The position numbers and the translations under genes are program-made. Below are positions 1 through 64,000 of a DNA stretch of 64,000 bases, one piece after another. Source of the stretch: Gardnerella vaginalis (GTDB lineage Bacteria > Actinomycetota > Actinomycetes > Actinomycetales > Bifidobacteriaceae); NCBI RefSeq assembly GCF_001546485.1, contig NZ_KQ956862.1, positions 1 through 64,000 of the forward strand, given 5' to 3'. The first letter of the stretch is position 1. Each line of letters opens with the position of its first letter. A model generated the notes under the pieces. The model did not search any database, had not been told where the DNA came from, and saw only the letters and a list, made by a program, of their open reading frames with translations.

Positions 1-13
1 ATATTCATCATCA

Positions 14-43
14 TAGTTTTACACACTTTTTGACCTATAACCC
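14..43 (-). repeat. Dispersed 30-bp repeat, copy 1
   Basis: Read on the minus strand this starts GGGTTATAGGTC and continues through AAAAAGTGTGTAAA. It matches 19091-19120 on the plus strand at 27 of 30 positions. Both copies are intergenic. The function is unknown; a shared terminator or insertion footprint is possible. Confidence 0.5.
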
Positions 44-74
44 GAATAACCCCATTTTGATGACTGATGCGGTA

Positions 75-132
75 TTAAATAAAAAAGCCAAGAACCACAA
101 CAATCGTGAGAAATTTGTGTGATTCTTGGCTT
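75..132 (-). terminator. Rho-independent terminator of the initiator tRNA
   Basis: The 10-bp arms AAGCCAAGAA (85-94) and TTCTTGGCTT (123-132) are perfectly complementary around a long loop. On the minus strand the stem is followed by a T-rich run (TTTTTTATTTAAT). It lies directly downstream of the minus-strand tRNA. Confidence 0.8.
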
Positions 133-135
133 CAG

Positions 136-209
136 TAGCGGGGCATGGATTTGAACCATGGACCTCTGGGTTATGAGCCCAGCGAGCTACCGAGCTGCTC
201 CACCCCGCG
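136..209 (-). tRNA. Initiator tRNA-fMet (CAU)
   Basis: The minus strand folds into a 74-nt cloverleaf: acceptor CGCGGGG with CCCCGCT, anticodon loop CTCATAA (anticodon CAU), T-loop TTCAAAT and discriminator A. Two features mark it as initiator rather than elongator. Positions 1 and 72 do not pair (C against U), and the anticodon stem ends in three G-C pairs (GGG/CCC). CCA is not encoded. A promoter lies upstream and a terminator downstream, so it is a single-gene unit. Identity as initiator is inferred from these classical determinants. Confidence 0.95.
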
Positions 210-234
210 TCGGCTACTTTTAGCAGCTCTATCT

Positions 235-262
235 ACGATAGGTGCAAATTTAGATTTGTCAA
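235..262 (-). promoter_or_regulatory. Promoter of the initiator tRNA
   Basis: On the minus strand a perfect -35 TTGACA (257-262) is followed after 16 bp by TATCGT (235-240), about 26 bp upstream of the tRNA 5' end. Confidence 0.55.
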
Positions 263-336
263 CTTTCGGCGTGTCTTATTGGGCTACTCTGGAAATTCTG
301 TTGATGGTCATAATAGAGGCATAAACAGTTGTGAGA

Positions 337-342
337 TATAAT
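337..342 (+). promoter_or_regulatory. -10 box of metA, probably leaderless
   Basis: A perfect TATAAT ends only 6 bp before the chosen metA ATG at 349. No ribosome binding site precedes that ATG. Transcription starting 6-7 bp after the -10 would begin at or next to the start codon, giving a leaderless mRNA, which is common in Actinobacteria. No clear -35 is seen. Confidence 0.5.
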
Positions 343-348
343 AAACAT

Positions 349-1380
349 ATGCCTATTAAGATTCCTGAAGGATTGCCAGCACGAAGCATATTAGATGCTG
401 AGCGTATTTTTGCATTGGAACGCCCAGAAGCAGAACAGCAGGATGTTCGTCCGCTGCGCTTATTGATTTTGAATCTCATGCCCAAAAAAATCGAAACAGA
501 AACTCAACTTTTGCGCCTTATCTCTAAATCGCCTTTGCAAGTTGATGTCGATTTTATGAAAACTTCCACGCATGTATCAACACATGTGAGTGCGGATCAT
601 TTAGTGAAATTCTACGAAAATCTTGACGCACTTCGTAACAATTATTACGACGGCTTTGTGGTTACAGGTGCACCAGTCGAACATATGGAATTTGAGGATG
701 TTGATTATTGGCAAGAATTCACTCAAATTCTTGACTGGGCAGCAACACATGTTTTTTCAACAATGTACTTATGCTGGGGTGCAATGGGCGCGCTTTACCA
801 TCGTTACGGCATAAAAAAGCATGTGCTCAGTGAAAAAGTTTTTGGAGTATTTCCGCAATATTTGCAGGATGAGTATTGCTTTCTTACGAACGGGTTTGAT
901 GAAATTTCTTTGCAACCGCATTCTCGAATAGCGAGTGTGGATATTGACGATATTGCTGCAGACAAGCGTTTACAAATTCTTACATGCGGTCCTGAATCTG
1001 GTCCGGGTTTGGTCGCAACACGTGATTTTTCAGAAGTATTTGCACTCGGGCATTGGGAATATGGCAAAATGACGCTTGCTCAAGAGTATGAGCGCGATAT
1101 GGCGAAGGGTTTACGTAACGTGCCATTTCCACGCAACTATTTCCCTCATGATGATGCAAAATTAGAGCCGCTATTTTCTTGGCGTGCGCACGCAAATTTG
1201 CTATGGCGCAATTGGCTAAATTGGGTATATGAGACTACGCCTTACAATCTTGCCAATATTCCGCAGCTTCGTGCTACAGGCAAACTTGGAACAGATCGTT
1301 CTATTCGTCATGAGCCAGCTTCTCCGCGCGTTGACGATTTTTACCCATTCCGCCACATGAAGTACGGTATACATGAATAA
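349..1380 (+). CDS. metA: Homoserine O-acyltransferase MetA (predicted acetyl-CoA type)
   Basis: MetA acylates the hydroxyl of L-homoserine in the first committed step of methionine synthesis in the cytoplasm. The 343-residue protein shows the family catalytic set at canonical numbers when translated from the ATG at 349: Cys142 (YLCWGAMG), His235 and Glu237 (GHWEYGK), with Lys46/Lys47 in LMPKKIETE. Residue 111 is Glu (GAPVEHMEF). In characterised MetA proteins Glu111 goes with acetyl-CoA use and Gly111 with succinyl-CoA, so acetyl-homoserine is the predicted product. A GTG at 331 would add six residues, but the TATAAT at 337 lies inside that extension, so 349 is preferred. It stands alone between the tRNA and the atp operon. 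Confidence 0.95.
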   Translation: MPIKIPEGLPARSILDAERIFALERPEAEQQDVRPLRLLILNLMPKKIETETQLLRLISKSPLQVDVDFMKTSTHVSTHVSADHLVKFYENLDALRNNYYDGFVVTGAPVEHMEFEDVDYWQEFTQILDWAATHVFSTMYLCWGAMGALYHRYGIKKHVLSEKVFGVFPQYLQDEYCFLTNGFDEISLQPHSRIASVDIDDIAADKRLQILTCGPESGPGLVATRDFSEVFALGHWEYGKMTLAQEYERDMAKGLRNVPFPRNYFPHDDAKLEPLFSWRAHANLLWRNWLNWVYETTPYNLANIPQLRATGKLGTDRSIRHEPASPRVDDFYPFRHMKYGIHE

Positions 1381-1577
1381 TTTCCACGATGGTGTAATTA
1401 TGTACATACGGAGAGTACAATCAGCATTTAGATGTATTTTTCGTTTCGTGCCCCGCGCCTTGCGAGATAGATGTGCTACTGAATGATTTATTATGTCGCG
1501 AGAATGAATGAATTGCATTAATGAGATGAACAGCACTGTTATTAAGGCGTGTGAACGAATTGCTTAAGGAGGCACTT
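1381..1577. other. Intergenic region upstream of the atp operon
   Basis: About 200 bp without a supported gene. A strong Shine-Dalgarno (AAGGAGG, 1566-1572) lies just before atpB. The atp promoter must lie here, but I see no clear consensus. Confidence 0.4.
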
Positions 1578-2432
1578 ATGGATGGAATGGTTGACTTGTT
1601 GCTGAGGACTACCAATGTAGCTTCAGCAGTGGCTTCGTCTGGACCAGAATTGCCTAATATTGGCGAATTTTTGCCTCCAGAGATTTTGTTCCAGGGCACA
1701 CCGTTTGCTATGAACCGCATTATTTTAGTGCGTGTGCTTATGGCTGTAATTGTCATGATTATTTTCGGCATCGGTGCTGCTCGTGCAAAGTTAGTTCCAG
1801 GAAGATTCCAAAGTATGCTGGAAATCTTAATGGACTTTGTGCGTTACAACATTGTGTACGAAATGATTGGTGAGGAGCGCGGTAAGCGTTACGTGCCAAT
1901 GATGTCTACACTTTTCATCACGATTTTCTTCTTTAATCTTTGTTCTGTGATTCCAGGATTAAATATGGCTGCAACCGCAACCATTGCTGGTCCGCTTGTA
2001 TTTGCTTTGTGGGTTGTGTGCCAATATCTTATTGCTGGCATTCGCGAAAAAGGTTTTGTGCGATTCTTCCGTGAAGCGTTGTTCCCAGCGGGTGTGCCAT
2101 GGCCGATTTACTTCATTCTTTCGCCATTGCAGCTCATAGAATTAATAATTGTGCGACCACTTTCGCTTACAATCCGTTTGTTTGCGAATATGATTGCTGG
2201 CCATTTGCTGGTGGCCACTTGTTTAGTATTCACCAATTTCTTTGTGGTGGATTCCAGCAATAAACTCCTTGCCTTCGGCGGTGCATTATGGCTGCTTGGT
2301 GGCATTCTGTTTACCCTATTCGAAATTATGGTAGCCGGTTTGCAGGCGTTTATTTTCACTGTGCTTGCTTCTGTCTACATTTCGGAAAGTTACCCTGAAG
2401 AAGAAGAAAAGTCTGCTGTTGCTGTGGCTTGA
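1578..2432 (+). CDS. atpB: F-type ATP synthase subunit a
   Basis: Membrane subunit a of the Fo sector, forming the two proton half-channels against the c-ring. It has 284 residues and several hydrophobic segments. The diagnostic helix RPLSLTIRLFANMIAGH carries the essential arginine (IRLFANM) that faces the c-subunit carboxylate. The ATG at 1578 is chosen because AAGGAGG lies 5 bp upstream; an in-frame start at 1551 lacks one and would add nine non-conserved residues. It is the first gene of a compact eight-gene operon, all on the plus strand with gaps of at most about 90 bp. No atpI-like gene is seen before it. Confidence 0.96.
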   Translation: MDGMVDLLLRTTNVASAVASSGPELPNIGEFLPPEILFQGTPFAMNRIILVRVLMAVIVMIIFGIGAARAKLVPGRFQSMLEILMDFVRYNIVYEMIGEERGKRYVPMMSTLFITIFFFNLCSVIPGLNMAATATIAGPLVFALWVVCQYLIAGIREKGFVRFFREALFPAGVPWPIYFILSPLQLIELIIVRPLSLTIRLFANMIAGHLLVATCLVFTNFFVVDSSNKLLAFGGALWLLGGILFTLFEIMVAGLQAFIFTVLASVYISESYPEEEEKSAVAVA

Positions 2433-2507
2433 TAGCATAGCTTAAATCTTCAGATTTTACCTATCTTACGGGTTTATACTGGTTACTGTTTTACAGAAAG
2501 GAAACCA

Positions 2508-2741
2508 ATGAATAATATCATCGCTCTCGCAGGTTTGGTCGGTAACCTGAGCATTCTTGGCTTTGCTGTTGCAACAATTTCTCCTGCACTTGGTATGGCA
2601 ATCGTTGTTGCTAAAGCTATGGAATCTACTGCACGCCAGCCAGAAGTTGGCAACCGTATTCAGTTGTTCATGTTCGTCGGCTTGGCATTCATCGAGGTTC
2701 TGGGTTTGCTCGGATTCGTTGCCTACATTATGGGAAAGTGA
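2508..2741 (+). CDS. atpE: F-type ATP synthase subunit c
   Basis: Proteolipid c subunit of the rotary ring, 77 residues, two transmembrane helices joined by the polar loop ARQPE (residues 42-46). The proton-binding carboxylate is Glu63 in helix 2 (AFIEVLGLLG). AGAAAGGA lies before the ATG. The helix-packing glycine motif of helix 1, GxGxGxG in most c subunits, reads here as S-P-A-L-G-M-A, so three of the four glycines are Ser or Ala. That could change ring packing or stoichiometry. Sits between atpB and atpF in the normal order. Confidence 0.96.
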   Translation: MNNIIALAGLVGNLSILGFAVATISPALGMAIVVAKAMESTARQPEVGNRIQLFMFVGLAFIEVLGLLGFVAYIMGK

Positions 2742-2805
2742 ACCGAACGAAACAACTCGTTCCAGCGCAAATATAAAAGTGTTGAAGGAATAGAAAGGAC
2801 AAGCC

Positions 2806-3348
2806 ATGGCACATGCATCTGAGAGTAATGGTTTGGCGTTGTTCTTGCCTGAGCCTTATGACTTAGTGTGGTCGTTAGTTGTTTTGGTAGTTCTTGCAGT
2901 GTTTTTCTACAAGTTCGTTATGCCTAAATTCCAGGCAATTCTTGACGAGCGCGCAGAAAAAATCGAAGGCGGAATAGCTAAAGCAGCAAATGTGCAGCAT
3001 GAAGCTGACGAATTAAAAAGTCAGATGGAAGAGGAGCTTGCTCAAGCTCAGGCTGATGCTGCAAAAACTCGCGAAGAGGCTCGTACAGAAGCTTCAAAAA
3101 TCATTGGCGAAGCTAGACAACGCGCTGAAAAGGATGCTGCCAAAATCATTAGTGAGGCACAACATTCTATTGAGGCTCAGCATAAGCATGCCATGTCCAG
3201 CCTCCAAGGAGAAGTATCGGTTCTTGCAGCAGCGTTGGCTGGCAAGATTCTTGCATCTAAGCTGGATGACGATACTGTAAGCTCCAAAATTATTGATCAT
3301 GTAATTGATGAAGTTGGAGACACTAAAAATTCGGATCAGAGCAAGTAA
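2806..3348 (+). CDS. atpF: F-type ATP synthase subunit b
   Basis: Subunit b of the peripheral stalk, 180 residues. An N-terminal membrane helix (about residues 19-40, LVWSLVVLVVLAVFFYKFV) is followed by a long, charged, Ala/Glu/Lys-rich coiled coil that reaches the delta subunit. FYKFVMPKFQAILDERAEKI matches the family consensus after the anchor. GAAAGGAC precedes the ATG. A single b gene is present (no b'). It lies between atpE and atpH; the 87-bp gap to atpH is the largest inside the operon apart from that before atpE. Confidence 0.95.
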   Translation: MAHASESNGLALFLPEPYDLVWSLVVLVVLAVFFYKFVMPKFQAILDERAEKIEGGIAKAANVQHEADELKSQMEEELAQAQADAAKTREEARTEASKIIGEARQRAEKDAAKIISEAQHSIEAQHKHAMSSLQGEVSVLAAALAGKILASKLDDDTVSSKIIDHVIDEVGDTKNSDQSK

Positions 3349-3435
3349 AGCTTGATGCATTAATCTCAATAGTAAGTTATTGAGTTTGATGCATTCGTTG
3401 CATTACTTCGTTTTTACAGAAACGAGGAGGTAAGA

Positions 3436-4017
3436 ATGCCAGAAAAGGCATCGCGTGCAAACGATAGTTTGTCGCGTTCTTCACTCGCTCAGGCTATTAC
3501 AGATGCACATGATGAAGCGCAGCGCATTGCTGACGAACTTTCGTCAATGATGGGCATGATTGATCAATATCCTGAGCTTTCTGATGCGATTACCGATCCG
3601 AACAGGTCTTCGGAAGATAAGTCTCGTTTAATTGACGAGCTTATTGGAGGTAAAGCGCACCCTGTTGTATTGCGCATTATGCACTATCTCGTAGGAACCT
3701 GGCATGGTGGATCTGAAAGCGGTAAAACCGGTAGCTTTGGTGGCGCTTGGTCAGGCTTCGAGCGTGAAGCTGGTGAGACCTTGGTTACGGTCACTACTGC
3801 TCAACCGCTTACAGATAAGCAGATTAAGCGTTTGATTGAGATCTACAGCAATAAGTTGGGTCATCGCGCATACATTAACCCAATTGTGGATCCAAACGTG
3901 CTTGGTGGTATGCGTATACAAATCGGTGATCAAATAACCGATCGCACCATGTTAATGCAGCTGAAGCAGTTGCAGCGTTCTGCTCGCAATGGTGCTTGGA
4001 CACAGGCAGTGAAGTAA
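3436..4017 (+). CDS. atpH: F-type ATP synthase subunit delta
   Basis: Delta subunit, linking the b stalk to the top of the alpha/beta hexamer. At 193 residues it is close to the usual size of about 180. The helical N-terminal domain is followed by the typical C-terminal segment [17 protein letters not shown], then [19 protein letters not shown], which are family hallmarks. The start ATG has a strong GAGGAGG site. It carries a short Gly/Ser-rich insert ([12 protein letters not shown]) at about residues 95-107. Order atpF-atpH-atpA is standard. Confidence 0.93.
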
Positions 4018-4033
4018 TAAATTAAGGAGAATT

Positions 4034-5695
4034 ATGGCGGAACTATCTATTGATCCCGCCCTTATACGCAAGGCGCTCGACGGTTTCGTTGACTCGTATA
4101 AGCCTGCAGACATGCCAACACAAGAAGTTGGTTATGTTGTTACGGCTGGTGACGGTATCGCGCACGTAGCCGGATTGTCCGGCTGCATGGCGAACGAGCT
4201 GCTCACCTTTGAGAACGATACCTTGGGTCTTGCGTTCAACCTTGATGCACATGAAATCGGCGTTGTTATTCTTGGCGATTTCACTGGCATTGAGGAAGGG
4301 CAGGAAGTATACCGCACAGGCGAAGTGTTGTCTGTGCCGGTTGGTGACGCTTATCTTGGTCGTACTGTGGATCCTTTGGGTAATCCAATCGATGGTTTAG
4401 GTGCGATTGAGTGCAATGAGCGTCGTATTCTTGAAGCCCAGGCTCCAGACGTTATTCACCGTCATCCAGTTGACGAACCTTTGTCTACTGGTTTGAAGGC
4501 TATTGACGCAATGACGCCAATTGGTCGCGGTCAGCGTCAGTTGATTATTGGTGACCGCCAAACCGGTAAGACTGCAATTGCAATCGATACAATTATCAAC
4601 CAGCGTACAAACTGGGAGAGCGGCGATCCAAAGAAGCAAGTGCGCTGTATTTATGTAGCAATCGGTCAGAAAGGTTCTACTATTGCTGCAGTGCGCCAAA
4701 GCCTCGAAGAAGCAGGCGCTATGAAGTACACCACGATTGTGGCAAGCCCGGCTTCTGATTCTGCAGGTTTTAAGTACATTGCACCTTACACTGGTTCTGC
4801 AATTGGTCAGCATTGGATGTATAACGGCAAGCACGTTTTGATCGTTTTTGACGATTTGTCGAAGCAGGCAGAAGCATACCGTTCAATTTCCTTGCTTTTG
4901 CGTCGTCCACCTGGGCGTGAAGCTTACCCAGGCGACGTGTTCTATTTGCACTCTCGTCTGCTTGAACGTTGTGCTAAGCTTTCCGATGATTTGGGTGGCG
5001 GTTCTATGACCGGTTTGCCAATTATCGAGACTAAAGCAAACGATGTTTCTGCGTATATTCCAACCAACGTGATTTCTATCACTGATGGTCAGATCTTCTT
5101 GCAGTCTGATTTGTTCAACGCAGGTCAGCGTCCAGCAGTTGACGTCGGTATTTCTGTGTCTCGTGTTGGTGGTGCAGCTCAGGCTAAGGCTTTGAAGAAA
5201 GTTTCTGGCATGTTGAAGATTTCTTTGGCTCGTTACAAGTCTTTGGAATCTTTCGCCATGTTTGCTTCCGATTTGGACGCAGCATCTAAAGCTCAGTTGA
5301 CCCGTGGTGCACGCTTAACTGAGTTGCTTAAGCAGAAGCAATTCTCTCCTCGTTCTATGGAGCAGGAGGTTGTTTCTGTGTGGGCTGGTACGCATGGCAA
5401 GCTTGATGATATTCCTGTGAAGGATGTTTTACGTTTTGAAAGTGAATTGTTGGATTACTTGGATAAAGGTACCGACATTTTGCAAGTAATTCGAGATACT
5501 GAGGACTTCACTAAGGAAACTGAAGCAAAGCTTGATGCTGCTATTGATGATTTCCGTAGGACGTTTAAGACTTCTGTAGGCAAGCCTTTGATTGTAAAGG
5601 ATTCGTTGCCGCCGGCTGAAAATCCTGCTCCTGTTGAAAAAGAGCAGCTTGTTGCAAAGCCAAAAACAGACGGTCGCGAGCCTGAGGGGAAGTAG
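4034..5695 (+). CDS. atpA: F-type ATP synthase subunit alpha
   Basis: Non-catalytic nucleotide-binding alpha subunit of F1, 553 residues. It has the P-loop GDRQTGKTA, the catalytic-interface segment [29 protein letters not shown], and [14 protein letters not shown] containing the conserved arginine region. A C-terminal tail of about 30 residues, rich in Pro, Glu and Lys, extends beyond the usual helical domain, as is common in Actinobacteria. AAGGAGA lies just before the ATG. The stop is followed three bases later by the atpG ATG, so translation is likely coupled. Confidence 0.97.
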
Positions 5696-5698
5696 CGT

Positions 5699-6703
5699 AT
5701 GTCCTCCCAACTTGCATTGAAATCGAGAATTATTTCCACACAGTCTTTGGGTAAAATCTTTAAGGCTCAGGAAATGATTGCGTCTTCGCATATTGCAAAA
5801 GCGCGTGATATTGCGCTGAATGCTAAGCCTTACAGCGACGCAATTTTCGATGCCGTGCAGGCGTTGGTAGCTCATCACGAAGCAAATATTAAGCATCCTA
5901 TTTTCGGTAAAGAGCATGCCGGCAACCGTGTAGCGGTTCTAGCTCTTACTTCTGATCGCGGCATGGCAGGTGCGTTTACGTCTTCGATTATTCGTGAGAC
6001 TGAGGCGCTCCTTGCCAAGCTTGATGCGGAAGGTAAGCATGCAGAACTGTACGTGTATGGTCGTCGTGGTGCAACTTACTATAAGTATCGCAATCGCGAT
6101 GTGGCAGGCACTTGGGAAGGTTCTACGGATCATCCTGATGTCACTATTGCAGAAAAGATTTCCGATACGTTGATGGATGCTTATATGACGCCGGAAGCGG
6201 AAGGCGGAGTTTCGGAACTGTATATTGTATTCACTGAATTTATCAATATGGTGAGGCAAAAGGTTCGTACACTACGTATGCTGCCAGTTGAGCTGGTTCC
6301 ATTGAAGGATGGTGAGGAGTTTGCTATGCACCGTCCTGATTATGAAGCAGCTTCTGGCCCTTCAGCATCGTTGTCGTCTACGAGCGCAGTTTCAGCTCGT
6401 GAAGAAGCAGTGAGCCGTAGCAATCCTGATGCTGTTGAATATTGCTTCGAGCCAAGTCCAGATGAAGTGCTGGATGCTGTTCTACCGAAGTATATTCAGT
6501 CTCGTATTCACGAGTGCTTGCTTACTTCTGCTGCTTCTGAAACGGCGAGCAGGCAGAACGCTATGCATACGGCTACAGATAACGCCCGCAATTTGGTGGA
6601 TGATTTGACTAGAAAGCTTAATGCTTCTCGTCAGGCATCTATCACTCAAGAACTTACCGAGATTATCGGCAGCGCTGATGCGCTGAATAATGAGGAGGAT
6701 TAG
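5699..6703 (+). CDS. atpG: F-type ATP synthase subunit gamma
   Basis: Central rotor stalk subunit, 334 residues, longer than the usual 285-300. The N-terminal helix (SRIISTQSLGKIFKAQEMI) and the conserved LTSDRGMAGAFTSSI loop identify it. The C-terminal helix IHECLLTSAASETASRQNAMHTATDNARNL is canonical. A Ser/Ala-rich insert of about 40 residues near positions 210-250 explains the extra length. A surface insert in gamma is typical of Actinobacteria; whether this one acts in inhibition is unknown. It starts 3 bp after the atpA stop. Confidence 0.95.
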   Translation: MSSQLALKSRIISTQSLGKIFKAQEMIASSHIAKARDIALNAKPYSDAIFDAVQALVAHHEANIKHPIFGKEHAGNRVAVLALTSDRGMAGAFTSSIIRETEALLAKLDAEGKHAELYVYGRRGATYYKYRNRDVAGTWEGSTDHPDVTIAEKISDTLMDAYMTPEAEGGVSELYIVFTEFINMVRQKVRTLRMLPVELVPLKDGEEFAMHRPDYEAASGPSASLSSTSAVSAREEAVSRSNPDAVEYCFEPSPDEVLDAVLPKYIQSRIHECLLTSAASETASRQNAMHTATDNARNLVDDLTRKLNASRQASITQELTEIIGSADALNNEED

Positions 6704-8197
<1,494 letters not shown>

Positions 8198-8199
8198 TT

Positions 8200-8514
8200 A
8201 TGGCAGAGAAGCAAGTAAAATCGCTGCACGTGAGTGTGGTGGCAGCCAGGCATCCTGTGTGGGAAGGTGAAGCCAAATTCGTTGTTATTCCTTCTGTGAA
8301 TGGCGCAATGGGTGTGCTTCCTGGACACGAGGCTGTGCTTGCGTTGATTAATCACGGTTTTGTCAAGGTTGATGATTTGAAGGGTGTGCGTCACGTTTTT
8401 AAGGTGACGGATGGATTCTTCTCCGTTGACTCTGACAATATTACAATTGCTGTAGAGCATAGTTGTAACGTCGATAAAGACGGTAACGTGCTGCCTAACG
8501 CTAAGGTGATTTAG
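8200..8514 (+). CDS. atpC: F-type ATP synthase subunit epsilon (short form)
   Basis: Epsilon subunit of the rotor, 104 residues against about 135-140 in E. coli. It contains the N-terminal beta-sandwich (LHVSVVAARHPVWEGEAKFVV, GAMGVLPGHEAVLA) but ends right after it (NAKVI). The C-terminal helical hairpin, which in long forms inserts into F1 and blocks ATP hydrolysis, is absent. Start: a TTG at 8164 would overlap atpD by 34 bp, whereas the ATG at 8200 follows the atpD stop by 2 bp and gives the normal N-terminus. Last gene of the operon, followed by a strong terminator. Confidence 0.93.
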   Translation: MAEKQVKSLHVSVVAARHPVWEGEAKFVVIPSVNGAMGVLPGHEAVLALINHGFVKVDDLKGVRHVFKVTDGFFSVDSDNITIAVEHSCNVDKDGNVLPNAKVI

Positions 8515-8538
8515 GCTTACGTATAAGTGAAGTAAGCG

Positions 8539-8577
8539 AAAAGACAGGAGTTTGGATATCCCAAGCTCCTGTCTTTT
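8539..8577 (+). terminator. Rho-independent terminator of the atp operon
   Basis: AAAAGACAGGAGTTTGG pairs with CCAAGCTCCTGTCTTTT over 17 bp with one G-U pair and a 5-nt loop, ending in a T run. It lies 24 bp after the atpC stop. Confidence 0.93.
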
Positions 8578-8656
8578 TGTTTCTATCGTGCGTTTAAAAA
8601 ATAGATCTCAGTGGCGAAACACTGTTACTAACTCAGTCAGCCGAGTCACTAATATT

Positions 8657-8743
8657 GTCTTCAAAATCGTAGTATTTTTCACTTTTGAAAGTAGATACGT
8701 ATTTTCACTTTCAAAACTGTAATATTTTTTCACTTTTGAAAGT
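8657..8743. repeat. Two-unit palindrome array, ACTTTCAAAA family
   Basis: Two palindromic units (8657-8692, degenerate, and 8707-8743) have arms ACTTTCAAAA and TTTTGAAAGT about 17 bp apart. Their repeat distance is 50 bp. They match the three-unit array at 13604-13742 in front of the second DUF4143 gene, but no such gene adjoins them here. This suggests the operator of a lost module. Confidence 0.7.
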
Positions 8744-8785
8744 GGGGCGTTTGTTTACGCAAAATTCAGATCTTTACTTTGATAT

Positions 8786-8822
8786 GCATGCCACTGCTGC
8801 GTTGCTTACGCCGAAACGAGTG
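8786..8822. repeat. 37-bp duplicate containing the end of higA
   Basis: Identical over 37 bp to 13820-13856. Its last 16 bp (TACGCCGAAACGAGTG) correspond to the 3' end of the higA gene that ends at 10565. See the findings on higA 3'-end copies. Confidence 0.65.
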
Positions 8823-8842
8823 TCTGTATGTTATAGTGCACA

Positions 8843-8951
8843 ACTTAAACTTCTAAAAATCCAAAGTTTAGGTCATCAATAACCTAAACTTACGAAAAAT
8901 AAAAGTTTAGGTCATCAATAACCTAAACTTGTAAAAAATCGAAGTTTGATT
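8843..8951 (+). repeat. 39-bp tandem palindrome array upstream of a DUF4143 gene
   Basis: Three 31-bp units start at 8843, 8882 and 8921, exactly 39 bp apart. Each is ACCTAAACTT-N11-AAGTTTAGGT; the first and last units have degenerate outer arms. The two 8-bp linkers are both CATCAATA. The array ends about 110 bp before the ATPase start at 9059, as expected of an operator. Identical linkers and short total length argue against CRISPR. Confidence 0.8.
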
Positions 8952-9058
8952 CATAATATTCATAGGATTATAAAATTCATGAAATTTGTGGCCACACAAT
9001 CAGCATTGGCACTGTTTTGCTAATCGCTAAACTTGTTAAAGCGGAGTTGAGGTTTATT

Positions 9059-10504
9059 ATGGTAAATTCGCAAAATCAGCCACTTGAAAGCGCAAATTTG
9101 CCAATGCGCAGTAATCGCACTGCAATAGTCGGCAAAAATATTAAAAATCGCGATATTTACCTTAGCCAGCTTATATCTTTCAAAGATACAGAGCCTGTAA
9201 AAGTTGTAACAGGTATTCGCCGCTGTGGCAAGTCAACTCTGCTTAAGCTCATGCAATCGTACTTGCTTAACTCCGGGGTTGAGCAAAATCAAATTATATC
9301 TATAAACTTTGAGTCACTCGAGTTTCAAGATATGAGTTACAAAGACTTATACTTTTACGTTAAAAGCAAGATTGAGTCTACTAAGATTGAGTTTTCTGGT
9401 ATTAAGTCTCCTAAAAAAACGTATCTTTTCTTTGACGAGCTGCAGCGTATAGATCGTTGGGAAGATGCAATTAACTCGTTTCGCGTAGATTTTGATTGCG
9501 ATATTTACATAACTGGATCCAACGCATACCTGCTTTCCTCGGAGTACTCAACATACTTGTCTGGGCGGTATGTGGAAGTGAAAATGTATCCGCTTTCGTT
9601 CAAAGAGTTCGTTGATTTTCAGGATTATTCCATTGAAGAATATAAGTCTCCGCTCGGTGATTTGAAAAAAAGAGCGGTGAGTGCGAATGGCAGTAGTGTA
9701 GAGCTTGGTGACTTGTTTGCAGCTTATATGCGTTACGGTGGTATGCCTGCAATTTGCGATTTTGCTTTAGAATCAGGTTTTAACCAGAGTAGTGCAATGA
9801 CTTTGTTGGACGGAATTTATTCCACTGTAGTAGTTCGCGATATACTCGAGCGCGAGAAGCGCCGCGGGCAGAGGCAGATTACAGACGCCGACCTTCTTAG
9901 AAAAATCATTATGTTTTTGGCAGATAATATTGGAAACAATACGTCTTTAAATTCTATGTGTAATACGCTTTCTTCGGAAAATCTGCTTGATTCTGCGGAT
10001 AGCAATTCTCGTGGCTTGCGCGCGCGTGGCACTAAGCCCGCTACTCAAACTATATCTGCTTACGTTGGTGCGTTAAAAGAATCTTACATGTTTTACGATG
10101 TTAAACGTTTCGATATTAAAGGTAAGGATTATTTACGCACTCTTGGCAAGTATTACATTGTTGACATTGGGTTGCGTAATTATTTGCTTGGATTTAGGGA
10201 CAGAGATAGAGGACATGCGCTGGAGAACGTTGTTTTCTTTGAGCTTTTAAGGCGAGGCTACGATGTTGCTGTTGGTAAAATAGATAATTTGGAAGTGGAT
10301 TTTGTTGCGACTTCTGCTTCCGAAAAGCTTTATATTCAAGTAACTGAAAGCATGATGGATGAGTCTGTGCGCGAGCGAGAGTTAAAGCCGCTTCGTAAGA
10401 TTCATAATAATTACGATAAGTTGGTTATAACTTTGAGTAAGGCTTTAGATGATGACTACGACGGCATTCGCGTTGAAAACATTGTTGATTGGCTGCTTAA
10501 GTAG
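9059..10504 (+). CDS. AAA ATPase with DUF4143 domain (first copy)
   Basis: A cytoplasmic ATPase of the AAA_14/DUF4143 type, 481 residues; the biological role of this family is not settled. The P-loop is GIRRCGKSTLL, Walker B is YLFFDELQRI, and the sensor stretch TGSNAYLLSSEYSTYLSGRY is a family hallmark. The C-terminal DUF4143 part has the nuclease-like pattern GHALENVVFFELLRRGY, then EVDFVA and LYIQV, but lacks the final E/Q-x-K lysine, so nuclease activity is doubtful. An upstream TTG at 9017 is possible; the ATG at 9059 is preferred. It has a private 39-bp palindrome array upstream and is convergent with higA. A paralogue lies at 12312-13589. Confidence 0.85.
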   Translation: MVNSQNQPLESANLPMRSNRTAIVGKNIKNRDIYLSQLISFKDTEPVKVVTGIRRCGKSTLLKLMQSYLLNSGVEQNQIISINFESLEFQDMSYKDLYFYVKSKIESTKIEFSGIKSPKKTYLFFDELQRIDRWEDAINSFRVDFDCDIYITGSNAYLLSSEYSTYLSGRYVEVKMYPLSFKEFVDFQDYSIEEYKSPLGDLKKRAVSANGSSVELGDLFAAYMRYGGMPAICDFALESGFNQSSAMTLLDGIYSTVVVRDILEREKRRGQRQITDADLLRKIIMFLADNIGNNTSLNSMCNTLSSENLLDSADSNSRGLRARGTKPATQTISAYVGALKESYMFYDVKRFDIKGKDYLRTLGKYYIVDIGLRNYLLGFRDRDRGHALENVVFFELLRRGYDVAVGKIDNLEVDFVATSASEKLYIQVTESMMDESVRERELKPLRKIHNNYDKLVITLSKALDDDYDGIRVENIVDWLLK

Positions 10505-10564
10505 CGTTGTTTATTTGTTTCTTAGCTAGCTGTTATGGGTATGCATTAAAGCGCGTAAATCGTG

Positions 10565-10867
10565 CTACGCCGAAACAAGTGGCGTTATGTTGCCGATGCT
10601 GGATTCGTCAAATCGCAGAATGTCGTAGTCGCGTTGAAGGTTGAGCCAGAAATCGGGGGTTGTTCTAAAAGCTTTAGATAGCTTGTATGCCATTGCTACA
10701 CTGATTGCGCGTTTGTCGTTTAAAATTTCTCCGATGGCTGTTTGGGATGTTCCAATAGTGTGTGCAAGTTTGTATGAGCTGATTTTAAGCGGTTCCATAA
10801 ATTCTTCGCGCAAGATTTCGCCAGGAGTGCTCAAGTGTTTGTTAAGTTCCTTTTCTCTGGTTTTCAT
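10565..10867 (-). CDS. higA: HigA-type antitoxin, orphan
   Basis: DNA-binding antitoxin of the HigA/VapI family, 100 residues. The N-terminus has the family signature LSTPGEILREEFMEPLKISSYKLA, followed by an HTH (IGTSQTAIGEILNDKRAIS) and FRTTPDFWLNLQRDYDI. The ATG at 10867 is preferred; ORF extension to 10933 would run through the promoter and operator. No HigB toxin is visible on either side: the next gene downstream is convergent, and about 170 bp upstream hold no ORF of suitable size. Its last 59 bp recur at 13841-13899 and, shorter, at 16372-16398 and 8807-8822. It probably represses its own promoter through the palindrome at 10892-10910. Confidence 0.88.
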   Translation of the reverse strand: MKTREKELNKHLSTPGEILREEFMEPLKISSYKLAHTIGTSQTAIGEILNDKRAISVAMAYKLSKAFRTTPDFWLNLQRDYDILRFDESSIGNITPLVSA

Positions 10868-10880
10868 AAAATTATGGTAA

Positions 10881-10910
10881 TGCATTGCGTTACTAACGTC
10901 AAGCGTTAGT
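10881..10910 (-). promoter_or_regulatory. higA promoter with palindromic operator
   Basis: The perfect inverted repeat ACTAACG-N5-CGTTAGT (10892-10910) overlaps a minus-strand TTGACG with a TACCAT about 17 bp downstream. A palindrome over the -35 region is the usual arrangement for antitoxin autoregulation. Confidence 0.6.
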
Positions 10911-11106
10911 GTTATTTGTGTTAGAGCTATCAAGTGTTTAGTATGCTGTTTTTAGTTGATTTTTGATTAATATTGTTTATTTTTGGCAACGGGGGGTATT
11001 CTTGTGTGTGATTGTTGATGAATTTCTGGCTTTACTTTTATCAATCTGCCAGTTGTGTCAACATGTGATATTTGCGCTTTTTGTGTGAGAGAAGAAAGGA
11101 TAAAGT

Positions 11107-12159
11107 ATGCTAAAGAAAAAAGCGATAGGTGCTTTTGTTGCTGCTGCTACTTTGCTTAGTGGTTTTGCTTTTGCATCGCTTGCTCCAGTTGCGTTTGCAA
11201 ACGATGACAACAGTGGTAGTGATATAGAGAAAAATTGCGAAGTTCGCGAGAAAGATGAAGAATTTCACATAGGTATTTACACCCGCACGCTATATTGCAA
11301 AGATTCCAGCAGTTCAGAATATCATGAGGCGTCACTCGCAGAAAGAAAGGAATGGAGCATAGCTGTTGCAAAGAGACTTAATGTTCCAGGAGAATTATTT
11401 ATTGGTGATGCGCACGATTGGTGTGATGGCATTTTTTGCCCATTAGGCCCTTTTGTTGATTATGATCGTGTTGACAACTATATTAATGAAAAACTGAAGA
11501 CGAGCGACGTATTTTGCTATTATGCACTTCGGGGCGGATTCTTGCATAGCATGGACGAAACAGGCAGAAGGAGAGATGTCGTAACAAGTGGTGGCCCTGA
11601 ATACTGCGATAAAAATGGATGTAAAGACGCCAGTATAGGTACCAACGAATATAAAGTATGCAAAGCGCATGGATATTTCAATGATGGCGAAGATCATAAG
11701 TCTGGTTCAGACCAAACTCCTGCTCCTGCTCCTGCTCCTGCACCAGCTCCTAAGCCAGCTCCAGCTCCTGCACCTGCACCTGAGCATCATGGTATGACTC
11801 CTGCCCCTGCTCCTTCAGTGCTTGACTCGCTTACTCCTGCGCTCGACGACAATATTGATTTTAGCGAGATGTTAGATATGGCTGATTTTGATGTTGATGC
11901 GTTGGGTGATTTGTCTGATTTAGGCAACATGAACGTCGGGGATTTCGTCGGCACTGGTAGTGTTGATAACTTTGGTGACGCTGATACCCCTAGTGGTGTA
12001 GATGATTTCAACATTGGTGATTTCGATCTGTCTGATTTCGATTTTGCTGATTTGTTGGATGATCTTGGTGATTTGGATCTTGATGATTTAGCTACTGCTG
12101 ATGTCGCTGATGCTGATTCTTCTGTTCCAGCTGTGCCTGTTGGTGTTGTAGCTCGTTAG
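11107..12159 (+). CDS. Secreted Pro/Ala-repeat protein with acidic C-terminus
   Basis: Not a family I recognise. The 350-residue protein starts with a Sec signal peptide (MLKKKAIGAFVAAATLLSGF, predicted cleavage after VAFA). A domain of about 170 residues with several cysteines follows (WCDGIFCPLGPF, VFCYYALRGG, PEYCDKNGCKD). Then comes a Pro-Ala repeat (about residues 204-235), and the final 115 residues are extremely acidic with DF/DL repeats (DLSDFDFADLLDDLGDL). There is no LPXTG signal, lipobox or C-terminal membrane helix, so it should be released or bound non-covalently. AAAGGA precedes the ATG. The 6-bp repeat (CCTGCT) coding the Pro-Ala stretch can change length. A surface spacer or metal-binding role is speculation. 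Confidence 0.75.
   Translation: MLKKKAIGAFVAAATLLSGFAFASLAPVAFANDDNSGSDIEKNCEVREKDEEFHIGIYTRTLYCKDSSSSEYHEASLAERKEWSIAVAKRLNVPGELFIGDAHDWCDGIFCPLGPFVDYDRVDNYINEKLKTSDVFCYYALRGGFLHSMDETGRRRDVVTSGGPEYCDKNGCKDASIGTNEYKVCKAHGYFNDGEDHKSGSDQTPAPAPAPAPAPKPAPAPAPAPEHHGMTPAPAPSVLDSLTPALDDNIDFSEMLDMADFDVDALGDLSDLGNMNVGDFVGTGSVDNFGDADTPSGVDDFNIGDFDLSDFDFADLLDDLGDLDLDDLATADVADADSSVPAVPVGVVAR
11716..11790 (+). repeat. 6-bp tandem repeat coding for Pro-Ala
   Basis: CCTGCT/CCAGCT/CCTGCA hexamers in tandem encode the Pro-Ala linker of the secreted protein. Replication slippage here would change linker length in frame. Confidence 0.75.
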
Positions 12160-12200
12160 GTTAGCTGACATAGTGTAGTTGTTATAAGTGAAAAGATTAA

Positions 12201-12253
12201 GGGTCTTCGTTTGCGTTCGCCTGCTTGCGTTCGCGCGCGAAGGCTCTTTCTTT
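12201..12253 (+). terminator. Terminator after the secreted protein, repeat-type
   Basis: GGGTCTTCG (12201-12209) pairs with CGAAGGCTC (12238-12246) and TTTCTTTA follows. The right part (CTTGCGTTCGCGCGCGAAGGC) recurs at 13784-13804 with one change, and at 14995-15016. Confidence 0.65.
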
Positions 12254-12311
12254 ATGTGCTTTTCTACTGCATTCTGTTTATTGTGTTTTCGATTGCGTTC
12301 TGTTATTTGAC

Positions 12312-13589
12312 TTAGTTCGCGCTAAGCAGCCATTGCGCTATGTCTATTACGCGTATTCCTTCAATATCGTAAGAATCGTGGCGAGTGTTTGCAAGTAGGA
12401 TTTTAGGGTAAGAGTCTTTTATTGCTTTTAACGGCGAAAGTTCGCGTTCCAATGTGGAATCATTGCTAATGTTGTCTGAAACTTGAATATAAAGTTTTTC
12501 ACTCGCTTTTATTGCCACAAAATCTACTTCTTTTTGATAAAGTTTACCAACATAAATCGAGTATCCTCTTCGCATAAGCTCAAGTGCCACAATATTCTCG
12601 TACGCTCTTCCGTAATCCATGTTGCGCGTTCCTAGAATTGCGTAGCGTAGCGCGGTGTCTGCTAAATAGTATTTTTCGTTTGTTTCTAAGTATTTTTTGC
12701 CGCGAATATCGTAGCGTTTTACTTTATAAAACATGAACGCATTGCATAAATATTTTAGATAATTGCCAACTGTTATGTGTGTTGTTTCAATCTGATTCTG
12801 CTTAAGTATTGAGCTTACATTGTTTGCGGTTGTGAGATTTGCGATATTGTCCATTAAAAATTCGCATATTGAGTCAAGAAGTGATACTTCCGATATTGCG
12901 TATTTGTCTACTAAATCGCGTTTAACAAGAGTTGTATACACGTTTTTTATGTACGCTTGTGCATCGTCTTGGTTGGCGTAAACGTATGATCCTGCAAGCC
13001 CGCCCTGTTGTAAATACTTTTGCAAAGCATCGTTAAAGTTGTTTTCTACTTCAAAGTATTCGCAATATTCTGCAAAACTAAACGGGAATACTGGTATTTC
13101 AATGAATCTTCCACTAAACAGTGTTGCAAGATCAGAGCTAAGTAAGAATGCGTTGGATCCTGTTAAGTAAATATCGTATTTATTGCTATTGTGAAGGCTG
13201 TTAATCGCAAGCTCAAATTTTGGGCATAATTGAACTTCGTCAATCATAAGAACGTTGTACGCTTCGGGTATGTAACGGCTTTCAACGTACGCAAAAAGAC
13301 TTTTGTAATTTTTCAGATTTTCATAATTTAGGTTATTGAAGTCAATGTTGATTATGTTAAGTTGTTGGCTGTTCTGCTGATGTTGTAGTGCGTCTGGTAG
13401 TTGCGCATGCTTTGCTGAAGCGTAAAGTTTGCTACTTTGATTACTGTATGTGTTTCCTAAATATGTGCGGTAAGCGCGTAGTAGTTCCGATTTTCCACTG
13501 CGTCGAATTCCGGTAATGATTTTTATATCTGGCGTGCCTTTAACGCGTTTGAGGCGATTTAAGTAATCTGTTCTCTCGATAATCTTCAT
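12312..13589 (-). CDS. AAA ATPase with DUF4143 domain (second copy)
   Basis: Paralogue of the ATPase at 9059-10504, 425 residues. The P-loop is GIRRSGKSELL, Walker B is VLMIDEVQLC, and TGSNAFLLSSDLATLFSGRF is the family motif. The C-terminal domain has YENIVALELMRRGY, then EVDFVAIKASEKLYIQV, again without a nuclease lysine. It lacks about 55 residues that the first copy has at its N-terminus and middle. AAAGGCGA precedes the ATG. The promoter region (13604-13742) is built of three palindromes, with an extended -10 in each linker. It lies between the secreted protein and the fic cluster. Role unknown. Confidence 0.85.
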   Translation of the reverse strand: MKIIERTDYLNRLKRVKGTPDIKIITGIRRSGKSELLRAYRTYLGNTYSNQSSKLYASAKHAQLPDALQHQQNSQQLNIINIDFNNLNYENLKNYKSLFAYVESRYIPEAYNVLMIDEVQLCPKFELAINSLHNSNKYDIYLTGSNAFLLSSDLATLFSGRFIEIPVFPFSFAEYCEYFEVENNFNDALQKYLQQGGLAGSYVYANQDDAQAYIKNVYTTLVKRDLVDKYAISEVSLLDSICEFLMDNIANLTTANNVSSILKQNQIETTHITVGNYLKYLCNAFMFYKVKRYDIRGKKYLETNEKYYLADTALRYAILGTRNMDYGRAYENIVALELMRRGYSIYVGKLYQKEVDFVAIKASEKLYIQVSDNISNDSTLERELSPLKAIKDSYPKILLANTRHDSYDIEGIRVIDIAQWLLSAN

Positions 13590-13603
13590 TTTAATCGCCT
13601 TTC

Positions 13604-13742
13604 ACTTTCAAAACTGTAATTTTATTTCACTTTTGAAAGTATTATACCATTTTCACTTTCAAAACTTTAATTTTATTTTACTTTTGAAAGTATTATATCA
13701 TTTTCACTTTCAAAACTGTAATATTTTTTAAGTTTTGAAAGT
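13604..13742 (-). promoter_or_regulatory. 51-bp tandem palindrome array with embedded -10 boxes
   Basis: Three 37-bp units (13604-13640, 13655-13691, 13706-13742) have arms ACTTTCAAAA and TTTTGAAAGT and start exactly 51 bp apart. The 14-bp linkers read, on the minus strand, as GGTATAAT or GATATAAT, so each contains a perfect TATAAT. The first has an extended -10 (TGGTATAAT). The array lies immediately upstream of the ATPase ATG at 13589, so it looks like tandem promoters sandwiched between operators. Confidence 0.8.
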
Positions 13743-13752
13743 GAGTGCCTAT

Positions 13753-13815
13753 TTGCGCTCGCGTTCGATTGTTTGTTTTCTTGCTTGCGTGCGCGCGCGA
13801 AGGCCCTTTCTTTTT
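13753..13815 (+). repeat. Copy of terminator-associated repeat
   Basis: About 62 bp closely matching 14966-15028 (GCTCGCGTTCG...TTTGTTTTCTTGCTTGCG). The left arm of the hairpin is poorly conserved here and no gene ends just before it, so it is probably a displaced copy rather than an active terminator. Confidence 0.6.
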
Positions 13816-13819
13816 GTGC

Positions 13820-13899
13820 GCATGCCACTGCTGCGTTGCTTACGCCGAAACGAGTGGCGTTATGTTGCCGATGCTGGATTCGTCAAATCGCAGAATGTC
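13820..13899 (-). pseudogene. 3'-end fragment of a higA gene
   Basis: Positions 13841-13899 match the last 59 bp of higA (10566-10624) with one mismatch. On the minus strand they still encode DILRFDESSIGNITPLVSA and a stop. Identity stops abruptly at 13899, where a 16-bp tandem repeat begins. The left part, 13820-13856, is identical to 8786-8822. This is a truncated copy left by recombination. Confidence 0.8.
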
Positions 13900-13900
13900 C

Positions 13901-13964
13901 TGTAACTAAAGTGTGCCGTAACTAAAGTGTGCTGTAACAAAAATATGCTGTAATCAAAATGCAT
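13901..13964 (+). repeat. Four tandem 16-bp repeats upstream of ficA
   Basis: Units start at 13901, 13917, 13933 and 13949, exactly 16 bp apart, based on TGTAACTAAAGTGTGC and decaying towards the gene. They end about 65 bp before the antitoxin start. Likely binding sites controlling the FicA/FicT pair. Confidence 0.75.
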
Positions 13965-14028
13965 TGCGAATAGTAAAATAGTGCGTAGTTATTTTTGATT
14001 TTAGAGCGGGTGCTGGCAGGGAGAAGAA

Positions 14029-14214
14029 ATGATTGATAAAGAAACGCAACGTAGACGTGAAGAAAATTTGGGTCTTGCAATAGCTTCAGGCAGACTTGAA
14101 GGCAATTCGCCTTCAAAAGAGTTTCTTTATGACGCAAATCAATATGCTAAAGGTTTTATAACCAGTGACGAATTTGTTGCTAGAATGCGTTCTAGATATA
14201 GTGTAACGGATTAA
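14029..14214 (+). CDS. FicA/VbhA-type antitoxin of a class I Fic system
   Basis: Small antitoxin, 61 residues, expected to bind its Fic partner and block the ATP site. It has the inhibitory-helix signature (S/T)xxxE(G/N) as S20-G-R-L-E24-G25, followed by a VbhA-like helical tail (KGFITSDEFVARMRSRY). In this family the glutamate contacts the second arginine of the Fic motif. GGGAGAAG precedes the ATG. It is separated by 23 bp from the fic toxin gene, the standard antitoxin-first order. Four 16-bp repeats lie in its promoter region. Confidence 0.9.
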   Translation: MIDKETQRRREENLGLAIASGRLEGNSPSKEFLYDANQYAKGFITSDEFVARMRSRYSVTD

Positions 14215-14237
14215 CTTACTCGGATTGCGTTAGTGCT

Positions 14238-14957
14238 ATGGAAACAGTTTTTGATCCATATCTTATTTCCCACACAAGGGTGTTAAAGAACAAATCTAAT
14301 ATAAATAATCAGATTGAATTAGATAAATATGAGAACGATGCTGTTCTCACAAGATGCTCTATTTTGTACGAAAACTTGCCGCATGCTGAAGGAACTGTTA
14401 AGCAATTGCAGTGGATTCATCATTATCTTTTCCAGGATGTTTACGATTGGGCTGGTCAGATTCGTACTATAGACATGTCTAAAGGCGGTGGTGAGCCGTT
14501 TCATCCGCTTGAATACATGGGCGTTGGGATTCGCTACTGCGAACAAACGCTTAAAAATGATAATTTATTGCAAGGTTTATCTATTGATGAGTTTATTAGT
14601 AAGCTAAGCGTAAATTACAATAATTTTAATGTTTTGCACCCATTTCGTGAGGGCAATGGTAGAACACAGCGTGTTTTTTGGGATATAGTTGCGCGAGATG
14701 CTGGATACCATTTTGATTGGGGATTAATAACTCAGCGCGTTAACGACAAGGCTTCAATACAGGCCAAAGATGCTAACGATACCAAGCTTCTTGAAGACAT
14801 GTTCCACATTATTACAAAGCCTTTGAATGTTGAGCTTTTAGCTCAGCAGCAGTTTGCGCATCTTGTTGAAGAAGAATACGAATACGCGCCGAATGTGGCT
14901 AGTGTTTTGCAAGATAAGGATTATGCTGCGTATAAAACGCGTTACGGCATAGATTGA
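14238..14957 (+). CDS. fic: Fic toxin, probable AMP transferase
   Basis: Fic-domain protein, 239 residues. Class I Fic toxins transfer AMP from ATP to target proteins such as DNA gyrase and topoisomerase IV. The catalytic loop is fully canonical, HPFREGNGRTQR at residues 134-145, with the catalytic His134 and both arginines. The flap region (about residues 75-92) includes RTIDMSKGGGEPFHP. It has no inhibitory helix of its own and depends on the upstream antitoxin. The ribosome binding site is weak, as often seen for a toxin translated after its antitoxin. A repeat-type terminator follows at once. The target is not visible from sequence. Confidence 0.9.
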   Translation: METVFDPYLISHTRVLKNKSNINNQIELDKYENDAVLTRCSILYENLPHAEGTVKQLQWIHHYLFQDVYDWAGQIRTIDMSKGGGEPFHPLEYMGVGIRYCEQTLKNDNLLQGLSIDEFISKLSVNYNNFNVLHPFREGNGRTQRVFWDIVARDAGYHFDWGLITQRVNDKASIQAKDANDTKLLEDMFHIITKPLNVELLAQQQFAHLVEEEYEYAPNVASVLQDKDYAAYKTRYGID

Positions 14958-14960
14958 TTA

Positions 14961-15028
14961 GGGCTTTCGCTCGCGTTCGCTTGTTTGTTTTCTTGCTTGC
15001 GTTCGCGCGCGAAGGCTCTTTCTTTTTG
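14961..15028 (+). terminator. Terminator of the ficA-fic operon, repeat-type
   Basis: GGGCTTTCGC (14961-14970) pairs with GCGAAGGCTC (15009-15018), 10 bp with two G-U pairs, followed by TTTCTTTTT. It shares most of its length with 13753-13815 and its right half with 12201-12253. Confidence 0.7.
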
Positions 15029-15041
15029 CTTAAGTTTTGCG

Positions 15042-15116
15042 AATCTTTACTTTTGAGTGTACAAAATCGCAATTATCTTTACTTTTGATGTTGATTATGG
15101 GAAAATAAGTAAAGAT
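15042..15116 (+). promoter_or_regulatory. Repeat operator upstream of the HTH-Fic gene
   Basis: ATCTTTACTTTTG occurs directly repeated (about 15043 and 15074), and once inverted as ATAAGTAAAGAT (about 15105-15116). The gene downstream encodes a protein with its own HTH, so autoregulation through these sites is plausible. Confidence 0.6.
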
Positions 15117-15195
15117 TTTAGTGTGTGAGTATTTAGATTCTTCATGATTTATCTCAATCAAAACTATGCAAGCGGAAGAAAGCGAACTGTTAAAA

Positions 15196-16158
15196 ATGTA
15201 TGATTACTCGGGATTGAACAAAAGGCTACAAGAAAAATGCGTTAAAAAATCTCAATTAGCAGCCGAGCTGCATATTTCTTCTCGTACGATTGCGAAAATT
15301 TCAAAAGGTGAAAAACTGTCAAATTCAGTAATCGCAAAAATAAGCAACTATTTACAATGTAATCCGAGCGAATTGTATCGCGTAATTTCAAGTAACCCTA
15401 TTTTGCAGAGGCTTAGGGAAGAAAAGGAGCATCGTATACCTGGTGGAATTTACCACGAGCTTCAAATTCGCATGACGTACAACTCGAATCATATTGAAGG
15501 TAGCCAGCTAAGTGAAGATCAAACTAGGCGAATTTTTGAAACTAATACTATTGATTCCGAAGAAAATGTGGATGGTGTAGTTGATAGCGCGGCTTCAAGC
15601 ACTGGTGCAGCAGAGAGCACAGCTATTAAGGTTGATGACATTGTTGAAACAGTGAATCATTTTCGCGCGATTGATTATTGCATTGATGTCGCTGAAGAGC
15701 CTCTTAGCGAAGACATGATTAAGCATTTACATTTGCTGCTTAAACGCGGAACAAGCGACGAGCTTCTGCCTTGGTTTCGTGTGGGCGACTACAAGTTGCG
15801 CGCAAATGTTGTAGGTGGTGTGCAAACTTGCGAGCCGAAAAAAGTGCACGAGGAGATTAGTAAGCTGTTGGCTGAATACCTTGCTAAAACTGATTTGCAG
15901 CTAGAGGATATAGTTGATTTTCACTACAGGTTTGAGCGAATACACCCATTTCAGGACGGTAATGGCAGAGTTGGGCGTTTGATTGCTTTTAAGGAATGCT
16001 TAAAGCATAATATCGTGCCGTTTATTATTGAGGATCGAAAGAAATATTACTATTATCGAGGTCTCAAAGAATACAGCAATGAGCGCGGATTCTTAGTTGA
16101 AACTTGCTATGACGGTCAAGATACGTTCCGTGCGTTGTTGAAGCTTTTTGGGTTGTGA
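15196..16158 (+). CDS. Self-inhibited Fic protein with N-terminal HTH
   Basis: Fic-family enzyme of class II, predicted to modify target proteins with AMP or a related group. An N-terminal HTH (KSQLAAELHISSRTIAKISKGEKLS) comes first. The intramolecular inhibitory helix follows, with S-N-H-I-E-G fitting (S/T)xxxE(G/N) at residues 97-102. Then comes the Fic core HPFQDGNGRVGR at about residues 250-261. The C-terminus has FIIEDRKKYYYYRGLKEY. The ATG at 15196 is chosen because the HTH family normally begins there; an in-frame ATG at 15166 would add ten residues. Neither start has a good ribosome binding site. Repeats at 15042-15116 could be its own operator. A terminator follows at 16245. Confidence 0.85.
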   Translation: MYDYSGLNKRLQEKCVKKSQLAAELHISSRTIAKISKGEKLSNSVIAKISNYLQCNPSELYRVISSNPILQRLREEKEHRIPGGIYHELQIRMTYNSNHIEGSQLSEDQTRRIFETNTIDSEENVDGVVDSAASSTGAAESTAIKVDDIVETVNHFRAIDYCIDVAEEPLSEDMIKHLHLLLKRGTSDELLPWFRVGDYKLRANVVGGVQTCEPKKVHEEISKLLAEYLAKTDLQLEDIVDFHYRFERIHPFQDGNGRVGRLIAFKECLKHNIVPFIIEDRKKYYYYRGLKEYSNERGFLVETCYDGQDTFRALLKLFGL

Positions 16159-16244
16159 CGCAAGCTTTTTGTAAAGAGACTGTATTGCGTAACGTATGCG
16201 CGGCGTGGTAGCGTGTTTTATACGACTTGAAAACGAAAGTTTTG

Positions 16245-16277
16245 CGGGCGATGCATTTATGCGTCGCCCGATTTTTT
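16245..16277 (+). terminator. Terminator of the HTH-Fic gene
   Basis: CGGGCGA (16245-16251) pairs with TCGCCCG (16264-16270), extended by TGCAT/ATGCG inside, and is followed by ATTTTTTC. Confidence 0.8.
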
Positions 16278-16302
16278 CTGCTTACCCTTACATACCCCCA
16301 TT

Positions 16303-16510
16303 TCGCAAAATTAAAAAATTTTCAAATTTGCGAAATGAAATTTGCTAGTTTTATAGCGTTGTAAATCATGCTACGCCGAAACGAGTGGCGTTATGTTGAT
16401 GTTGCAGACGCTACCGATGTTTCTATACTGCTATTTTTCAAAAATGTAGGTATAGACGAATGTTTTTTACTTGCTATGCCTTCATTTTGCGAAAATGTCG
16501 GTATAGAATA
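16303..16510 (+). promoter_or_regulatory. Palindrome and repeat array upstream of the third Fic gene
   Basis: TTTCGCAAA and TTTGCGAAA form an inverted repeat near 16302-16335. Further on, two palindromic units end in AAAATG(T)-x-GGTATAGA (16448-16456 and 16499-16507), 51 bp apart; the first starts with the inverse TCTATAC (16431-16437). A 27-bp copy of the higA 3' end (16372-16398) separates the two groups. No gene is seen between 16159 and 16665. Confidence 0.6.
16372..16398 (-). pseudogene. Short 3'-end fragment of higA
   Basis: 27 bp (TACGCCGAAACGAGTGGCG and on) match the last codons of higA (10566-10592) with one mismatch. The flank GTAAATC-x-TGC before it is also shared with the intact locus. 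Recombination scar. Confidence 0.65.
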
Positions 16511-16665
16511 GATTTTTACGTTAGTTAAGCAATCATTTTGTGATAAATGCGTTATTTGCGTATAAGCAAAAATATCGCAAGCAAAATATTGCAAGACATT
16601 ACTACAAAATCCTCAATAACGTAGACGCAATAATGTAAACGCAATAACGTAAACGGAGCTGCATT

Positions 16666-17976
16666 ATGGATTACAAAACAATACGCAAAATAGTTGCGAT
16701 GTCTAAAAGTAATGCAAAACCGTGCGATATTGCGGAAGAAGAATATCGATCGCGCATTGATAATCCTGCGACGTATCGTTCTGGAATCGTATTTGATAAT
16801 CATGAGATTTTTGCAATGTGCGTAACGGATCTTGTAACGCACATAGATGATATTATGTGCACTGAAAAAGTCATTGAAAAAACATGGAGCATGCTGCCGC
16901 GGTTTGCTCAGCGTGAGTATTTAATGCAACTTATTGCAAAAGAAGTGCAAAATACAAACATTATTGAGGGTGTTCACAGCACTAGAAAAGAGCTTTCCAA
17001 AGCGCTTAATGCTGCGAGTGAACAGAATAAGCATACGCGTTTTAGTGAATTTACTAAGCTTTTTCTTGAGCTTGCAGATTCTAAAGAAAAGTCTGTTACG
17101 GACTCTGTTGCGGATTTGAATGTAAAGTCGGTTGCCAACTCCGATGAGTATGGCACTTCAATTCCGCAAATATTACAAGATATACGAAAAATTTACGACA
17201 GCATTATGCAAGGCGAATTAGAAGAAAAAGACATTCCAGATGGTGAGATTTTTAGGAGTGGGAAAGTAAGTATTCGTGATGGTGCAAATAATGTAGTGCA
17301 TGATGGCGATGCAACGGAAGTAGAAATTCAAAATCATTTAATGCAGATGTTGAGATTTATGAATATCAGCAAAGTCCCAACGCTTATTAAGGCGTGCATG
17401 TGCCACTATGCTTTTGAGAGCGTGCACCCATTTTATGATGGGAACGGCAGAACTGGGCGATTTTTGCTTGCTTTGCAATTGCATGATCAGCTTTCGATGC
17501 CAACAATTTTGAGCTTAAGCTCTATAGTTTATGCAGAAAAATCTGGATACTATGCTGCTTTTTCTAAATCGCAGGAGCTATTTAATTGCAACGATTTAAC
17601 TATGTTTTGCTGCACAATGTTGGAATATATTAAAAAAGCGCAGAACGAAGTATTAGACAATATTATTTTGCAAGCAAAACAGATTATTTACTGTATGGAT
17701 AAGCTATCCGAGTTTTCTAAAAAAACATCGATTTCTAAAGTGCAGCACGAAGTGATGACCATTTTGTTGCAAAATAAGCTTTTTTCTTATAACCCAACTC
17801 CCATGACTCGCAAGCAATTAAGTGAATACGTTGGCAATGCAATTGATGAGAAGATTGGCGAGCGAAAGATTGTGAGCGCGCTTAACGGTTTGATTGATTT
17901 TGGAATGATTGACGTGGTAGGTGAGCGTCCTATTCGGTATGAGCTTTCTAAAAAAGCGAATGAAATGTTTGAGTGA
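16666..17976 (+). CDS. Self-inhibited Fic protein with C-terminal winged helix
   Basis: Class II Fic enzyme of 436 residues. The inhibitory helix has T97-N-I-I-E101-G102, fitting (S/T)xxxE(G/N), and the catalytic loop is canonical, HPFYDGNGRTGR at residues 254-265. The N-terminal part resembles the Fic/DOC N-terminal domain (WSMLPRFAQREYLMQLIAKEVQNTNIIEG). The last 90 residues look like a winged helix (MTRKQLSEYVGNAIDEKIGERKIVSALNGLIDFGMID), so it may bind DNA. GGAG lies 8 bp before the ATG. The stop overlaps the start of the apbE-like gene. Targets are unknown; this group AMPylates diverse proteins. Confidence 0.88.
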   Translation: MDYKTIRKIVAMSKSNAKPCDIAEEEYRSRIDNPATYRSGIVFDNHEIFAMCVTDLVTHIDDIMCTEKVIEKTWSMLPRFAQREYLMQLIAKEVQNTNIIEGVHSTRKELSKALNAASEQNKHTRFSEFTKLFLELADSKEKSVTDSVADLNVKSVANSDEYGTSIPQILQDIRKIYDSIMQGELEEKDIPDGEIFRSGKVSIRDGANNVVHDGDATEVEIQNHLMQMLRFMNISKVPTLIKACMCHYAFESVHPFYDGNGRTGRFLLALQLHDQLSMPTILSLSSIVYAEKSGYYAAFSKSQELFNCNDLTMFCCTMLEYIKKAQNEVLDNIILQAKQIIYCMDKLSEFSKKTSISKVQHEVMTILLQNKLFSYNPTPMTRKQLSEYVGNAIDEKIGERKIVSALNGLIDFGMIDVVGERPIRYELSKKANEMFE

Positions 17977-19022
17977 AGCAAGCGATGTTTAGGAATGTAA
18001 TGGCGTTTGAGCGCGCGCTTGGCACGGGGATTATTATCTCTAGCAGCGTGCCGATTTCGCAGCGCGTGCAGAAGCGGATTCGCGCTTTTGTTGAAGAGTA
18101 TGAATCGGTGCTTTCGCGCTTTCGTGAAGATTCGCTTGTTTCGCGCATGTCTCGTGCGGAGGACGGCGGCGAGTTTGAGTTTCCAACGTGGGCTCAGCCA
18201 CTTTTTGCTCTTTATAGCGAGTTTTACGCTGCAACGCACGGTGCTTTCGACGCGTGCGTTGGCGCGGATTTGCTTGCTCTTGGCTATAACAATTCTGTTC
18301 GCTTTATTCCGCAATCGGCAGCTGGCTCAGGTAAGAATGAGAATAGTAGCAGTGATAGTTGGTCTAACTATCGCCGCGCTTTGCCAGTTACGTGGGCAGA
18401 TATTTCGCAAGGTGGCGGCGGCACAACGCTTTGCACAAATCAGCCAGTGCAGCTTGATTTTGGTGCAGCTGGAAAAGGCTATTTTGTAGATTTTGTAACG
18501 CAGATTATTAAAGAGGAGCTTAGCGAGCAGCTTCATGAGGATTTTGATTTTTTGGTAAACGCAGGCGGCGATATGCGCGCTTGCTTTAGCAAAGAGAATA
18601 GTCAAATAAAAGTGGCTCTGGAAAATCCTTTTGACACAACTCAAGCAGTTGGAGTGGCATCAATCGCAAGCGGGGCGCTGTGTGCATCGTCTAGTGCAAG
18701 AAAGCGTTGGAAAGTAAAAGAAGCAAGTTACTTAGGTAAAGATGCAAGTGGCTTTGAGTCTAATTTAATTGCGACTCACTTGATTAATGCGCTTGACGGC
18801 ATTCCTGCTTGCGATTTATGCGCAAGTTGGGCGTATGTGCCTGCTAAAACTTGCGATTTTCCAGCTGCTTATGCCGACGCGATTGCAAGTGCGTTGTTTG
18901 TATCGAAAGAAAGCGATTTGCAAAAAATCGTGCAAAATGTTGGCGCTGAGTTTGCTGTAATCTCGCCAAATCATGCGCTTCGCAAAACGCGCGCATTCCC
19001 AGCGCACTTTTTTGCCGAATGA
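17973..19022 (+). CDS. apbE: ApbE family FAD:protein FMN transferase
   Basis: ApbE links FMN covalently from FAD to Thr/Ser of extracytoplasmic flavoproteins. The 349-residue protein shows RFREDSLVSRMSRA, HGAFDACVGADLLALGY, the core LDFGAAGKGYFVD (FAD/Mg binding), NAGGDMRA, IASGALCASSSARKRW and YADAIASALFV, all in the family order. There is no clear signal peptide or lipobox, so it is predicted cytoplasmic. The GTG start at 17973 overlaps the stop of the fic gene by two bases; ATG at 17985 is an alternative. A plausible substrate is the FMN-binding lipoprotein at 32025-32624, 14 kb away. A terminator follows. Confidence 0.88.
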   Translation: MKQAMFRNVMAFERALGTGIIISSSVPISQRVQKRIRAFVEEYESVLSRFREDSLVSRMSRAEDGGEFEFPTWAQPLFALYSEFYAATHGAFDACVGADLLALGYNNSVRFIPQSAAGSGKNENSSSDSWSNYRRALPVTWADISQGGGGTTLCTNQPVQLDFGAAGKGYFVDFVTQIIKEELSEQLHEDFDFLVNAGGDMRACFSKENSQIKVALENPFDTTQAVGVASIASGALCASSSARKRWKVKEASYLGKDASGFESNLIATHLINALDGIPACDLCASWAYVPAKTCDFPAAYADAIASALFVSKESDLQKIVQNVGAEFAVISPNHALRKTRAFPAHFFAE

Positions 19023-19090
19023 TGCCGAATAATGCTGAATAATGCGGGATAATTCCAACTAATGCTGAATAATGACGATGCGAGTTAGTT

Positions 19091-19120
19091 GGGTTATAGA
19101 CCAAAAAGTGTGTAAAGCTA
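19091..19120 (+). repeat. Dispersed 30-bp repeat, copy 2
   Basis: GGGTTATAGACC and on through AAAAAGTGTGTAAA; 27 of 30 bases match the minus strand of 14-43. The following terminator (19126-19163) contains another GGGTTATAG. Confidence 0.5.
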
Positions 19121-19125
19121 GGGTT

Positions 19126-19163
19126 GTGGGTTATAGTCCAAAAGACCTATAACCCACATTTTT
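19126..19163 (+). terminator. Terminator of the fic-apbE unit
   Basis: GTGGGTTATAG (19126-19136) and CTATAACCCAC (19147-19157) form a perfect 11-bp stem followed by ATTTTTTAC. The stop codon of the convergent histidine kinase gene lies inside the hairpin. Confidence 0.82.
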
Positions 19164-20556
19164 TACTTGGCACTGTTAACTCAACCTTAAACCCACCGTA
19201 TTTGCTTCTACTTATATCAACTGTTCCATTATGAGCGCCAATAATCTGCTGAACAATCAGCAAACCCAAACCATGCCGTTGCTCTGCAGTACTTGTATCG
19301 CAAATCATATAGTGCGGTTCATGATTAAGCTTTTCGATTTTTTCATCTGAAACACCTATACCGTTATCTTCAACACAAATAATACAATTATTATTATTTG
19401 CAGCAACGGATACATAAATCGTACACCCATTTTCATTATGAGATATGCTGTTCTGAATAAGATTAGATATTGCTCGTTTTAATAAATCTTTGTCTACATT
19501 AATATTGCAAACAGTCAATTCTGCGTTCGTTTCCCATTTAATCGAAAACTCATCTTGCATACCCATGTTCATAAAATCCACAACAACTTGCCTAACAACA
19601 GCAACAACATTTTCTTCTTTTTTCATAATTGGTTGCATATTGTATTCAAGTTTTGAAGCCAGATTAAGGTCATTAATCAAATTCTTCATTCTGACACTTT
19701 GCTTAATAATCATCGTTGCTTTTTTACGATCTTCTTCCAAAATATGGAGAGAATTTTCTAACTGTCCCGCATATCCCATAACCATAGATAACGGCGTACG
19801 AATATCATGCGAAACCCCAGCTATCCAATTCGCTCTTGCAGTCTCTCTTTTCCTCAATTGTTCTTTTTGTATTTGCAAAATATCGGAAGCAGAATTTATA
19901 TTAGATGAAATTTCTGAAAGCGCTCCTGTTTCTGGAATATGCACGCTTTCTCCACTAGATAAACGTTGTATCCCTTTTGTAATCGGATTAATTGATTTTA
20001 GTAGTTTTATATTAGCTATTAAATAAATTCCAAGAATCAGCAAAATGTTGATAAATAATACGCTTAAAACAATCTGCGGAAAATTTGAGATTAAACTGTA
20101 GTTCCAACTTGGTCGCGTATGTTTCCAAAAACTGTTGTGCGGAAATCCGACTACAACAACTCCATCCTTATTTTTGCCAGTGTAAGTTGGATAACCATCA
20201 ATGTAACCAACGCTCAAATTAGCTATATCAGACAAAGTATAGTCGTTTGGAATACCTGCAGGGACATTTTCTGTTTTCCATACGACTTTCAACGTATTAT
20301 TATCAATCAAAATTGCCCATGCGCCAGAATTTGTCAATTTGGAAGACATATTTTTTGATAATGCATAATCCCCACTTGCGGATAATTGTAATGCTTCTCC
20401 CGTCTCTTTTGCTATGCTATAAGGAGACATCTCTTTATCGGGAGCGTAGTTTCCTATAAGTACAACAAACGCAATAATATTCATTAATACTATAAGCACA
20501 GAGCTTAGTAGAAAAATACTTATGAAGCGTTGTATTAGTTTTGGTATGCTTTTCAT
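19147..20556 (-). CDS. Sensor histidine kinase of a lantibiotic/bacitracin-type system
   Basis: Membrane sensor kinase, 469 residues. Two transmembrane helices (about residues 10-36 and 161-183) flank an extracytoplasmic domain of about 120 residues, then a HAMP-like region. The H-box is GVSHDIRTPLSMVMGYAG with the phosphorylated His. The N-box is AISNLIQNSISHNENG, the G1 box VEDNGIGVSDEKI, and the G2 box RHGLGLLIVQQIIGAHNG. It follows the response regulator by 6 bp and is divergent from an immunity-type ABC transporter, so it probably senses a peptide antibiotic and controls that transporter. The ligand is not known. Confidence 0.9.
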   Translation of the reverse strand: MKSIPKLIQRFISIFLLSSVLIVLMNIIAFVVLIGNYAPDKEMSPYSIAKETGEALQLSASGDYALSKNMSSKLTNSGAWAILIDNNTLKVVWKTENVPAGIPNDYTLSDIANLSVGYIDGYPTYTGKNKDGVVVVGFPHNSFWKHTRPSWNYSLISNFPQIVLSVLFINILLILGIYLIANIKLLKSINPITKGIQRLSSGESVHIPETGALSEISSNINSASDILQIQKEQLRKRETARANWIAGVSHDIRTPLSMVMGYAGQLENSLHILEEDRKKATMIIKQSVRMKNLINDLNLASKLEYNMQPIMKKEENVVAVVRQVVVDFMNMGMQDEFSIKWETNAELTVCNINVDKDLLKRAISNLIQNSISHNENGCTIYVSVAANNNNCIICVEDNGIGVSDEKIEKLNHEPHYMICDTSTAEQRHGLGLLIVQQIIGAHNGTVDISRSKYGGFKVELTVPSKKCGL

Positions 20557-20562
20557 TCTGCT

Positions 20563-21264
20563 TTACTTCACAATCAGCTTATACCCTAAGCCTTTAACTG
20601 TTATTAAAGAAACAGGCTGCGATGGATTGAGTTCTATTTTTTCTCTGATACGACGTATATGTGCCATTAAAGAATTTTCATATCCAAAAGGATTAGCTCC
20701 CCATGTAGCTTCACATAACGCGTCAATTGTTACAATGCATCCAGCATTTCTATAAAGTGCAGAAAGTAAGTCATATTCTTTGGCTGTGAGTTGAATATGT
20801 TCGTTATTTTTTATTACTTGGGCAGAAGAAAAATCAATCTGACTATTTTTCAGTTTAACAATGGGATTTTCGTTCTTGTAGCTTCGTCTTAAAATTGCCA
20901 TAATGCGAAACGTTAGCTCTTTTGGAAGAAACGGCTTTACAATATAATCGTCTGCTCCTAAGTCAAATCCCTTAAACTTATCTTCATCTTCACCGCAAGC
21001 AGTAAGGAATAAAATAGGACAATCACTATATTGTTTTATCTGCTTCATTAGCTCAAACCCATTACCGTCGGGGAGCATAACATCAAGGATTGCTAATTCT
21101 GGACGTAATTTTTGTGTTGCTTCTACGGCATCTTTTATACTTTTTGCAGTCGTTATATTATAAAAACCGTATTCGTTTAATATGGACACAACCATATCTA
21201 GAAGTTCCTGCTCATCATCAACAAGCAGCAGATGCTTGTTCAATAAATAATCATTCAGATTCAT
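20563..21264 (-). CDS. OmpR-family response regulator
   Basis: DNA-binding response regulator, 233 residues. The receiver domain has Asp16/Asp17, the phosphoacceptor Asp61 (AILDVMLPDGNG) and Lys in IVKPFLPKEL. The C-terminal winged helix has LTAKEYDLLSALYRNAGCIV and ENSLMAHIRRIREKIE. The start at 21264 has AGGGGG upstream; the longer frame to 21411 runs into the divergent gene. It pairs with the kinase at 19147-20556. The direct repeat TGTAAGGT (21326-21333 and 21337-21344, 11 bp apart) in the divergent promoter is a likely binding site. Confidence 0.92.
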   Translation of the reverse strand: MNLNDYLLNKHLLLVDDEQELLDMVVSILNEYGFYNITTAKSIKDAVEATQKLRPELAILDVMLPDGNGFELMKQIKQYSDCPILFLTACGEDEDKFKGFDLGADDYIVKPFLPKELTFRIMAILRRSYKNENPIVKLKNSQIDFSSAQVIKNNEHIQLTAKEYDLLSALYRNAGCIVTIDALCEATWGANPFGYENSLMAHIRRIREKIELNPSQPVSLITVKGLGYKLIVK

Positions 21265-21325
21265 GGAGAACCCCCTAACATATATTATGCCATGTGAATA
21301 TTCATTTTTTGACCTCGCATAAAAA

Positions 21326-21344
21326 TGTAAGGTAGATGTAAGGT
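21326..21344 (+). promoter_or_regulatory. Direct-repeat operator for the response regulator
   Basis: TGTAAGGT occurs twice, 11 bp apart, one helical turn, typical of OmpR-family binding. A TTGACC (21309-21314) lies just upstream, and the immunity ABC gene starts at 21404. Confidence 0.5.
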
Positions 21345-21403
21345 GAAGAGAATGTTGTAGAAAGGTTGACGCAATATCATAAATCCCGAAAGGAGATATT
21401 GCC

Positions 21404-22168
21404 ATGAACAATATTGTTACAACAGAACATTTAACAAAAAAATATAAATCATTTATTGCTGTTAATGATGTTTCACTTCATATTCGCAAAGGTAGCATTT
21501 ACGGCTTTCTTGGGCCAAATGGAGCTGGAAAATCTACAACAATGAAAATGCTCCTAGGGCTTACGGCTCCAACAAAAGGTGTATTTACAATCGACGGAAA
21601 GCAGTTTCCTGCCGATCGCATACCTATTTTGAAAGAAATAGGCTCATTTATTGAATCACCATCTTTCTATGCAAATCTAACAGGTAGAGAAAATCTTGAC
21701 ATTATACGTCGCATTTTAGAACTACCTAAGAGTGCGGTTGATGACGCATTAGAATTAGTAGGTCTTTCTGAGTTTGGAGACCGTCTTGCAAAAAAATATT
21801 CGCTTGGCATGAAGCAAAGGCTTGGTCTTGCTGGAGCATTGCTTGGTAGACCACCTATTTTGATTTTAGATGAGCCAACAAATGGACTCGATCCATCTGG
21901 CATACACGAAATCCGAAATCTGATTAAGTCGCTGCCAGATCTTTACGATTGCACGATTCTTATTTCTTCTCATATGCTATCCGAAATTGAGCTTATTGCA
22001 GATGATATTGGAATACTTAATCACGGACACTTGTTATTTGAAGGTAGTTTAGATGAACTACGACAGCATGCTTTACAATCTGGTTTTGCTTCCGACAATT
22101 TGGAAGATATGTTCCTATCCATGATTGATGAAGACAATAAGATCAGGAAGCAGAGTGCAAGACTATGA
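21404..22168 (+). CDS. ABC transporter ATPase, lantibiotic-immunity type
   Basis: ATP-binding subunit of a transporter resembling the lantibiotic-protection MutF/NisF/BcrA group, 254 residues. Walker A is GPNGAGKSTTMKMLLG, the signature LGMKQRLGLAGALL, and Walker B ILILDEPTNGLDPSG; the E-loop IGSFIESPSFYANLTGREN is typical of the immunity group. AAAGGAG lies 8 bp before the ATG. Its stop overlaps the next start (ATGA). It should expel a membrane-active peptide. No lantibiotic precursor or modification enzyme is nearby, so it is resistance, not self-immunity, as far as the window shows. Confidence 0.9.
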   Translation: MNNIVTTEHLTKKYKSFIAVNDVSLHIRKGSIYGFLGPNGAGKSTTMKMLLGLTAPTKGVFTIDGKQFPADRIPILKEIGSFIESPSFYANLTGRENLDIIRRILELPKSAVDDALELVGLSEFGDRLAKKYSLGMKQRLGLAGALLGRPPILILDEPTNGLDPSGIHEIRNLIKSLPDLYDCTILISSHMLSEIELIADDIGILNHGHLLFEGSLDELRQHALQSGFASDNLEDMFLSMIDEDNKIRKQSARL

Positions 22169-22890
22169 AAACGCTTGTAATCGAACTAAAAAAATGCAAG
22201 AGAACTGGTTTTATAGCTCTTATGATTGCTATTGGCGTTATGGGAGCAGCGTACGCTTTTGTGAATTTTATTGTACGAAAAAATACATTATTAAACCTGC
22301 CTTTAGCTCCTATGGATATTCTTCTCACACAGCTTTACGGCATGATTATGGTGTTAAACATGTTCGGCATAATAGTCGCAGCATGCATTATCTACAACAT
22401 GGAATTTAAGGGAAATGCAGTAAAAAAGATGCATATGCTGCCTATGAGAGTTCCTGCTATGTACCTATGCAAATTTATGCTGCTGACTGTTCTATTACTA
22501 ATCGCTATTTGCATACAAAATTTGGCACTTGCAAAAATCGGTGTAACAGATTTGCCACAAGGTACGTTTAATGTAAGTACTCTTATATCTTTTGCTGCAT
22601 ATTCATTTATTACGTCAATGCCTGTATTGTCCTTTATGATTTTTGTATCATCACGATTTGAAAACATGTGGGTAACGCTTGGAATTGGTGTAGCAGGATT
22701 TTTAAGCGGCATGGCATTGGCTTCTTCAGACATTGTGCTTTTTATGGCATCACCTTTTATCGTTATGTTAAAACCAGCAGTTGCCATGAGCGCGCAACCT
22801 AATACTACGGTCGTAATCGTATCCATAGTTGAAACACTTCTGTTTTTATGTTCTGGATTGTGGGCGGCTAAGAACCTGCACTATGAATAA
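22165..22890 (+). CDS. ABC permease, lantibiotic-immunity type (MutE/EpiE-like)
   Basis: Integral membrane subunit, 241 residues with about six transmembrane helices. It starts MKTLVIELKKCKRTGFIALMI, the usual cytoplasmic N-terminus before helix 1 in this family. The cytoplasmic loop EFKGNAVKKMHMLPMRVPAMYLCKF is also typical. It overlaps the ATPase gene by four bases and is followed after 13 bp by a second permease, giving the ATPase + two-permease arrangement of lantibiotic protection transporters. Assignment to E rather than G subunit is by order and weak. Confidence 0.85.
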   Translation: MKTLVIELKKCKRTGFIALMIAIGVMGAAYAFVNFIVRKNTLLNLPLAPMDILLTQLYGMIMVLNMFGIIVAACIIYNMEFKGNAVKKMHMLPMRVPAMYLCKFMLLTVLLLIAICIQNLALAKIGVTDLPQGTFNVSTLISFAAYSFITSMPVLSFMIFVSSRFENMWVTLGIGVAGFLSGMALASSDIVLFMASPFIVMLKPAVAMSAQPNTTVVIVSIVETLLFLCSGLWAAKNLHYE

Positions 22891-22903
22891 GGAGATTATG
22901 AAA

Positions 22904-23668
22904 ATGAGATTTTTTGAACTTTTTAGAATCGAATTTAAGAAAGTAAAACGTAGTAAAATTATTCCTTTGATTTTTATTGCGCCATTACTTGTGGTTGGAT
23001 CTGGTGTAGCAAGCCTTCATAGCTACTTCACTCCAGAATATACACACGCATGGGCTGCTATGTTTATTCAAAGCGCATTAGTCTACTCATATTATCTGCT
23101 TCCGCTTAGTATGATTGTTATTTGCGTGATGATTGCAGGACGAGAAACAAGCAATAACGGAATACTAAAAATGCTGGCATTACCTGTTAGCAGATACGCG
23201 ATTTCTGCTGCAAAATTTTGCGTACTGCTATTTTATTTGCTTATGGAAATGGTCGTATTTTTTGCTGTATTCGTTATAGCAGGATTGTTTGCAACCAGTA
23301 GTACAGGAGTTACAGAAACGCTCCCAATTGTGTATCTACTAAAATGGTGTTTAGATCTGTTTTTGACTATGATTCCAAGCGTAATAGTCATGTGGGCGAT
23401 TACTGTGCTTTTTGAAAAGTCAATGTTATCTGTTGGATTAAATATACTTCTTGTGATTCCTGGCGTATTAATAGCAAATACTCCACTTTGGATAGTTTAT
23501 CCTTATTGTTACAGCGGATATATGGTTTCCCGCTCTCTACATGCAGTTACATCAACAGGATTAGTAAACGGATTTAATCTTATACCATTTTTGCCATGTG
23601 CAATTGCAATATCTGTGTTTGTATTTTTGATTGCAATAACACAATTTGGTAAAAAAGAGATGAGATAA
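22904..23668 (+). CDS. ABC permease, lantibiotic-immunity type (MutG-like)
   Basis: Second membrane subunit, 254 residues, about six helices. It begins MRFFELFRIEFKKVKRSKII, and the loop AGRETSNNGILKMLALPVSRY matches the family. The ATG at 22904 lies 9 bp after AAGGAG; an ATG at 22898 is only 3 bp from it. It is the last gene of the transporter operon. No clear terminator for this strand follows. The next 250 bp contain an inverted repeat (23826-23867) and an hsdR remnant. Confidence 0.85.
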   Translation: MRFFELFRIEFKKVKRSKIIPLIFIAPLLVVGSGVASLHSYFTPEYTHAWAAMFIQSALVYSYYLLPLSMIVICVMIAGRETSNNGILKMLALPVSRYAISAAKFCVLLFYLLMEMVVFFAVFVIAGLFATSSTGVTETLPIVYLLKWCLDLFLTMIPSVIVMWAITVLFEKSMLSVGLNILLVIPGVLIANTPLWIVYPYCYSGYMVSRSLHAVTSTGLVNGFNLIPFLPCAIAISVFVFLIAITQFGKKEMR

Positions 23669-23825
23669 CAAGGTATATTAAATAACAATGCAGTGAGATA
23701 ACAAATGAAACGAAATAACAAATGCAGATGTGACTTGCAAAATCGCATATAAGGTTTTAGCTATACACAAAACGCGTAAAACGTTCAAAACGCAGTATGG
23801 AAACAAATAGAACAAAAACAAAAAG

Positions 23826-23867
23826 CTTTCGGTTTTGAATGCCACTAGTAGCAAACAAAACCGAAAG
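23826..23867 (-). terminator. Inverted repeat, possible terminator
   Basis: CTTTCGGTTTTG (23826-23837) and CAAAACCGAAAG (23856-23867) pair perfectly over 12 bp. On the minus strand a T-rich run (CTTTTTGTTTTTG) follows, but no minus-strand gene ends here. It may be left over from the lost restriction locus. Confidence 0.45.
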
Positions 23868-23921
23868 TAACACATTCAACACTCAAAACCACCACACGCA
23901 CAACAAACGCCAACACAAATC

Positions 23922-24392
23922 AGAGATAAAAATGTTCTTGCTTCTATTAAGGCGGCGGTTGATGCTAGCCCAGAGTTGCGTAGTAAAAAAGCGCTTATTG
24001 AAGGGTTTATTGCACAACTTAACGAGAAGGAGCTTGAGAAGCTTGCGGATTATAGCGATGACACTGCTGTTTACGATTCGCACGGCAACAAGTTGAGCGT
24101 TGTTGATTGCTGGAGCGAGTATGTTGAGCAAAAGTATAATCATGACTTGGCACAACTCGTGCAAAGCGAAGGATTAAACGATGCTTTGACTCGTAAGTTT
24201 ATGGAGAAATCTTTTAGCGCTGGCGAAGTAAGTGAGCTTGGCACAGATATTAATGATTTAATGCCTAGAATGAGCAGATTTGGCGCTGCGGCTAAGGCGC
24301 GCGCTGAGAAGAAAAGTCGCATTGTAGAAAGTATGAGAAAACTGTTTAATGAGTTTGTTGGACTTATTGGCTTCAGTCAATACGAAAGATAA
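23922..24392 (+). pseudogene. C-terminal remnant of a type I restriction subunit HsdR
   Basis: The frame from about 23922 encodes RDKNVLASIKAAVDASPEL and continues to EKSFSAGEVSELGTDINDLMPRMSRF and ESMRKLFNEFVGLIGF. This resembles the last 150 residues of type I HsdR motor/nuclease subunits (about 1000 residues in full). The nuclease and helicase domains are absent, and no start codon with a ribosome binding site is present; a TTG at 23976 is the only candidate. No hsdM or hsdS lies nearby. Treated as a degraded gene; recognition is from memory of the family. Confidence 0.65.
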
Positions 24393-24443
24393 TTCTCATT
24401 ATCAATATCATTTTGCAATATTTCCGCATTTTTTGCGCTGAAC

Positions 24444-24464
24444 TATATCAATCTAGTTGATATA
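24444..24464 (+). promoter_or_regulatory. Palindrome upstream of the iron-uptake operon
   Basis: TATATCAA-N5-TTGATATA is a perfect inverted repeat about 150 bp before the first iron gene. It is a candidate operator for an iron-responsive regulator (for example DtxR-like), although it does not match the usual DtxR box. Confidence 0.4.
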
Positions 24465-24617
24465 TCGATATTATGTACCTGTGGGGCCTTTGTATGGCAA
24501 GTTTTAGTTGGGTGCGCTCGATTGGGGTAGAGCGTTTAGAAATGCAGGAAGTGCGTGAAGTGTGTGAAGCGCAAGCGCGCAAAATGCAAAAGACACAAAA
24601 GAACGCGAGGAGATGTT

Positions 24618-26336
24618 ATGCGCGCGTGTGTAAAAGTGCGCTGGATTATTCGTAATTCGGCTGCGCTGATGCTGGCTGTGTGCATGCTTATAAGTTGTGT
24701 AGTAAGCTCATTTGCTATCGCTACGCCAGTTTTCGCAACAGATGCAGATCGTTCATACGCTACATGGACTGAAGTTTCCAAGGCTATAGATAATCAATTA
24801 CAGCAAGGTCAAAACGAATACAGAAGTGGTAACAATTCCGGTGCTGCGACGAGATTCCAAGCAGCCTACAATTCTGTGTACGTTGCTTCAAACATGATTA
24901 CAGTTGTGCGAGATACAATTGGGCAGGATAAAGTTCAAGCGCAGCAAGACCAGTTCCAGCAGTTGCAAACGCTGGTATATCAACAAAATCAAGGTTCGCA
25001 AATAAGCGCTGTATCAAAAGCTCTTTCAGAAGACGTTGCACAAACTGCAGCTCAACTTGACTCAAATGCTAAGTTAGATAAGCCTAATATTTACGCACAA
25101 AAACTTCGGGCGCAAATCAAAGCAGAGCGAAAAAAGCTTGACGCTGCAAAAAAGAAAAATCTTGGCAGAAATGGTCGCACATGGAGTCAAGTTGCACGAG
25201 AAATGAACGTTATTCTCGACAAGTCCGTTGCAACCTACAAATCTGCAAAAGGAAACCAGTCGCAAGTCGCAACAGCCGTTGATTTAATTAACGAAGCCTA
25301 CTACCAGTATTATGAAAAACTTGGCTTTGAGAAAAACGTTATGAATGCAATTAGTGGAAGCCGCGTTTCAACAGTCGAATATCAGTTCAAAGAGTGCCGC
25401 CAAGCAATGAACAACGGCAAAACGGTTGAGCAAGCTAAAAAGTTCGTAACGGATCTTAAAGCAATGCTTATAGAAGATGCTGCAAAACTTGACGGTGGTG
25501 CTTCTTCTAGCGCAAACCCGTTGATGCAATTTATAACTAGTTCTTTTGGTCAGGCTTTTGTTATTTTACTGCGTGAAGGCTTAGAAGCATTGCTGGTTGT
25601 TGCAGCAATTATTGCGTACCTGATTAAATCTGGTCACAAAAACATGGTGAAGTACATTTACTTAGGACTTGTTGCTGGTATTGTTGCTTCGCTGATTGTT
25701 GCTGCACTGTTCGGACTATTGTTTAATGGTTCTGGACCGCAGCAAGAGATTACGGAAGGCGTGGTTGCACTGTTTGCAATGCTTATGCTTCTGTACACAA
25801 GCAACTGGATGATTTCGCGCTCTTCTGTACAAGCGTGGAATAAATACATTAGCGATCAAACCACGGCTGCCGTGTCCCAAGGCAGCTTGATTTCGCTTGT
25901 ACTGCTTAGCTTCTTGGCAGTGTTTCGTGAAGGTGCAGAAACTGTAATCTTCTACCAAGCTATTTTTGCGGTTTCAAACGGAGCTGATTCCATGATTTGG
26001 GGCGGTTTCGTTGCTGCGGCTGCAGTTTTAGTAGTAATTTTCCTGCTGATTCGTTTCGCATCTGTGCGCATACCAATTCGCCCATTCTTCACCGGTACAA
26101 GTGCTCTTATGTCTGTGCTTGTGGTGATTTTTGCTGGCGGTGGCGTGCATGCGCTCATAGAAGGCGATGCGCTCGCAGGTATGTATATTCAAGGCTTGCC
26201 AACTAACGATTGGCTTGGATTCTACCCGTATGTGGAAACGATTGTAGCTCAAATTGTAGCTGTAATCGTGGTAATTTCGCTGCTTTGCGTATCTATTGTG
26301 CGAAGCCGTGGAAAGTGTACGGTAGAAAATAAATAA
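24618..26336 (+). CDS. Ftr1-family iron permease with extracytoplasmic N-terminal domain
   Basis: Iron permease of the Ftr1/EfeU/FetM type, 572 residues. A signal peptide (about residues 1-40) leads into a helical extracytoplasmic domain of about 270 residues, then seven membrane helices. Both iron-binding REGxE motifs are present: LREGLEALLVV and FREGAETVIFY. GAGGAG lies 5 bp before the ATG at 24618; the longer frame to 24555 lacks one. It is followed by a P19-type iron-binding lipoprotein, DUF2318, two FtsX-like permeases and an ATPase, the same set as the Campylobacter P19 locus. It should import iron after extracytoplasmic oxidation or reduction. Confidence 0.92.
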   Translation: MRACVKVRWIIRNSAALMLAVCMLISCVVSSFAIATPVFATDADRSYATWTEVSKAIDNQLQQGQNEYRSGNNSGAATRFQAAYNSVYVASNMITVVRDTIGQDKVQAQQDQFQQLQTLVYQQNQGSQISAVSKALSEDVAQTAAQLDSNAKLDKPNIYAQKLRAQIKAERKKLDAAKKKNLGRNGRTWSQVAREMNVILDKSVATYKSAKGNQSQVATAVDLINEAYYQYYEKLGFEKNVMNAISGSRVSTVEYQFKECRQAMNNGKTVEQAKKFVTDLKAMLIEDAAKLDGGASSSANPLMQFITSSFGQAFVILLREGLEALLVVAAIIAYLIKSGHKNMVKYIYLGLVAGIVASLIVAALFGLLFNGSGPQQEITEGVVALFAMLMLLYTSNWMISRSSVQAWNKYISDQTTAAVSQGSLISLVLLSFLAVFREGAETVIFYQAIFAVSNGADSMIWGGFVAAAAVLVVIFLLIRFASVRIPIRPFFTGTSALMSVLVVIFAGGGVHALIEGDALAGMYIQGLPTNDWLGFYPYVETIVAQIVAVIVVISLLCVSIVRSRGKCTVENK

Positions 26337-26441
26337 GCAAAATAATCAAAAATAACCAATAAATAACTAACAAATAAGTAACAATTAAACAACGAGTAAC
26401 TCACAAATAAATAACCAATCAACAAACAGAGAAGGTTAGAT

Positions 26442-27086
26442 ATGAAGAATAATAAGATGATGGCACTTGCTGCCTTAGTGCTTGCAGGAATGCTTGCACT
26501 CGCTGGATGTGGTGCTAATGGCAATTCTGCTAAAACTGCCGCTAAGTCACAAGCGACTGAGCAGAAGGCTGACGACAAGGCCGACGACAAAGGCGGCGAT
26601 AAGGGCTTTGAAGAGGTGCCAGTTGGCCCTCACCAGGATCAAAACATTGGACCTCTTACTATCGGTGCCGTATACTTCCAGCCAGTTGATATGGTTCCAG
26701 CTGGCATGGGCTTGAAGGCTTCAGAAGCGAGCTTCCATCTTGAAGCCGATATTCATGCTAACCAAAAAGGCACCAAGCTCGGCTACGGTAAGGGCGAGTT
26801 CATTCCAGATTTGACTGTGAACTATGAGATTGTTGACAAGGCAAGCGGCGAATCTGTTGGCAAGGGCACGTTCATGCAGATGAATGCTTCCGATGGTCCT
26901 CATTATGGTGCAAACGTTAAGCTTGACAAGGCTGGCAACTACAAGCTTGTGCTTTCCATCGAATCCCCAGAAAAGAAGGGTTGGATGCTTCACGTCGATC
27001 CTGCTACCGGCGTAACTGGTCGCTTCTGGACTGAACCAATCAAGGCAACATTCGACGACTGGAAGTACACTCCTCGCCAGTGGTAG
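26442..27086 (+). CDS. P19/FetP-type iron-binding lipoprotein
   Basis: Extracytoplasmic iron/copper-binding partner of the permease, 214 residues. A lipoprotein signal ends in LALAGC (Cys at about residue 23), then a charged linker and an immunoglobulin-like P19 domain: IGPLTIGAVYFQPVDMVPAGMG, then SFHLEADIHAN with the metal-binding His, GEFIPDLTVNYEIVD and MNASDGPHYGANVKL. Met and His residues in those segments are the family's metal ligands. AGAAGG precedes the ATG. It follows the permease by 105 bp of AT-rich repetitive sequence. Confidence 0.92.
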   Translation: MKNNKMMALAALVLAGMLALAGCGANGNSAKTAAKSQATEQKADDKADDKGGDKGFEEVPVGPHQDQNIGPLTIGAVYFQPVDMVPAGMGLKASEASFHLEADIHANQKGTKLGYGKGEFIPDLTVNYEIVDKASGESVGKGTFMQMNASDGPHYGANVKLDKAGNYKLVLSIESPEKKGWMLHVDPATGVTGRFWTEPIKATFDDWKYTPRQW

Positions 27087-27181
27087 TAATAGTTAGTAAT
27101 AATCAGAAGTAGTTAGTAATTATTAGCAATTATTAGTAATTATTGAGTTAAAGATTATAACTGATAGCAAAGGAGGGAGTT
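27087..27181. repeat. AT-rich degenerate tandem repeat between iron genes
   Basis: Several copies of TTAGTAATTATTAG-like sequence fill the gap before the DUF2318 gene, ending in a strong AAAGGAGG site. No gene seen. Confidence 0.4.
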
Positions 27182-28453
27182 ATGCTCAGACTGTTCGTAG
27201 CAGTTATGCCTGGGCTGCTCCCGCTTATGCTACTTACCATGGGCTTAAGCGCTTCTCTTACGGTTGGTGAGGGGCGAGATAAGCCGCTAAGTGCGCGATG
27301 GAGATTGTATGGCCTGTCGGTTGGCACAGTTGCCGCACTTATTTTTGCGATTCTTCGAGCAAGCGTAGTAATTAATCAGCGTAACTTTATTAACATGCCT
27401 GCGCTTTGCGTTGCAGTTCCTTTCGACATTGCGGCGATTGTAGTTGTGCTTCGTTCGCACAAAACTGTTGAAAACTGGCGTACGCACCAGCTTGCAATGC
27501 ACATAAGTAACGCAATCGGCGCGTGCGCACTAGCATTTACCGTATTTTATGCGCTTCCAGACGTTATTTTACAGCTTACAATTTTCGTAGATTCAAGCAC
27601 GCCGCCGTTTACTTCCGACATGCTTTTGCGTGCTCTTGGTTTTATTCTAGGTATTATTGCGGCGATTTGTTTAAGTCTTATGGCTCGTTCAGTGCGAGCT
27701 ACAGCTAGCGCAATTTCCTTCAAAATTGCAATTGTGCTCAGCATGATTATTCTGCTTGTGCAGCACGTAACTTCACTTTTGCAGATTATGCAAGGAAGCA
27801 TTCTGCTTTATATTGACGACTTTTCTTTCAGCGTGCTTGTTTGGCTGATTAACAATAATCCGCTGATGATTATGGCGCAAATTTGTGTGTTTTTGATTCC
27901 TGCAGTTGCATCTCTCGTAATCGGTTTTAAGACGGCAGTAGTTGGTGAAAATGCTGCAGAAATTCGCACAAAGCGAGCTTTTAAGCGCAAATCTCGAAAG
28001 TCTGCGCTCGCAGCGCTTTTGGCTGCAGTTACGGTAATACTTACGCTTACTGCAGGCGTATCTATTATGAATATTAAGCCAACTCTTACGCCTCCAGAAC
28101 CGTACGAATTGCACGATGGTGTGGCAACTATCAACTTTGTGCAAATTTCAGACGGCCACCTTCACCGCTTCCAATACAAAGCAAAAGATGGCACTGTTAT
28201 GCGCTTTATAATCATTAAAAAGAATGGTGGAGCATATGGAGTTGGTTTAGACGCGTGTGAAAACTGTGGAGACGCAGGCTACTATGAAAAAGACGGCAAG
28301 ATTATTTGCCGCAAATGTGACGTAGCAATTAACTTGGCGACCATTGGTTTTAAGGGTGGTTGCAATCCGATTCCGTTCCCGTATAAGGCTGGGCATGGCA
28401 AAATCACCATTCATACTGCTGATTTAGACGTGCTTAGTTCGCACTTTAAGTAA
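27182..28453 (+). CDS. DUF2318 membrane protein of the iron-uptake operon
   Basis: Polytopic membrane protein, 423 residues with about eight helices, followed by an extracytoplasmic DUF2318 domain (about residues 305-423). The domain has ACENCGDAGYYEKDGKIICRKC and GGCNPIPFPY, a cysteine set (two CxxC plus one Cys) expected to bind a metal or redox centre. Homologues sit beside P19 in Campylobacter-type loci and are thought to handle electrons or iron for import. AAAGGAGG gives strong initiation. It is followed after 10 bp by the first FtsX-like permease. Confidence 0.88.
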   Translation: MLRLFVAVMPGLLPLMLLTMGLSASLTVGEGRDKPLSARWRLYGLSVGTVAALIFAILRASVVINQRNFINMPALCVAVPFDIAAIVVVLRSHKTVENWRTHQLAMHISNAIGACALAFTVFYALPDVILQLTIFVDSSTPPFTSDMLLRALGFILGIIAAICLSLMARSVRATASAISFKIAIVLSMIILLVQHVTSLLQIMQGSILLYIDDFSFSVLVWLINNNPLMIMAQICVFLIPAVASLVIGFKTAVVGENAAEIRTKRAFKRKSRKSALAALLAAVTVILTLTAGVSIMNIKPTLTPPEPYELHDGVATINFVQISDGHLHRFQYKAKDGTVMRFIIIKKNGGAYGVGLDACENCGDAGYYEKDGKIICRKCDVAINLATIGFKGGCNPIPFPYKAGHGKITIHTADLDVLSSHFK

Positions 28454-28463
28454 GGAGCAACTA

Positions 28464-29798
28464 ATGTTTATGATGCGTATGGTTGCTCGCTCTCTTGTGC
28501 GGCAAATAAAAAAGCGCGTTCTGATTGCGCTTGTAGTGTGTTTAAGCGCGTGCGTAAGCGTTGCAATGCTTAGTGTTGTGTATGACGTTGGAGACAAGAT
28601 TAACGCCGAGCTTAGCTCATACGGTTCGAATATTGTTGTTCAACCAAAATCTAGTGCTGTTGTGAATGATTTGTATGCGTCTCGCGAGCAGGAAGATGCT
28701 GCTTCTTTGCATAATCTAGCAGCTGCCGAAAGCCAAGAGTCTACTGCTTTTTTGAAGGAATCAGACGCTGCAAAAATTAAAATGATTTTTTGGGCGTTCA
28801 ATATTACGAATTTTGCGCCGAAAATAAAAGTTCACGCCAATCTTGAAGTGAAGTCTTCTACGAAAACTGTGGTGCCGATTGTTGGAACTTGGTTTAATCG
28901 CAAGCTTGCGCTGGCTTCTGGTGAAACAACTGTTGTTGGCGTTCAAGGTTTGCGTTCTTGGTGGAAGATTCGCTCAGGCAGATGGGCAAAAGATAATCAA
29001 TCCGAGGCAATGGTCGGTGTGAATCTAGCGGAACGTTTGCACTTAAAACTTGGCCAGCGTTTGCGTTTGCTTCGTGACGGACGCAAAATTTTGTTGCGCA
29101 TTGTGGGCGTATACGATTCCGGCGACGACGATAATAACGCAATTTACGCAAGCTCTAGCGATGCTCAAAACCTTGCAAATAAGCCGAATATGGCTGATTT
29201 GATTGAGGTAAAGGCGCTTACTACTCCTGAAAATGATTTAGCGCGTAAGGCTGCTAAAAATCCGGCAGCACTCAGCCAAGAAGAGTGGGAGACTTGGTAT
29301 TGCACTGCTTACCCGAGTTCGATTACTTACCAAATTGAGGAGGTAATTCCGGGAGCTGTTGCAAAACAGGTTCGTCAAGTTGCGGCGCTGCAGGGAAACG
29401 TATTGAATAAGACGCGCGCTGTTATGGTTTTGATGACTGCATTGAGCTTGATTGCTGCGGCTGTTGCTGTGGCGAATCTTATGGCTGCTTCGATTTCGGA
29501 ACGTTCCGGTGAGCTTGCCTTACTTAAGGCTTTGGGTGCACGAGATGGTGCTGTTGCTCGTCTTATGCTTATGGAAACTGCGGTTATTGCATTTGGTGGA
29601 GCGCTTCTAGGCATGGTTTTGGGATTTGCGGTGGCACAGATTATTGGTTTTACGGTGTTTGGTTCTGCGATTTTGTTCCGACCAATGGTATTTGTGCTTG
29701 TGTTTGTGCTGCTTGCGTTGACTGTGCTTGCGGCTGCAGGCTCGTCGATTCGTTCGATTTTGAGTGTGCGTCCTGCGGAGGTGCTTCATGGCAGGTAA
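28464..29798 (+). CDS. FtsX/MacB-like ABC permease 1 of the iron operon
   Basis: Membrane subunit of a type VII-like ABC complex, 444 residues. One N-terminal membrane helix (about residues 17-40), a large extracytoplasmic domain (SSYGSNIVVQPKS...), and three C-terminal helices with the FtsX-domain motif SGELALLKALGARDGAVARLML. RPAEVLHGR closes it, the usual end for this group. AAGGAG lies 6 bp before the ATG. It overlaps the next permease by 11 bp. Such complexes do mechanical work rather than simple import. Confidence 0.9.
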   Translation: MFMMRMVARSLVRQIKKRVLIALVVCLSACVSVAMLSVVYDVGDKINAELSSYGSNIVVQPKSSAVVNDLYASREQEDAASLHNLAAAESQESTAFLKESDAAKIKMIFWAFNITNFAPKIKVHANLEVKSSTKTVVPIVGTWFNRKLALASGETTVVGVQGLRSWWKIRSGRWAKDNQSEAMVGVNLAERLHLKLGQRLRLLRDGRKILLRIVGVYDSGDDDNNAIYASSSDAQNLANKPNMADLIEVKALTTPENDLARKAAKNPAALSQEEWETWYCTAYPSSITYQIEEVIPGAVAKQVRQVAALQGNVLNKTRAVMVLMTALSLIAAAVAVANLMAASISERSGELALLKALGARDGAVARLMLMETAVIAFGGALLGMVLGFAVAQIIGFTVFGSAILFRPMVFVLVFVLLALTVLAAAGSSIRSILSVRPAEVLHGR

Positions 29799-31083
29799 AT
29801 CTTATATGACTTCCAACAATGCAATGTTTATAACCATGCTATTGAGCGCGGTATTTCGCCGAAAATCGCGTGCTCTAATGGCTGTTATTGCAACGCTTGT
29901 TGGTGCTGCTACGCTGTTTTGTTTGGCTGCAATCTGCCTGGTTGTGCCCCAGCAGATGAGCGACGAAATGCGCGCGTATGGAGCGAATATTATCGTAACG
30001 CCAATTGAGGGCGAGTGGAAAAACGGTATTGATCGCGCAATGGTTTTGCATACAAACGATATGGTTCTTGCAAAAGGTGCTATGCGATCTGCTACGTATC
30101 GTTACGAAAATGTGCGTATTAACGCAGCTCCGTACGTTTTAGCAGGAATAGACGTTCGTTCAGTAAAGTCTCTTAATAAGCATTGGAATGTAGACGGCTC
30201 TTGGCCGAGCAGCGGAAATGTGATGGTTGGGCGAGATGTTGCTTCTGCGATGGGCTTAAAAATAGGCTCTCGTATTGCAATTGCGTATAGATCTTCGGAT
30301 AATACTAACGGCTCGCATAAGCCTGCAGAGAAATCTGAAGATAAGTCTGCAAGTAAATCTGCAAATAAGTCTACAAATCAGTCTGCACAAAAATCTTCTC
30401 AACAAAAGCTTGTTGAAGGCAGAGTTTCAACGGATATTATGGATACTCACGGCACAACTTTCCGCGTTTGTGGCATTTTGGACACTGGTGGTGCAGAGGA
30501 TTCCATGCTTTATGCACTAAACGCAGATGTAAATACTCTTACTGGAGTTAAGCGCGGAGCAGACGTGATTGCTTACTCGTCTTCTGCGCCTAGCGTTGAT
30601 GCGGTTGTGAGAAGCATTAACAATATGACTTCTATGCGCGTGCGCGCTCAGCAGGTTACTAAAGTTACTGCTGCTGACACTGGTATTATTACTATGCTTC
30701 GCAGCCTGTTTTGCATAGTTTCGCTAGTTGTGCTCGCGTTGATGATGGTTGGTGTGAGCACTACGATTTCTTCGATTGTGCAACAGCGTCGAAACGAAAT
30801 TGGTTTGCGCAAAGCTTTGGGTGCAAGCGCTAAGAGTATTGGCGTGGAATTTACTGCCGAAGCTGGATTATACGGTTTCGTTGGTGGCATTGCCGGCACG
30901 GCAGTAGGGTATGTGTTTGCGCGTTTGCTTGCGGCAATGGTGTTCGCTAGAGATTTGGGTGTGAATTGGTGGCTTGTTGCATTTTCTGTTGCATTTAGCC
31001 TGATTGCTTCTTGCGTTGCTGCGTTGCCGCCTGTTTTGCGCGCTTCAAAAATTGACCCTGCAATTGTGCTTCGAGAAGAATAA
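29788..31083 (+). CDS. FtsX/MacB-like ABC permease 2 of the iron operon
   Basis: Second membrane subunit, 431 residues, same topology as the previous gene. The first helix is at about residues 20-46; the FtsX motif is RRNEIGLRKALGASAKSIGVEF, and it ends ASKIDPAIVLREE. A Lys/Ser/Asn-rich low-complexity insert lies at about residues 175-205 (DKSASKSANKSTNQSAQKSS). GGAGG lies upstream of the ATG at 29788; the longer frame from 29764 has no site. The two permeases probably form a heterodimer. Confidence 0.9.
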   Translation: MAGKSYMTSNNAMFITMLLSAVFRRKSRALMAVIATLVGAATLFCLAAICLVVPQQMSDEMRAYGANIIVTPIEGEWKNGIDRAMVLHTNDMVLAKGAMRSATYRYENVRINAAPYVLAGIDVRSVKSLNKHWNVDGSWPSSGNVMVGRDVASAMGLKIGSRIAIAYRSSDNTNGSHKPAEKSEDKSASKSANKSTNQSAQKSSQQKLVEGRVSTDIMDTHGTTFRVCGILDTGGAEDSMLYALNADVNTLTGVKRGADVIAYSSSAPSVDAVVRSINNMTSMRVRAQQVTKVTAADTGIITMLRSLFCIVSLVVLALMMVGVSTTISSIVQQRRNEIGLRKALGASAKSIGVEFTAEAGLYGFVGGIAGTAVGYVFARLLAAMVFARDLGVNWWLVAFSVAFSLIASCVAALPPVLRASKIDPAIVLREE

Positions 31084-31133
31084 TTTTAAGCGTAAATTTA
31101 TGGATTGTTTAAGATTTGAGTTAAGGATTTAAC

Positions 31134-31979
31134 ATGGCAGAGAATGTAGAAAATAAGTTGGAAGGCGCGGAGTCTAAGCCAAAAATGCTGTTGACTTTGG
31201 ATCATATTTCCAAGATCTACGGCTCTCTTCGTGCTGTTGACGATTTGTCGCTTACTGTGCCAGAAGGTGAGTGGCTTTCTATTGTTGGCTCCAGTGGTTC
31301 TGGCAAAACAACGTTAATGAACATTATTGGCTGCATGGATTCGCCGTCCAAGGGTTCCGTGTCTTTGCAAGGACGCAAACTTGAGGATTTGAACGCCGGT
31401 CAGCTTGCTGACGTTCGTAAAAACGTAATCGGCTTAGTTTTTCAAAAGTTTTATCTTGTACCACATTTAACGGCTGTTGAAAACGTGATGGTTGCGCAAT
31501 ACTATCATTCGGTTGTTGACGAAGCTCAAGCGATGGACGCTTTGGATCGCGTAGGTTTGAAGGATCGTGCTTACCATCTGCCAAGTCAGCTTTCTGGCGG
31601 CGAGCAGCAGCGTGTGTGCATTGCTCGTGCGCTTATTAACTGTCCTAAGTTGCTGCTTGCGGATGAGCCAACTGGCAATTTGGATGAAAAAAATGAGCAG
31701 ATTGTGCTCGACTTGTTTAAGCAGCTACATAAGCAAGGCACGACGATTATTGTTGTAACTCACGATTCTTTGGTAGCTCAATGCGCTGATCGCGAAATTA
31801 TGCTTAATCACGGTGTGCTTGTTGGTGAGCGCTGGAATAATGAGGATGCGCGTAAAGCGTACGAGGCGATTGGCGGCAAGCCTGCGTTTACGAGTGCGCA
31901 TATTGATGAAAGCGTTGCGGAAGCTTTGCAAGACCATGAGCCTACTAAGTCGCCTAAATTAGCGAATTTAGATGATTAG
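31134..31979 (+). CDS. MacB/LolD-type ABC ATPase of the iron operon
   Basis: ATP-binding subunit, 281 residues, matching the two FtsX-like permeases. Walker A is [15 protein letters not shown], the signature [15 protein letters not shown], and Walker [34 protein letters not shown] is typical of LolD/MacB. The C-terminal extension of about 45 residues is variable. AAGGA precedes the ATG. The stop is followed by the FMN-binding lipoprotein gene. Confidence 0.92.
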
Positions 31980-32024
31980 TTGCGTAAGATTTTAGAATAT
32001 ACAAGATTTAAAGGCGATGATTGT

Positions 32025-32624
32025 ATGATTTCAGATAATATGTTTCACGATGTTTCACGCGACGATTTGAAATCCAAAAAAGTTACGAAAACCGTTGCTA
32101 CACTTGCGATTGTAGCTGCATCGTCTGCTATGTTGTCTGCTTGCGGCGAGCCGAGTGCTGTGCCGATGAACGATGAGTTCGCTGGTAATTCTGGTCAAAG
32201 CGCAGACGATAGTGGTACCCCTTCGAGTAAGTACGATTCAGGTGCTCAACAATCGCACGCTTCTGCGCAAAGTGAGGATTCTCAGAATCAGCAAAATCAG
32301 CCTAAAACCGATACTGGCAATTACAAAGATGGTGAATACAAAATCAAAGCCACGTATGGCCCAGTTGCGGAAGATAGTATTGAAGTCAATTTAAGCGTTG
32401 CGAATGGCAATGTGAGCGATGTGCAAATCACTCCTCATCCGTTTACGCCGATTTCAAGAGGCCATATGAATGCATTCTCAAAGGCTATTCCAGGAAAAAT
32501 CGTTGGAAAACCGTTGAAAGATTTGCATATTTCGGTTGTTGCTGGAGCAAGTTGGACTAGCGACGCATTCAATAAAGCGCTTGACGTTGCTCGCCAAGAG
32601 GCTTCAATTCAATCCGCAAAATAA
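32025..32624 (+). CDS. FMN-binding domain lipoprotein of the iron operon
   Basis: Extracytoplasmic flavoprotein candidate, 199 residues. The lipoprotein signal ends in AMLSAC, then a Ser/Gln-rich linker and an FMN_bind domain (YKDGEYKIKATYGPVAEDSIEV to the end). The flavinylation motif reads AGASWTSDAF, matching (D/S)GA(S/T)xT except for Ala at the first position; the Thr would carry FMN attached by ApbE. The TTG at 31980, right after the previous stop, would add 15 residues; ATG at 32025 is preferred. Inference: it passes electrons to iron bound by P19 or DUF2318. Confidence 0.82.
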   Translation: MISDNMFHDVSRDDLKSKKVTKTVATLAIVAASSAMLSACGEPSAVPMNDEFAGNSGQSADDSGTPSSKYDSGAQQSHASAQSEDSQNQQNQPKTDTGNYKDGEYKIKATYGPVAEDSIEVNLSVANGNVSDVQITPHPFTPISRGHMNAFSKAIPGKIVGKPLKDLHISVVAGASWTSDAFNKALDVARQEASIQSAK

Positions 32625-32636
32625 TCTACAACCACC

Positions 32637-32873
32637 TTAATCTTTGACTTCAAGAATAGTGCCTTCGTCGCGAATCATCGTTGCTGCCATAGCTCCGGTT
32701 GCTGCCATAAATGGAATAATCGCATTACTGTATTCGTGCATGAATTGTGCAAAATCATGATCCCAAGAAATAATCGCAACGTACAAAAGAAGGAATTCGA
32801 TTGCTGTAAATATTGCCCACTTAAGAATCCAAATAAGCGTTTTTTTAATAAGTTTTATAGAGTCCTTGCTCAT
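32637..32873 (-). CDS. Small membrane protein, unknown
   Basis: Not recognised. 78 residues, with two predicted helices (about residues 11-36 WILKWAIFTAIEFLLLYVAI and 47-66 AIIPFMAATGAMAATMI) and a charged N-terminus. AGAAGG lies before the ATG on the minus strand, which supports it as a real gene. It converges on the iron operon with a 12-bp gap. Confidence 0.6.
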   Translation of the reverse strand: MSKDSIKLIKKTLIWILKWAIFTAIEFLLLYVAIISWDHDFAQFMHEYSNAIIPFMAATGAMAATMIRDEGTILEVKD

Positions 32874-33101
32874 GAGTTGCCTTCTTTCTAATTTGCTGTT
32901 TTGTTCGTGAGCATTGTAGCTAATTAGCGTACGTTGCTGCTCGTTCGTATGTATTTCTAGTATAAATGTCGCAATCCTTCGAGCAGTACGATGTACTCAG
33001 AACTTAGTACTCAATATTGCACGGAAAATGTTGGTAATTAGACTTAAAGCAACGCACAAATATGTTGTGCAAATACGTTACAAATACAAGGAGATACAAA
33101 C

Positions 33102-33449
33102 ATGAGTAGCGCAAATATGGGTAGTGCAAGTATGAGTGATTTTGGTATAAGCTCTTGGCAACCAGAAGATAACGTAAACAAAATAGGAAACGTTAGTGAA
33201 AATAGCATTAATCAAATTCAGGAGCAGGAAGATAACCTTGCGGAAAATAGTAGCGAAGAGCTTTCACAAGATGACATTGATGAATTAGCTAAGCAATTAG
33301 AAGAATTCTTTACAAAATATATCGTGCTAGAAAATGGCTCTTTTGTAGTAAAAGAGGATGCTATTATTGCAGACGGTTATGGCAATCATATAGAAGATTT
33401 TCGCAATGCTGCAAAAGGATTAAATCTTTCAATGGAAGATCAACGATAA
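33102..33449 (+). CDS. Acidic protein, unknown
   Basis: Not recognised. 115 residues, no signal peptide or membrane segment. The N-terminal 60 residues are Ser/Asn/Gln-rich and probably disordered; the rest is acidic (SQDDIDELAKQLEEFFTKYIVLENGSFVVKEDAIIADGYGNHIEDF) and may fold. AAGGAG 8 bp before the ATG supports translation. It converges with the minus-strand membrane protein gene at 33476. Confidence 0.6.
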   Translation: MSSANMGSASMSDFGISSWQPEDNVNKIGNVSENSINQIQEQEDNLAENSSEELSQDDIDELAKQLEEFFTKYIVLENGSFVVKEDAIIADGYGNHIEDFRNAAKGLNLSMEDQR

Positions 33450-33475
33450 GCTTAAATCCGTAAAGTCTTAAATCC

Positions 33476-33979
33476 TTAAAAATCGCTTTCATCAATAGGG
33501 TGACCTTGTGGGCGCTTTATGACGCGCCACAGAATCACCAATGTTACAACGCCATTTGCAATTCCGTAGTAATAAATCCAAGGAACGTGAATAAGCCCAC
33601 AAATAAAGCATGAAATAATATTTGTTAAATTATTTAGATAATTGCTACGTATTTGCTTATTTTGTGATTCAACTTTTTTGCGTTTTTGCTCAAGAGTCAT
33701 TATGTAATCTTTGTTGTTTTCTATATTCTCAACATCACTACTTATGCTGTTAGCGCCTGCGCCGTCAATCTTAGATATATTATTTTCTATATACGCATTT
33801 TTTTCTTTAATAACGATTTTTCGCAAGAAAAAATATGCATAAGAATACAATGCAACAGAAAGAAGTCCTGGAACAAGCCACAAAACGAAAAAGCCAAAGC
33901 TACGCATAAAAGCAGCTGTTGAGGCAAGCGCCATCGCAGCTACTTCTGCGGAGTGCAATACTACTAATCGTTTTGTCAT
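33476..33979 (-). CDS. Membrane protein with coiled linker, unknown
   Basis: Not recognised. 167 residues, two helices near the N-terminus (about residues 10-48) and two near the C-terminus (about 122-155), with a charged segment between (EQKRKKVESQNKQIRSNYLNNL). AGGA lies 5 bp before the ATG at 33979; an upstream TTG at 33994 is less likely. It is divergent from the two-component operon. Confidence 0.6.
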   Translation of the reverse strand: MTKRLVVLHSAEVAAMALASTAAFMRSFGFFVLWLVPGLLSVALYSYAYFFLRKIVIKEKNAYIENNISKIDGAGANSISSDVENIENNKDYIMTLEQKRKKVESQNKQIRSNYLNNLTNIISCFICGLIHVPWIYYYGIANGVVTLVILWRVIKRPQGHPIDESDF

Positions 33980-34173
33980 ATAATCCTGCTGCAATCATTA
34001 TTGAAACTGCATTTTCAAACGCAACTAAAAGTCACATATTGTTACTTATTATAAGCACATATGATCTACGCGCAGTACTTGTAATCATTTTTTACTACAC
34101 AATTTGCCCTACTTTGCGCGCGTTTATAAAGTAGAATATAAGAAAAGTAGCGTGTGATTGCAAGAAAGCCATT

Positions 34174-34914
34174 ATGCCAAAAACGTATGCAATAGTAGAT
34201 AACGACCCGCTAGTTTTAGCGGTTATGCGAAACGTGCTCAGCAAGCTTTTGCCGAGTGAGTACGTGTGCAAATGGTGCGTAAAATCTGGAGCGCAAGCTT
34301 TGAAATATTGCCTCGTAACAAAAACAACTCCGGATTATATTTTGATAGATATGTCAATGAAAGACATGTCTGGAGTGGAAGTAATACGCGCAATTCGTGA
34401 GCAAAACAACAGTATCATTTTAATTGGCATGACTTCCTACGATTGTAGATCCTACGCTTCGATGGTTGCGCAAGTTGGTGGGCAAGCAATGGTCGCTAAA
34501 GACAATTTCAAAGGACTAGCAGAAGCTTTGCAATATTGCGATAAGCAGAATGTGTATGGCTGCCGTTGCGTTAAAGGCGTTGCTTACGATTTTGCTACAC
34601 CGCAAGAATCTTTTATTAGGCTTTCTAAATCAAGGTCTCGCAGCGTTTTGCCGCCTCAAGAACTGAAAATCATGGATCTGCTTGCTAAAGGCTACACAAC
34701 AAATCAGATTGCGGCTCAACTTGGTCTTATGCCAAACACTGTAAACACGCATATTCATAGGATTTACAAAAAATTGCATGTTTCTAACCGCGTGCAAGCA
34801 ATATCTGCATTTGCTGCAATGCAAAATCGTGAGCAAAATAGCAATATGCAATATTTTAATGATTCGCTGCAAAATCATCAGAATCTTTTGCAAGAAACGG
34901 ATAACGCATGGTAA
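34174..34914 (+). CDS. NarL/LuxR-family response regulator 1
   Basis: Response regulator, 246 residues. The receiver has the acidic pair at residues 9-11, the phosphoacceptor Asp59 (YILIDMSMKDMSG) and Lys in MVAKDN. The HTH is LPPQELKIMDLLAKGYTTNQIAAQLGLMPNTVNTHIHRIYKKL. A Gln/Asn-rich tail follows. It overlaps its kinase gene by 7 bp. Close in sequence to the regulator at 42855-43508 (YAIVDND, DMSMxxMSGVxVIxAIRExN), so the two are paralogues. Confidence 0.92.
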   Translation: MPKTYAIVDNDPLVLAVMRNVLSKLLPSEYVCKWCVKSGAQALKYCLVTKTTPDYILIDMSMKDMSGVEVIRAIREQNNSIILIGMTSYDCRSYASMVAQVGGQAMVAKDNFKGLAEALQYCDKQNVYGCRCVKGVAYDFATPQESFIRLSKSRSRSVLPPQELKIMDLLAKGYTTNQIAAQLGLMPNTVNTHIHRIYKKLHVSNRVQAISAFAAMQNREQNSNMQYFNDSLQNHQNLLQETDNAW

Positions 34915-36131
34915 TGAAAACATTTTCGCGTGTTATTGAGTTGGTTAAAAGCTGGAAAATTCAACGAACTTTATTCATAATATTGGCGATTCTTGTAGTG
35001 TCAATGGATGTGCAATCTTGCAATACAGCTGGTTTGTGGCATAACCCGCAGCAATCTGTGTGCCAATACGTTTGGATGTTCGCAATATTTCTTTTGATTG
35101 CTTTTTCACGTCAAATATCCCTCGTAACTCCGATTTTGTATTGCGTAACGTTAGCAGTACCAGGCGTAAATGCAACTTGCTTTCTTTTTTCATTGATCGC
35201 TAGCATGTTTGTTGCAGGCTTTTACGATTCGTGGAAGTATTTGCTTTGTGCGTACATAGTTTCGCTGAATATTATGTACTTTGCAAAAATGGCGTACATT
35301 CCGCTTACTTTTCCTTGTTTTATTCTTATTTCCATGATTTGCGGTTACGCTTTGCGCAAGTATTTGAACATGTTGGAAGAAAATAATCGCGCAAAAATGG
35401 ATATTGTACGAAGCAAGTTCCAGTCTTATATTGCGTCGGTTGCGTTGCAATTGCATGACGATGTGAACAATGAGATTACGGATATTACGCTGCTTGCAAC
35501 GGATGCTTTATATGCTGAGAATAGTGAACATACAAAAGAATCGTTAGAGCAGATTGTTGAACATTCGCGTAACGCGCTTTCCAAAGCGAGACTTGTTATC
35601 AGCCTGCTTGAGCAAGCTGAGCAAAAGTATGATGATTCTTTAGATTCAAATATTGCCAGCACGCAGTTCGTTTATGGTTCTAATAGCAATGATCGCATGA
35701 ATTTGACTGATTTTTTATGCAATATTCGTGCGCGCTTACAAGCTGAACAGCAAATTTGTGAGCAGCTTGGGTATTATGGCTCTCTAACAGTGGTTGATAA
35801 AAGTTCGGGGAGTGGTGATTTTACTGCATCTGCAACTGTTAATACTGAAAAGGCCCAATGTGCTATTCGCATGTGCAGTGAGTTGCTTACTAATATTCGC
35901 AAGCATTGCAATACTAGCGTTGATTTTTCTATGAATGTTACGGTTGATGAGCGCGAATGCAAAATAATGTGCATGAATTCGATTTCGACGTTGAATAAGT
36001 TTGGCGAAAGACTTGTTTTTGGCAAAGGTCTACTGTTTCACAAAAAATCTGTGGAACGTTTAGGCGGATCTTTAAGCGCTCAAAAAGATGACGACACTTG
36101 GTTGGTTAATGTTGTTATTCCGTTAAACTAG
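34908..36131 (+). CDS. Sensor histidine kinase 1, partner of the NarL-type regulator
   Basis: Membrane kinase of 407 residues. About five to six N-terminal helices (residues 15-155) without a large extracellular domain, then a dimerisation helix with the H-box QLHDDVNNEITD (phosphorylated His). The ATPase domain has CSELLTNIRKHC (N-box-like) and a GKGLLFHKKSVERLGG segment in place of a standard G2 box. It is the second gene of the operon. Paralogous to the kinase at 41648-42820. The few-loop membrane sensor is typical of kinases sensing small peptides or membrane state, which is inference. Confidence 0.88.
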   Translation: MVMKTFSRVIELVKSWKIQRTLFIILAILVVSMDVQSCNTAGLWHNPQQSVCQYVWMFAIFLLIAFSRQISLVTPILYCVTLAVPGVNATCFLFSLIASMFVAGFYDSWKYLLCAYIVSLNIMYFAKMAYIPLTFPCFILISMICGYALRKYLNMLEENNRAKMDIVRSKFQSYIASVALQLHDDVNNEITDITLLATDALYAENSEHTKESLEQIVEHSRNALSKARLVISLLEQAEQKYDDSLDSNIASTQFVYGSNSNDRMNLTDFLCNIRARLQAEQQICEQLGYYGSLTVVDKSSGSGDFTASATVNTEKAQCAIRMCSELLTNIRKHCNTSVDFSMNVTVDERECKIMCMNSISTLNKFGERLVFGKGLLFHKKSVERLGGSLSAQKDDDTWLVNVVIPLN

Positions 36132-36205
36132 TGGCGCTCAAACTGCCACGATAGCTCCATGTTCTCATATGTTACGTAAATATATATCTTTATTATTTTG
36201 GCGAC

Positions 36206-36242
36206 AAAGCGACAATTTTGGCGACATAAAAATGTCGCTTTG
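36206..36242 (+). terminator. Hairpin after the two-component operon
   Basis: AAAGCGACA (36206-36214) can pair with TGTCGCTTT (36234-36242); a shorter stem GCGACAT/ATGTCGC (36221-36227 with 36232-36238) is an alternative. The T run is short, so the terminator call is moderate. Confidence 0.5.
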
Positions 36243-36265
36243 CGTCATATCTCTCATGCTCATTC

Positions 36266-36294
36266 TTGACAAACTCATACAACAACTTTATTAT
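36266..36294 (+). promoter_or_regulatory. Consensus promoter of the DUF2089 operon
   Basis: A perfect -35 TTGACA (36266-36271), a 17-bp spacer and -10 TATTAT (36289-36294). Just downstream an imperfect palindrome TAAAAGTTTAAT / ATTAAAGTTTTA (about 36301-36327) lies where an autoregulator could bind. Confidence 0.8.
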
Positions 36295-36348
36295 TTTTAA
36301 TAAAAGTTTAATTTAATTAAAGTTTTATAGGTTGAAGAAAGGGGTGAT

Positions 36349-36642
36349 ATGGATCATATTCCAAAATGGATGGCTAATCTCACAGACGAAGACATGTCGT
36401 TTATAAAGAACTTTGTATTATCGTCTGGATCGTTAAAAGAAATGTCGCAAATGTATCAAGTCTCTTACCCAACGATGAGAATCAGGCTTAACAGGCTCAT
36501 CGAAAAACTGCGCATAGGCGACAATGAACCAGAAGACCCGTTCGTTCTTTTGGTAAAGAGTCTTGCTATTGACGATAAATACGATGTTGACACAGCTCGA
36601 ACACTTATAAACGAATATAGAAAAAGAAAGGATGAATCATGA
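36349..36642 (+). CDS. DUF2089-family HTH protein
   Basis: Small putative DNA-binding protein, 97 residues. DUF2089-like signature: PKWMANLTDEDMSFIKNFVLSSGSLKEMSQMYQVSYPTMRIRLNRLIEKL, where the second half resembles a sigma region 4 or MarR-like HTH. It probably regulates its own strong promoter through the palindrome at about 36301-36327. AAAGGGGTG gives good initiation. It overlaps a 57-codon membrane protein gene by four bases (ATGA). Confidence 0.8.
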   Translation: MDHIPKWMANLTDEDMSFIKNFVLSSGSLKEMSQMYQVSYPTMRIRLNRLIEKLRIGDNEPEDPFVLLVKSLAIDDKYDVDTARTLINEYRKRKDES

Positions 36643-36812
36643 GCTATGCATTATTTGGTCCGATAATTGACATTCTTATTGCACTTGCTATATGTGCTTT
36701 AGTGTTCTTTGTTGCAAGAAGTCTTATTCGCTATGCGCATTCTCTTAAGAAGGACGATAAGTCATCTAAACAGTCTGCAGAAGATAAAAGAATTGCGTTA
36801 CAGGACTTATAA
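36639..36812 (+). CDS. 57-residue membrane protein, unknown
   Basis: Not recognised. It starts inside the stop of the DUF2089 gene (ATGA) and encodes 57 residues: one helix (about residues 5-28, GPIIDILIALAICALVFFVA) then a basic, Ser/Asp-rich cytoplasmic tail (SLKKDDKSSKQSAEDKR). Translational coupling and the shared promoter support it as real. DUF2089 genes next to small membrane proteins suggest a membrane-stress module; inference. The end is followed by a hairpin repeat that could terminate the operon. Confidence 0.7.
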   Translation: MSYALFGPIIDILIALAICALVFFVARSLIRYAHSLKKDDKSSKQSAEDKRIALQDL

Positions 36813-36823
36813 AACACAAAAAC

Positions 36824-36876
36824 CGAGTTATCGTGGCAGATTTTGTTAATTTTGCAATTTTTGCAACGATAACTCG
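36824..36876. repeat. Dispersed hairpin repeat, copy 1
   Basis: CGAGTTATCGT (36824-36834) pairs with ACGATAACTCG (36866-36876); the inner region is AT-rich with GCAGATTTTG. Related hairpins lie at 41441-41498 and 44216-44266, and a half copy at 40794-40822. All are intergenic, next to peptide- or toxin-related genes. Confidence 0.75.
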
Positions 36877-36907
36877 AAATTTAACGAAGAGAAGAGAAGC
36901 AATGCAA

Positions 36908-37579
36908 CTACCGAGCTAACGCCTCAATATGCAACACACGATCACATCGCTGAGCAATCAAAGGATCATGTGTCACTACAAGCAATGTCTTGTTATATTC
37001 TTTATTCATCGCTTGCAATTGCGCAAACACTTTATCAGCAAGATCTCTATCAAGTGAACCCGTCGGCTCATCTGCCAAAATCAACGAGCCAGGTTTCAGC
37101 ATTGCACGAGCAATCGCAACTCGCTGCTGTTCACCACCAGAAAGCACAGCAATACGGTCATTTTTAGCATACTCAATATTGAGTTCAGCAAGAACTGCAT
37201 CAATCATTTGGTGTTTAACAGACTTTGACTCTTTATTATATGCCATCGCAATCCACAAATTATCAAATACAGTTCGATTATTGAGCAATGCAAACGATTG
37301 AAATAAATAGCTAATATGATAACGACGTAACTTAGTAGCAGCAACAGAATTAATAGCTGGAAGTTCTTTGCCAGCAATCTTTATTTCACCTTTATCATAG
37401 GTTTCAAGCATGCCGAGAATGTTTAGAATAGTGGATTTTCCAGAGCCGGAAGCCCCCATGATTGCTAACGATTCTCCTTGTTGCACACTAAAACTAAGAT
37501 TATTTAAAACCGGTCGATTTCCATATGATTTATAAAGATTGCGTACGCTTATTAAAGGTTCAATACTGTTATTTTGCAT
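36908..37579 (-). CDS. ABC ATPase of the DUF1430 peptide operon
   Basis: ATP-binding subunit, 223 residues, of the MacB/LolD/bacteriocin-export group. Walker A is GASGSGKSTILNILG, the signature [15 protein letters not shown] and Walker B LILADEPTGSLDRDL; YLFQSFALLNNRTVFDNL is the typical Q-loop area. AAAGGAG lies upstream of the ATG, 6 bp after the DUF1430 gene stop. Third gene of the operon peptide-DUF1430-ATPase. It should power the large membrane protein encoded before it, either to export or to protect against a peptide. Confidence 0.9.
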   Translation of the reverse strand: MQNNSIEPLISVRNLYKSYGNRPVLNNLSFSVQQGESLAIMGASGSGKSTILNILGMLETYDKGEIKIAGKELPAINSVAATKLRRYHISYLFQSFALLNNRTVFDNLWIAMAYNKESKSVKHQMIDAVLAELNIEYAKNDRIAVLSGGEQQRVAIARAMLKPGSLILADEPTGSLDRDLADKVFAQLQAMNKEYNKTLLVVTHDPLIAQRCDRVLHIEALAR

Positions 37580-37585
37580 TATCGA

Positions 37586-39784
37586 CTACTCCTTTACCAT
37601 AGAAGTAATGTGTTTATTACTCAAATAATATGTTTGTATCGTTAATAATATGAGTTCAATAATTGCCGAAATCAGCACATATATCATGCCAGAACGAGTC
37701 CGTTCAATCGAAGCAATAATAAAAAGTACTCCTTGAACGAGTCCCACAAGCAAGAATGGCATAGAGAATATGCGTAATAGCGAAAAACCAAGCAATCGTT
37801 TCACTGCAATACTTTCTTGATAGCATGCTGCAAACATAGCAATAATCGCTATAAGCAATATCAACATAAGCAGAGTAATAAGCAGAATTACGCTACCGAA
37901 CAATTGCAACGTCTGCATAATCGTCTTTTGGTAGCCTGCAATGCATTCTCCTACTTGTAAGAATTGAAGATGATTATCATCAAGATGATACCGTGCAGTA
38001 TAAGCGTCGCTCAGATATCGAGCTGCTGCTTGATCATTCAATTTAATGTAGCTATTGTCAAGGCCGCCAGCAAGTAATGATTCACTTTCAGACGCATTCA
38101 AATTATCGCTCGTCGCATAAAAAATAATAGGATCTTTTACCATAACTTTATGATGAATATCCGTAGACCAGTTAAACCACTCGCGAGAAGGATGATACGT
38201 GCGGAATGCGAATTGTGGATGCGCAGTAAACTTGGTCGAAACATCAGTAGACGTTAGGTTGTCTGACTCTTGAAGCCACTGCCTCATCGAAGTCTGCTCT
38301 TGAGGATTATACGTGTCGGGAATGAAGTAGATGCGCACACCCTGACGAGCAAGGTTTTTGACATCGCTATCTACAGTAAATCCTTGATCTTGCAAGTACT
38401 TAGGCGACGCCACAAACGACCAGAATGGCTTAGAAGGCACATGCTTATATACGCTACCATTGCGCCAATCTTGTAGTATATCTGCATCAAAGAAGCTTGT
38501 GTAAATAAGCCTTACTCCTGGCTTATCCTCAATAGAACGATACCATGCAAAAGCATCTTTGGCATACTGCGTCGATTGACCAGATACCGAAGCACCATCT
38601 TGCCCTACGAGGTGGTGATACATAATTCTCTGGTTTAATACAGGATGCCACATACGAGCAACTTCCACACTTTTCGCCAACTCACCTATTGGCCCATCTA
38701 TGCTATGCACACCTTCTAATACGCATGTTGATGCAATAGCATAAACGAGTGCAAGAGCAATAAGCATACCACGTTTGGTAATACGATTACGAATTGCATC
38801 TACTGGTTTTACAGAAATAATCATCAAAATAACTAATGCACTGAGAAGCAACACAACTGCAATAACTGGCAACGCTATAATCAGCGCCTGCATTAACAAT
38901 TGAATATTCCATATAAATCCGTGAGTAAATAAACTCATCACGATACAAACAAGAGGATATACGGCGAGTGCTGAAACAAGTATCGGCATAAGATGACGCA
39001 AAGCAAACGATGAACGCGACCAACCCAGCAACAAGTAGCTTCCCAATGTTCTATACGAAAGATACCCATCAGCGATTATCGTAATGCCAAGAAGCAACAC
39101 TGTTACAATGCAGACAATAATAAAAGTAAGTTGATTAAAACTATTGGATCGTGCTATTCCAGATTTTCCACGTTGAAAATCTTGGTAGGTTGTACCAGCG
39201 ATGCGAGCAGCTTGAGTAACTAATGCATGGTAGTCTCGATTGGAAAGTCCCACAATCCTGTAATCACCAAGCTTTGTTTTACTATTGTCGACGAGGGCAT
39301 CTAATTGACGAACAACTAAACGCGAACCCTCAATGGAAATAGTGGGCAGATCAGCAAGCATATCTGCTTTTGCCATATCAAGTCCAAGCGTTTTGCTACT
39401 TTCGCTGTGCAATAATTGCGTAAAGGCATGCGATGTCAGAATCGGCGTTCCGAGATATGACAAAGTAAGCAAATCATCTTTACCCCGCGGATTGCCAAAT
39501 ATGCCAAGCTCAAAACCATCTACACCGGCGTCACTCGCTGCCAAGCGCATATCATTACGAACCACAAAAGCATTATGCTGAGCAACAGTCTTCTTGAGTA
39601 ATGCATAAATTTGATCAGCTTTGTCTTCTGTCACACCGCGTAATGAAAAAAGGCGACTCGTTTGTGGATATATAGCAATACAATCACCCAAGGAGTCGTT
39701 CATTTTTGTCAAACCTAACAGCGATGCAAATAATGCAAGCAGAAGAACAAGTGCGCATGACAATGAACGCAACAATCGAGACAT
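37586..39784 (-). CDS. Bacteriocin-associated integral membrane protein (DUF1430-like)
   Basis: Large membrane protein, 732 residues, resembling the bacteriocin-associated putative immunity family (lactococcin 972-type loci). An N-terminal helix (MSRLLRSLSCALVLLLALFA), an extracytoplasmic domain to about residue 200, a cluster of helices (about 210-350, including LTFIIVCIVTVLLLGITII), a second extracytoplasmic domain (about 370-610) and three or four C-terminal helices with the FtsX-like stretch ESIAVKRLLGFSLLRIFSMPF. So it looks like a fused FtsX/MacB-type permease. It starts 35 bp after a 30-codon peptide gene. Functional role (export or immunity) cannot be decided from sequence. Confidence 0.82.
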   Translation of the reverse strand: MSRLLRSLSCALVLLLALFASLLGLTKMNDSLGDCIAIYPQTSRLFSLRGVTEDKADQIYALLKKTVAQHNAFVVRNDMRLAASDAGVDGFELGIFGNPRGKDDLLTLSYLGTPILTSHAFTQLLHSESSKTLGLDMAKADMLADLPTISIEGSRLVVRQLDALVDNSKTKLGDYRIVGLSNRDYHALVTQAARIAGTTYQDFQRGKSGIARSNSFNQLTFIIVCIVTVLLLGITIIADGYLSYRTLGSYLLLGWSRSSFALRHLMPILVSALAVYPLVCIVMSLFTHGFIWNIQLLMQALIIALPVIAVVLLLSALVILMIISVKPVDAIRNRITKRGMLIALALVYAIASTCVLEGVHSIDGPIGELAKSVEVARMWHPVLNQRIMYHHLVGQDGASVSGQSTQYAKDAFAWYRSIEDKPGVRLIYTSFFDADILQDWRNGSVYKHVPSKPFWSFVASPKYLQDQGFTVDSDVKNLARQGVRIYFIPDTYNPQEQTSMRQWLQESDNLTSTDVSTKFTAHPQFAFRTYHPSREWFNWSTDIHHKVMVKDPIIFYATSDNLNASESESLLAGGLDNSYIKLNDQAAARYLSDAYTARYHLDDNHLQFLQVGECIAGYQKTIMQTLQLFGSVILLITLLMLILLIAIIAMFAACYQESIAVKRLLGFSLLRIFSMPFLLVGLVQGVLFIIASIERTRSGMIYVLISAIIELILLTIQTYYLSNKHITSMVKE

Positions 39785-39819
39785 CGCATCCCCTATGATA
39801 AGTTATTCATACATACAGA

Positions 39820-39912
39820 TTATTTGCAATCCCAATATGCAGTAGCGCATGGAGCCAATGCCATGGAAATTGCTAACACTACTGTCGATGCAATACGTGA
39901 AATTTTCTTCAT
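39820..39912 (-). CDS. 30-residue signal-peptide-like precursor peptide
   Basis: A 30-codon gene on the minus strand, too short for usual gene calls. It begins MKKISRIAS, has a hydrophobic core (VVLAISMALA) and a predicted signal peptidase site after ATA at residue 25. That would release the tail YWDCK. Cys22 and Cys29 could close an eight-residue ring if the tail is not cut there. GGAGG lies 7 bp before the ATG, a TTGACG-N17-TATCAT promoter lies upstream, and a poly-C tract sits in the leader. It is the first gene before a DUF1430 membrane protein and an ABC ATPase, where bacteriocin or pheromone genes are usually found. It does not resemble the lactococcin 972 precursor itself. Function is inferred from context only. 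Confidence 0.72.
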   Translation of the reverse strand: MKKISRIASTVVLAISMALAPCATAYWDCK

Positions 39913-39935
39913 CGTAAACCTCCAACTTATTTGCT

Positions 39936-39945
39936 GGGGGGGGGG
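39936..39945 (-). repeat. Poly-C tract (10 bp) in the leader of the peptide operon
   Basis: Ten consecutive G on the plus strand (C on the minus strand) between the predicted transcription start and the ribosome binding site, 23 bp upstream of the peptide ATG. At length 10 an upstream TTG preceded by GGGAGG is in frame with the peptide ATG; other lengths would break that frame. A typical site for slipped-strand phase variation. Confidence 0.85.
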
Positions 39946-39964
39946 CAATGTGCCTCCCACTAAC

Positions 39965-39993
39965 ATGATAGATTCACTTATTTGTTGCGTCAA
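39965..39993 (-). promoter_or_regulatory. Promoter of the peptide-DUF1430-ABC operon
   Basis: Minus strand: -35 TTGACG (39988-39993), 17-bp spacer, -10 TATCAT (39965-39970). Predicted start near 39958, giving a leader of about 45 nt that contains GGGAGG, the poly-C tract and the GGAGG site. Confidence 0.75.
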
Positions 39994-40020
39994 CAAGAAA
40001 TGCTAACGACTTATTCCGAC

Positions 40021-40115
40021 CGAGTATTTAGACGAACCTTTGCGTAGCAAACGCAAATAAGAAGTTAATCTGCGATGCAGAATGGTGTTTCGTTGCTATT
40101 TTATACACGTTATCG
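40021..40115 (+). repeat. 95-bp inverted repeat, left copy
   Basis: Starts CGAGTATTT and ends ACACGTTATCG. Its reverse complement matches 41487-41581 with about five mismatches over 95 bp. The two copies enclose two toxin-antitoxin pairs. Contains a small internal hairpin (TTTGCGT-N5-ACGCAAA). Confidence 0.85.
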
Positions 40116-40131
40116 CGTCAGTTTTTGCTAG

Positions 40132-40407
40132 CTAGAATAAGTCGTCGTGAGATCCTAAGCGTAGGAATATAATGCAATCTTCTTTAACTTGATACAACAG
40201 TAGAACATCTGCAGACACATGCAATTCATGCACGCCTTTATATGAGCCTTTAAGAATATGATCTCTATAAGTTGCAAGCTCGCGAGAATCTGCACCATTG
40301 CAAATAAGTCTTACAATATTGATTACCTGCTCAATATCGTAATGCTTCTGCTTATATTTCTTAACATCTCGCAGATAGATTGGACTATAAAATGGCGGTT
40401 TAGGCAT
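40132..40407 (-). CDS. YafQ/RelE-type mRNA interferase toxin
   Basis: Toxin of the YafQ-RelE family, 91 residues, expected to cut mRNA on the ribosome. The end of the protein is typical: VHELHVSADVLLLYQVKEDCIIFLRLGSHDDLF, with the His, Asp and Phe positions conserved in YafQ (LxxGSHxDLF). The N-terminus KPPFYSPIYLRDVKKYKQKHYD also fits. It overlaps the antitoxin gene by 8 bp, so antitoxin comes first as in dinJ-yafQ. Lies inside the inverted repeats. Confidence 0.88.
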   Translation of the reverse strand: MPKPPFYSPIYLRDVKKYKQKHYDIEQVINIVRLICNGADSRELATYRDHILKGSYKGVHELHVSADVLLLYQVKEDCIIFLRLGSHDDLF

Positions 40408-40669
40408 TGCGCATCAGCTCAGCAAAATCGTCAACAGTACCTGCAGCTATTGGTTTTTCTTTCATAGCTTCATCAATAGAGTGCTCATATGGAGAACTTT
40501 CAAGTGAAAATGGGAAACGTTGCGTATTTACAATCTGATACAAAAATAGGTTGACTGCTGAACTCATATCAAGACCATAATGTTCAAGAACTTGCGATGC
40601 GCTATCTCGTATTTCTGGGTTAACTCTTACACTTAATCTGCTTGTTTTGGCTGTTTTTGTAGAAGTCAT
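40400..40669 (-). CDS. DinJ/RelB-type antitoxin
   Basis: Antitoxin with an N-terminal ribbon-helix-helix (SRLSVRVNPEIRDSASQVLEHYGLDMSSAVNLFLYQIV), 89 residues. The C-terminal half (EHSIDEAMKEKPIAAGTVDDFAELM) would bind the toxin. AAAGGAAACAAC lies before the ATG. It represses the pair's promoter in known systems. The region upstream to 40846 holds only the divergent toxin promoter area. Confidence 0.88.
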   Translation of the reverse strand: MTSTKTAKTSRLSVRVNPEIRDSASQVLEHYGLDMSSAVNLFLYQIVNTQRFPFSLESSPYEHSIDEAMKEKPIAAGTVDDFAELMRNA

Positions 40670-40793
40670 GTTGTTTCCTTTAAGCTTAAAATCATAAATT
40701 TGTTATTCATGCTTTGCTTTATTGTAGCAGACATGTAGCACCCAACGTAATGCCAAAGTAGCACCATTGTGCACACAATTATTACTAAATCGT

Positions 40794-40822
40794 GCGTTAT
40801 CGTGGCAAAAATTGCAAAATTG
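40794..40822. repeat. Half copy of the dispersed hairpin repeat
   Basis: GCGTTATCGTGGCAAAAATT and a few more bases match the left half of the hairpin at 41441-41498; the right half is absent. It lies just upstream of the broken toxin gene. Confidence 0.55.
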
Positions 40823-40846
40823 TATCCTACAGGATAAAATATTTTT

Positions 40847-41157
40847 ATGGAGATACTTAAAACAGATGAGTATCGCAATTGGATGAAAAAACTTCGCGAT
40901 ACGCAATCTAAAGCTCGAATTAACGCGAGGTGAGATTATGTGAAATTGCAGGCAAGCCAGTAGGTGATTTGCATCCAGTTTGCAATGGCATTAGCGAGCT
41001 GCGTTTCGCTTTTGGACCAGGATATCGTGTGTATTTTGCGCAAAAAGGCTCAAAGCTAATGCTGTTACTCGCTGGTGGAGATAAAAGTAGTCAAAGTAAA
41101 GATATTAAACAAGCAAAGATACTCCTTGCACAGTTAATTGAGGAGAAGAAATGGTAA
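40847..41157 (+). pseudogene. RelE/HigB-type toxin, frameshifted
   Basis: The ATG at 40847 opens MEILKTDEYRNWMKKLRDTQ and on to ARINAR, then a TGA at 40931-40933. The rest of the toxin continues at once in another frame: LCEIAGKPVGDLHPVCNGISELRF, GPGYRVYFAQKGSKLMLLLAGGDKSSQ. Together they make a normal killer protein of about 100 residues of the HigB/Gp49-like addiction family. One base is missing near 40930. The antitoxin partner at 41151 is intact. Could be a real inactivation or an assembly error. A GTG start at 40930 for the C-terminal part alone is unlikely to give a functional toxin. Confidence 0.78.
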
Positions 41158-41438
41158 ATATAAGTAAATGGGATGCGAGTGAGTATCTTGAGAACGATGA
41201 TGATGTTATTGCATATCTCAATGCCGCAGCAGAACTTAATGATCCTCGCTTGTTGCAAGCTGCTATAGGCGATATTGCAAAAGCTAAAGGAATGAAAGAG
41301 ATTGCTCAAAAAGCCGAGGTTGGAAGGGAAAGCCTTTACAAAAGCTTAAGACGAGACGGCAATCCCAGCTTCCAAACTATTGCGAAGGTTGTTCAAGCGT
41401 TAGGTGGACGTATTGCAATAGAACCAGCAAATGTGTGA
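41151..41438 (+). CDS. HTH antitoxin partner of the frameshifted toxin
   Basis: Antitoxin of the addiction-module antidote family (HigA-like), 95 residues. The HTH is KGMKEIAQKAEVGRESLYKSLRRDGNPSFQTIAKVVQALGGRI, the classic form for this group. It starts seven bases before the end of the toxin frame, so the pair was translationally coupled, toxin first. Retention of the antitoxin after toxin loss is the expected order of decay. Confidence 0.88.
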   Translation: MVNISKWDASEYLENDDDVIAYLNAAAELNDPRLLQAAIGDIAKAKGMKEIAQKAEVGRESLYKSLRRDGNPSFQTIAKVVQALGGRIAIEPANV

Positions 41439-41440
41439 CG

Positions 41441-41498
41441 CACACAGTTATCGTGGCAAAAATTGCAAAATTAGCAAAAACTGCCACGATAACGTGTG
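41441..41498. repeat. Dispersed hairpin repeat, copy 2
   Basis: CACAC-A-GTTATCGTGGCA (41441-41458) pairs with TGCCACGATAACGTGTG (41482-41498), 17 bp with one bulge. The right arm overlaps the start of the right 95-bp inverted repeat. May terminate the toxin-antitoxin operon. Confidence 0.75.
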
Positions 41499-41581
41499 TA
41501 ACATAGCAACGAAACACCATTCTGCATTGCAGATTAACTTCTTATTTGCGTTTGCTACGCAAAGGTTCGTCCAAATACTCG
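41487..41581 (-). repeat. 95-bp inverted repeat, right copy
   Basis: Reverse complement of 40021-40115 with about five mismatches. The enclosed segment of about 1.4 kb carries yafQ/dinJ-type genes and the broken HigB-type pair. Confidence 0.85.
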
Positions 41582-41647
41582 ATTGAAATAGATCCAAGTA
41601 CTCGATTAAAGCGCAAGAAAGCATAATAATTTATTCTTGCACAATGG

Positions 41648-42820
41648 CTATTGCTCTGCATGAAGCGGAACGTGTACATTAATAATCCACGAATCGCCAT
41701 CTTCAATAACTTTAAAAGTTCCGCCAACTCGTTCCGCAAGCATCTTATGGAAACGCAGTCCATATCCTAATTGCAAGTTAGCAAGAATACCTCGTTGCGC
41801 ACTATTTATACACGTAATATGACATTCATTGTCATTAAGCATTACATTCATGGCGTATTCTTTAGGCTTTGCAGCATGCTTTTTTACGTTTGCAAGTAGT
41901 TCTCGGCAAATATATTCAATTTGAGCACATTCTTCAAAAGGCAAATGGATTGACCGAGAATCTTCAGCAGCTAAATCACTATTCAAGTCAATGGAACCAA
42001 TATAGCCAAGCTTTTCAAACGACTTTTGCTCACCATCAAATAAAACGCGTAATCCTGTACAAAAATCTTTATAACATGTAGTCGATTGCATAACATCGCC
42101 AGTGCTTGCAGTTGTAGCATTGTCAAGAAGAGAAATAATATTACGTGCTTTATGAATAGTTGTAGTAGCACATTGAAGAATCTCTCGAGAATTTTCATGC
42201 TCTTGTTCATGAGTTGTTTGAGGTTCAATAGACTGTTGGGCCATCATCATAATACTGGAAAGCTCATTAGTTACTTCATCATGCATGCGAATTGCTGCAA
42301 TAGTGGCATATTTTTGAAAAACGTTGTAACGCTGTGCAAATAACTGTTCCTGCTGTTGGTGAATAGTGGAAATATAGTATTTTACGATTGCGCTAGAAAT
42401 AAGAGTGATAAGAAGCCACCACGCTAACACATAAGCGTTTTGAAAATCGCATATAATAAAGAACCACGAAGAAACTCCGCAAGAAGAAAGCACAGTGTAC
42501 CAAGGTTGAGTAATTACAGCAATTGCCAGACAAATCAATATGGTAAGCATCATAGATGAATAGTTGATATTTGGCGCAATAATTACCAACGGCATCCAAA
42601 TGAGCACAATAAAAGATGCTTTACGAGGCCAGATTGCAATACATAAGCAGATTACAATCCATACTATTTCAACCGTAATTGCATGCCAATTAGAGTAGTA
42701 ATGAAGATTATTATAGGAACAAATTTCAAGAATCAAAGTACAACTTATGATTGCGCCAATTCCAATTTTCTGCCAAGCGTCATGCGGCAAAAAATTGATC
42801 ATACGTGTTAATAATTTCAT
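41648..42820 (-). CDS. Sensor histidine kinase 2, paralogue
   Basis: Membrane kinase of 390 residues, paralogous to 34908-36131. About five N-terminal helices (residues 18-155), H-box RMHDEVTNELSSIM, then CRELLANVKKHA and LGYGLRFHKMLAERVGG in the ATPase domain. It follows its response regulator by 34 bp. It lies on the same strand as the DUF1430 peptide operon and beyond the toxin-antitoxin block. Its 3' end is about 65 bp from the right inverted repeat. Confidence 0.88.
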   Translation of the reverse strand: MKLLTRMINFLPHDAWQKIGIGAIISCTLILEICSYNNLHYYSNWHAITVEIVWIVICLCIAIWPRKASFIVLIWMPLVIIAPNINYSSMMLTILICLAIAVITQPWYTVLSSCGVSSWFFIICDFQNAYVLAWWLLITLISSAIVKYYISTIHQQQEQLFAQRYNVFQKYATIAAIRMHDEVTNELSSIMMMAQQSIEPQTTHEQEHENSREILQCATTTIHKARNIISLLDNATTASTGDVMQSTTCYKDFCTGLRVLFDGEQKSFEKLGYIGSIDLNSDLAAEDSRSIHLPFEECAQIEYICRELLANVKKHAAKPKEYAMNVMLNDNECHITCINSAQRGILANLQLGYGLRFHKMLAERVGGTFKVIEDGDSWIINVHVPLHAEQ

Positions 42821-42854
42821 AACTACCTACTTTTACACGTTAATTTCTTACACG

Positions 42855-43508
42855 TTATATGTCATGCGAATATTTTGCTAGCGCAGCAAGCGCCTGCATT
42901 CGACTTCGGACGTGAAGTTTTCCATAAATACGCCGTAAATGCGTGTTGACTGTTGAAACTTTCACATTAAGCTGATCTGCAATCTCTTTCGTAGAATACC
43001 CCTGTTTGCACAAGCGCATAATTTCCGATTCTTGAGGAGACAAAACTGAAGTCTTCGGAAGTTGAGAAATCATATTAAATGATTCTTGCGGAGTGTGAAA
43101 ATAGTCAATATATTGTGGCAATTCTGGACACCCGTAGCTTGTTGCGCGCGATTGGATAGCTGCAACTACGTCTGATAAATTGTCTTTATGTACTAGCGCT
43201 TGACCGCCTGACTTAGCAACTTGCAATACGTATTCATCTAACATGTAGGAAGTAATGCCGATTAAAACAATATTGCTATTGCGCTCGCGAATTGCCTTAA
43301 TTACATCAACGCCACTCATTTCTCTCATTGACATATCTACTAAAAGTACGTCAGGAGTATTTTCTGTAACGCAACGATGAATAGCTTGTTTTGCAGAAGA
43401 ACACATCCATGCACAAACAAAATTTTCAGGCAAACGACTTTTTAGAAGAAGTTGCATATATCGCAATACAAGCGTGTCATTATCAACAATTGCGTAAGTA
43501 GTGTTCAT
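42855..43508 (-). CDS. NarL/LuxR-family response regulator 2, paralogue
   Basis: Response regulator, 217 residues. The receiver has YAIVDND and the phosphoacceptor Asp58 (DVLLVDMSMREMSG), with Lys in LVHKDN. The HTH is LSPQESEIMRLCKQGYSTKEIADQLNVKVSTVNTHLRRIYGKL. Close paralogue of 34174-34914. It forms an operon with the downstream kinase. A regulatory role on the peptide operon is likely from position but not shown. Confidence 0.92.
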   Translation of the reverse strand: MNTTYAIVDNDTLVLRYMQLLLKSRLPENFVCAWMCSSAKQAIHRCVTENTPDVLLVDMSMREMSGVDVIKAIRERNSNIVLIGITSYMLDEYVLQVAKSGGQALVHKDNLSDVVAAIQSRATSYGCPELPQYIDYFHTPQESFNMISQLPKTSVLSPQESEIMRLCKQGYSTKEIADQLNVKVSTVNTHLRRIYGKLHVRSRMQALAALAKYSHDI

Positions 43509-43542
43509 ACAATATATGGTATCTTGTTTCGGAATTTGCTTA

Positions 43543-44004
43543 TCAAGAGATGTGCGATTGTATTGTTTTTCTCAAATTATCAAGATTGTACACATTAAAG
43601 TGCCATACGCTAGCACTTTCCGTTGGCACACTCCATTCTTCGGTTTTACTATTGACAGTAAAACGAATTATTTGAGTTGTTGGCTTATTTATAACTTCAA
43701 AATTAGTGAGTTGATTCCACGCAATACGACGAAGATGCTTATCGTCTAATTTAGCTAGATTACCCGAGCCTAAAATGGCATTCGGATTAATAACAATAAA
43801 CTCATTATCAGTGGCAGCAATAATACGCGCATCAACGCTTTGCGCTACATAGAATAATTTAGGTAACAAAAATAGTTTGATTAAATCTTTCCACCAAGGG
43901 TCGTATTTCATGGTAAATACATACGTTTTACCAACTGAAAGATTATGCACTTTAAAGTACTTAACAATATCCTCTTCTCGTATACCGCGCAAAGGATTAG
44001 TCAT
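43543..44004 (-). CDS. PH-like or unknown cytoplasmic protein
   Basis: Not recognised with certainty. 153 residues, no signal peptide; a hydrophobic patch (DLIKLFLLPKLFYVA) may touch the membrane. The pattern DARIIAATDNEFIVINPNAILG and RRIAWNQLTNFEVINKPTTQIIRFTVNSKTEEWSV resembles bacterial PH-like domains (strands followed by a W-containing strand). GAGGAGGTG lies 8 bp before the ATG at 44004; a GTG at 44013 is less likely. It precedes the second response regulator on the same strand with a 34-bp gap. Confidence 0.6.
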   Translation of the reverse strand: MTNPLRGIREEDIVKYFKVHNLSVGKTYVFTMKYDPWWKDLIKLFLLPKLFYVAQSVDARIIAATDNEFIVINPNAILGSGNLAKLDDKHLRRIAWNQLTNFEVINKPTTQIIRFTVNSKTEEWSVPTESASVWHFNVYNLDNLRKTIQSHIS

Positions 44005-44013
44005 AATAAGCAC

Positions 44014-44322
44014 CTCCTCGTGATTCTTGTTTTGTAAATTATCAACATACTAACGTGCAGATTTTATCTACACAAATAGGCGTACCTATTTTTAACGATA
44101 GTGCTTTTAGAAAACTTTTTAAAACTTTTACTATTAGCAGTTTGTATGTTCTCAACAATCAATATTTAAGAATATTTCCGTTTCGGAATTATTTTTAAAT
44201 AGAGGCATACTTATGGAGTTATCGTGACAGATTTTGCTAATTTTGCGATTTTTGCCACGACAACTCGTATAACATAGCGACTGTGCAATTAGAGTTGCGT
44301 AACTATTGTCGCGTAATCAGTT
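44014..44322. other. Intergenic region with hairpin repeat
   Basis: No gene seen. It contains the hairpin repeat at 44216-44266 and a small TTCCG/CGGAA stem near 44177-44189 that is not linked to a gene. Confidence 0.4.
44216..44266. repeat. Dispersed hairpin repeat, copy 3
   Basis: GAGTTATCGTG (44216-44226) pairs with CACGACAACTC (44256-44266) with one mismatch. Same inner sequence type (AGATTTTGCTAATTTTGC) as copy 1. Confidence 0.7.
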
Positions 44323-44324
44323 AA

Positions 44325-44371
44325 AAAATATTGCCTGTTCATCAACCTCGTCGATGCACAGGCAATATTTT
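44325..44371 (-). terminator. Terminator of the sortase-like lipoprotein gene
   Basis: AAAATATTGCCTGT (44325-44338) and ACAGGCAATATTTT (44358-44371) form a 14-bp perfect stem. On the minus strand it is followed by more T (TTTTTTAACTG), 50 bp after the gene's stop. Confidence 0.88.
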
Positions 44372-44422
44372 CAAAACAACAAAATTTGGTAAATAATCTA
44401 AATTTTGCGGCTAAATCGTTTA

Positions 44423-45016
44423 CTATTTTGCTACGTCAAGAACTACTAGACGTTGTCCGCCATAAGTTCTGGCATCAAGACAAGTCTGAATGAAGTAAGC
44501 AGATTTAGGGAATTGATCAACGTACTCTTTGAATACTTTTAGCAACTTATCCGAGCTTCCGCCACCCTCAAAGTCTTTATAATCCGCCACTTTGTAATCT
44601 TTGCCGTTTAGTTTAACTGGCATGCCTTTTTGGAGTTTCTTTAATAAGATGCCTGAACTATTCAAACGGTCGACAACCATATAATGGCCAGTATTAACCT
44701 GGAACCAGTCGTCTTGAAGAGTCCAGTGGTAGAAAGCATCTTTAACGTAAGCCAACTGATCAGGATAAGCGTCCCAAATAACGCGTTTAGTTTCGCCTAG
44801 GGCTTCCAAAGTACCTTCTTGTCCCTTTACAAAGGCTTCGGCGATTTTCTTCTTTGAGGCTTTTTTGACTGATTTTGGATGTTTTTTAGTCGAATGGTGG
44901 GCTATTTTTGTTGGCGCTGGTTTGTTTGCATTGGGACTACCGCAGGCTGCTAGCCCCACCAGCGAACTGAATAGCACTACAACACAAAGCAATTTTTTAT
45001 AAGTCATTTTCCCCAT
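44423..45016 (-). CDS. Sortase-fold lipoprotein, unusual
   Basis: Predicted lipoprotein, 197 residues, with signal TYKKLLCVVVLFSSLVGLAAC and lipid-modified Cys at about residue 25, then a His/Lys-rich linker (HHSTKKHPKSVKKASKKK). The C-terminal part resembles the last two-thirds of a sortase. A His in TGHYMVVDRL is followed by the strand pair GMPVKLNGKDYKVADY, then QTCLDARTYGGQRLVVL. The Cys lies 68 residues after that His and the Arg 10 after the Cys, close to sortase spacing. So the catalytic triad His/Cys/Arg may be present in a lipid-anchored protein, whereas sortases usually have a transmembrane anchor. No LPXTG substrate is adjacent. Family assignment is an inference. Confidence 0.6.
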   Translation of the reverse strand: MGKMTYKKLLCVVVLFSSLVGLAACGSPNANKPAPTKIAHHSTKKHPKSVKKASKKKIAEAFVKGQEGTLEALGETKRVIWDAYPDQLAYVKDAFYHWTLQDDWFQVNTGHYMVVDRLNSSGILLKKLQKGMPVKLNGKDYKVADYKDFEGGGSSDKLLKVFKEYVDQFPKSAYFIQTCLDARTYGGQRLVVLDVAK

Positions 45017-45293
45017 AAATGGGCTTCTTTCTTCTTGTAGATGCGTCTAACGGCTGTTAGTTATCCTTATAACTTGGACTCCAACTTTAGTGCCCGCTCA
45101 GTTCAGTTTAAAATCTTGGTTTGAACGTGAGTAGGAAGTGATGGCCACTGCCGATTTTTGCATAAATGAATCAACAAGACCGGTTCCTTTTCACATAGTG
45201 TACCATAAAGACTGAGTGACCTGTGTTATTTTTTGACTTCTAGTTTTTATATAGGATCTATTTTGCTGCAATAATTGATCTAACTAAATTAAA
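45017..45293. other. Intergenic region upstream of the sortase-like gene
   Basis: About 280 bp with no supported ORF or RNA; it must hold the minus-strand promoter of the lipoprotein gene. Confidence 0.35.
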
Positions 45294-45328
45294 ATTGGTT
45301 AACTAATTAAATTAATTAGTTAACCAAT
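45294..45328 (-). terminator. Terminator of the nrd operon
   Basis: ATTGGTTAACTAATTAA (45294-45310) and TTAATTAGTTAACCAAT (45312-45328) are a perfect 17-bp inverted repeat around one base. On the minus strand TTTTAATTTAG follows. It lies about 50 bp after nrdF. Confidence 0.75.
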
Positions 45329-45379
45329 CAGTTAGTTATTCAGTTATTTAGTAAATCAGTCAGTTAGCCAACTGTGAGA

Positions 45380-46489
45380 TTAGAAGTCCCAATCATCGTC
45401 GTCAGTTTCAACAGACTTGCCCATAATGTAGCTGGAACCAGAGCCGGAGAAGAAGTCGTGATTTTCGTCGGCTGCAGGAGAAAGAGCTGCGAGAATTTCT
45501 GGGCTTACGTGAGTTTCTTCTTCGCTGTACTTGGCAGGGTAGCCAAGGTTCATCAAAGCCTTGTTAGCGTTGTAACGCACGAAATCAAAAACGTCATCGT
45601 GGAAGTCAAATCCTTCATAAATCTGACCAGAATACTCAACTTCCAAATCGTACAAAGTGTCAAGCAAGTTCATAGTGAACTTTTCAAGATTCTTCTTATC
45701 GTTCTCGCTTCTAAGCTCCAAACCGCGCTGGAACTTGTAGCCGGAATAATAGCCGTGAATAGCTTTATCGCGCAAAATCAAACGAATCATGTCCGCAGTA
45801 TTCATCATCTTGCCGCGAGAAGCAAAGTAAAGCGGAAGATAGAAGCCTGCGTAAAGAAGCAGCGAAGAAAGCATAGTTGCTGCAATCTTGCGCTTAAGCG
45901 GATCTTCGCTCTCATACTCGCAAAGCACGGTGGTAACGCGCTGCTGTAAAACGTCGTTGCCAACAGCCCAACGGTAAGCTTCGTCAATTTCTTCGCTAGA
46001 GCAAAGAGTAGAGAAAATAGAGGAGTAGGAGCGAGCGTGAATTGACTGCATAAAAGCAATATTCGTGTAAATAGCCTGTTCGTGCTCAGTGCGAGCGTGC
46101 TCAATCTGGCAAAGCTCACCAATAGTTGCTTGGCTGGTATCAAGCAAAGTCAAGCCCGTAAAAACGCGAGTAGTTGTTTTGCGTTCAAGATCGGTGAGGG
46201 AACGCCAAGAAGGAATATCGTTGCTCAGTGGCACTTTTTCAGGAAGCCAGAAGTTAGCAATAAGGCGATTCCAAACATCTAAATCTTTGTCATCAACAAT
46301 ATTATTCCAATTAACTGGGCGCACGCGCGATCCGTGATGGTAGCGGTACTGAGCTGGTGTGATAGAAGCTGCCATCATCTCGTCGCTTGCGATGACGCGA
46401 TTCGTGCCGAAAGGCTTATCGAGGCTACTGCGCAGTGCAGTTGGGTCGAGTGCTGTTGGATCGAGCTCGGTTGGGCTGAGTTCTGTCAT
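45380..46489 (-). CDS. nrdF: Ribonucleotide reductase R2 subunit NrdF, metal-ligand-free (class Ie) type
   Basis: R2 subunit that holds the radical for NrdE, 369 residues. The fold is NrdF: VFTGLTLLDTSQATIG, YTNIAFMQSIHARSYSSIF, LLLYAGFYLPLYFASRG, MIRLILRDKAIHGYYSGYK. Of the six normal metal ligands, Asp117, His151 and His245 are kept. The three glutamates are replaced: Gln148 (MQSIH instead of MESVH), Ser208 (LSSLLLY instead of LESFLFY) and Lys242 (RDKAIHG instead of RDEAVHG). This Q/S/K set is a known mark of class Ie R2 proteins, which work without metal using a tyrosine modified to DOPA; the candidate is Tyr155 in HARSY. NrdI, needed for that modification, is in the operon. Last gene of nrdHIEF. 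Confidence 0.95.
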   Translation of the reverse strand: MTELSPTELDPTALDPTALRSSLDKPFGTNRVIASDEMMAASITPAQYRYHHGSRVRPVNWNNIVDDKDLDVWNRLIANFWLPEKVPLSNDIPSWRSLTDLERKTTTRVFTGLTLLDTSQATIGELCQIEHARTEHEQAIYTNIAFMQSIHARSYSSIFSTLCSSEEIDEAYRWAVGNDVLQQRVTTVLCEYESEDPLKRKIAATMLSSLLLYAGFYLPLYFASRGKMMNTADMIRLILRDKAIHGYYSGYKFQRGLELRSENDKKNLEKFTMNLLDTLYDLEVEYSGQIYEGFDFHDDVFDFVRYNANKALMNLGYPAKYSEEETHVSPEILAALSPAADENHDFFSGSGSSYIMGKSVETDDDDWDF

Positions 46490-46601
46490 TATTACTCCTG
46501 ATTTTGTGTTTACGTTTTATAAAATTTCTTAAGTTTTTGATTTAATTTGCAAAAGATTTACGCTGATAGATTTACGTCACTAAGATTTTTAGCGCTACTC
46601 C

Positions 46602-48848
46602 TTACAGCGTGCAGCTTACGCAACCCTCGATTTCCGTACCTTCCAAAGCCTTCTGGCGAATACGAATGTAGTAAAGAGTCTTGATGCCCTTACGCCATGC
46701 GTAAATCTGAGCCTTGTTCAAATCGCGAGTAGTAGTAGTGTCTGGGAAGAACAAAGTAAGCGACAATCCCTGATCCACATGCTGAGTCGCTTCAGCGTAA
46801 GTGTCAATAATTGCCTTCCAACCAATCTCGTAAGCGTCCTTAAAGTACTGCATATTGTCGTTCGTCATGTAAGCGGCAGGGTAGTAGACGCGTCCAACTT
46901 TGCCCTCTTTGCGAATCTCAATGCGCGAAGCAATCGGGTGAATCGAACTCGTGGAATGGTTGATATACGAGATGGAACCAGTTGGAGGAACAGCCTGCAA
47001 ATACTCGTTGTAAATGCCATCGCGCAAAATCTCGTCGCGCAACTGCTCCCAGTCGCTGACGGTTGGAATTGCAACGTTAAAACGAGCAAACAAATCGCGA
47101 ACCGCTTGAGTACGAGGCTCAAGAGAGCGGCTGCCATCGGTGTATTTATCGAAATAGTTGCCTTTGCCTGCAGGCTTAGCGTAAGCGCTCGTCTTAAAGC
47201 TTGCAAAAGCGCGGCCACGCTCCACAGCTAAAGCATGAGAAGCTTTATAAGCATGGTAAGCAACAGTCATAAAGTACATGTCTGTAAAGTCAAGAGCTTC
47301 CTCGCTTCCGTACTGCATGTGTTCGCGAGCAAGGAAACCGTGCAAATTCATTTGACCCAAGCCAATAGCGTGGCCTTCCGCGTTTCCGCGACGGATAGAA
47401 GGCACGGAATCAATTGAAGTGTGCTCCGAAACAGAAGTGAGCGCACGTACGGCCAAATCAACGCTTGCGCCCAAGTCGCCGTCCATTGCCTTAGCGATAT
47501 TAAGAGAGCCAAGATTGCAAGAAATATCGCGACCAACGTGGCTATAAGACAAGTCGGCGTTATACGTGCTTGCTTCTTGAGTTTGCAAAATTTCTGAGCA
47601 CAAGTTGCTCATAGTAATGCGACCCTCAATAGGATTCGTACGATTCACAGTATCCTCAAACAAAATATAAGGGTAACCAGACTCAAACTGAATCTCCGCA
47701 AGCGTCATAAAGAATTCGCGAGCATCAATGTACTTCTTGTGAATACGAGGATTTGCAACCATCTCATCGTAATGCTCAGTAATGGAAATGTCAGCAAGAG
47801 GCTTGCCATACTCGCGCTCAACATCGTAAGGGCTGAACAAAGCCATCTTTTCCTTACGCTTAGCAAGCTCAAAAGTAATATCTGGAATTACAACACCCAA
47901 AGAAAGTGACTTAATACGAATCTTCTCGTCTGCGTTCTCGCGCTTAGTATCAAGGAATCGCATAATATCTGGGTGGTGGGCGCTAATATACACGGCACCG
48001 GCACCTTGGCGAGCGCCAAGCTGATTGGCATAAGAGAATGAATCTTCCAAAAGCTTCATAACAGGCACAACGCCACTCGACTGATTCTCGATGCGCTTAA
48101 TAGGAGCGCCAAGCTCGCGCAAATTCGTAAGGAGCAGAGCCACGCCGCCGCCGCGCTTAGAAAGCTGCAAAGCAGAATTAATTCCGCGCGCAATAGACTC
48201 CATGTTATCTTCCAAACGCACGAGGAAGCAGCTTACAGCCTCTCCGCGTTGAGCTTTACCAAGATTTAAGAACGTTGGAGTGGCTGGCTGGAATCGGCCT
48301 GCAAGCATCTCGTCTAAATAGTTGAGTGCTGCTTTTTCGTCGCCGTCTGCGAGTTCCAAAGCTACGGCAGCTGCGCGCTGAGCGAAGTTTTCCAAATACT
48401 GTTTGCCGTCAAAAGTCTTCAAGGCGTAAGAAGTGTAGAACTTAAAAGCGCCCAAGAATGTGCCAAAAGTATGGTGAGCTGCTTCAGCATGCTCGTAGAA
48501 TTTATCGAGAAATTCGTCGCTGTACTTTCCGAACACGTTGCTGTTGTAGTAGTAGTTGTCAATTAAATAATTCAAGCGCTCGCGAGTGGAAGCAAACTTC
48601 ATGCTGTGCTCTTGCACGTAACCCGAAACGTAAAGCTTTTCTGCTTCCTGATCCTTATCAAACTGAATTCCTTTTTCTGGATCGAAAAGACCGAGCATAG
48701 CGTTAAGAACGTGGTAGTCGCGGCTGTTGCGAATGCGTTCTGCCGTGCTGCTGGCGGTTGTACTGGCAGCGGATTCAGTGCTGCTAGCAGAGTCAGTGTT
48801 GTCAAGATTAAGAGCAGTAGATTCGCTCATCGGATCCGTGCTATTCAT
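46602..48848 (-). CDS. nrdE: Ribonucleoside-diphosphate reductase alpha subunit NrdE
   Basis: Catalytic subunit reducing ribonucleoside diphosphates, 748 residues. Key parts are [27 protein letters not shown] (redox Cys), [12 protein letters not shown] (thiyl-radical Cys with Asn/Glu), [11 protein letters not shown] and the [19 protein letters not shown] region. The C-terminal tail GCVSCTL carries the Cys pair that takes electrons from NrdH. It lacks the ATP-cone typical of NrdA, as expected for class Ib/Ie. The first 35 residues are Ser/Ala-rich and not conserved. GAAAGGAATAAA precedes the ATG. The gap to nrdF is about 110 bp. Confidence 0.95.
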
Positions 48849-48916
48849 GGGGTTTTTATTCCTTTCTTTCCGCGTTATGCTTACTTTTCAAATACTGTTT
48901 GTTTGTCTGTTTTTGT

Positions 48917-49408
48917 TTACTTTGTTTCTTTTAATTGTCTTAGAAATTTTGGTATTCCCTGCGCTACTTTTTCAATATCTTCCGCAGTTCCCGTCAACTC
49001 AAACGAGTACATATTCGGAATGCCGCACTTTCCGGCAATCTGACCTCCTGCAGCGCAATAAGCATCGCCAAAATTCGTGTTTCCGGAAGAAATTACGCCT
49101 CGAATAAACGAGCGATTCTCGCGATTATTGAGGAATTTTCGAACTTGCATTGGTATTGCTTTTGCAATATTGCCGCCTCCATATGTTGGTACGATGAGCA
49201 CGTATGGTTCGCGTACGTTTAATTCTGGCTCTTTTGGTCGCAGTGGTATACGGTATACGTTCACATTATTGCTAGGAAAATCGCAATTTTGCACGAATCG
49301 TAATGTGTTTTCGGAAACAGAAGAAAAATACACTACGGCACCAATTGGTTCACCTTGTGCTTGTGCCTCTGGTGTACTTGGTTGTGTGATATTTTCTTGT
49401 TCGCTCAT
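48917..49408 (-). CDS. nrdI: NrdI flavodoxin-like protein
   Basis: Flavodoxin-like FMN protein that supplies superoxide or electrons to build the NrdF cofactor, 163 residues. Landmarks are AVVYFSSVSENTLRFVQ (phosphate loop), VPTYGGGNIAKAIPMQVRKFL and GVISSGNTNFGDAYCAAGGQIAGKCGIPNMYSFELTGTAEDI. An N-terminal extension of about 20 residues precedes the fold. In class Ie systems NrdI drives hydroxylation of the tyrosine in metal-free NrdF, which matches the neighbouring gene. Lies between nrdH and nrdE. Confidence 0.94.
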   Translation of the reverse strand: MSEQENITQPSTPEAQAQGEPIGAVVYFSSVSENTLRFVQNCDFPSNNVNVYRIPLRPKEPELNVREPYVLIVPTYGGGNIAKAIPMQVRKFLNNRENRSFIRGVISSGNTNFGDAYCAAGGQIAGKCGIPNMYSFELTGTAEDIEKVAQGIPKFLRQLKETK

Positions 49409-49493
49409 TATCTCAGCTTCTTTGTTTGCTATTTTTGGTGGAGAATGTCAATATGTATTGCGTTTATTTACTAAATTTCACTTATTTTTTCTT

Positions 49494-49748
49494 TTACTGT
49501 GCTGAAGTTGTGGAAGTCCCGAGTTTATCTGCAATTTGCGCTATTAAATCTGGGCGGTATCCACTCCAGGAAGCATCCGGAGCAATCACTACTGGAGCTT
49601 GACGGTATCCAGCATTGCGCAACTGTTCTAATGCTTCAGGACTTTTGGATAAATCAACAGTTTCAAAGTTCACGCCAAGTTTAGTGAACTGTCGTTTAGT
49701 GGCATCACACTGTGGGCAATGAGGTTTGGTGAATACTGTAATGGTCAT
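49494..49748 (-). CDS. nrdH: NrdH glutaredoxin-like electron donor
   Basis: Redoxin that reduces NrdE, 84 residues. The active site is KPHCPQCDATKRQF (CPQC), with the NrdH-type ending GYRQAPVVIA and WSGYRPDLIAQIA. First gene of nrdHIEF. GAGGAG lies just before the ATG. The promoter region upstream has two NrdR boxes. Confidence 0.95.
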   Translation of the reverse strand: MTITVFTKPHCPQCDATKRQFTKLGVNFETVDLSKSPEALEQLRNAGYRQAPVVIAPDASWSGYRPDLIAQIADKLGTSTTSAQ

Positions 49749-49829
49749 TGTAATCTCCTCTGGTGATGGGGAATTTGGTAATTCCAGGTTGTATCAGCAA
49801 AAGCCAAATAGTTAGCTTACTCCCAATAG

Positions 49830-49877
49830 GCACTATTTATAGTGGTGTGTCGATTGTGTAAACACTACATATAGTTA
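49830..49877 (-). promoter_or_regulatory. Two NrdR boxes upstream of nrdHIEF
   Basis: GCACTATTTATAGTGG (49830-49845) and ACACTACATATAGTTA (49862-49877) match the NrdR consensus ACACwATATATwGTGT in most positions. They are 32 bp apart (three helical turns), the usual NrdR spacing. They indicate repression by NrdR when dNTP/ATP is high. Confidence 0.75.
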
Positions 49878-50171
49878 TTGTTTAAAATAGCTAAAAATAG
49901 CGTGTTTGTAAGCGTGTCGTGTTTTATGAGGAAAATGTAAGTCTAACTTTAACAATGAAAAATGTAATCTTTCTCACAAAATTTATATTTCCGACTCGTT
50001 GATTTATAGATTGCGGAGCCTTGTGCATATCCGCCTATAAACTTAATAAGTGCGTTTCTTGAAGGGGCGTAACGCAAAATAAAAAATTGTGCATTGAGAG
50101 TTAATGCAGATTGCTTGAGTACGCAAAGCGTGCGTGCAAATAAAACAAAAGACAAGATAAGAGGTGTCATC

Positions 50172-51626
50172 ATGACGGAAGCTCAGGCAAATATTGGTGT
50201 TGTCGGTTTGGCGGCTATGGGTTCTAATCTAGCGCGTAATCTTGCGCATCACGGCAACACGGTTGCTGTGTATAACCGTCATTATTCTCGTACTGAAACC
50301 TTAATGAATGAGCATGGTAGTGAAGGTGCTTTCGTGCCTTCAAAAACTGTTGAAGATTTTGTGGCTTCTCTGAAGCGTCCGCGCACCGCAATCATCATGG
50401 TAAAAGCTGGTGCTCCTACGGATGCTGTTATTGAAGAACTTGCGAATGCTATGGAGCCGGGAGATATTATTGTCGACGGCGGAAACTCTTATTTTGAAGA
50501 TACGATTCGCAGAGAGCGTGACATTCGCGCGCGCGGTCTTCATTACGTTGGTTGCGGTGTTTCTGGTGGCGAAGAAGGTGCGCTTCGTGGTCCTTCTATG
50601 ATGCCTGGTGGCACTGAGGAATCTTGGAAGACTCTTGGTCCTATTTTGAAGTCTATTGCGGCTGTTGCTGAAGGTGAGCCTTGCGTAACTCATATTGGTA
50701 CGGATGGTGCTGGCCACTTTGTAAAAATGGTTCACAATGGCATTGAGTACTCGGATATGCAGCTTATTGCCGAAAGCTACGATTTAATGCTTCGCGGTTT
50801 GGGCATGAAGTCCGACGAAATTGCAGACGTGTTTAGCGAGTGGAATAAGGGCGAACTTGATTCTTATTTGATTGAGATTACTGCGGATGTGCTTCGCCAG
50901 AAGGATGCTAAGACCGGTAAGCCTTTGGTTGAGATGATGGTGGATCATGCTGGCATGAAGGGCACTGGTACTTGGACTGTGCAGTCTGCACTTTCGCTTG
51001 GAATACCAGTTACTGGTATTGCTGAAGCTGTGTTTGCTCGCGGACTTTCTAGCCAGGTTGCTTTGCGTGAAGCTGCTGAAAGCCAGGGTTTGACTGGTCC
51101 TAATGTGCATTTTGATTTGAACGATGCTGAGCGTAAGGCGTTTATTGAGGATATTCGCCAAGCTTTATACGCTTCTAAGATTGTTTCTTACGCGCAAGGC
51201 TTCGATGAGATTGCGGCTGCTGCAATTGAGCATGATTGGAAGATTGATCAGGCTGCGGTTGCTCGCATTTGGCGTGGTGGCTGCATTATTCGCGCTCAGT
51301 TCTTGAACCGCGTTTCTGAGGCTTTTGAGTCCGGTGAAGCAAGCGTTTCTTTGCTTTTTGCACCGTACTTTAAGGATGCTATTGAAAAGTCGCAGGCTGC
51401 TTGGCGTCGTGTTATTGCGCGTGCAGTTGAGCATGGTGTTCCTGTTCCAGCGTTCTCCAGCTTGCTTGCGTACTACGATGGCTTGCGTTCCAAGCGTTTG
51501 CCAGCTTCGTTGATTCAGGCTCAGCGCGATTTCTTCGGTGCGCACACTTACGGTCGCATTGACGAGCCAGGCGTATTCCACACTTTGTGGGCAGATCCTA
51601 ATCGCCCAGAAGTAAAGCAAGATTAA
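50172..51626 (+). CDS. gnd: 6-phosphogluconate dehydrogenase
   Basis: Oxidises 6-phosphogluconate to ribulose 5-phosphate with CO2 release and NADPH formation, 484 residues. The NADP-binding start is IGVVGLAAMGSNLARNLAHHG, then VDGGNSYFEDT, CGVSGGEEGALRGPSMMPGG, and the catalytic GHFVKMVHNGIEYSDMQL with the Lys and the Asn. The C-terminal part has SFYAPY-like LLFAPYFKDAIE and ARDFFGAHTYGRIDEPG-type end (AQRDFFGAHTYGR). AAGAGGTG precedes the ATG at 50172. Divergent from nrdH, and convergent with the pgl-opcA-zwf cluster at its other end. Confidence 0.96.
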   Translation: MTEAQANIGVVGLAAMGSNLARNLAHHGNTVAVYNRHYSRTETLMNEHGSEGAFVPSKTVEDFVASLKRPRTAIIMVKAGAPTDAVIEELANAMEPGDIIVDGGNSYFEDTIRRERDIRARGLHYVGCGVSGGEEGALRGPSMMPGGTEESWKTLGPILKSIAAVAEGEPCVTHIGTDGAGHFVKMVHNGIEYSDMQLIAESYDLMLRGLGMKSDEIADVFSEWNKGELDSYLIEITADVLRQKDAKTGKPLVEMMVDHAGMKGTGTWTVQSALSLGIPVTGIAEAVFARGLSSQVALREAAESQGLTGPNVHFDLNDAERKAFIEDIRQALYASKIVSYAQGFDEIAAAAIEHDWKIDQAAVARIWRGGCIIRAQFLNRVSEAFESGEASVSLLFAPYFKDAIEKSQAAWRRVIARAVEHGVPVPAFSSLLAYYDGLRSKRLPASLIQAQRDFFGAHTYGRIDEPGVFHTLWADPNRPEVKQD

Positions 51627-51647
51627 ATCAAAATAATATTTAGAACT

Positions 51648-51687
51648 AACAGGCCTCTGCATAGCAATGCAAAGGCCTGTTTTTTTA
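51648..51687 (+). terminator. Terminator of gnd
   Basis: ACAGGCCT-C-TGCAT pairs with ATGCA-A-AGGCCTGT, followed by a run of seven T. 22 bp after the gnd stop. Confidence 0.92.
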
Positions 51688-51892
51688 TTCTATAGTTTTT
51701 AATATATTTTGTTGCTGAATTTTATTAATTTTTCTAAATTGATTGATTTCCTTGATATTTCAACGATTTTATGGCACTTTTCGCAAATGCGCCATGTTTT
51801 AAGCATGCTATTTTCTTATTTGCGCCAGTTTATATAGCGCATTTAATTTTTGACTTGCTGAATATTATGCATGTTTATAGAAAGCTATGCAG

Positions 51893-52717
51893 TTATTCAA
51901 TAGCAGCTTGCAGTGTGCCTGCTGTGGTCATCCAGGAGATTTCGTCAGTTCCGTTTGCAAAAGACGCAGGATATTCAGGATTATTAGCTCCCGAAAGTGC
52001 GTTCATTAAAGCAGCGCCCTTTTCTGCGCCTGCAGTCAAAAACCAAGTGCGACGACTGTGAGCCAGCACAGGAACTGTAAGCGACAATCGCATTGGTGGA
52101 AGTTTAGGGGAGTGGTTTACGCCAACAACAATGCGCTCACGATTATTAACCTGCGGCAATTCTGGGAACAACGAAGCCATATGCGCGTCCGGACCCATGC
52201 CAAGAATTGCTAAATCAAACACTGGCTCTTTGCCAAGTAATCCTGTAATCTCTTCCTCATAGTCGCGCGCTGCAGCATCTAAAATAGCGTCATTTTCAGC
52301 GTCACTGGCTGCTGCAATTCCTTCAGCGTTGCGTTCATCTGCAGGCATTTCGTGAATATGAGATTCTGCCAAAGCTTTATGAGAAGTAAGTAAGTCAAGC
52401 AGCGCTTTGCGAGTTTTGCGTGCGTTGCGGTCCTCGCTATCGTAAGCTACGAAACGTTCATCTGCCCACCAAATATGCACTAAATCCCAATCAATCACCG
52501 TCAAAAGTGGGTTGCTGGCAAGCATTTGGAACATGCGAATTGAATCCGTGCCGCCAGTAATAAGTAAATGGAATGGCTTGTCGAGATTTTGTACATTAGC
52601 TTGTGATTCCATAATAAGAATTGCCAAGCGTTGAGCTGCAATGGCTGAAAGTACGTCGGGATTATTGTAGCCGTAAACGTTTGCGTTGTGTGCAAAAGTA
52701 ACTTCATTATCTGTCAT
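51893..52717 (-). CDS. pgl: 6-phosphogluconolactonase
   Basis: Hydrolyses 6-phosphogluconolactone in the oxidative pentose phosphate pathway, 274 residues. DevB/Pgl type: LLITGGTDSIRMFQML, DWDLVHIWWADERFV, DLAILGMGPDAHMASLFP and RLSLTVPVLAHSRRTWFLTAG. It is the last gene of the minus-strand zwf-opcA-pgl operon; the gap to opcA is about 85 bp. Confidence 0.95.
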   Translation of the reverse strand: MTDNEVTFAHNANVYGYNNPDVLSAIAAQRLAILIMESQANVQNLDKPFHLLITGGTDSIRMFQMLASNPLLTVIDWDLVHIWWADERFVAYDSEDRNARKTRKALLDLLTSHKALAESHIHEMPADERNAEGIAAASDAENDAILDAAARDYEEEITGLLGKEPVFDLAILGMGPDAHMASLFPELPQVNNRERIVVGVNHSPKLPPMRLSLTVPVLAHSRRTWFLTAGAEKGAALMNALSGANNPEYPASFANGTDEISWMTTAGTLQAAIE

Positions 52718-52803
52718 AGCTATTCCTTTTATGCCATTAAAAATGTTTCATGCGTTGTTTCACGCTATGCTTTGCTATTTGTTTTATGCATTTTTACTAT
52801 GCT

Positions 52804-53745
52804 TCACGCATTTTCTGTAGGATTATCTCGTACCAGCTGCGCGTAAATTTCGTCCGGATCAATGCGTCGCAATTCTTCGCTTAAGCAATCATCCAAAGTG
52901 CGAATAGGAAGCGCAATAGGCTGAGCAGTCTGACCGGGAAGACGAATTAAAGCCTGATCTCCGCCAGCAGGGCGAGTAAGAGACAACGTGCCGTCCTCGC
53001 GCTCTAAAGTTACGGAGGTAATTGCTTGAGCATCAGGATTCTCAACTATTTCTACAGGCACGCGCAAACTGCTCTTAAGCCAAGCGGCCAGTAAATGCAA
53101 AGATACGTAATGAGTAGGACCCACAACCTTCGCGCTGAGAATAGGCAAATGTGGAGGTTGATCGAGCATAGAAGCAAGTAACGCGCGCCAAGGAGTTAAA
53201 CGCGTCCAAGATAAGTCTGCATCTTGCGGGGACCAGTTTTTGCGCAAGTTTTGCACAGTTTTAAGAGTATCGTCTGCTCGCTGTGCGTCAGTAATTCTGC
53301 TACTTGCCATAGCTCCAAGCAAATCGTGAGCAGGATCTTCCGGAGCGTTCGTCGGCCACCAAGCAACAATCGGCGCATCGGGCACAAGTAGCGGAATAAC
53401 AAGCGTATCCGGATGACGAACTAAACCGTTGTGCGGATACAAAATAATAATTTCACCAGCTCCGGCATCTGCGCCAAAACGTACTTGAGCATCGAGATTC
53501 GGCACAACCTCACCGCGCTCAGCAGCGTGCTCGCTAGACCAATCTCGAACCATTGCAATAACTCGGCAAGGATGCTCGCGGCTAGCTGCGTTTGCTGCAT
53601 CAAGTGCATGTTCTAACTCTTTAAGAGTTGTATCAATAAGCAAAGTGAGCACTCGACCAGTAGCAGATTCGCCGCGCTCTTCGTGCAATTCGTCGATTTT
53701 TGCTGCAATTTTGCTGGTATTCGTATCGGGAAGATTGATAATCAT
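52804..53745 (-). CDS. opcA: Glucose-6-phosphate dehydrogenase assembly protein OpcA
   Basis: Actinobacterial partner needed for glucose-6-phosphate dehydrogenase activity, 313 residues. It starts MIINLPDTNTSKIAAKIDEL and has VLTLLIDT and PHNGLVRHPDTLVIPLLVPDAPIVAWWPTNAPEDPAHD, characteristic of OpcA. The ATG at 53745 has TTGGAGG 5 bp upstream and overlaps the zwf stop region, so translation is coupled. The longer frame (53757) is unlikely. Confidence 0.94.
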   Translation of the reverse strand: MIINLPDTNTSKIAAKIDELHEERGESATGRVLTLLIDTTLKELEHALDAANAASREHPCRVIAMVRDWSSEHAAERGEVVPNLDAQVRFGADAGAGEIIILYPHNGLVRHPDTLVIPLLVPDAPIVAWWPTNAPEDPAHDLLGAMASSRITDAQRADDTLKTVQNLRKNWSPQDADLSWTRLTPWRALLASMLDQPPHLPILSAKVVGPTHYVSLHLLAAWLKSSLRVPVEIVENPDAQAITSVTLEREDGTLSLTRPAGGDQALIRLPGQTAQPIALPIRTLDDCLSEELRRIDPDEIYAQLVRDNPTENA

Positions 53746-55331
53746 GGCAGCCTCCAATGACGATTATCGCGAGCGAGCATATTATCTGCTTCCGCTGGAC
53801 CCCAAGTGCCAGCGCGATACGATTGAGGTTGTGTGCCAAGCGAACTCCAGAATTCCTCAATCGGATCCAAAATCTTCCAGCTCAAATCTACTTCTTCAGT
53901 AGTTGGGAACAGCGGTGGCTCACCAAGGAGCACATCAAGAATTAAACGTTCATAAGCTTCAGGCGAACTTTCAGTAAAGGATCGTCCGTAGCTAAAGTCC
54001 ATAGAAACATCGCGAACTTCCATAGCGGTCCCGCCAGGAACCTTAGCGCCAAAGCGCATAGTAACACCCTCGTCTGGCTGCACGCGAATTACAATTGCAT
54101 TGCTACCAAGTTCTCGAACTGCGGTTGATTCAAACGGCAAGTGTGGAGCGCGCTTAAAAATTACAGCAATTTCCGTAACCCGCTTGCCTAAACGTTTGCC
54201 AGTACGCAAATAGAAGGGCACTCCAGCCCAGCGGCGAGTATCAACGTCTAGTCGCACAGCAGCATACGTTTCAGTAGTGCTTTTAGGGTCGATTCCTTGC
54301 TCTTCCAAATAACCAACTGCTTTATAAGAGCCTTGCCATCCTGCTGCGTATTGCCCGCGAGCAGTATTTGCTGCCAAATCTTGAGGCAAACGAATAGCAG
54401 ATAAAACTTTCGTTTTTTCCGCAGTCAAATCGCTGGCGCGGAAACTTACTGGCTCTTCCATAGCAGTAAGCGCCATAAGCTGAAGCAAATGGTTCTGAAT
54501 CACGTCTCTTGCAGCACCAATGCCATCGTAATAGCCTGCGCGTCCGCCAATACCAATATCTTCAGCCATCGTAATTTGCACGTGATCAACATAATTCGCA
54601 TTCCAAATCGGCTCGTACATTGCGTTAGCAAAACGGAAAGCCAACAAATTTTGTACGGTTTCCTTACCTAGGTAATGATCAATACGGAATACAGAATTAG
54701 GGTCAAAAACCTCCGAGACGACGCGGTCTAATTCGCGAGCGCTCGCTAAATCATGGCCGAAAGGTTTCTCAATAATTACGCGGCGCCACGCGTGTTCAGA
54801 AGAGTGAGAAAGTCCAGATGCTGCCAACTGTTGTGCAACAATAGGGAAGCTTGAAGGCGGAATAGACATGTAAAATGCGTGGTTTCCGCGCGTGCCACGA
54901 TCCCTATCTAGTTCGTTAACAGTTTTACTTAAACGCTCAAACGCTGTTGCATCGTCAAAAGTGCCGCGTACGAAACGTATTCCTTTTGCAAGATTAATCC
55001 AAGTTGATTCACGAAATGGCGTGCGGCAATGCTGCTCAATATTTTCGCGCACAAAGTTTACGAAATGCTCATCTGTCCAATCGCGTCTTGCGAAACCAGT
55101 TAAACCAAATCCTGGGGGTAAAAGTCCACGATTAGCTAAATCATATACGGCTGGCATCAGTTTTTTGCGTGCTAAATCGCCAGTAATACCAAAAATTACT
55201 AGGCTGCACGGGCCTGCAATGCGAGCCAAACGTAAGTCGCGCGGGTCTCGTAACGGGTTTGTCCACACAGACTTGTTATTTGCAGCATACTGCATGTCAA
55301 AAGGAATCCTCAACTCAGTCATACATACCAT
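53742..55331 (-). CDS. zwf: Glucose-6-phosphate dehydrogenase
   Basis: First enzyme of the oxidative pentose phosphate pathway, 529 residues. The NADP fold is LVIFGITGDLARKKLMPAVYDL, the active site RIDHYLGKETVQNLLAFRFAN (His/Lys), and later VDVDTRRWAGVPFYLRTGKRL and SPEAYERLILDVLLGEPPLFPTTEEVDLSW. ATG at 55331 or 55322 (MTELRIPF) are both possible and neither has a good ribosome binding site. The stop overlaps the opcA start, placing zwf first in zwf-opcA-pgl. Confidence 0.95.
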   Translation of the reverse strand: MVCMTELRIPFDMQYAANNKSVWTNPLRDPRDLRLARIAGPCSLVIFGITGDLARKKLMPAVYDLANRGLLPPGFGLTGFARRDWTDEHFVNFVRENIEQHCRTPFRESTWINLAKGIRFVRGTFDDATAFERLSKTVNELDRDRGTRGNHAFYMSIPPSSFPIVAQQLAASGLSHSSEHAWRRVIIEKPFGHDLASARELDRVVSEVFDPNSVFRIDHYLGKETVQNLLAFRFANAMYEPIWNANYVDHVQITMAEDIGIGGRAGYYDGIGAARDVIQNHLLQLMALTAMEEPVSFRASDLTAEKTKVLSAIRLPQDLAANTARGQYAAGWQGSYKAVGYLEEQGIDPKSTTETYAAVRLDVDTRRWAGVPFYLRTGKRLGKRVTEIAVIFKRAPHLPFESTAVRELGSNAIVIRVQPDEGVTMRFGAKVPGGTAMEVRDVSMDFSYGRSFTESSPEAYERLILDVLLGEPPLFPTTEEVDLSWKILDPIEEFWSSLGTQPQSYRAGTWGPAEADNMLARDNRHWRLP

Positions 55332-55469
55332 CGTAATGTTTTGACGCTATTTTTCCTACTCGGGTTGCTATTTTTAATTACATTTTCGCTATAAGCTTTT
55401 CTTGTATCAGCTGCAAGATTGCAATACTGATACTAATCTACTAAGCTCTTTGAGTTTCAACGTAACGTT

Positions 55470-57917
55470 TCACGCTCCGCACAAAGCAAGTCGAATCATT
55501 TTTGCATATTGCGGACCGCCAACTGGAGTTAAATGCACGCCATCGTCGGTCAGATATTCAGAGTGACCTTCACTAAAGCCGTGCCAATCAATAATTCCAA
55601 CATTAGAATGTGTTGCAGCGAACTTTCGCAAATGTTCGTTAGTTACATCTTGCCATGGCTGCGGTACGCGCGTAGTGACAAAGTAAACTGGCTTACCTTT
55701 TGCAGCGTCAACCATACGTTGCAGTACACTGTCGTCGCGCGGAGGGCCGTTGGTGCCAAGAGCAAAAATAACTACATCTCCAGCGTGTTTACTCGCAATA
55801 TCTTGCTCATATTCATCAGCACCATGGAAAATTTGTCGACTTACTTTTCCATCAATAAAAGCATTAGGCATTACTTGTAATAAGTATGGTTTTGCGCCTT
55901 CAGTAATGGAGTCGCCAACCATGGTTAAGTTTACAGAACAGGTATTGCGCTGCTTATTAATGCGAGTATGCGATGCAGCAAGATTTTGTGGTACTTTTTC
56001 TGCGATAGGGAAAAGTACGCGATATGGCGATGGTACTGGTGGTAAGGATTGTTTTGCTATATTTTTGCGTACACCTTTTACATCACGTTCTTTAGAAGAA
56101 GATTGAGTTTGTTGAGTATGGTTTTTGTTTTGTTCTGACGGCTGAATTGTAGCAGTCGTCAACTCTGGGCGAAGTTGAATTGATCGCTGTTGAGCAATGC
56201 TATTCCAATTTATAGGCAATGCAATCAATGCAATAAGAATGAAGCAGCATAATGTTATTGCTATGTAGCGAATAATCTTAAGTAAATGCTGGTTTTTTAG
56301 CGGCTTTTCAAATAATTGATAGAAGCATTCAGCAATCACAATAATGATTGCTATTTGCAAGAGTTGCTCCCACCAAGAAATTGCAGTCGTTCGTGTTGCT
56401 GGGTTGCACAATTCTAAAATAGGGAAGTGCACTAAATAAATAGCAAATGAGCGTTTGCCGAGATATGCTAATGGCTTCCATGCAAATAAGCGTGAGCATA
56501 TGTTATCAGTTTGCGTGCATGACCAGAGTATTAATGTGCATGCTGCAGCCGTTAGTGTGTATCCACCAAAAGTGAATACAGACGATGTGCCATCTGCATA
56601 TACGAAACAGTAGCACAATATAATTGTTGCCATTAAGCCAATACAAGAGCGTTGCCACGGGTGCAAAGGATTGTAAAGCACAGTTTTTGGCTTGTTAAAT
56701 ACGTTGTCTGGAAGTTCGCGTAAATCAGATGTTTCGGCGGTAGTGGCGTTCTGAGAGAAGTCAATTTGTAATCCTTCTCGTAAATCTTCCGGAATACCTT
56801 CCTTAATTGCAGCCTGCGTGACATCGGTAAAAACTTGTTCAGTAGTATTAGCACTATCTGGGTTGTTGCGGTTAATGTCATATGTTGCTGTAGCAGAAAT
56901 AACCGTCACTTGCTTATTGCCGCGTAGCCAATACCATAAGCGAATCAGCCATTCATGTAATGAATGTTTCGCAAACCACGCACCATACATTGCCAGCATC
57001 GCACCTAATAAGAATTCTGATGCTCGTGTATCGAGTGAATAATAGACTCGCGCCGGCGTTGTGTAATTGCCAAATAAGTGTGCAAAGGTAATAGTTAAAG
57101 CGGAAGACAGTATGACAAGGCATGCAGTAATGTACATGCGACTTACTGTGTTGTGTACGAATTTTACGAGAACTGTAAGAACAAGCGGCCAAACAATGAA
57201 GGCTTGCATAATCAGTCCGAGATACCAAAGATGTTTAATCGGAGAAGGCAATCCTGATTGTTCAAAGTATGACAGCTTACGTATTACGTACATGACGTTA
57301 CTGAAGAAACTGACTCCTGGAAGAGCATCTGCTTGTAATTTTGGCAATAAACTTGGTGAAACCAGCCACATGCTGGGTGCTGTAATAGCGATAATGCCCA
57401 GTGTTGGCGGCCAGATTCGTTGAATACGGTGCCAGATGTATTGCCAGTAATGCGTAGTCTTCTGTGTAGCGTTACCGCTGCTATTAATAGTATTTGCAGT
57501 GTTGTCGACTGTTGCTTTGATACCATTGATTTGGTTAGCTTGAGTTTGTTGACTGGCAGTATCGTAGCCACCACGTGCAGCTTTTTCATTTTTGTTTGCG
57601 TTTAAGTAATTCAACACAGCACGTGTGCAAAAATAACCTGCTAATACTAAGAATAATGTGACACCGAGGAATCCGCCAGCAAGAGTGCTTGGGCGCATGT
57701 GAAAGCATATGATGCCAATAATTGCTAGCGCACGCAAACCATCAATCGCAGGATTTCTTTTAACGCTGGAAGATTGTTTTTGAGTAGATGAAGTGTCAGC
57801 AAACTCTTGGCTTACACGTGCCTTACTAGCATTATTTTCGGTTGAAACCTCCGTTTTGTTGGGGGTTTGATTGACCAGTGAAACAGTGGAAGTATTCACG
57901 CGTCTTTTTTCTGTCAT
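55470..57917 (-). CDS. OatA-like acyltransferase with SGNH domain
   Basis: Membrane O-acyltransferase, 815 residues, of the OatA type (peptidoglycan or envelope glycan O-acetylation). A disordered N-terminus (about 55 residues) is followed by the acyltransferase-3 membrane domain with about ten helices (IDGLRALAIIGIICFHMRPSTLAGGFLGVTLFLVLAGYF). After a linker comes the C-terminal extracytoplasmic SGNH hydrolase domain: NLTMVGDSITEGAKPYLL with the nucleophilic Ser, ALGTNGPP, and DDGVHLTPVGGPQYA with the Asp and His. Larger than usual OatA (about 600), because of inserts around residues 130-165 and 330-400. It would protect peptidoglycan from lysozyme; which glycan it acts on is not visible. 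Confidence 0.88.
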   Translation of the reverse strand: MTEKRRVNTSTVSLVNQTPNKTEVSTENNASKARVSQEFADTSSTQKQSSSVKRNPAIDGLRALAIIGIICFHMRPSTLAGGFLGVTLFLVLAGYFCTRAVLNYLNANKNEKAARGGYDTASQQTQANQINGIKATVDNTANTINSSGNATQKTTHYWQYIWHRIQRIWPPTLGIIAITAPSMWLVSPSLLPKLQADALPGVSFFSNVMYVIRKLSYFEQSGLPSPIKHLWYLGLIMQAFIVWPLVLTVLVKFVHNTVSRMYITACLVILSSALTITFAHLFGNYTTPARVYYSLDTRASEFLLGAMLAMYGAWFAKHSLHEWLIRLWYWLRGNKQVTVISATATYDINRNNPDSANTTEQVFTDVTQAAIKEGIPEDLREGLQIDFSQNATTAETSDLRELPDNVFNKPKTVLYNPLHPWQRSCIGLMATIILCYCFVYADGTSSVFTFGGYTLTAAACTLILWSCTQTDNICSRLFAWKPLAYLGKRSFAIYLVHFPILELCNPATRTTAISWWEQLLQIAIIIVIAECFYQLFEKPLKNQHLLKIIRYIAITLCCFILIALIALPINWNSIAQQRSIQLRPELTTATIQPSEQNKNHTQQTQSSSKERDVKGVRKNIAKQSLPPVPSPYRVLFPIAEKVPQNLAASHTRINKQRNTCSVNLTMVGDSITEGAKPYLLQVMPNAFIDGKVSRQIFHGADEYEQDIASKHAGDVVIFALGTNGPPRDDSVLQRMVDAAKGKPVYFVTTRVPQPWQDVTNEHLRKFAATHSNVGIIDWHGFSEGHSEYLTDDGVHLTPVGGPQYAKMIRLALCGA

Positions 57918-58226
57918 CTTGCCTGCGCTTCGTCAACCATACTGGTGTGTGTATGCAACTTATCGTGTGTAAAACAGAGCTATGATAACTGCGTCTTGAG
58001 ACAGTTTTGTTCCATAAAGCGTGTCTTATTACAATACCTAATATATCGTTGAAAATGGTGGATTTTTGTGGGATTTTTTGAAATATTTTTCGTTATGTTC
58101 TTTGTTCACAATTATGTGCAATAGTATGGGGAATGGCACTACTTATACTATGCCGTTCGTTGGTGCGCGGTAGAGTGAGATAGAACAGTCATATGAATTG
58201 TTATTAAAGTTACTAAAGGAGCCAAT
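57918..58226. other. Intergenic region between the acyltransferase and ppa
   Basis: About 310 bp holding two divergent promoters. No small ORF or structured RNA recognised. A strong AAAGGAGCC lies before ppa. Confidence 0.4.
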
Positions 58227-58721
58227 ATGGCAGAAACTTTTAACGTTGTGGTTGAGATTCCACGCGGTTCTAAGAATAAGTATGAAGTAGATCACGAAAC
58301 TGGTCGCGTGTTCTTGGATCGCACTTTGTTTACCGCTATGGGTTATCCAGATGATTACGGTTATATTGACGGTACTTTGGGTGAAGATGGCGATCCGCTT
58401 GATGCTCTTGTGATGATTCCAAATTCTGTATTCCCAGGATGTGTTGTTGAATGCCGCGCTGTTGGTTTATATCACATGGTTGATGAAGCCGGTGGAGACG
58501 ACAAGGTTTTGTGCGTGCCAGCAGATGTTCGTTTCGATGACATCAAGGATATTGATGACGTGGACGAGTATCACAAGGCTGAAATCAAGCACTTCTTCGA
58601 GCAGTACAAGGCTTTGGAGCCAGGTAAGGAAGTTCTCCCTGGTGACTTCTGGGCTGGTGTAGAGCAAGCAGAAAAGGAAATTGTTGCAGCTCGCAAGCGT
58701 CTTGCTGAAAGTGAAAAGTAA
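58227..58721 (+). CDS. ppa: Inorganic pyrophosphatase
   Basis: Hydrolyses pyrophosphate to phosphate, driving biosynthesis, 164 residues (family I). The active-site core is GEDGDPLDALVMI, with KYEVDHETGRVFLDRTLF and PADVRFDDIKDIDDV following the family consensus; the Asp residues bind Mg. Single gene with its own terminator. AAAGGAGCC lies 5 bp before the ATG. Confidence 0.96.
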   Translation: MAETFNVVVEIPRGSKNKYEVDHETGRVFLDRTLFTAMGYPDDYGYIDGTLGEDGDPLDALVMIPNSVFPGCVVECRAVGLYHMVDEAGGDDKVLCVPADVRFDDIKDIDDVDEYHKAEIKHFFEQYKALEPGKEVLPGDFWAGVEQAEKEIVAARKRLAESEK

Positions 58722-58756
58722 GATTCGCTTGTAATAAATTGATTGTAAAAATGTAT

Positions 58757-58800
58757 AAAACGTCGGAAACATTGCCTTATGTTTTCGACGTTTTATTTTA
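58757..58800 (+). terminator. Terminator of ppa
   Basis: AAAACGTCG (58757-58765) pairs with CGACGTTTT (58786-58794), with AAACA/TGTTT continuing inside, then TATTTTA. Confidence 0.88.
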
Positions 58801-58911
58801 TAAAATACTCTTTGTTCTATGAATATTCTTGCCAATTTTGGCAACAAATAAAAGAATAAATCGCAAAAGAGTAAATCGCATATGCAGGTGAAAAGTATTT
58901 TTACAGCACCA

Positions 58912-59715
58912 CTACGCAGCAATGAGCATGCCGAGTCCGGCAATATAAATCAACATGCCTGAAAGCATAATTGGTAATATGGCAAACGCAATGCTATGAG
59001 TTGTACCATTTTTGATATTTTCATAGTATTCACCACAATTATTGCGCATCCATAGGTAAGAAAGACTCGAAAGTATTATTACCATAAATATGCATAAAAC
59101 AACTACTAGTATGCCGCCATCTGTACTGCGTAATGATGGCATAAATCGAATAATTGACGGCAAAAATAGCCAGCCAGGAAGTGCTGCGCATGCAATACTT
59201 GCAATTAAGGTATGAGAAAGATTTCGTACCAAATTTGTGCGATGTTCACGTAGCATTTGGCGGATGAAAGTAACAAATGTTGTTGCAACGAGAATCAGTG
59301 CAAACGATACTGCCCAGCGTTCATAAGGTCGTATTGCTGCAATGAATTTACTCATTGACACAGTCTCATTGTCAGTAATGACACTCTGTGGAAGCCAACC
59401 TTTCAAGGCAAGAGTTGCGCACCAAGCGGAAGCGATACCTGCGCATAAAGCAATAGCGCGATCAATCATATTTCCGTGCAAAGGCCAAAAAGTGAGGAAT
59501 GTAAGAAGTATCAGCATACAAAAGGTGAGTAATATTTTTGCTGTTGCTATCGGTGAAGCTGCTGCGCTTGCAAGAAGTATTACAACAATAATCTGGGTTA
59601 TCGCCATTGCTGATGCATGAATATGAGGTGCGTGAGCTTGCTTTTCATGAGTGGTGGCACAGGAAGCAGAATCGTGCTGCGCTTCATTATGGTAGGCATG
59701 TGTTGTATCGCTCAT
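58912..59715 (-). CDS. Membrane protein, unknown
   Basis: Not recognised beyond being polytopic. 267 residues, about seven helices after a soluble His-rich N-terminus (residues 1-33, with HAYHNEAQHD and HAPHIHA). The fifth to seventh helices carry few charged residues. The His-rich start might bind metal, which is speculation. It lies between ppa and glnR on the opposite strand. Confidence 0.7.
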   Translation of the reverse strand: MSDTTHAYHNEAQHDSASCATTHEKQAHAPHIHASAMAITQIIVVILLASAAASPIATAKILLTFCMLILLTFLTFWPLHGNMIDRAIALCAGIASAWCATLALKGWLPQSVITDNETVSMSKFIAAIRPYERWAVSFALILVATTFVTFIRQMLREHRTNLVRNLSHTLIASIACAALPGWLFLPSIIRFMPSLRSTDGGILVVVLCIFMVIILSSLSYLWMRNNCGEYYENIKNGTTHSIAFAILPIMLSGMLIYIAGLGMLIAA

Positions 59716-60011
59716 ACGTACTCCTGAATGTTAATAAATATTCTTACAAAGCACTATGTGCCTGCAAAATTGCAGCACAGTATTGTAATATCTATTACTA
59801 ATAACGTCTATTACTAATGTAGTCTATAACCTGCACTACGTTTCCTGCTATGAAGATTATGTAAATTTGCGTGTTGATAAAGCTTTGATTTGATACGTTA
59901 CGTAAGTCGTGCAAAAATATTAAGAGTAGGTTGCATTCTTCCTAGTATGGTTTACAATGCCTGTAACGGCTTGAATTTGGTGCTATATCACGTGTTGGTT
60001 GGAGGCCTCTT
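59716..60011. other. Intergenic region upstream of glnR
   Basis: About 300 bp, AT-rich, with no gene seen; divergent promoters are expected here. Confidence 0.35.
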
Positions 60012-60839
60012 ATGACTGATATCACATTGATGACTTCGTGTGCCTCTCCTGCTTCTGTTTTACCTTCGCTTGCGTTACTTTCACATCGTGTGCGTGTGCT
60101 TCCTATGGATGCAACGAGTTTAGCAAAACTTCCCGCGCAAACTGTTCTGCTTCTTGATGCTCGTGAAGATTTGGCTTTAGCTAAATCGTTGTGTGCTGCT
60201 TTGCAAGCGGCTAGTATTACCGTTCCTGTTATGTTGATCCTTACTGAGGGCGGTTTTACGGTAGTGAATTCTTCGTGGAATATTGATGATGTTGTGCTCA
60301 CTAGCGCTTCTCCTGCAGAGGTGGAAGGTCGTTTGCGTTTAGCTTCGCAGCATCCAGATGCTGGTGTTTCGTTTATGCATTCGCAAGATATTGCAGTAGC
60401 TGATGTGCCTGTTGAAGATAATGGGATTATGCGTTCTGGTGATCTTGTTGTTGATATGCGTAGTTATACTGTGAGCTTGCATGGACATCCTGTTGATTTA
60501 GCCTATAAAGAATTTGAATTATTGAAGTATTTTGTGCAACATCCCCGGAGAGTATTTACTCGGGCGCATTTATTGCAAGAAGTATGGGGCTATGATTACT
60601 ACGGCGGTACTCGCACGGTTGATGTGCATATTCGTCGTCTTCGTGCAAAGCTTGGTGTTGAATATGAGCATCTTATTGGCACTGTTCGTAATGTCGGTTA
60701 TCGGTTTGATCCGTCTGAAATTGAAGAAGATAGTGAAATGACTGAGCATGTTGCGGATAATGCTGATAGTGCAGATAAAAATTACGCAAACGATAGTAAT
60801 GTTAATAACAATAATGATGACAATAATAATGACGAATAG
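60012..60839 (+). CDS. glnR: GlnR-type orphan transcription regulator
   Basis: Winged-helix regulator of the GlnR group, which controls nitrogen assimilation in Actinobacteria, 275 residues. The receiver-like N-terminus ASVLPSLALLSHRVRVLPMDA and VLLLDAREDLALAKSLC lacks a normal phosphorylation pocket, as in GlnR. The C-terminal domain DLAYKEFELLKYFVQHPRRVFTRAHLLQEVWGYDYYGGTRTVDVHIRRLRAKLG and LIGTVRNVGYRFDP is nearly identical to the group consensus. A tail of about 25 residues is Asn/Asp-rich (NVNNNNDDNNNDE), an unusual low-complexity addition. GGAGG precedes the ATG. No kinase partner nearby, as expected. Confidence 0.9.
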   Translation: MTDITLMTSCASPASVLPSLALLSHRVRVLPMDATSLAKLPAQTVLLLDAREDLALAKSLCAALQAASITVPVMLILTEGGFTVVNSSWNIDDVVLTSASPAEVEGRLRLASQHPDAGVSFMHSQDIAVADVPVEDNGIMRSGDLVVDMRSYTVSLHGHPVDLAYKEFELLKYFVQHPRRVFTRAHLLQEVWGYDYYGGTRTVDVHIRRLRAKLGVEYEHLIGTVRNVGYRFDPSEIEEDSEMTEHVADNADSADKNYANDSNVNNNNDDNNNDE

Positions 60840-60905
60840 CTTTGCTGAGAATTAGTTCAATAACACTATTGATGGTGTTGTAATAACATTAGTCGGTAAA
60901 ATTTT

Positions 60906-61574
60906 ATGATGCGCGAATCAAAACAAGAAAAGTTGGCGCGGATGCATGCTGAATATGCGTTGTTGTGTCAAGAAATACCAAATCCGCAGTGTGCACTTAA
61001 TTTTTCTAATCCATTTGAGCTGCTTATTGCAACGGTTTTAAGTGCGCAAACAACAGATAAAAGAGTTAATACAGTCACTCCAAAACTTTTTTCTACTTTT
61101 CCTGATGCAAGTAGGTTAGCTGTAGCTTCAGATGCACAAGTTGAAGCTATTATTCATCCACTTGGCTTTTATCGTGTAAAAGCACAGAATATTATTGCAT
61201 TATCTGCTCGATTGTGTAGTAATTTTAACGGTGTAGTGCCTTCAAATATGGAAGATTTAATATCACTGCCGGGTGTTGGTCGCAAAACTGCTAATGTTGT
61301 GCTTGGTAATGCTTTTGGATTGCCTGGTTTCCCTGTAGATACTCACGTAATACGTGTTACTGGTCGTCTTGGTTGGAGGAAGAACTGGAATAAGACGAGT
61401 AAACATCCAGATCCTTATGCTATCGAGTGTGAAATAACTGCGTGTTTTAAGCCTGAAGAGTGGACTAATCTTTCACATCGACTTATCTTGCATGGACGAA
61501 GAATTTGTACTGCACGCAACCCGCAGTGCTTATTGTGCCCGTTAAAAGCAACATGTCCGTCTGCTCACATATGA
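60906..61574 (+). CDS. nth: Endonuclease III
   Basis: DNA glycosylase/AP lyase that removes oxidised pyrimidines, 222 residues. The helix-hairpin-helix is LPGVGRKTANVVLGNAFG with the catalytic Lys, PVDTHVIRVTGRLGW has the catalytic Asp, and CTARNPQCLLCPLKATC is the 4Fe-4S ligand set (Cys-x6-Cys-x2-Cys-x5-Cys). The tandem ATGs at 60906 and 60909 both lack a strong ribosome binding site. Follows glnR by 66 bp on the same strand. Confidence 0.95.
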   Translation: MMRESKQEKLARMHAEYALLCQEIPNPQCALNFSNPFELLIATVLSAQTTDKRVNTVTPKLFSTFPDASRLAVASDAQVEAIIHPLGFYRVKAQNIIALSARLCSNFNGVVPSNMEDLISLPGVGRKTANVVLGNAFGLPGFPVDTHVIRVTGRLGWRKNWNKTSKHPDPYAIECEITACFKPEEWTNLSHRLILHGRRICTARNPQCLLCPLKATCPSAHI

Positions 61575-61617
61575 GAGCATATTCTTCCCATTCAGCTCTT
61601 GGTATAGACTGTAAGCT

Positions 61618-63192
61618 ATGTCAAGAACAGGTGATTATGAATTTGCAGCTTCCAACGCAACTCATCATAAGTCAACAACAGGTTGGATTCCGTGGGTTGT
61701 ATTCATAGTTGTGTCGGTAGTAATGATCGGTGTTTTGTGGTGCGGATGGCAAATGTATCAAGGTCATTCACCCATTGAAATGATCGCTCATCCTGCAGGT
61801 AATTCTGTATTAAAAGTTGGTTTGCGAACAGCGCCTGACTCTCTTGATATTCGCACTGACGATAGTGATGCTTTACAGCAGGCTTTGCTTGACAACGTTT
61901 ACGAAACATTGGTTAAGCGTGGTGATGATAATAGCTTGCGACCAGGGTTAGCACAGTCGTGGAATGTTTCAAAAGATGGATTAGTATATAGTTTTAATTT
62001 GCGGCAAGGTGTACATTTTTCCAATGGCGATTCCATGAATTCTGAATCCGTGCTTCAATCATTACAACAAGGCATTACTAAAAATTATCCAGGCTATAGC
62101 GCACTAACAAATATTAAAACTGTTACTAATCCGGATGATACTACTTTAGAAATTACTTTACATAAGCCGGATGCGTTACTGTTGCGTCGCCTTTCAGGAC
62201 GTGCAGGTATTGTATATGACACAAAAGCAGTAGTTGACTACTCGAGTAGTGCGCTCGGTACTGGTCCTTTCATTGTGAACAGCTATAGCAAAGGTAATTC
62301 TTTAGTACTTTTGCGCAATAACAGATACTGGGGATCTCCTGCGGTATGCGCAAGTATTACTCTACAATATTTCGCTAATGATACAGCTTTGGCAGAAGCT
62401 ATGGAGCATGGCAATATTCAGATAGCAGTTCCGCTTGAAGGTAACGAAAATAAACGTCTTGCTGCAATTGCTAATACTCAAATGGTAGATGGGCAAAGTA
62501 CTCGCGTTCGATTTATTGCGATTAATACTACTGTAGCGTCTATTTTTTGTGATGAACAAGCGCGTAAGGCAGTTGCTTATGCTGTTAATCCTCAAACAGT
62601 AATTGCATCTGATGGCAACGGTGGTGTGCTTGTTGGAGGTCCTATTGATCCGCTTTCAACAGGCTATGAAGATTTAACTGGAATATATCAATATAATCCG
62701 AATAAAGCTGCTTCGCTTTTCCATTATTTTAGTGCAAGTTATTTGGGCACAATTACTTTCCTTGTTCCGCAAGGTGAGGGAAATGTTGGTCGTGAGTTAT
62801 CGAAGCAGATTAGCTCTGTCAGTGGTTTTAAAATTAATCTCGAAGAAGTGAACCAGTCAACGCTACAGCAACGCGTAAACGAAGGAAAGTACGATATTGC
62901 GCTCACCACTATGAATCATACGTTAGATCAGGGTGCATTTGCGGAGAATGGTTCACCATTTGTACTTCAGGATGCGCGCGCGCAGCAAGCTTGGGCAAAT
63001 GCCGTTCATGCTAAAAATGCCAGTGAATACGAAACTAATGCTCGTGCTTATGCTCGTGAAGTTGTTAATAATAATGCAGCTCGCTGGTTGTATGCTCGTA
63101 AAAGTGTGATGGCTGTGAAAACCAACGTAAGTGGTTACGCGAAAAATATGACAGATCAATTATTACCATTGCATGATGTGAATGTGAAATAG
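61618..63192 (+). CDS. Peptide-type ABC solute-binding protein, membrane-anchored
   Basis: Family 5 (DppA/OppA-like) extracytoplasmic binding protein, 524 residues. A single membrane helix at about residues 23-45 (WIPWVVFIVVSVVMIGVLWCG) anchors it in place of a lipobox. The binding domain follows: LKVGLRTAPDSLDI, LRPGLAQSWNVSKDGLVYSFNLRQGVHFSNGDSMNSESV (family signature), GTGPFIVNSYSKGNSLVLLRNNRYW. No permease or ATPase genes are adjacent, so its transporter is elsewhere or it acts as an orphan receptor. Confidence 0.9.
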   Translation: MSRTGDYEFAASNATHHKSTTGWIPWVVFIVVSVVMIGVLWCGWQMYQGHSPIEMIAHPAGNSVLKVGLRTAPDSLDIRTDDSDALQQALLDNVYETLVKRGDDNSLRPGLAQSWNVSKDGLVYSFNLRQGVHFSNGDSMNSESVLQSLQQGITKNYPGYSALTNIKTVTNPDDTTLEITLHKPDALLLRRLSGRAGIVYDTKAVVDYSSSALGTGPFIVNSYSKGNSLVLLRNNRYWGSPAVCASITLQYFANDTALAEAMEHGNIQIAVPLEGNENKRLAAIANTQMVDGQSTRVRFIAINTTVASIFCDEQARKAVAYAVNPQTVIASDGNGGVLVGGPIDPLSTGYEDLTGIYQYNPNKAASLFHYFSASYLGTITFLVPQGEGNVGRELSKQISSVSGFKINLEEVNQSTLQQRVNEGKYDIALTTMNHTLDQGAFAENGSPFVLQDARAQQAWANAVHAKNASEYETNARAYAREVVNNNAARWLYARKSVMAVKTNVSGYAKNMTDQLLPLHDVNVK

Positions 63193-63379
63193 AAAAATGC
63201 TCACTCTTATCAGTAAAATGTATCGTATTTTTCTTCGCAAGCGGCACTTTGTTGTAATTAACTTTGTTGTAATTATTATGCTAAATAACGTTGCAAAGTG
63301 GCGCTTTTTGCTACTTAGCCCTATATTTATCTCACTGTGATTGTTTGTGTTGTCGCGCTAAGTTTCTAATATTCAGTTC

Positions 63380-64000
63380 ATGAGTGAACAGGATAACACA
63401 GTAAAGCATGCGCATTTAACGCCGCTTCCTAACAAAGTGAGCGTTGATGGCCTCGAAGACAAATGGCGTAATAATTGGGAAGAAGCCAAGACTTACGCTT
63501 TCCATAATTCCCGCGACCGCAAGGCCGTATATTCTATTGATACTCCACCTCCAACTGTAAGTGGTCATTTGCATGTTGGTCACGTATTCTCCTACACGCA
63601 TACTGATGTGGTTGCGCGCTATAAGCGAATGCAAGGCTTTGACGTGTTCTACCCAATGGGTTGGGATGATAACGGCTTGCCAACAGAGCGTCGAGTGCAA
63701 AACTATTACGGCGTGCGCGTAGACACTTCGTTGAAATATGATCCTGATTTTAAGCCGCCTTTTGAAGGTACTGAAGGCAAGAAGATTGAGGCAAAAGATC
63801 AGGTTCCTGTAAGCCGCCAGAACTTTATCGAGCTTTGTGAGCGCCTAACTTCCCAAGACGAGAAGCTGTTTGAGGCTTTGTGGCGCAGGCTCGGTCTTTC
63901 TGTTGATTGGTCGCAAACCTACCACACGATTGGCGAGCAGCCTCGCCGAGTTGCGCAAAAAGCATTCCTTCGTAATCTTGCTCGCGGAGAAGCCTATCAA
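63380..64000 (+). CDS. valS: Valyl-tRNA synthetase, partial
   Basis: The ATG at 63380 opens a frame that runs to the window edge (207 codons). Class I valyl-tRNA synthetase: SIDTPPPTVSGHLHVGHVFSYTHTD contains the HIGH-type motif (HVGH), followed by FYPMGWDDNGLPTERRVQNYYGV and LGLSVDWSQTYHTI. It charges tRNA-Val with valine and should be about 900 residues in full. No strong ribosome binding site is seen before the ATG. Confidence 0.95.
   Translation, partial: MSEQDNTVKHAHLTPLPNKVSVDGLEDKWRNNWEEAKTYAFHNSRDRKAVYSIDTPPPTVSGHLHVGHVFSYTHTDVVARYKRMQGFDVFYPMGWDDNGLPTERRVQNYYGVRVDTSLKYDPDFKPPFEGTEGKKIEAKDQVPVSRQNFIELCERLTSQDEKLFEALWRRLGLSVDWSQTYHTIGEQPRRVAQKAFLRNLARGEAYQ

Follow-up and report, generated by a model that had tools for sequence, protein, structure and literature searches.

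Metal-free ribonucleotide reduction offers one of the clearest examples of an essential enzyme that has become independent of its metal, and for the Gardnerella protein it was demonstrated, and the protein crystallised, in 2025 (John et al., 2025, PMC11846895). In that study, manganese and iron were detected only in trace amounts in the R2e-QSK subunit of G. vaginalis by TXRF, and metal was absent from two crystal structures; PDB entries 8RAG and 8RAH represent the unmodified and DOPA forms, respectively. The Mn1 position is taken by K237 (K242 in the protein analysed here) and that of Mn2 by a well-defined water, and the extended N-terminus gives rise to an unusually large dimer contact. DOPA was formed at Y150 (Y155 here) only when NrdI was co-expressed, and its yield was increased by NrdH and R1, which surprised the authors. 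CDP was reduced, in air, only by the DOPA-containing protein together with reduced NrdI, with significantly less product than for a VPK control, and formation of the radical was deduced from this activity, as a radical signature was not detected in the purified QSK protein. The organism is stated there to live mainly under anoxic conditions, and a general horizontal spread of nrdF-QSK was already proposed, with 17 nrdHIEF cases counted.

The nrdHIEF operon and its R2 subunit

The stretch of DNA analysed here (the window; 64,000 nucleotides of G. vaginalis contig NZ_KQ956862.1) carries on its minus strand an intact nrdH-nrdI-nrdE-nrdF operon, with nrdF as the last gene and gaps of 85, 68 and 112 bp (Table 1). 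The nrdF open reading frame starts with ATG, is preceded by AGGAG and encodes 369 residues with no internal stops. An earlier note on this DNA had read the product as an NrdF in which glutamine, serine and lysine replace three metal-binding glutamates, and the translation confirms Q148, S208 (the first serine of LSSLLLY) and K242, with D117, H151, H245 and Y155 retained; the intact NrdI that it had placed next door was likewise recovered, well above the family cut-off (Table 1). The protein thus displays the residues that define class Ie of the QSK type, namely Q, S and K at the metal-ligand glutamates with the aspartate, two histidines and tyrosine kept. The three glutamate ligands of class Ib are missing, and neither the V, P, K triad nor the gene order nrdFIE of the class Ie VPK type was found, the order in the window being nrdHIEF. 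As the seven-residue set was identical in all 57 loci checked, covering 55 QSK Bifidobacteriaceae genomes, the QSK residues are not due to chance or sequencing error.

Table 1. Coordinates of the features discussed, given as window positions except for the diverged R2-like loci
Feature	Position	Strand	Remarks
nrdF, class Ie (QSK) R2 subunit, 369 aa	45380..46489	(-)	5 differences over 363 aligned positions to PDB 8RAG
K242 codon, replaces third glutamate	45764..45766	(-)	K237 of published protein, ammonium group at Mn1 position
S208 codon, replaces second glutamate	45866..45868	(-)	S203 of published protein
Y155 codon	46025..46027	(-)	Y150 of published protein, hydroxylated to DOPA there
Q148 codon (CAG), replaces first glutamate	46046..46048	(-)	Q143 of published protein
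D117 codon, retained aspartate	46139..46141	(-)	D112 of published protein, D88 of M. florum R2e
nrdE, R1 catalytic subunit, 748 aa	46602..48848	(-)	native bifidobacterial descent
nrdI, flavodoxin-like activase, 163 aa	48917..49408	(-)	native bifidobacterial descent; TIGR00333 134.4 bits, cut-off 74.65
nrdH, glutaredoxin-like thiol donor, 84 aa	49494..49748	(-)	
Pair of NrdR-box-like palindromes (32 bp apart), ~80-130 bp before nrdH	49830..49877	(-)	49830-49845, 3 mismatches; 49862-49877, 2 mismatches on one strand and 3 on the other
Fic/DOC-domain gene	15166-16158	(+)	
Fic/DOC-domain gene	16666-17976	(+)	
Iron-uptake cluster	24555-31979	(+)	FTR1, Fe2+ transport protein, FtrD-like protein, two FtsX-type permeases, ABC ATPase
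FTR1 iron permease	24555-26336	(+)	
Fe2+ transport protein	26442-27086	(+)	
FtrD-like Fe-S protein	27182-28453	(+)	ABC transporter genes next
Diverged R2-like gene loci	L116-L127		genomes G025, G082-G085, G087, G088, G090-G094

The best solved-structure matches of the window NrdF were 8RAG and 8RAH. Residues 7-369 were aligned to 8RAG with 358 of 363 identical, and all five differences, counted by eye in the alignment, lie before residue 42. The metal-free class Ie nature of the Gardnerella NrdF is correct and was already published in 2025, so that the reading of the earlier note (class Ie, metal-free, DOPA, NrdI-dependent) is borne out by a near-identical protein; its claim that a DOPA radical is used goes too far, since radical formation was deduced from activity with reduced NrdI and the purified QSK protein gave no radical signature (PMC11846895). 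Landmark residues of Mesoplasma florum R2e correspond to those of the window protein at a constant offset of 29, with D88, H122, Y126, L183, F187 and K213 of the former equivalent to D117, H151, Y155, L212, F216 and K242 of the latter (PMC8902622, PMC7615503). L183 is described there as one of the residues that move on radical formation. With three named Gardnerella records, the window NrdF shares 96-97% identity. Within residues 1-41, both the length and the sequence of the extension vary among the window protein, 8RAG and other Gardnerella rows, with short DPTAL-like repeats.

An alignment of 114 distinct R2 rows (55 QSK, 47 with three glutamates, hereafter EEE, 11 of a diverged type described below and one with a local frame change) was used for comparison of the family. 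All 55 QSK rows, including the window NrdF, formed a single clade with a support of 100/100. Discriminating columns, defined by at least 90% conservation within each of the QSK and EEE groups, numbered 22 including the three defining ones, and the window protein carries the QSK state at 22 of 22. The position of L212 is occupied by phenylalanine in 47 of 47 EEE rows.

Upstream of nrdH, two NrdR-box-like palindromes were located (Table 1). Across both strands of the window, 15 such matches were counted against a mean of 8.15 in shuffled sequence, a number reached by 4 of 100 shuffles, and the statistic by itself is weak evidence for NrdR boxes. Elsewhere in the window, two Fic/DOC-domain genes lie near each other and a cluster of iron-uptake genes is present (Table 1).

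Descent of nrdF and of its partners

The 27 distinct bifidobacterial QSK NrdF rows fall apart from the bifidobacterial EEE proteins: 26 of them form one clade (100/100) beside Actinotignum (100/77), and the 27th (G075) was grouped with Actinomyces (90/92). In the NrdI tree, which was built from only 131 columns, the window NrdI was placed inside a 49-row bifidobacterial group (100/99) and outside a 27-row clade of QSK partners (97/92). The latter consists of 24 non-bifidobacterial rows and three rows from B. choladohabitans, B. mellis and B. apousia, in which the NrdI lies beside a QSK nrdF; these three may represent the earliest branch of the clade, although their placement in it is unsupported (22/46). 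Forcing four Gardnerella NrdIs to group with the 27 was rejected by an AU test (p-AU 0.011, for a group picked after inspection of the tree). In the NrdE tree, for which only SH-aLRT support was calculated, the window protein belongs to a 46-row bifidobacterial clade (100) and 17 non-bifidobacterial NrdEs from QSK operons are placed elsewhere (99). On these trees, the operon looks most simply like a chimera in which a foreign QSK nrdF replaced only nrdF, in the native nrdHIE slot, and NrdI and NrdE appear to be of manganese-enzyme descent and to serve a metal-free R2 now. As far as could be searched, this partner swap is new: no report was found in the literature searched, with most subscription journals outside its coverage.

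Among the matches listed, at least 55 of 189 family genomes encode a QSK NrdF, the seven residues having been verified in all 55 (57 loci). Again among the matches listed, QSK is the only NrdF match in 12 Gardnerella-type and 6 thermophilum/boum-type genomes, and nrdF occupies the nrdHIE slot wherever the operon of such a QSK-only genome was examined (the window, three Gardnerella and three thermophilum/boum records, and five thermophilum/boum-type genomes, where the last two sets may overlap). The listed matches further include 15 genomes of another genus code in which QSK lies no more than ~4.2 kb from a second NrdF of ~60% identity, which reads EEE in the four loci examined (L010, L011, L040 and L154), six genomes in which both NrdF types are present but apart (G002, G075, G096, G140, G148 and G149), and 16 genomes in which QSK is located away from nrdE and an EEE match is lacking. 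In L010, L011 and L040, from B. choladohabitans, B. mellis and B. apousia, nrdI-nrdF(QSK) is found directly upstream of nrdI-nrdE-nrdF(EEE), and the two NrdIs fall in different clades. Three irregular cases were also observed. In G142, which belongs to the same group but lacks a full QSK NrdF, a low-scoring NrdF fragment (80 bits; L159:4117-4794) lies upstream of nrdI and is perhaps the remnant of a lost QSK copy. The nrdF of G104 (L136:3846-4847), a near relative by NrdE, is apparently in another frame around residues 203-215, leaving one glutamate-ligand region unreadable, through either a sequencing error or decay. In G086, a one-contig assembly, QSK nrdF and nrdE are matched piecewise in different frames, probably as a result of assembly indels.

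Signs of adaptation to the partner were sought in NrdI and NrdE. Methionine occupies position 139 of NrdI (T139 in the window) in all 22 bifidobacterial NrdIs with an EEE partner and in none of the 54 with a QSK partner, which have L, T or I; adaptation of this position to the partner is possible, and no column of NrdI, position 139 included, passed the joint test for co-adaptation. Residues 615-616 of NrdE were considered as a class Ie marker: most NrdEs with an EEE partner have QN there, and all 24 bifidobacterial NrdEs that lack an intact EEE nrdF have [E/A/S]Y. However, this marker was dropped, as QN is retained in genomes with both R2 types, Y616 occurs in two EEE-partner bifidobacterial NrdEs, AY is present in the solved structure 9L6O, whose partner R2 is EEE, only three independent tree pairs on starred branches are available (median p 0.25), and the column overlap has a P of 0.11.

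An NrdI and R1 of manganese descent working with a metal-free R2 would constitute a natural experiment, and in other bifidobacteria the QSK and EEE R2s occur next to each other, with NrdI present in two kinds. The apparently swapped partners and the genomes with dual R2s open a direct way to test which features of the partners are required for DOPA formation. Together with the displaced R2 described below, the partner swap is what most deserves a specialist's attention.

Diverged R2-like genes in genomes with a QSK NrdF

In 12 of the 16 genomes in which QSK lies apart from nrdE, an R2-like gene with ~27-40% identity to the window NrdF was identified that shares strand and contig with the native nrdE and lies downstream of it, at a distance ranging from directly adjacent to ~17 kb (Table 1). 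Eleven of the open reading frames are intact; the G083 copy is broken by a stop and was left out of the signature, residue and dN/dS counts, and in the four other genomes (G012, G013, G086 and G089) the gene was not matched. The signature is EEHY[E/Q]IS in 10 of the 11 intact copies and ESHYQLS in one. At the first metal site, E, E and H are found in 10/11 (with the tyrosine), D117 being changed to E in 11/11, and at the second, E242 is replaced by Ile or Leu and H245 by Ser in every copy. W81 and the DWDF end (of the R1-binding DDDWDF tail) are kept in all 11, and the aligned Y354 is absent from all 11, in a region where the alignment is of low complexity. At the 22 discriminating columns, the commonest letter is that of EEE at 11, that of QSK at 4 and another at 7. 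Because of these columns and its genomic place, the gene fits descent from a native class Ib NrdF, with a branch length of 3.34 in the R2 tree and an unsure placement there.

Mean dN/dS was 0.19 for the diverged gene (55 pairs, 11 copies), compared with 0.09 for nrdE (66 pairs from 12 genomes) and 0.06 for QSK nrdF (36 pairs from 9 of these 12), all with partly saturated synonymous sites; judged by codon comparison, this shows a gene that evolves rapidly yet seems constrained, under purifying selection. The main alternative, that the gene is a slow relic, accords with the split copy in G083 and with the four genomes lacking a match. Our best guess is that the product would have retained binding to NrdE and act as a regulator or as a non-catalytic subunit. 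A fuller history can be put forward only tentatively and at somewhat less than even odds: the metal-free R2 would have arrived by gene transfer and taken over the operon of a manganese RNR together with its NrdI and NrdE, and in one species group it would have displaced the manganese R2, turning it into a conserved non-catalytic R2-like subunit that may regulate or assemble the NrdE/R2e complex. The gene in these 12 genomes would thereby illustrate a possible fate of a displaced metalloenzyme. No report of it was found in the literature searched, the coverage of which excludes most subscription journals.

Mechanism, alternatives and known systems

The product of the window gene is almost certainly the R2 subunit of a QSK-type, metal-free class Ie RNR with an NrdI-formed DOPA radical, in an operon that looks chimeric, the published experiments concerning a near-identical protein and not that of the window strain itself. 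The ammonium group of K242 would occupy the Mn1 site, with Q148 and S208 replacing two further metal ligands. An oxidant derived from reduced NrdI and O2 would reach this site and hydroxylate Y155 to DOPA, and an NrdI-generated, DOPA-centred radical would then be passed to R1 via W81 and Y354, leading to ribonucleotide reduction. Three elements of this scheme are inferred: which oxidant acts, that a radical forms in the QSK protein, and that W81 and Y354 serve as relay residues.

It is very improbable that the protein is instead a normal Mn2 R2 of class Ib in which the substituted residues continue to coordinate metal in vivo. The operon type nrdHIEF is shared with that class, the NCBIfam name for the window NrdF is class Ib, D117, H151 and H245 are retained, and both NrdI and NrdE descend from class Ib. 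However, the TXRF traces of manganese and iron and the two metal-free crystal structures were obtained from a protein identical from residue 42, in which a lysine ammonium takes the Mn1 position (PMC11846895), and Q, S and K co-occur in 55/55 QSK rows, the rest of the 114 being of the kinds listed above. A dead or decaying nrdF, with the cell relying on class III RNR alone, would agree with the class III genes of the genome and with the mainly anoxic life stated for the organism, but the chance of this is minute given that all 12 Gardnerella-type genomes carry a full-length, stop-free nrdF match at 98-100% identity, that W81 (54/55, with one gap) and Y354 (54/55) are kept among the QSK rows, that QSK nrdF of nine related genomes shows a mean dN/dS of ~0.06 and that the near-identical protein is active in vitro (PMC11846895).

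The earlier note had extended the metal-free reading to the whole cell, stating that DNA precursor synthesis here needs neither iron nor manganese and calling this a good match to metal-restricted hosts. In the whole genome, assembled to 1.6 Mb in 59 contigs, PF00268 (R2) and PF02867 (R1) each gave a single match, so that nrdEF is the only class I RNR found and is of the metal-free type; a second class I or a class II large subunit was not found with PF02867 across the whole genome. Aerobic dNTP synthesis can therefore be free of iron and manganese, and the statement stands for this aerobic route at most. For the cell as a whole it is unlikely, as class III NrdD and NrdG are also encoded (NrdD in 33 of 33 relatives chosen for checking), of which NrdG is described with a [4Fe-4S] cluster (PMC5535262), and FTR1-type iron-uptake genes are present in the window. 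Adaptation to metal-starved hosts is further opposed by the occurrence of QSK NrdF in Streptomyces, Leucobacter and Brevibacterium, and any tie between QSK NrdF and metal-restricted hosts is put forward as a hypothesis.

Among known systems, the R2e-QSK of G. vaginalis (Bifidobacterium vaginale) ATCC 14019 (PDB 8RAG/8RAH; Commun Biol 2025;8:281, PMC11846895) matches the window in gene order nrdHIEF, QSK residues and extended N-terminus. From window residue 42 onwards the two sequences do not differ at all, whereas the window protein carries five substitutions and an N-terminus five residues longer, so that its numbering equals the published one +5, and belongs to another strain or species of the genus. 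The class Ie VPK R2s (M. florum 6GP2/8BT3/8BT4; Aerococcus and Streptococcus proteins) share with it the loss of the three glutamates, the third-site lysine, DOPA and dependence on NrdI; in contrast to these, the QSK protein is without a radical signature after purification (PMC11846895). The VPK proteins also carry V and P where QSK has Q and S, and their gene order is nrdFIE instead of nrdHIEF. Class Ib Mn2 NrdFs (C. ammoniagenes 3MJO; 8J4X, named nrdF2; and 1R2F, which we take to be from Salmonella) resemble the window protein in fold family, operon type, NrdI and NrdH partners and the retained D, two H and Y, but E148, E208 and E242 are replaced in the window and the 22 discriminating columns differ in total. 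Lastly, subunits of the yeast Rnr4 type are non-catalytic R2 homologues that have lost metal ligands and are kept beside a working R2. The diverged R2-like gene is similar in having lost metal ligands while being maintained alongside a working R2; it differs from Rnr4 in being bacterial and in retaining the tyrosine that corresponds to Y155 as well as a largely intact first metal site.
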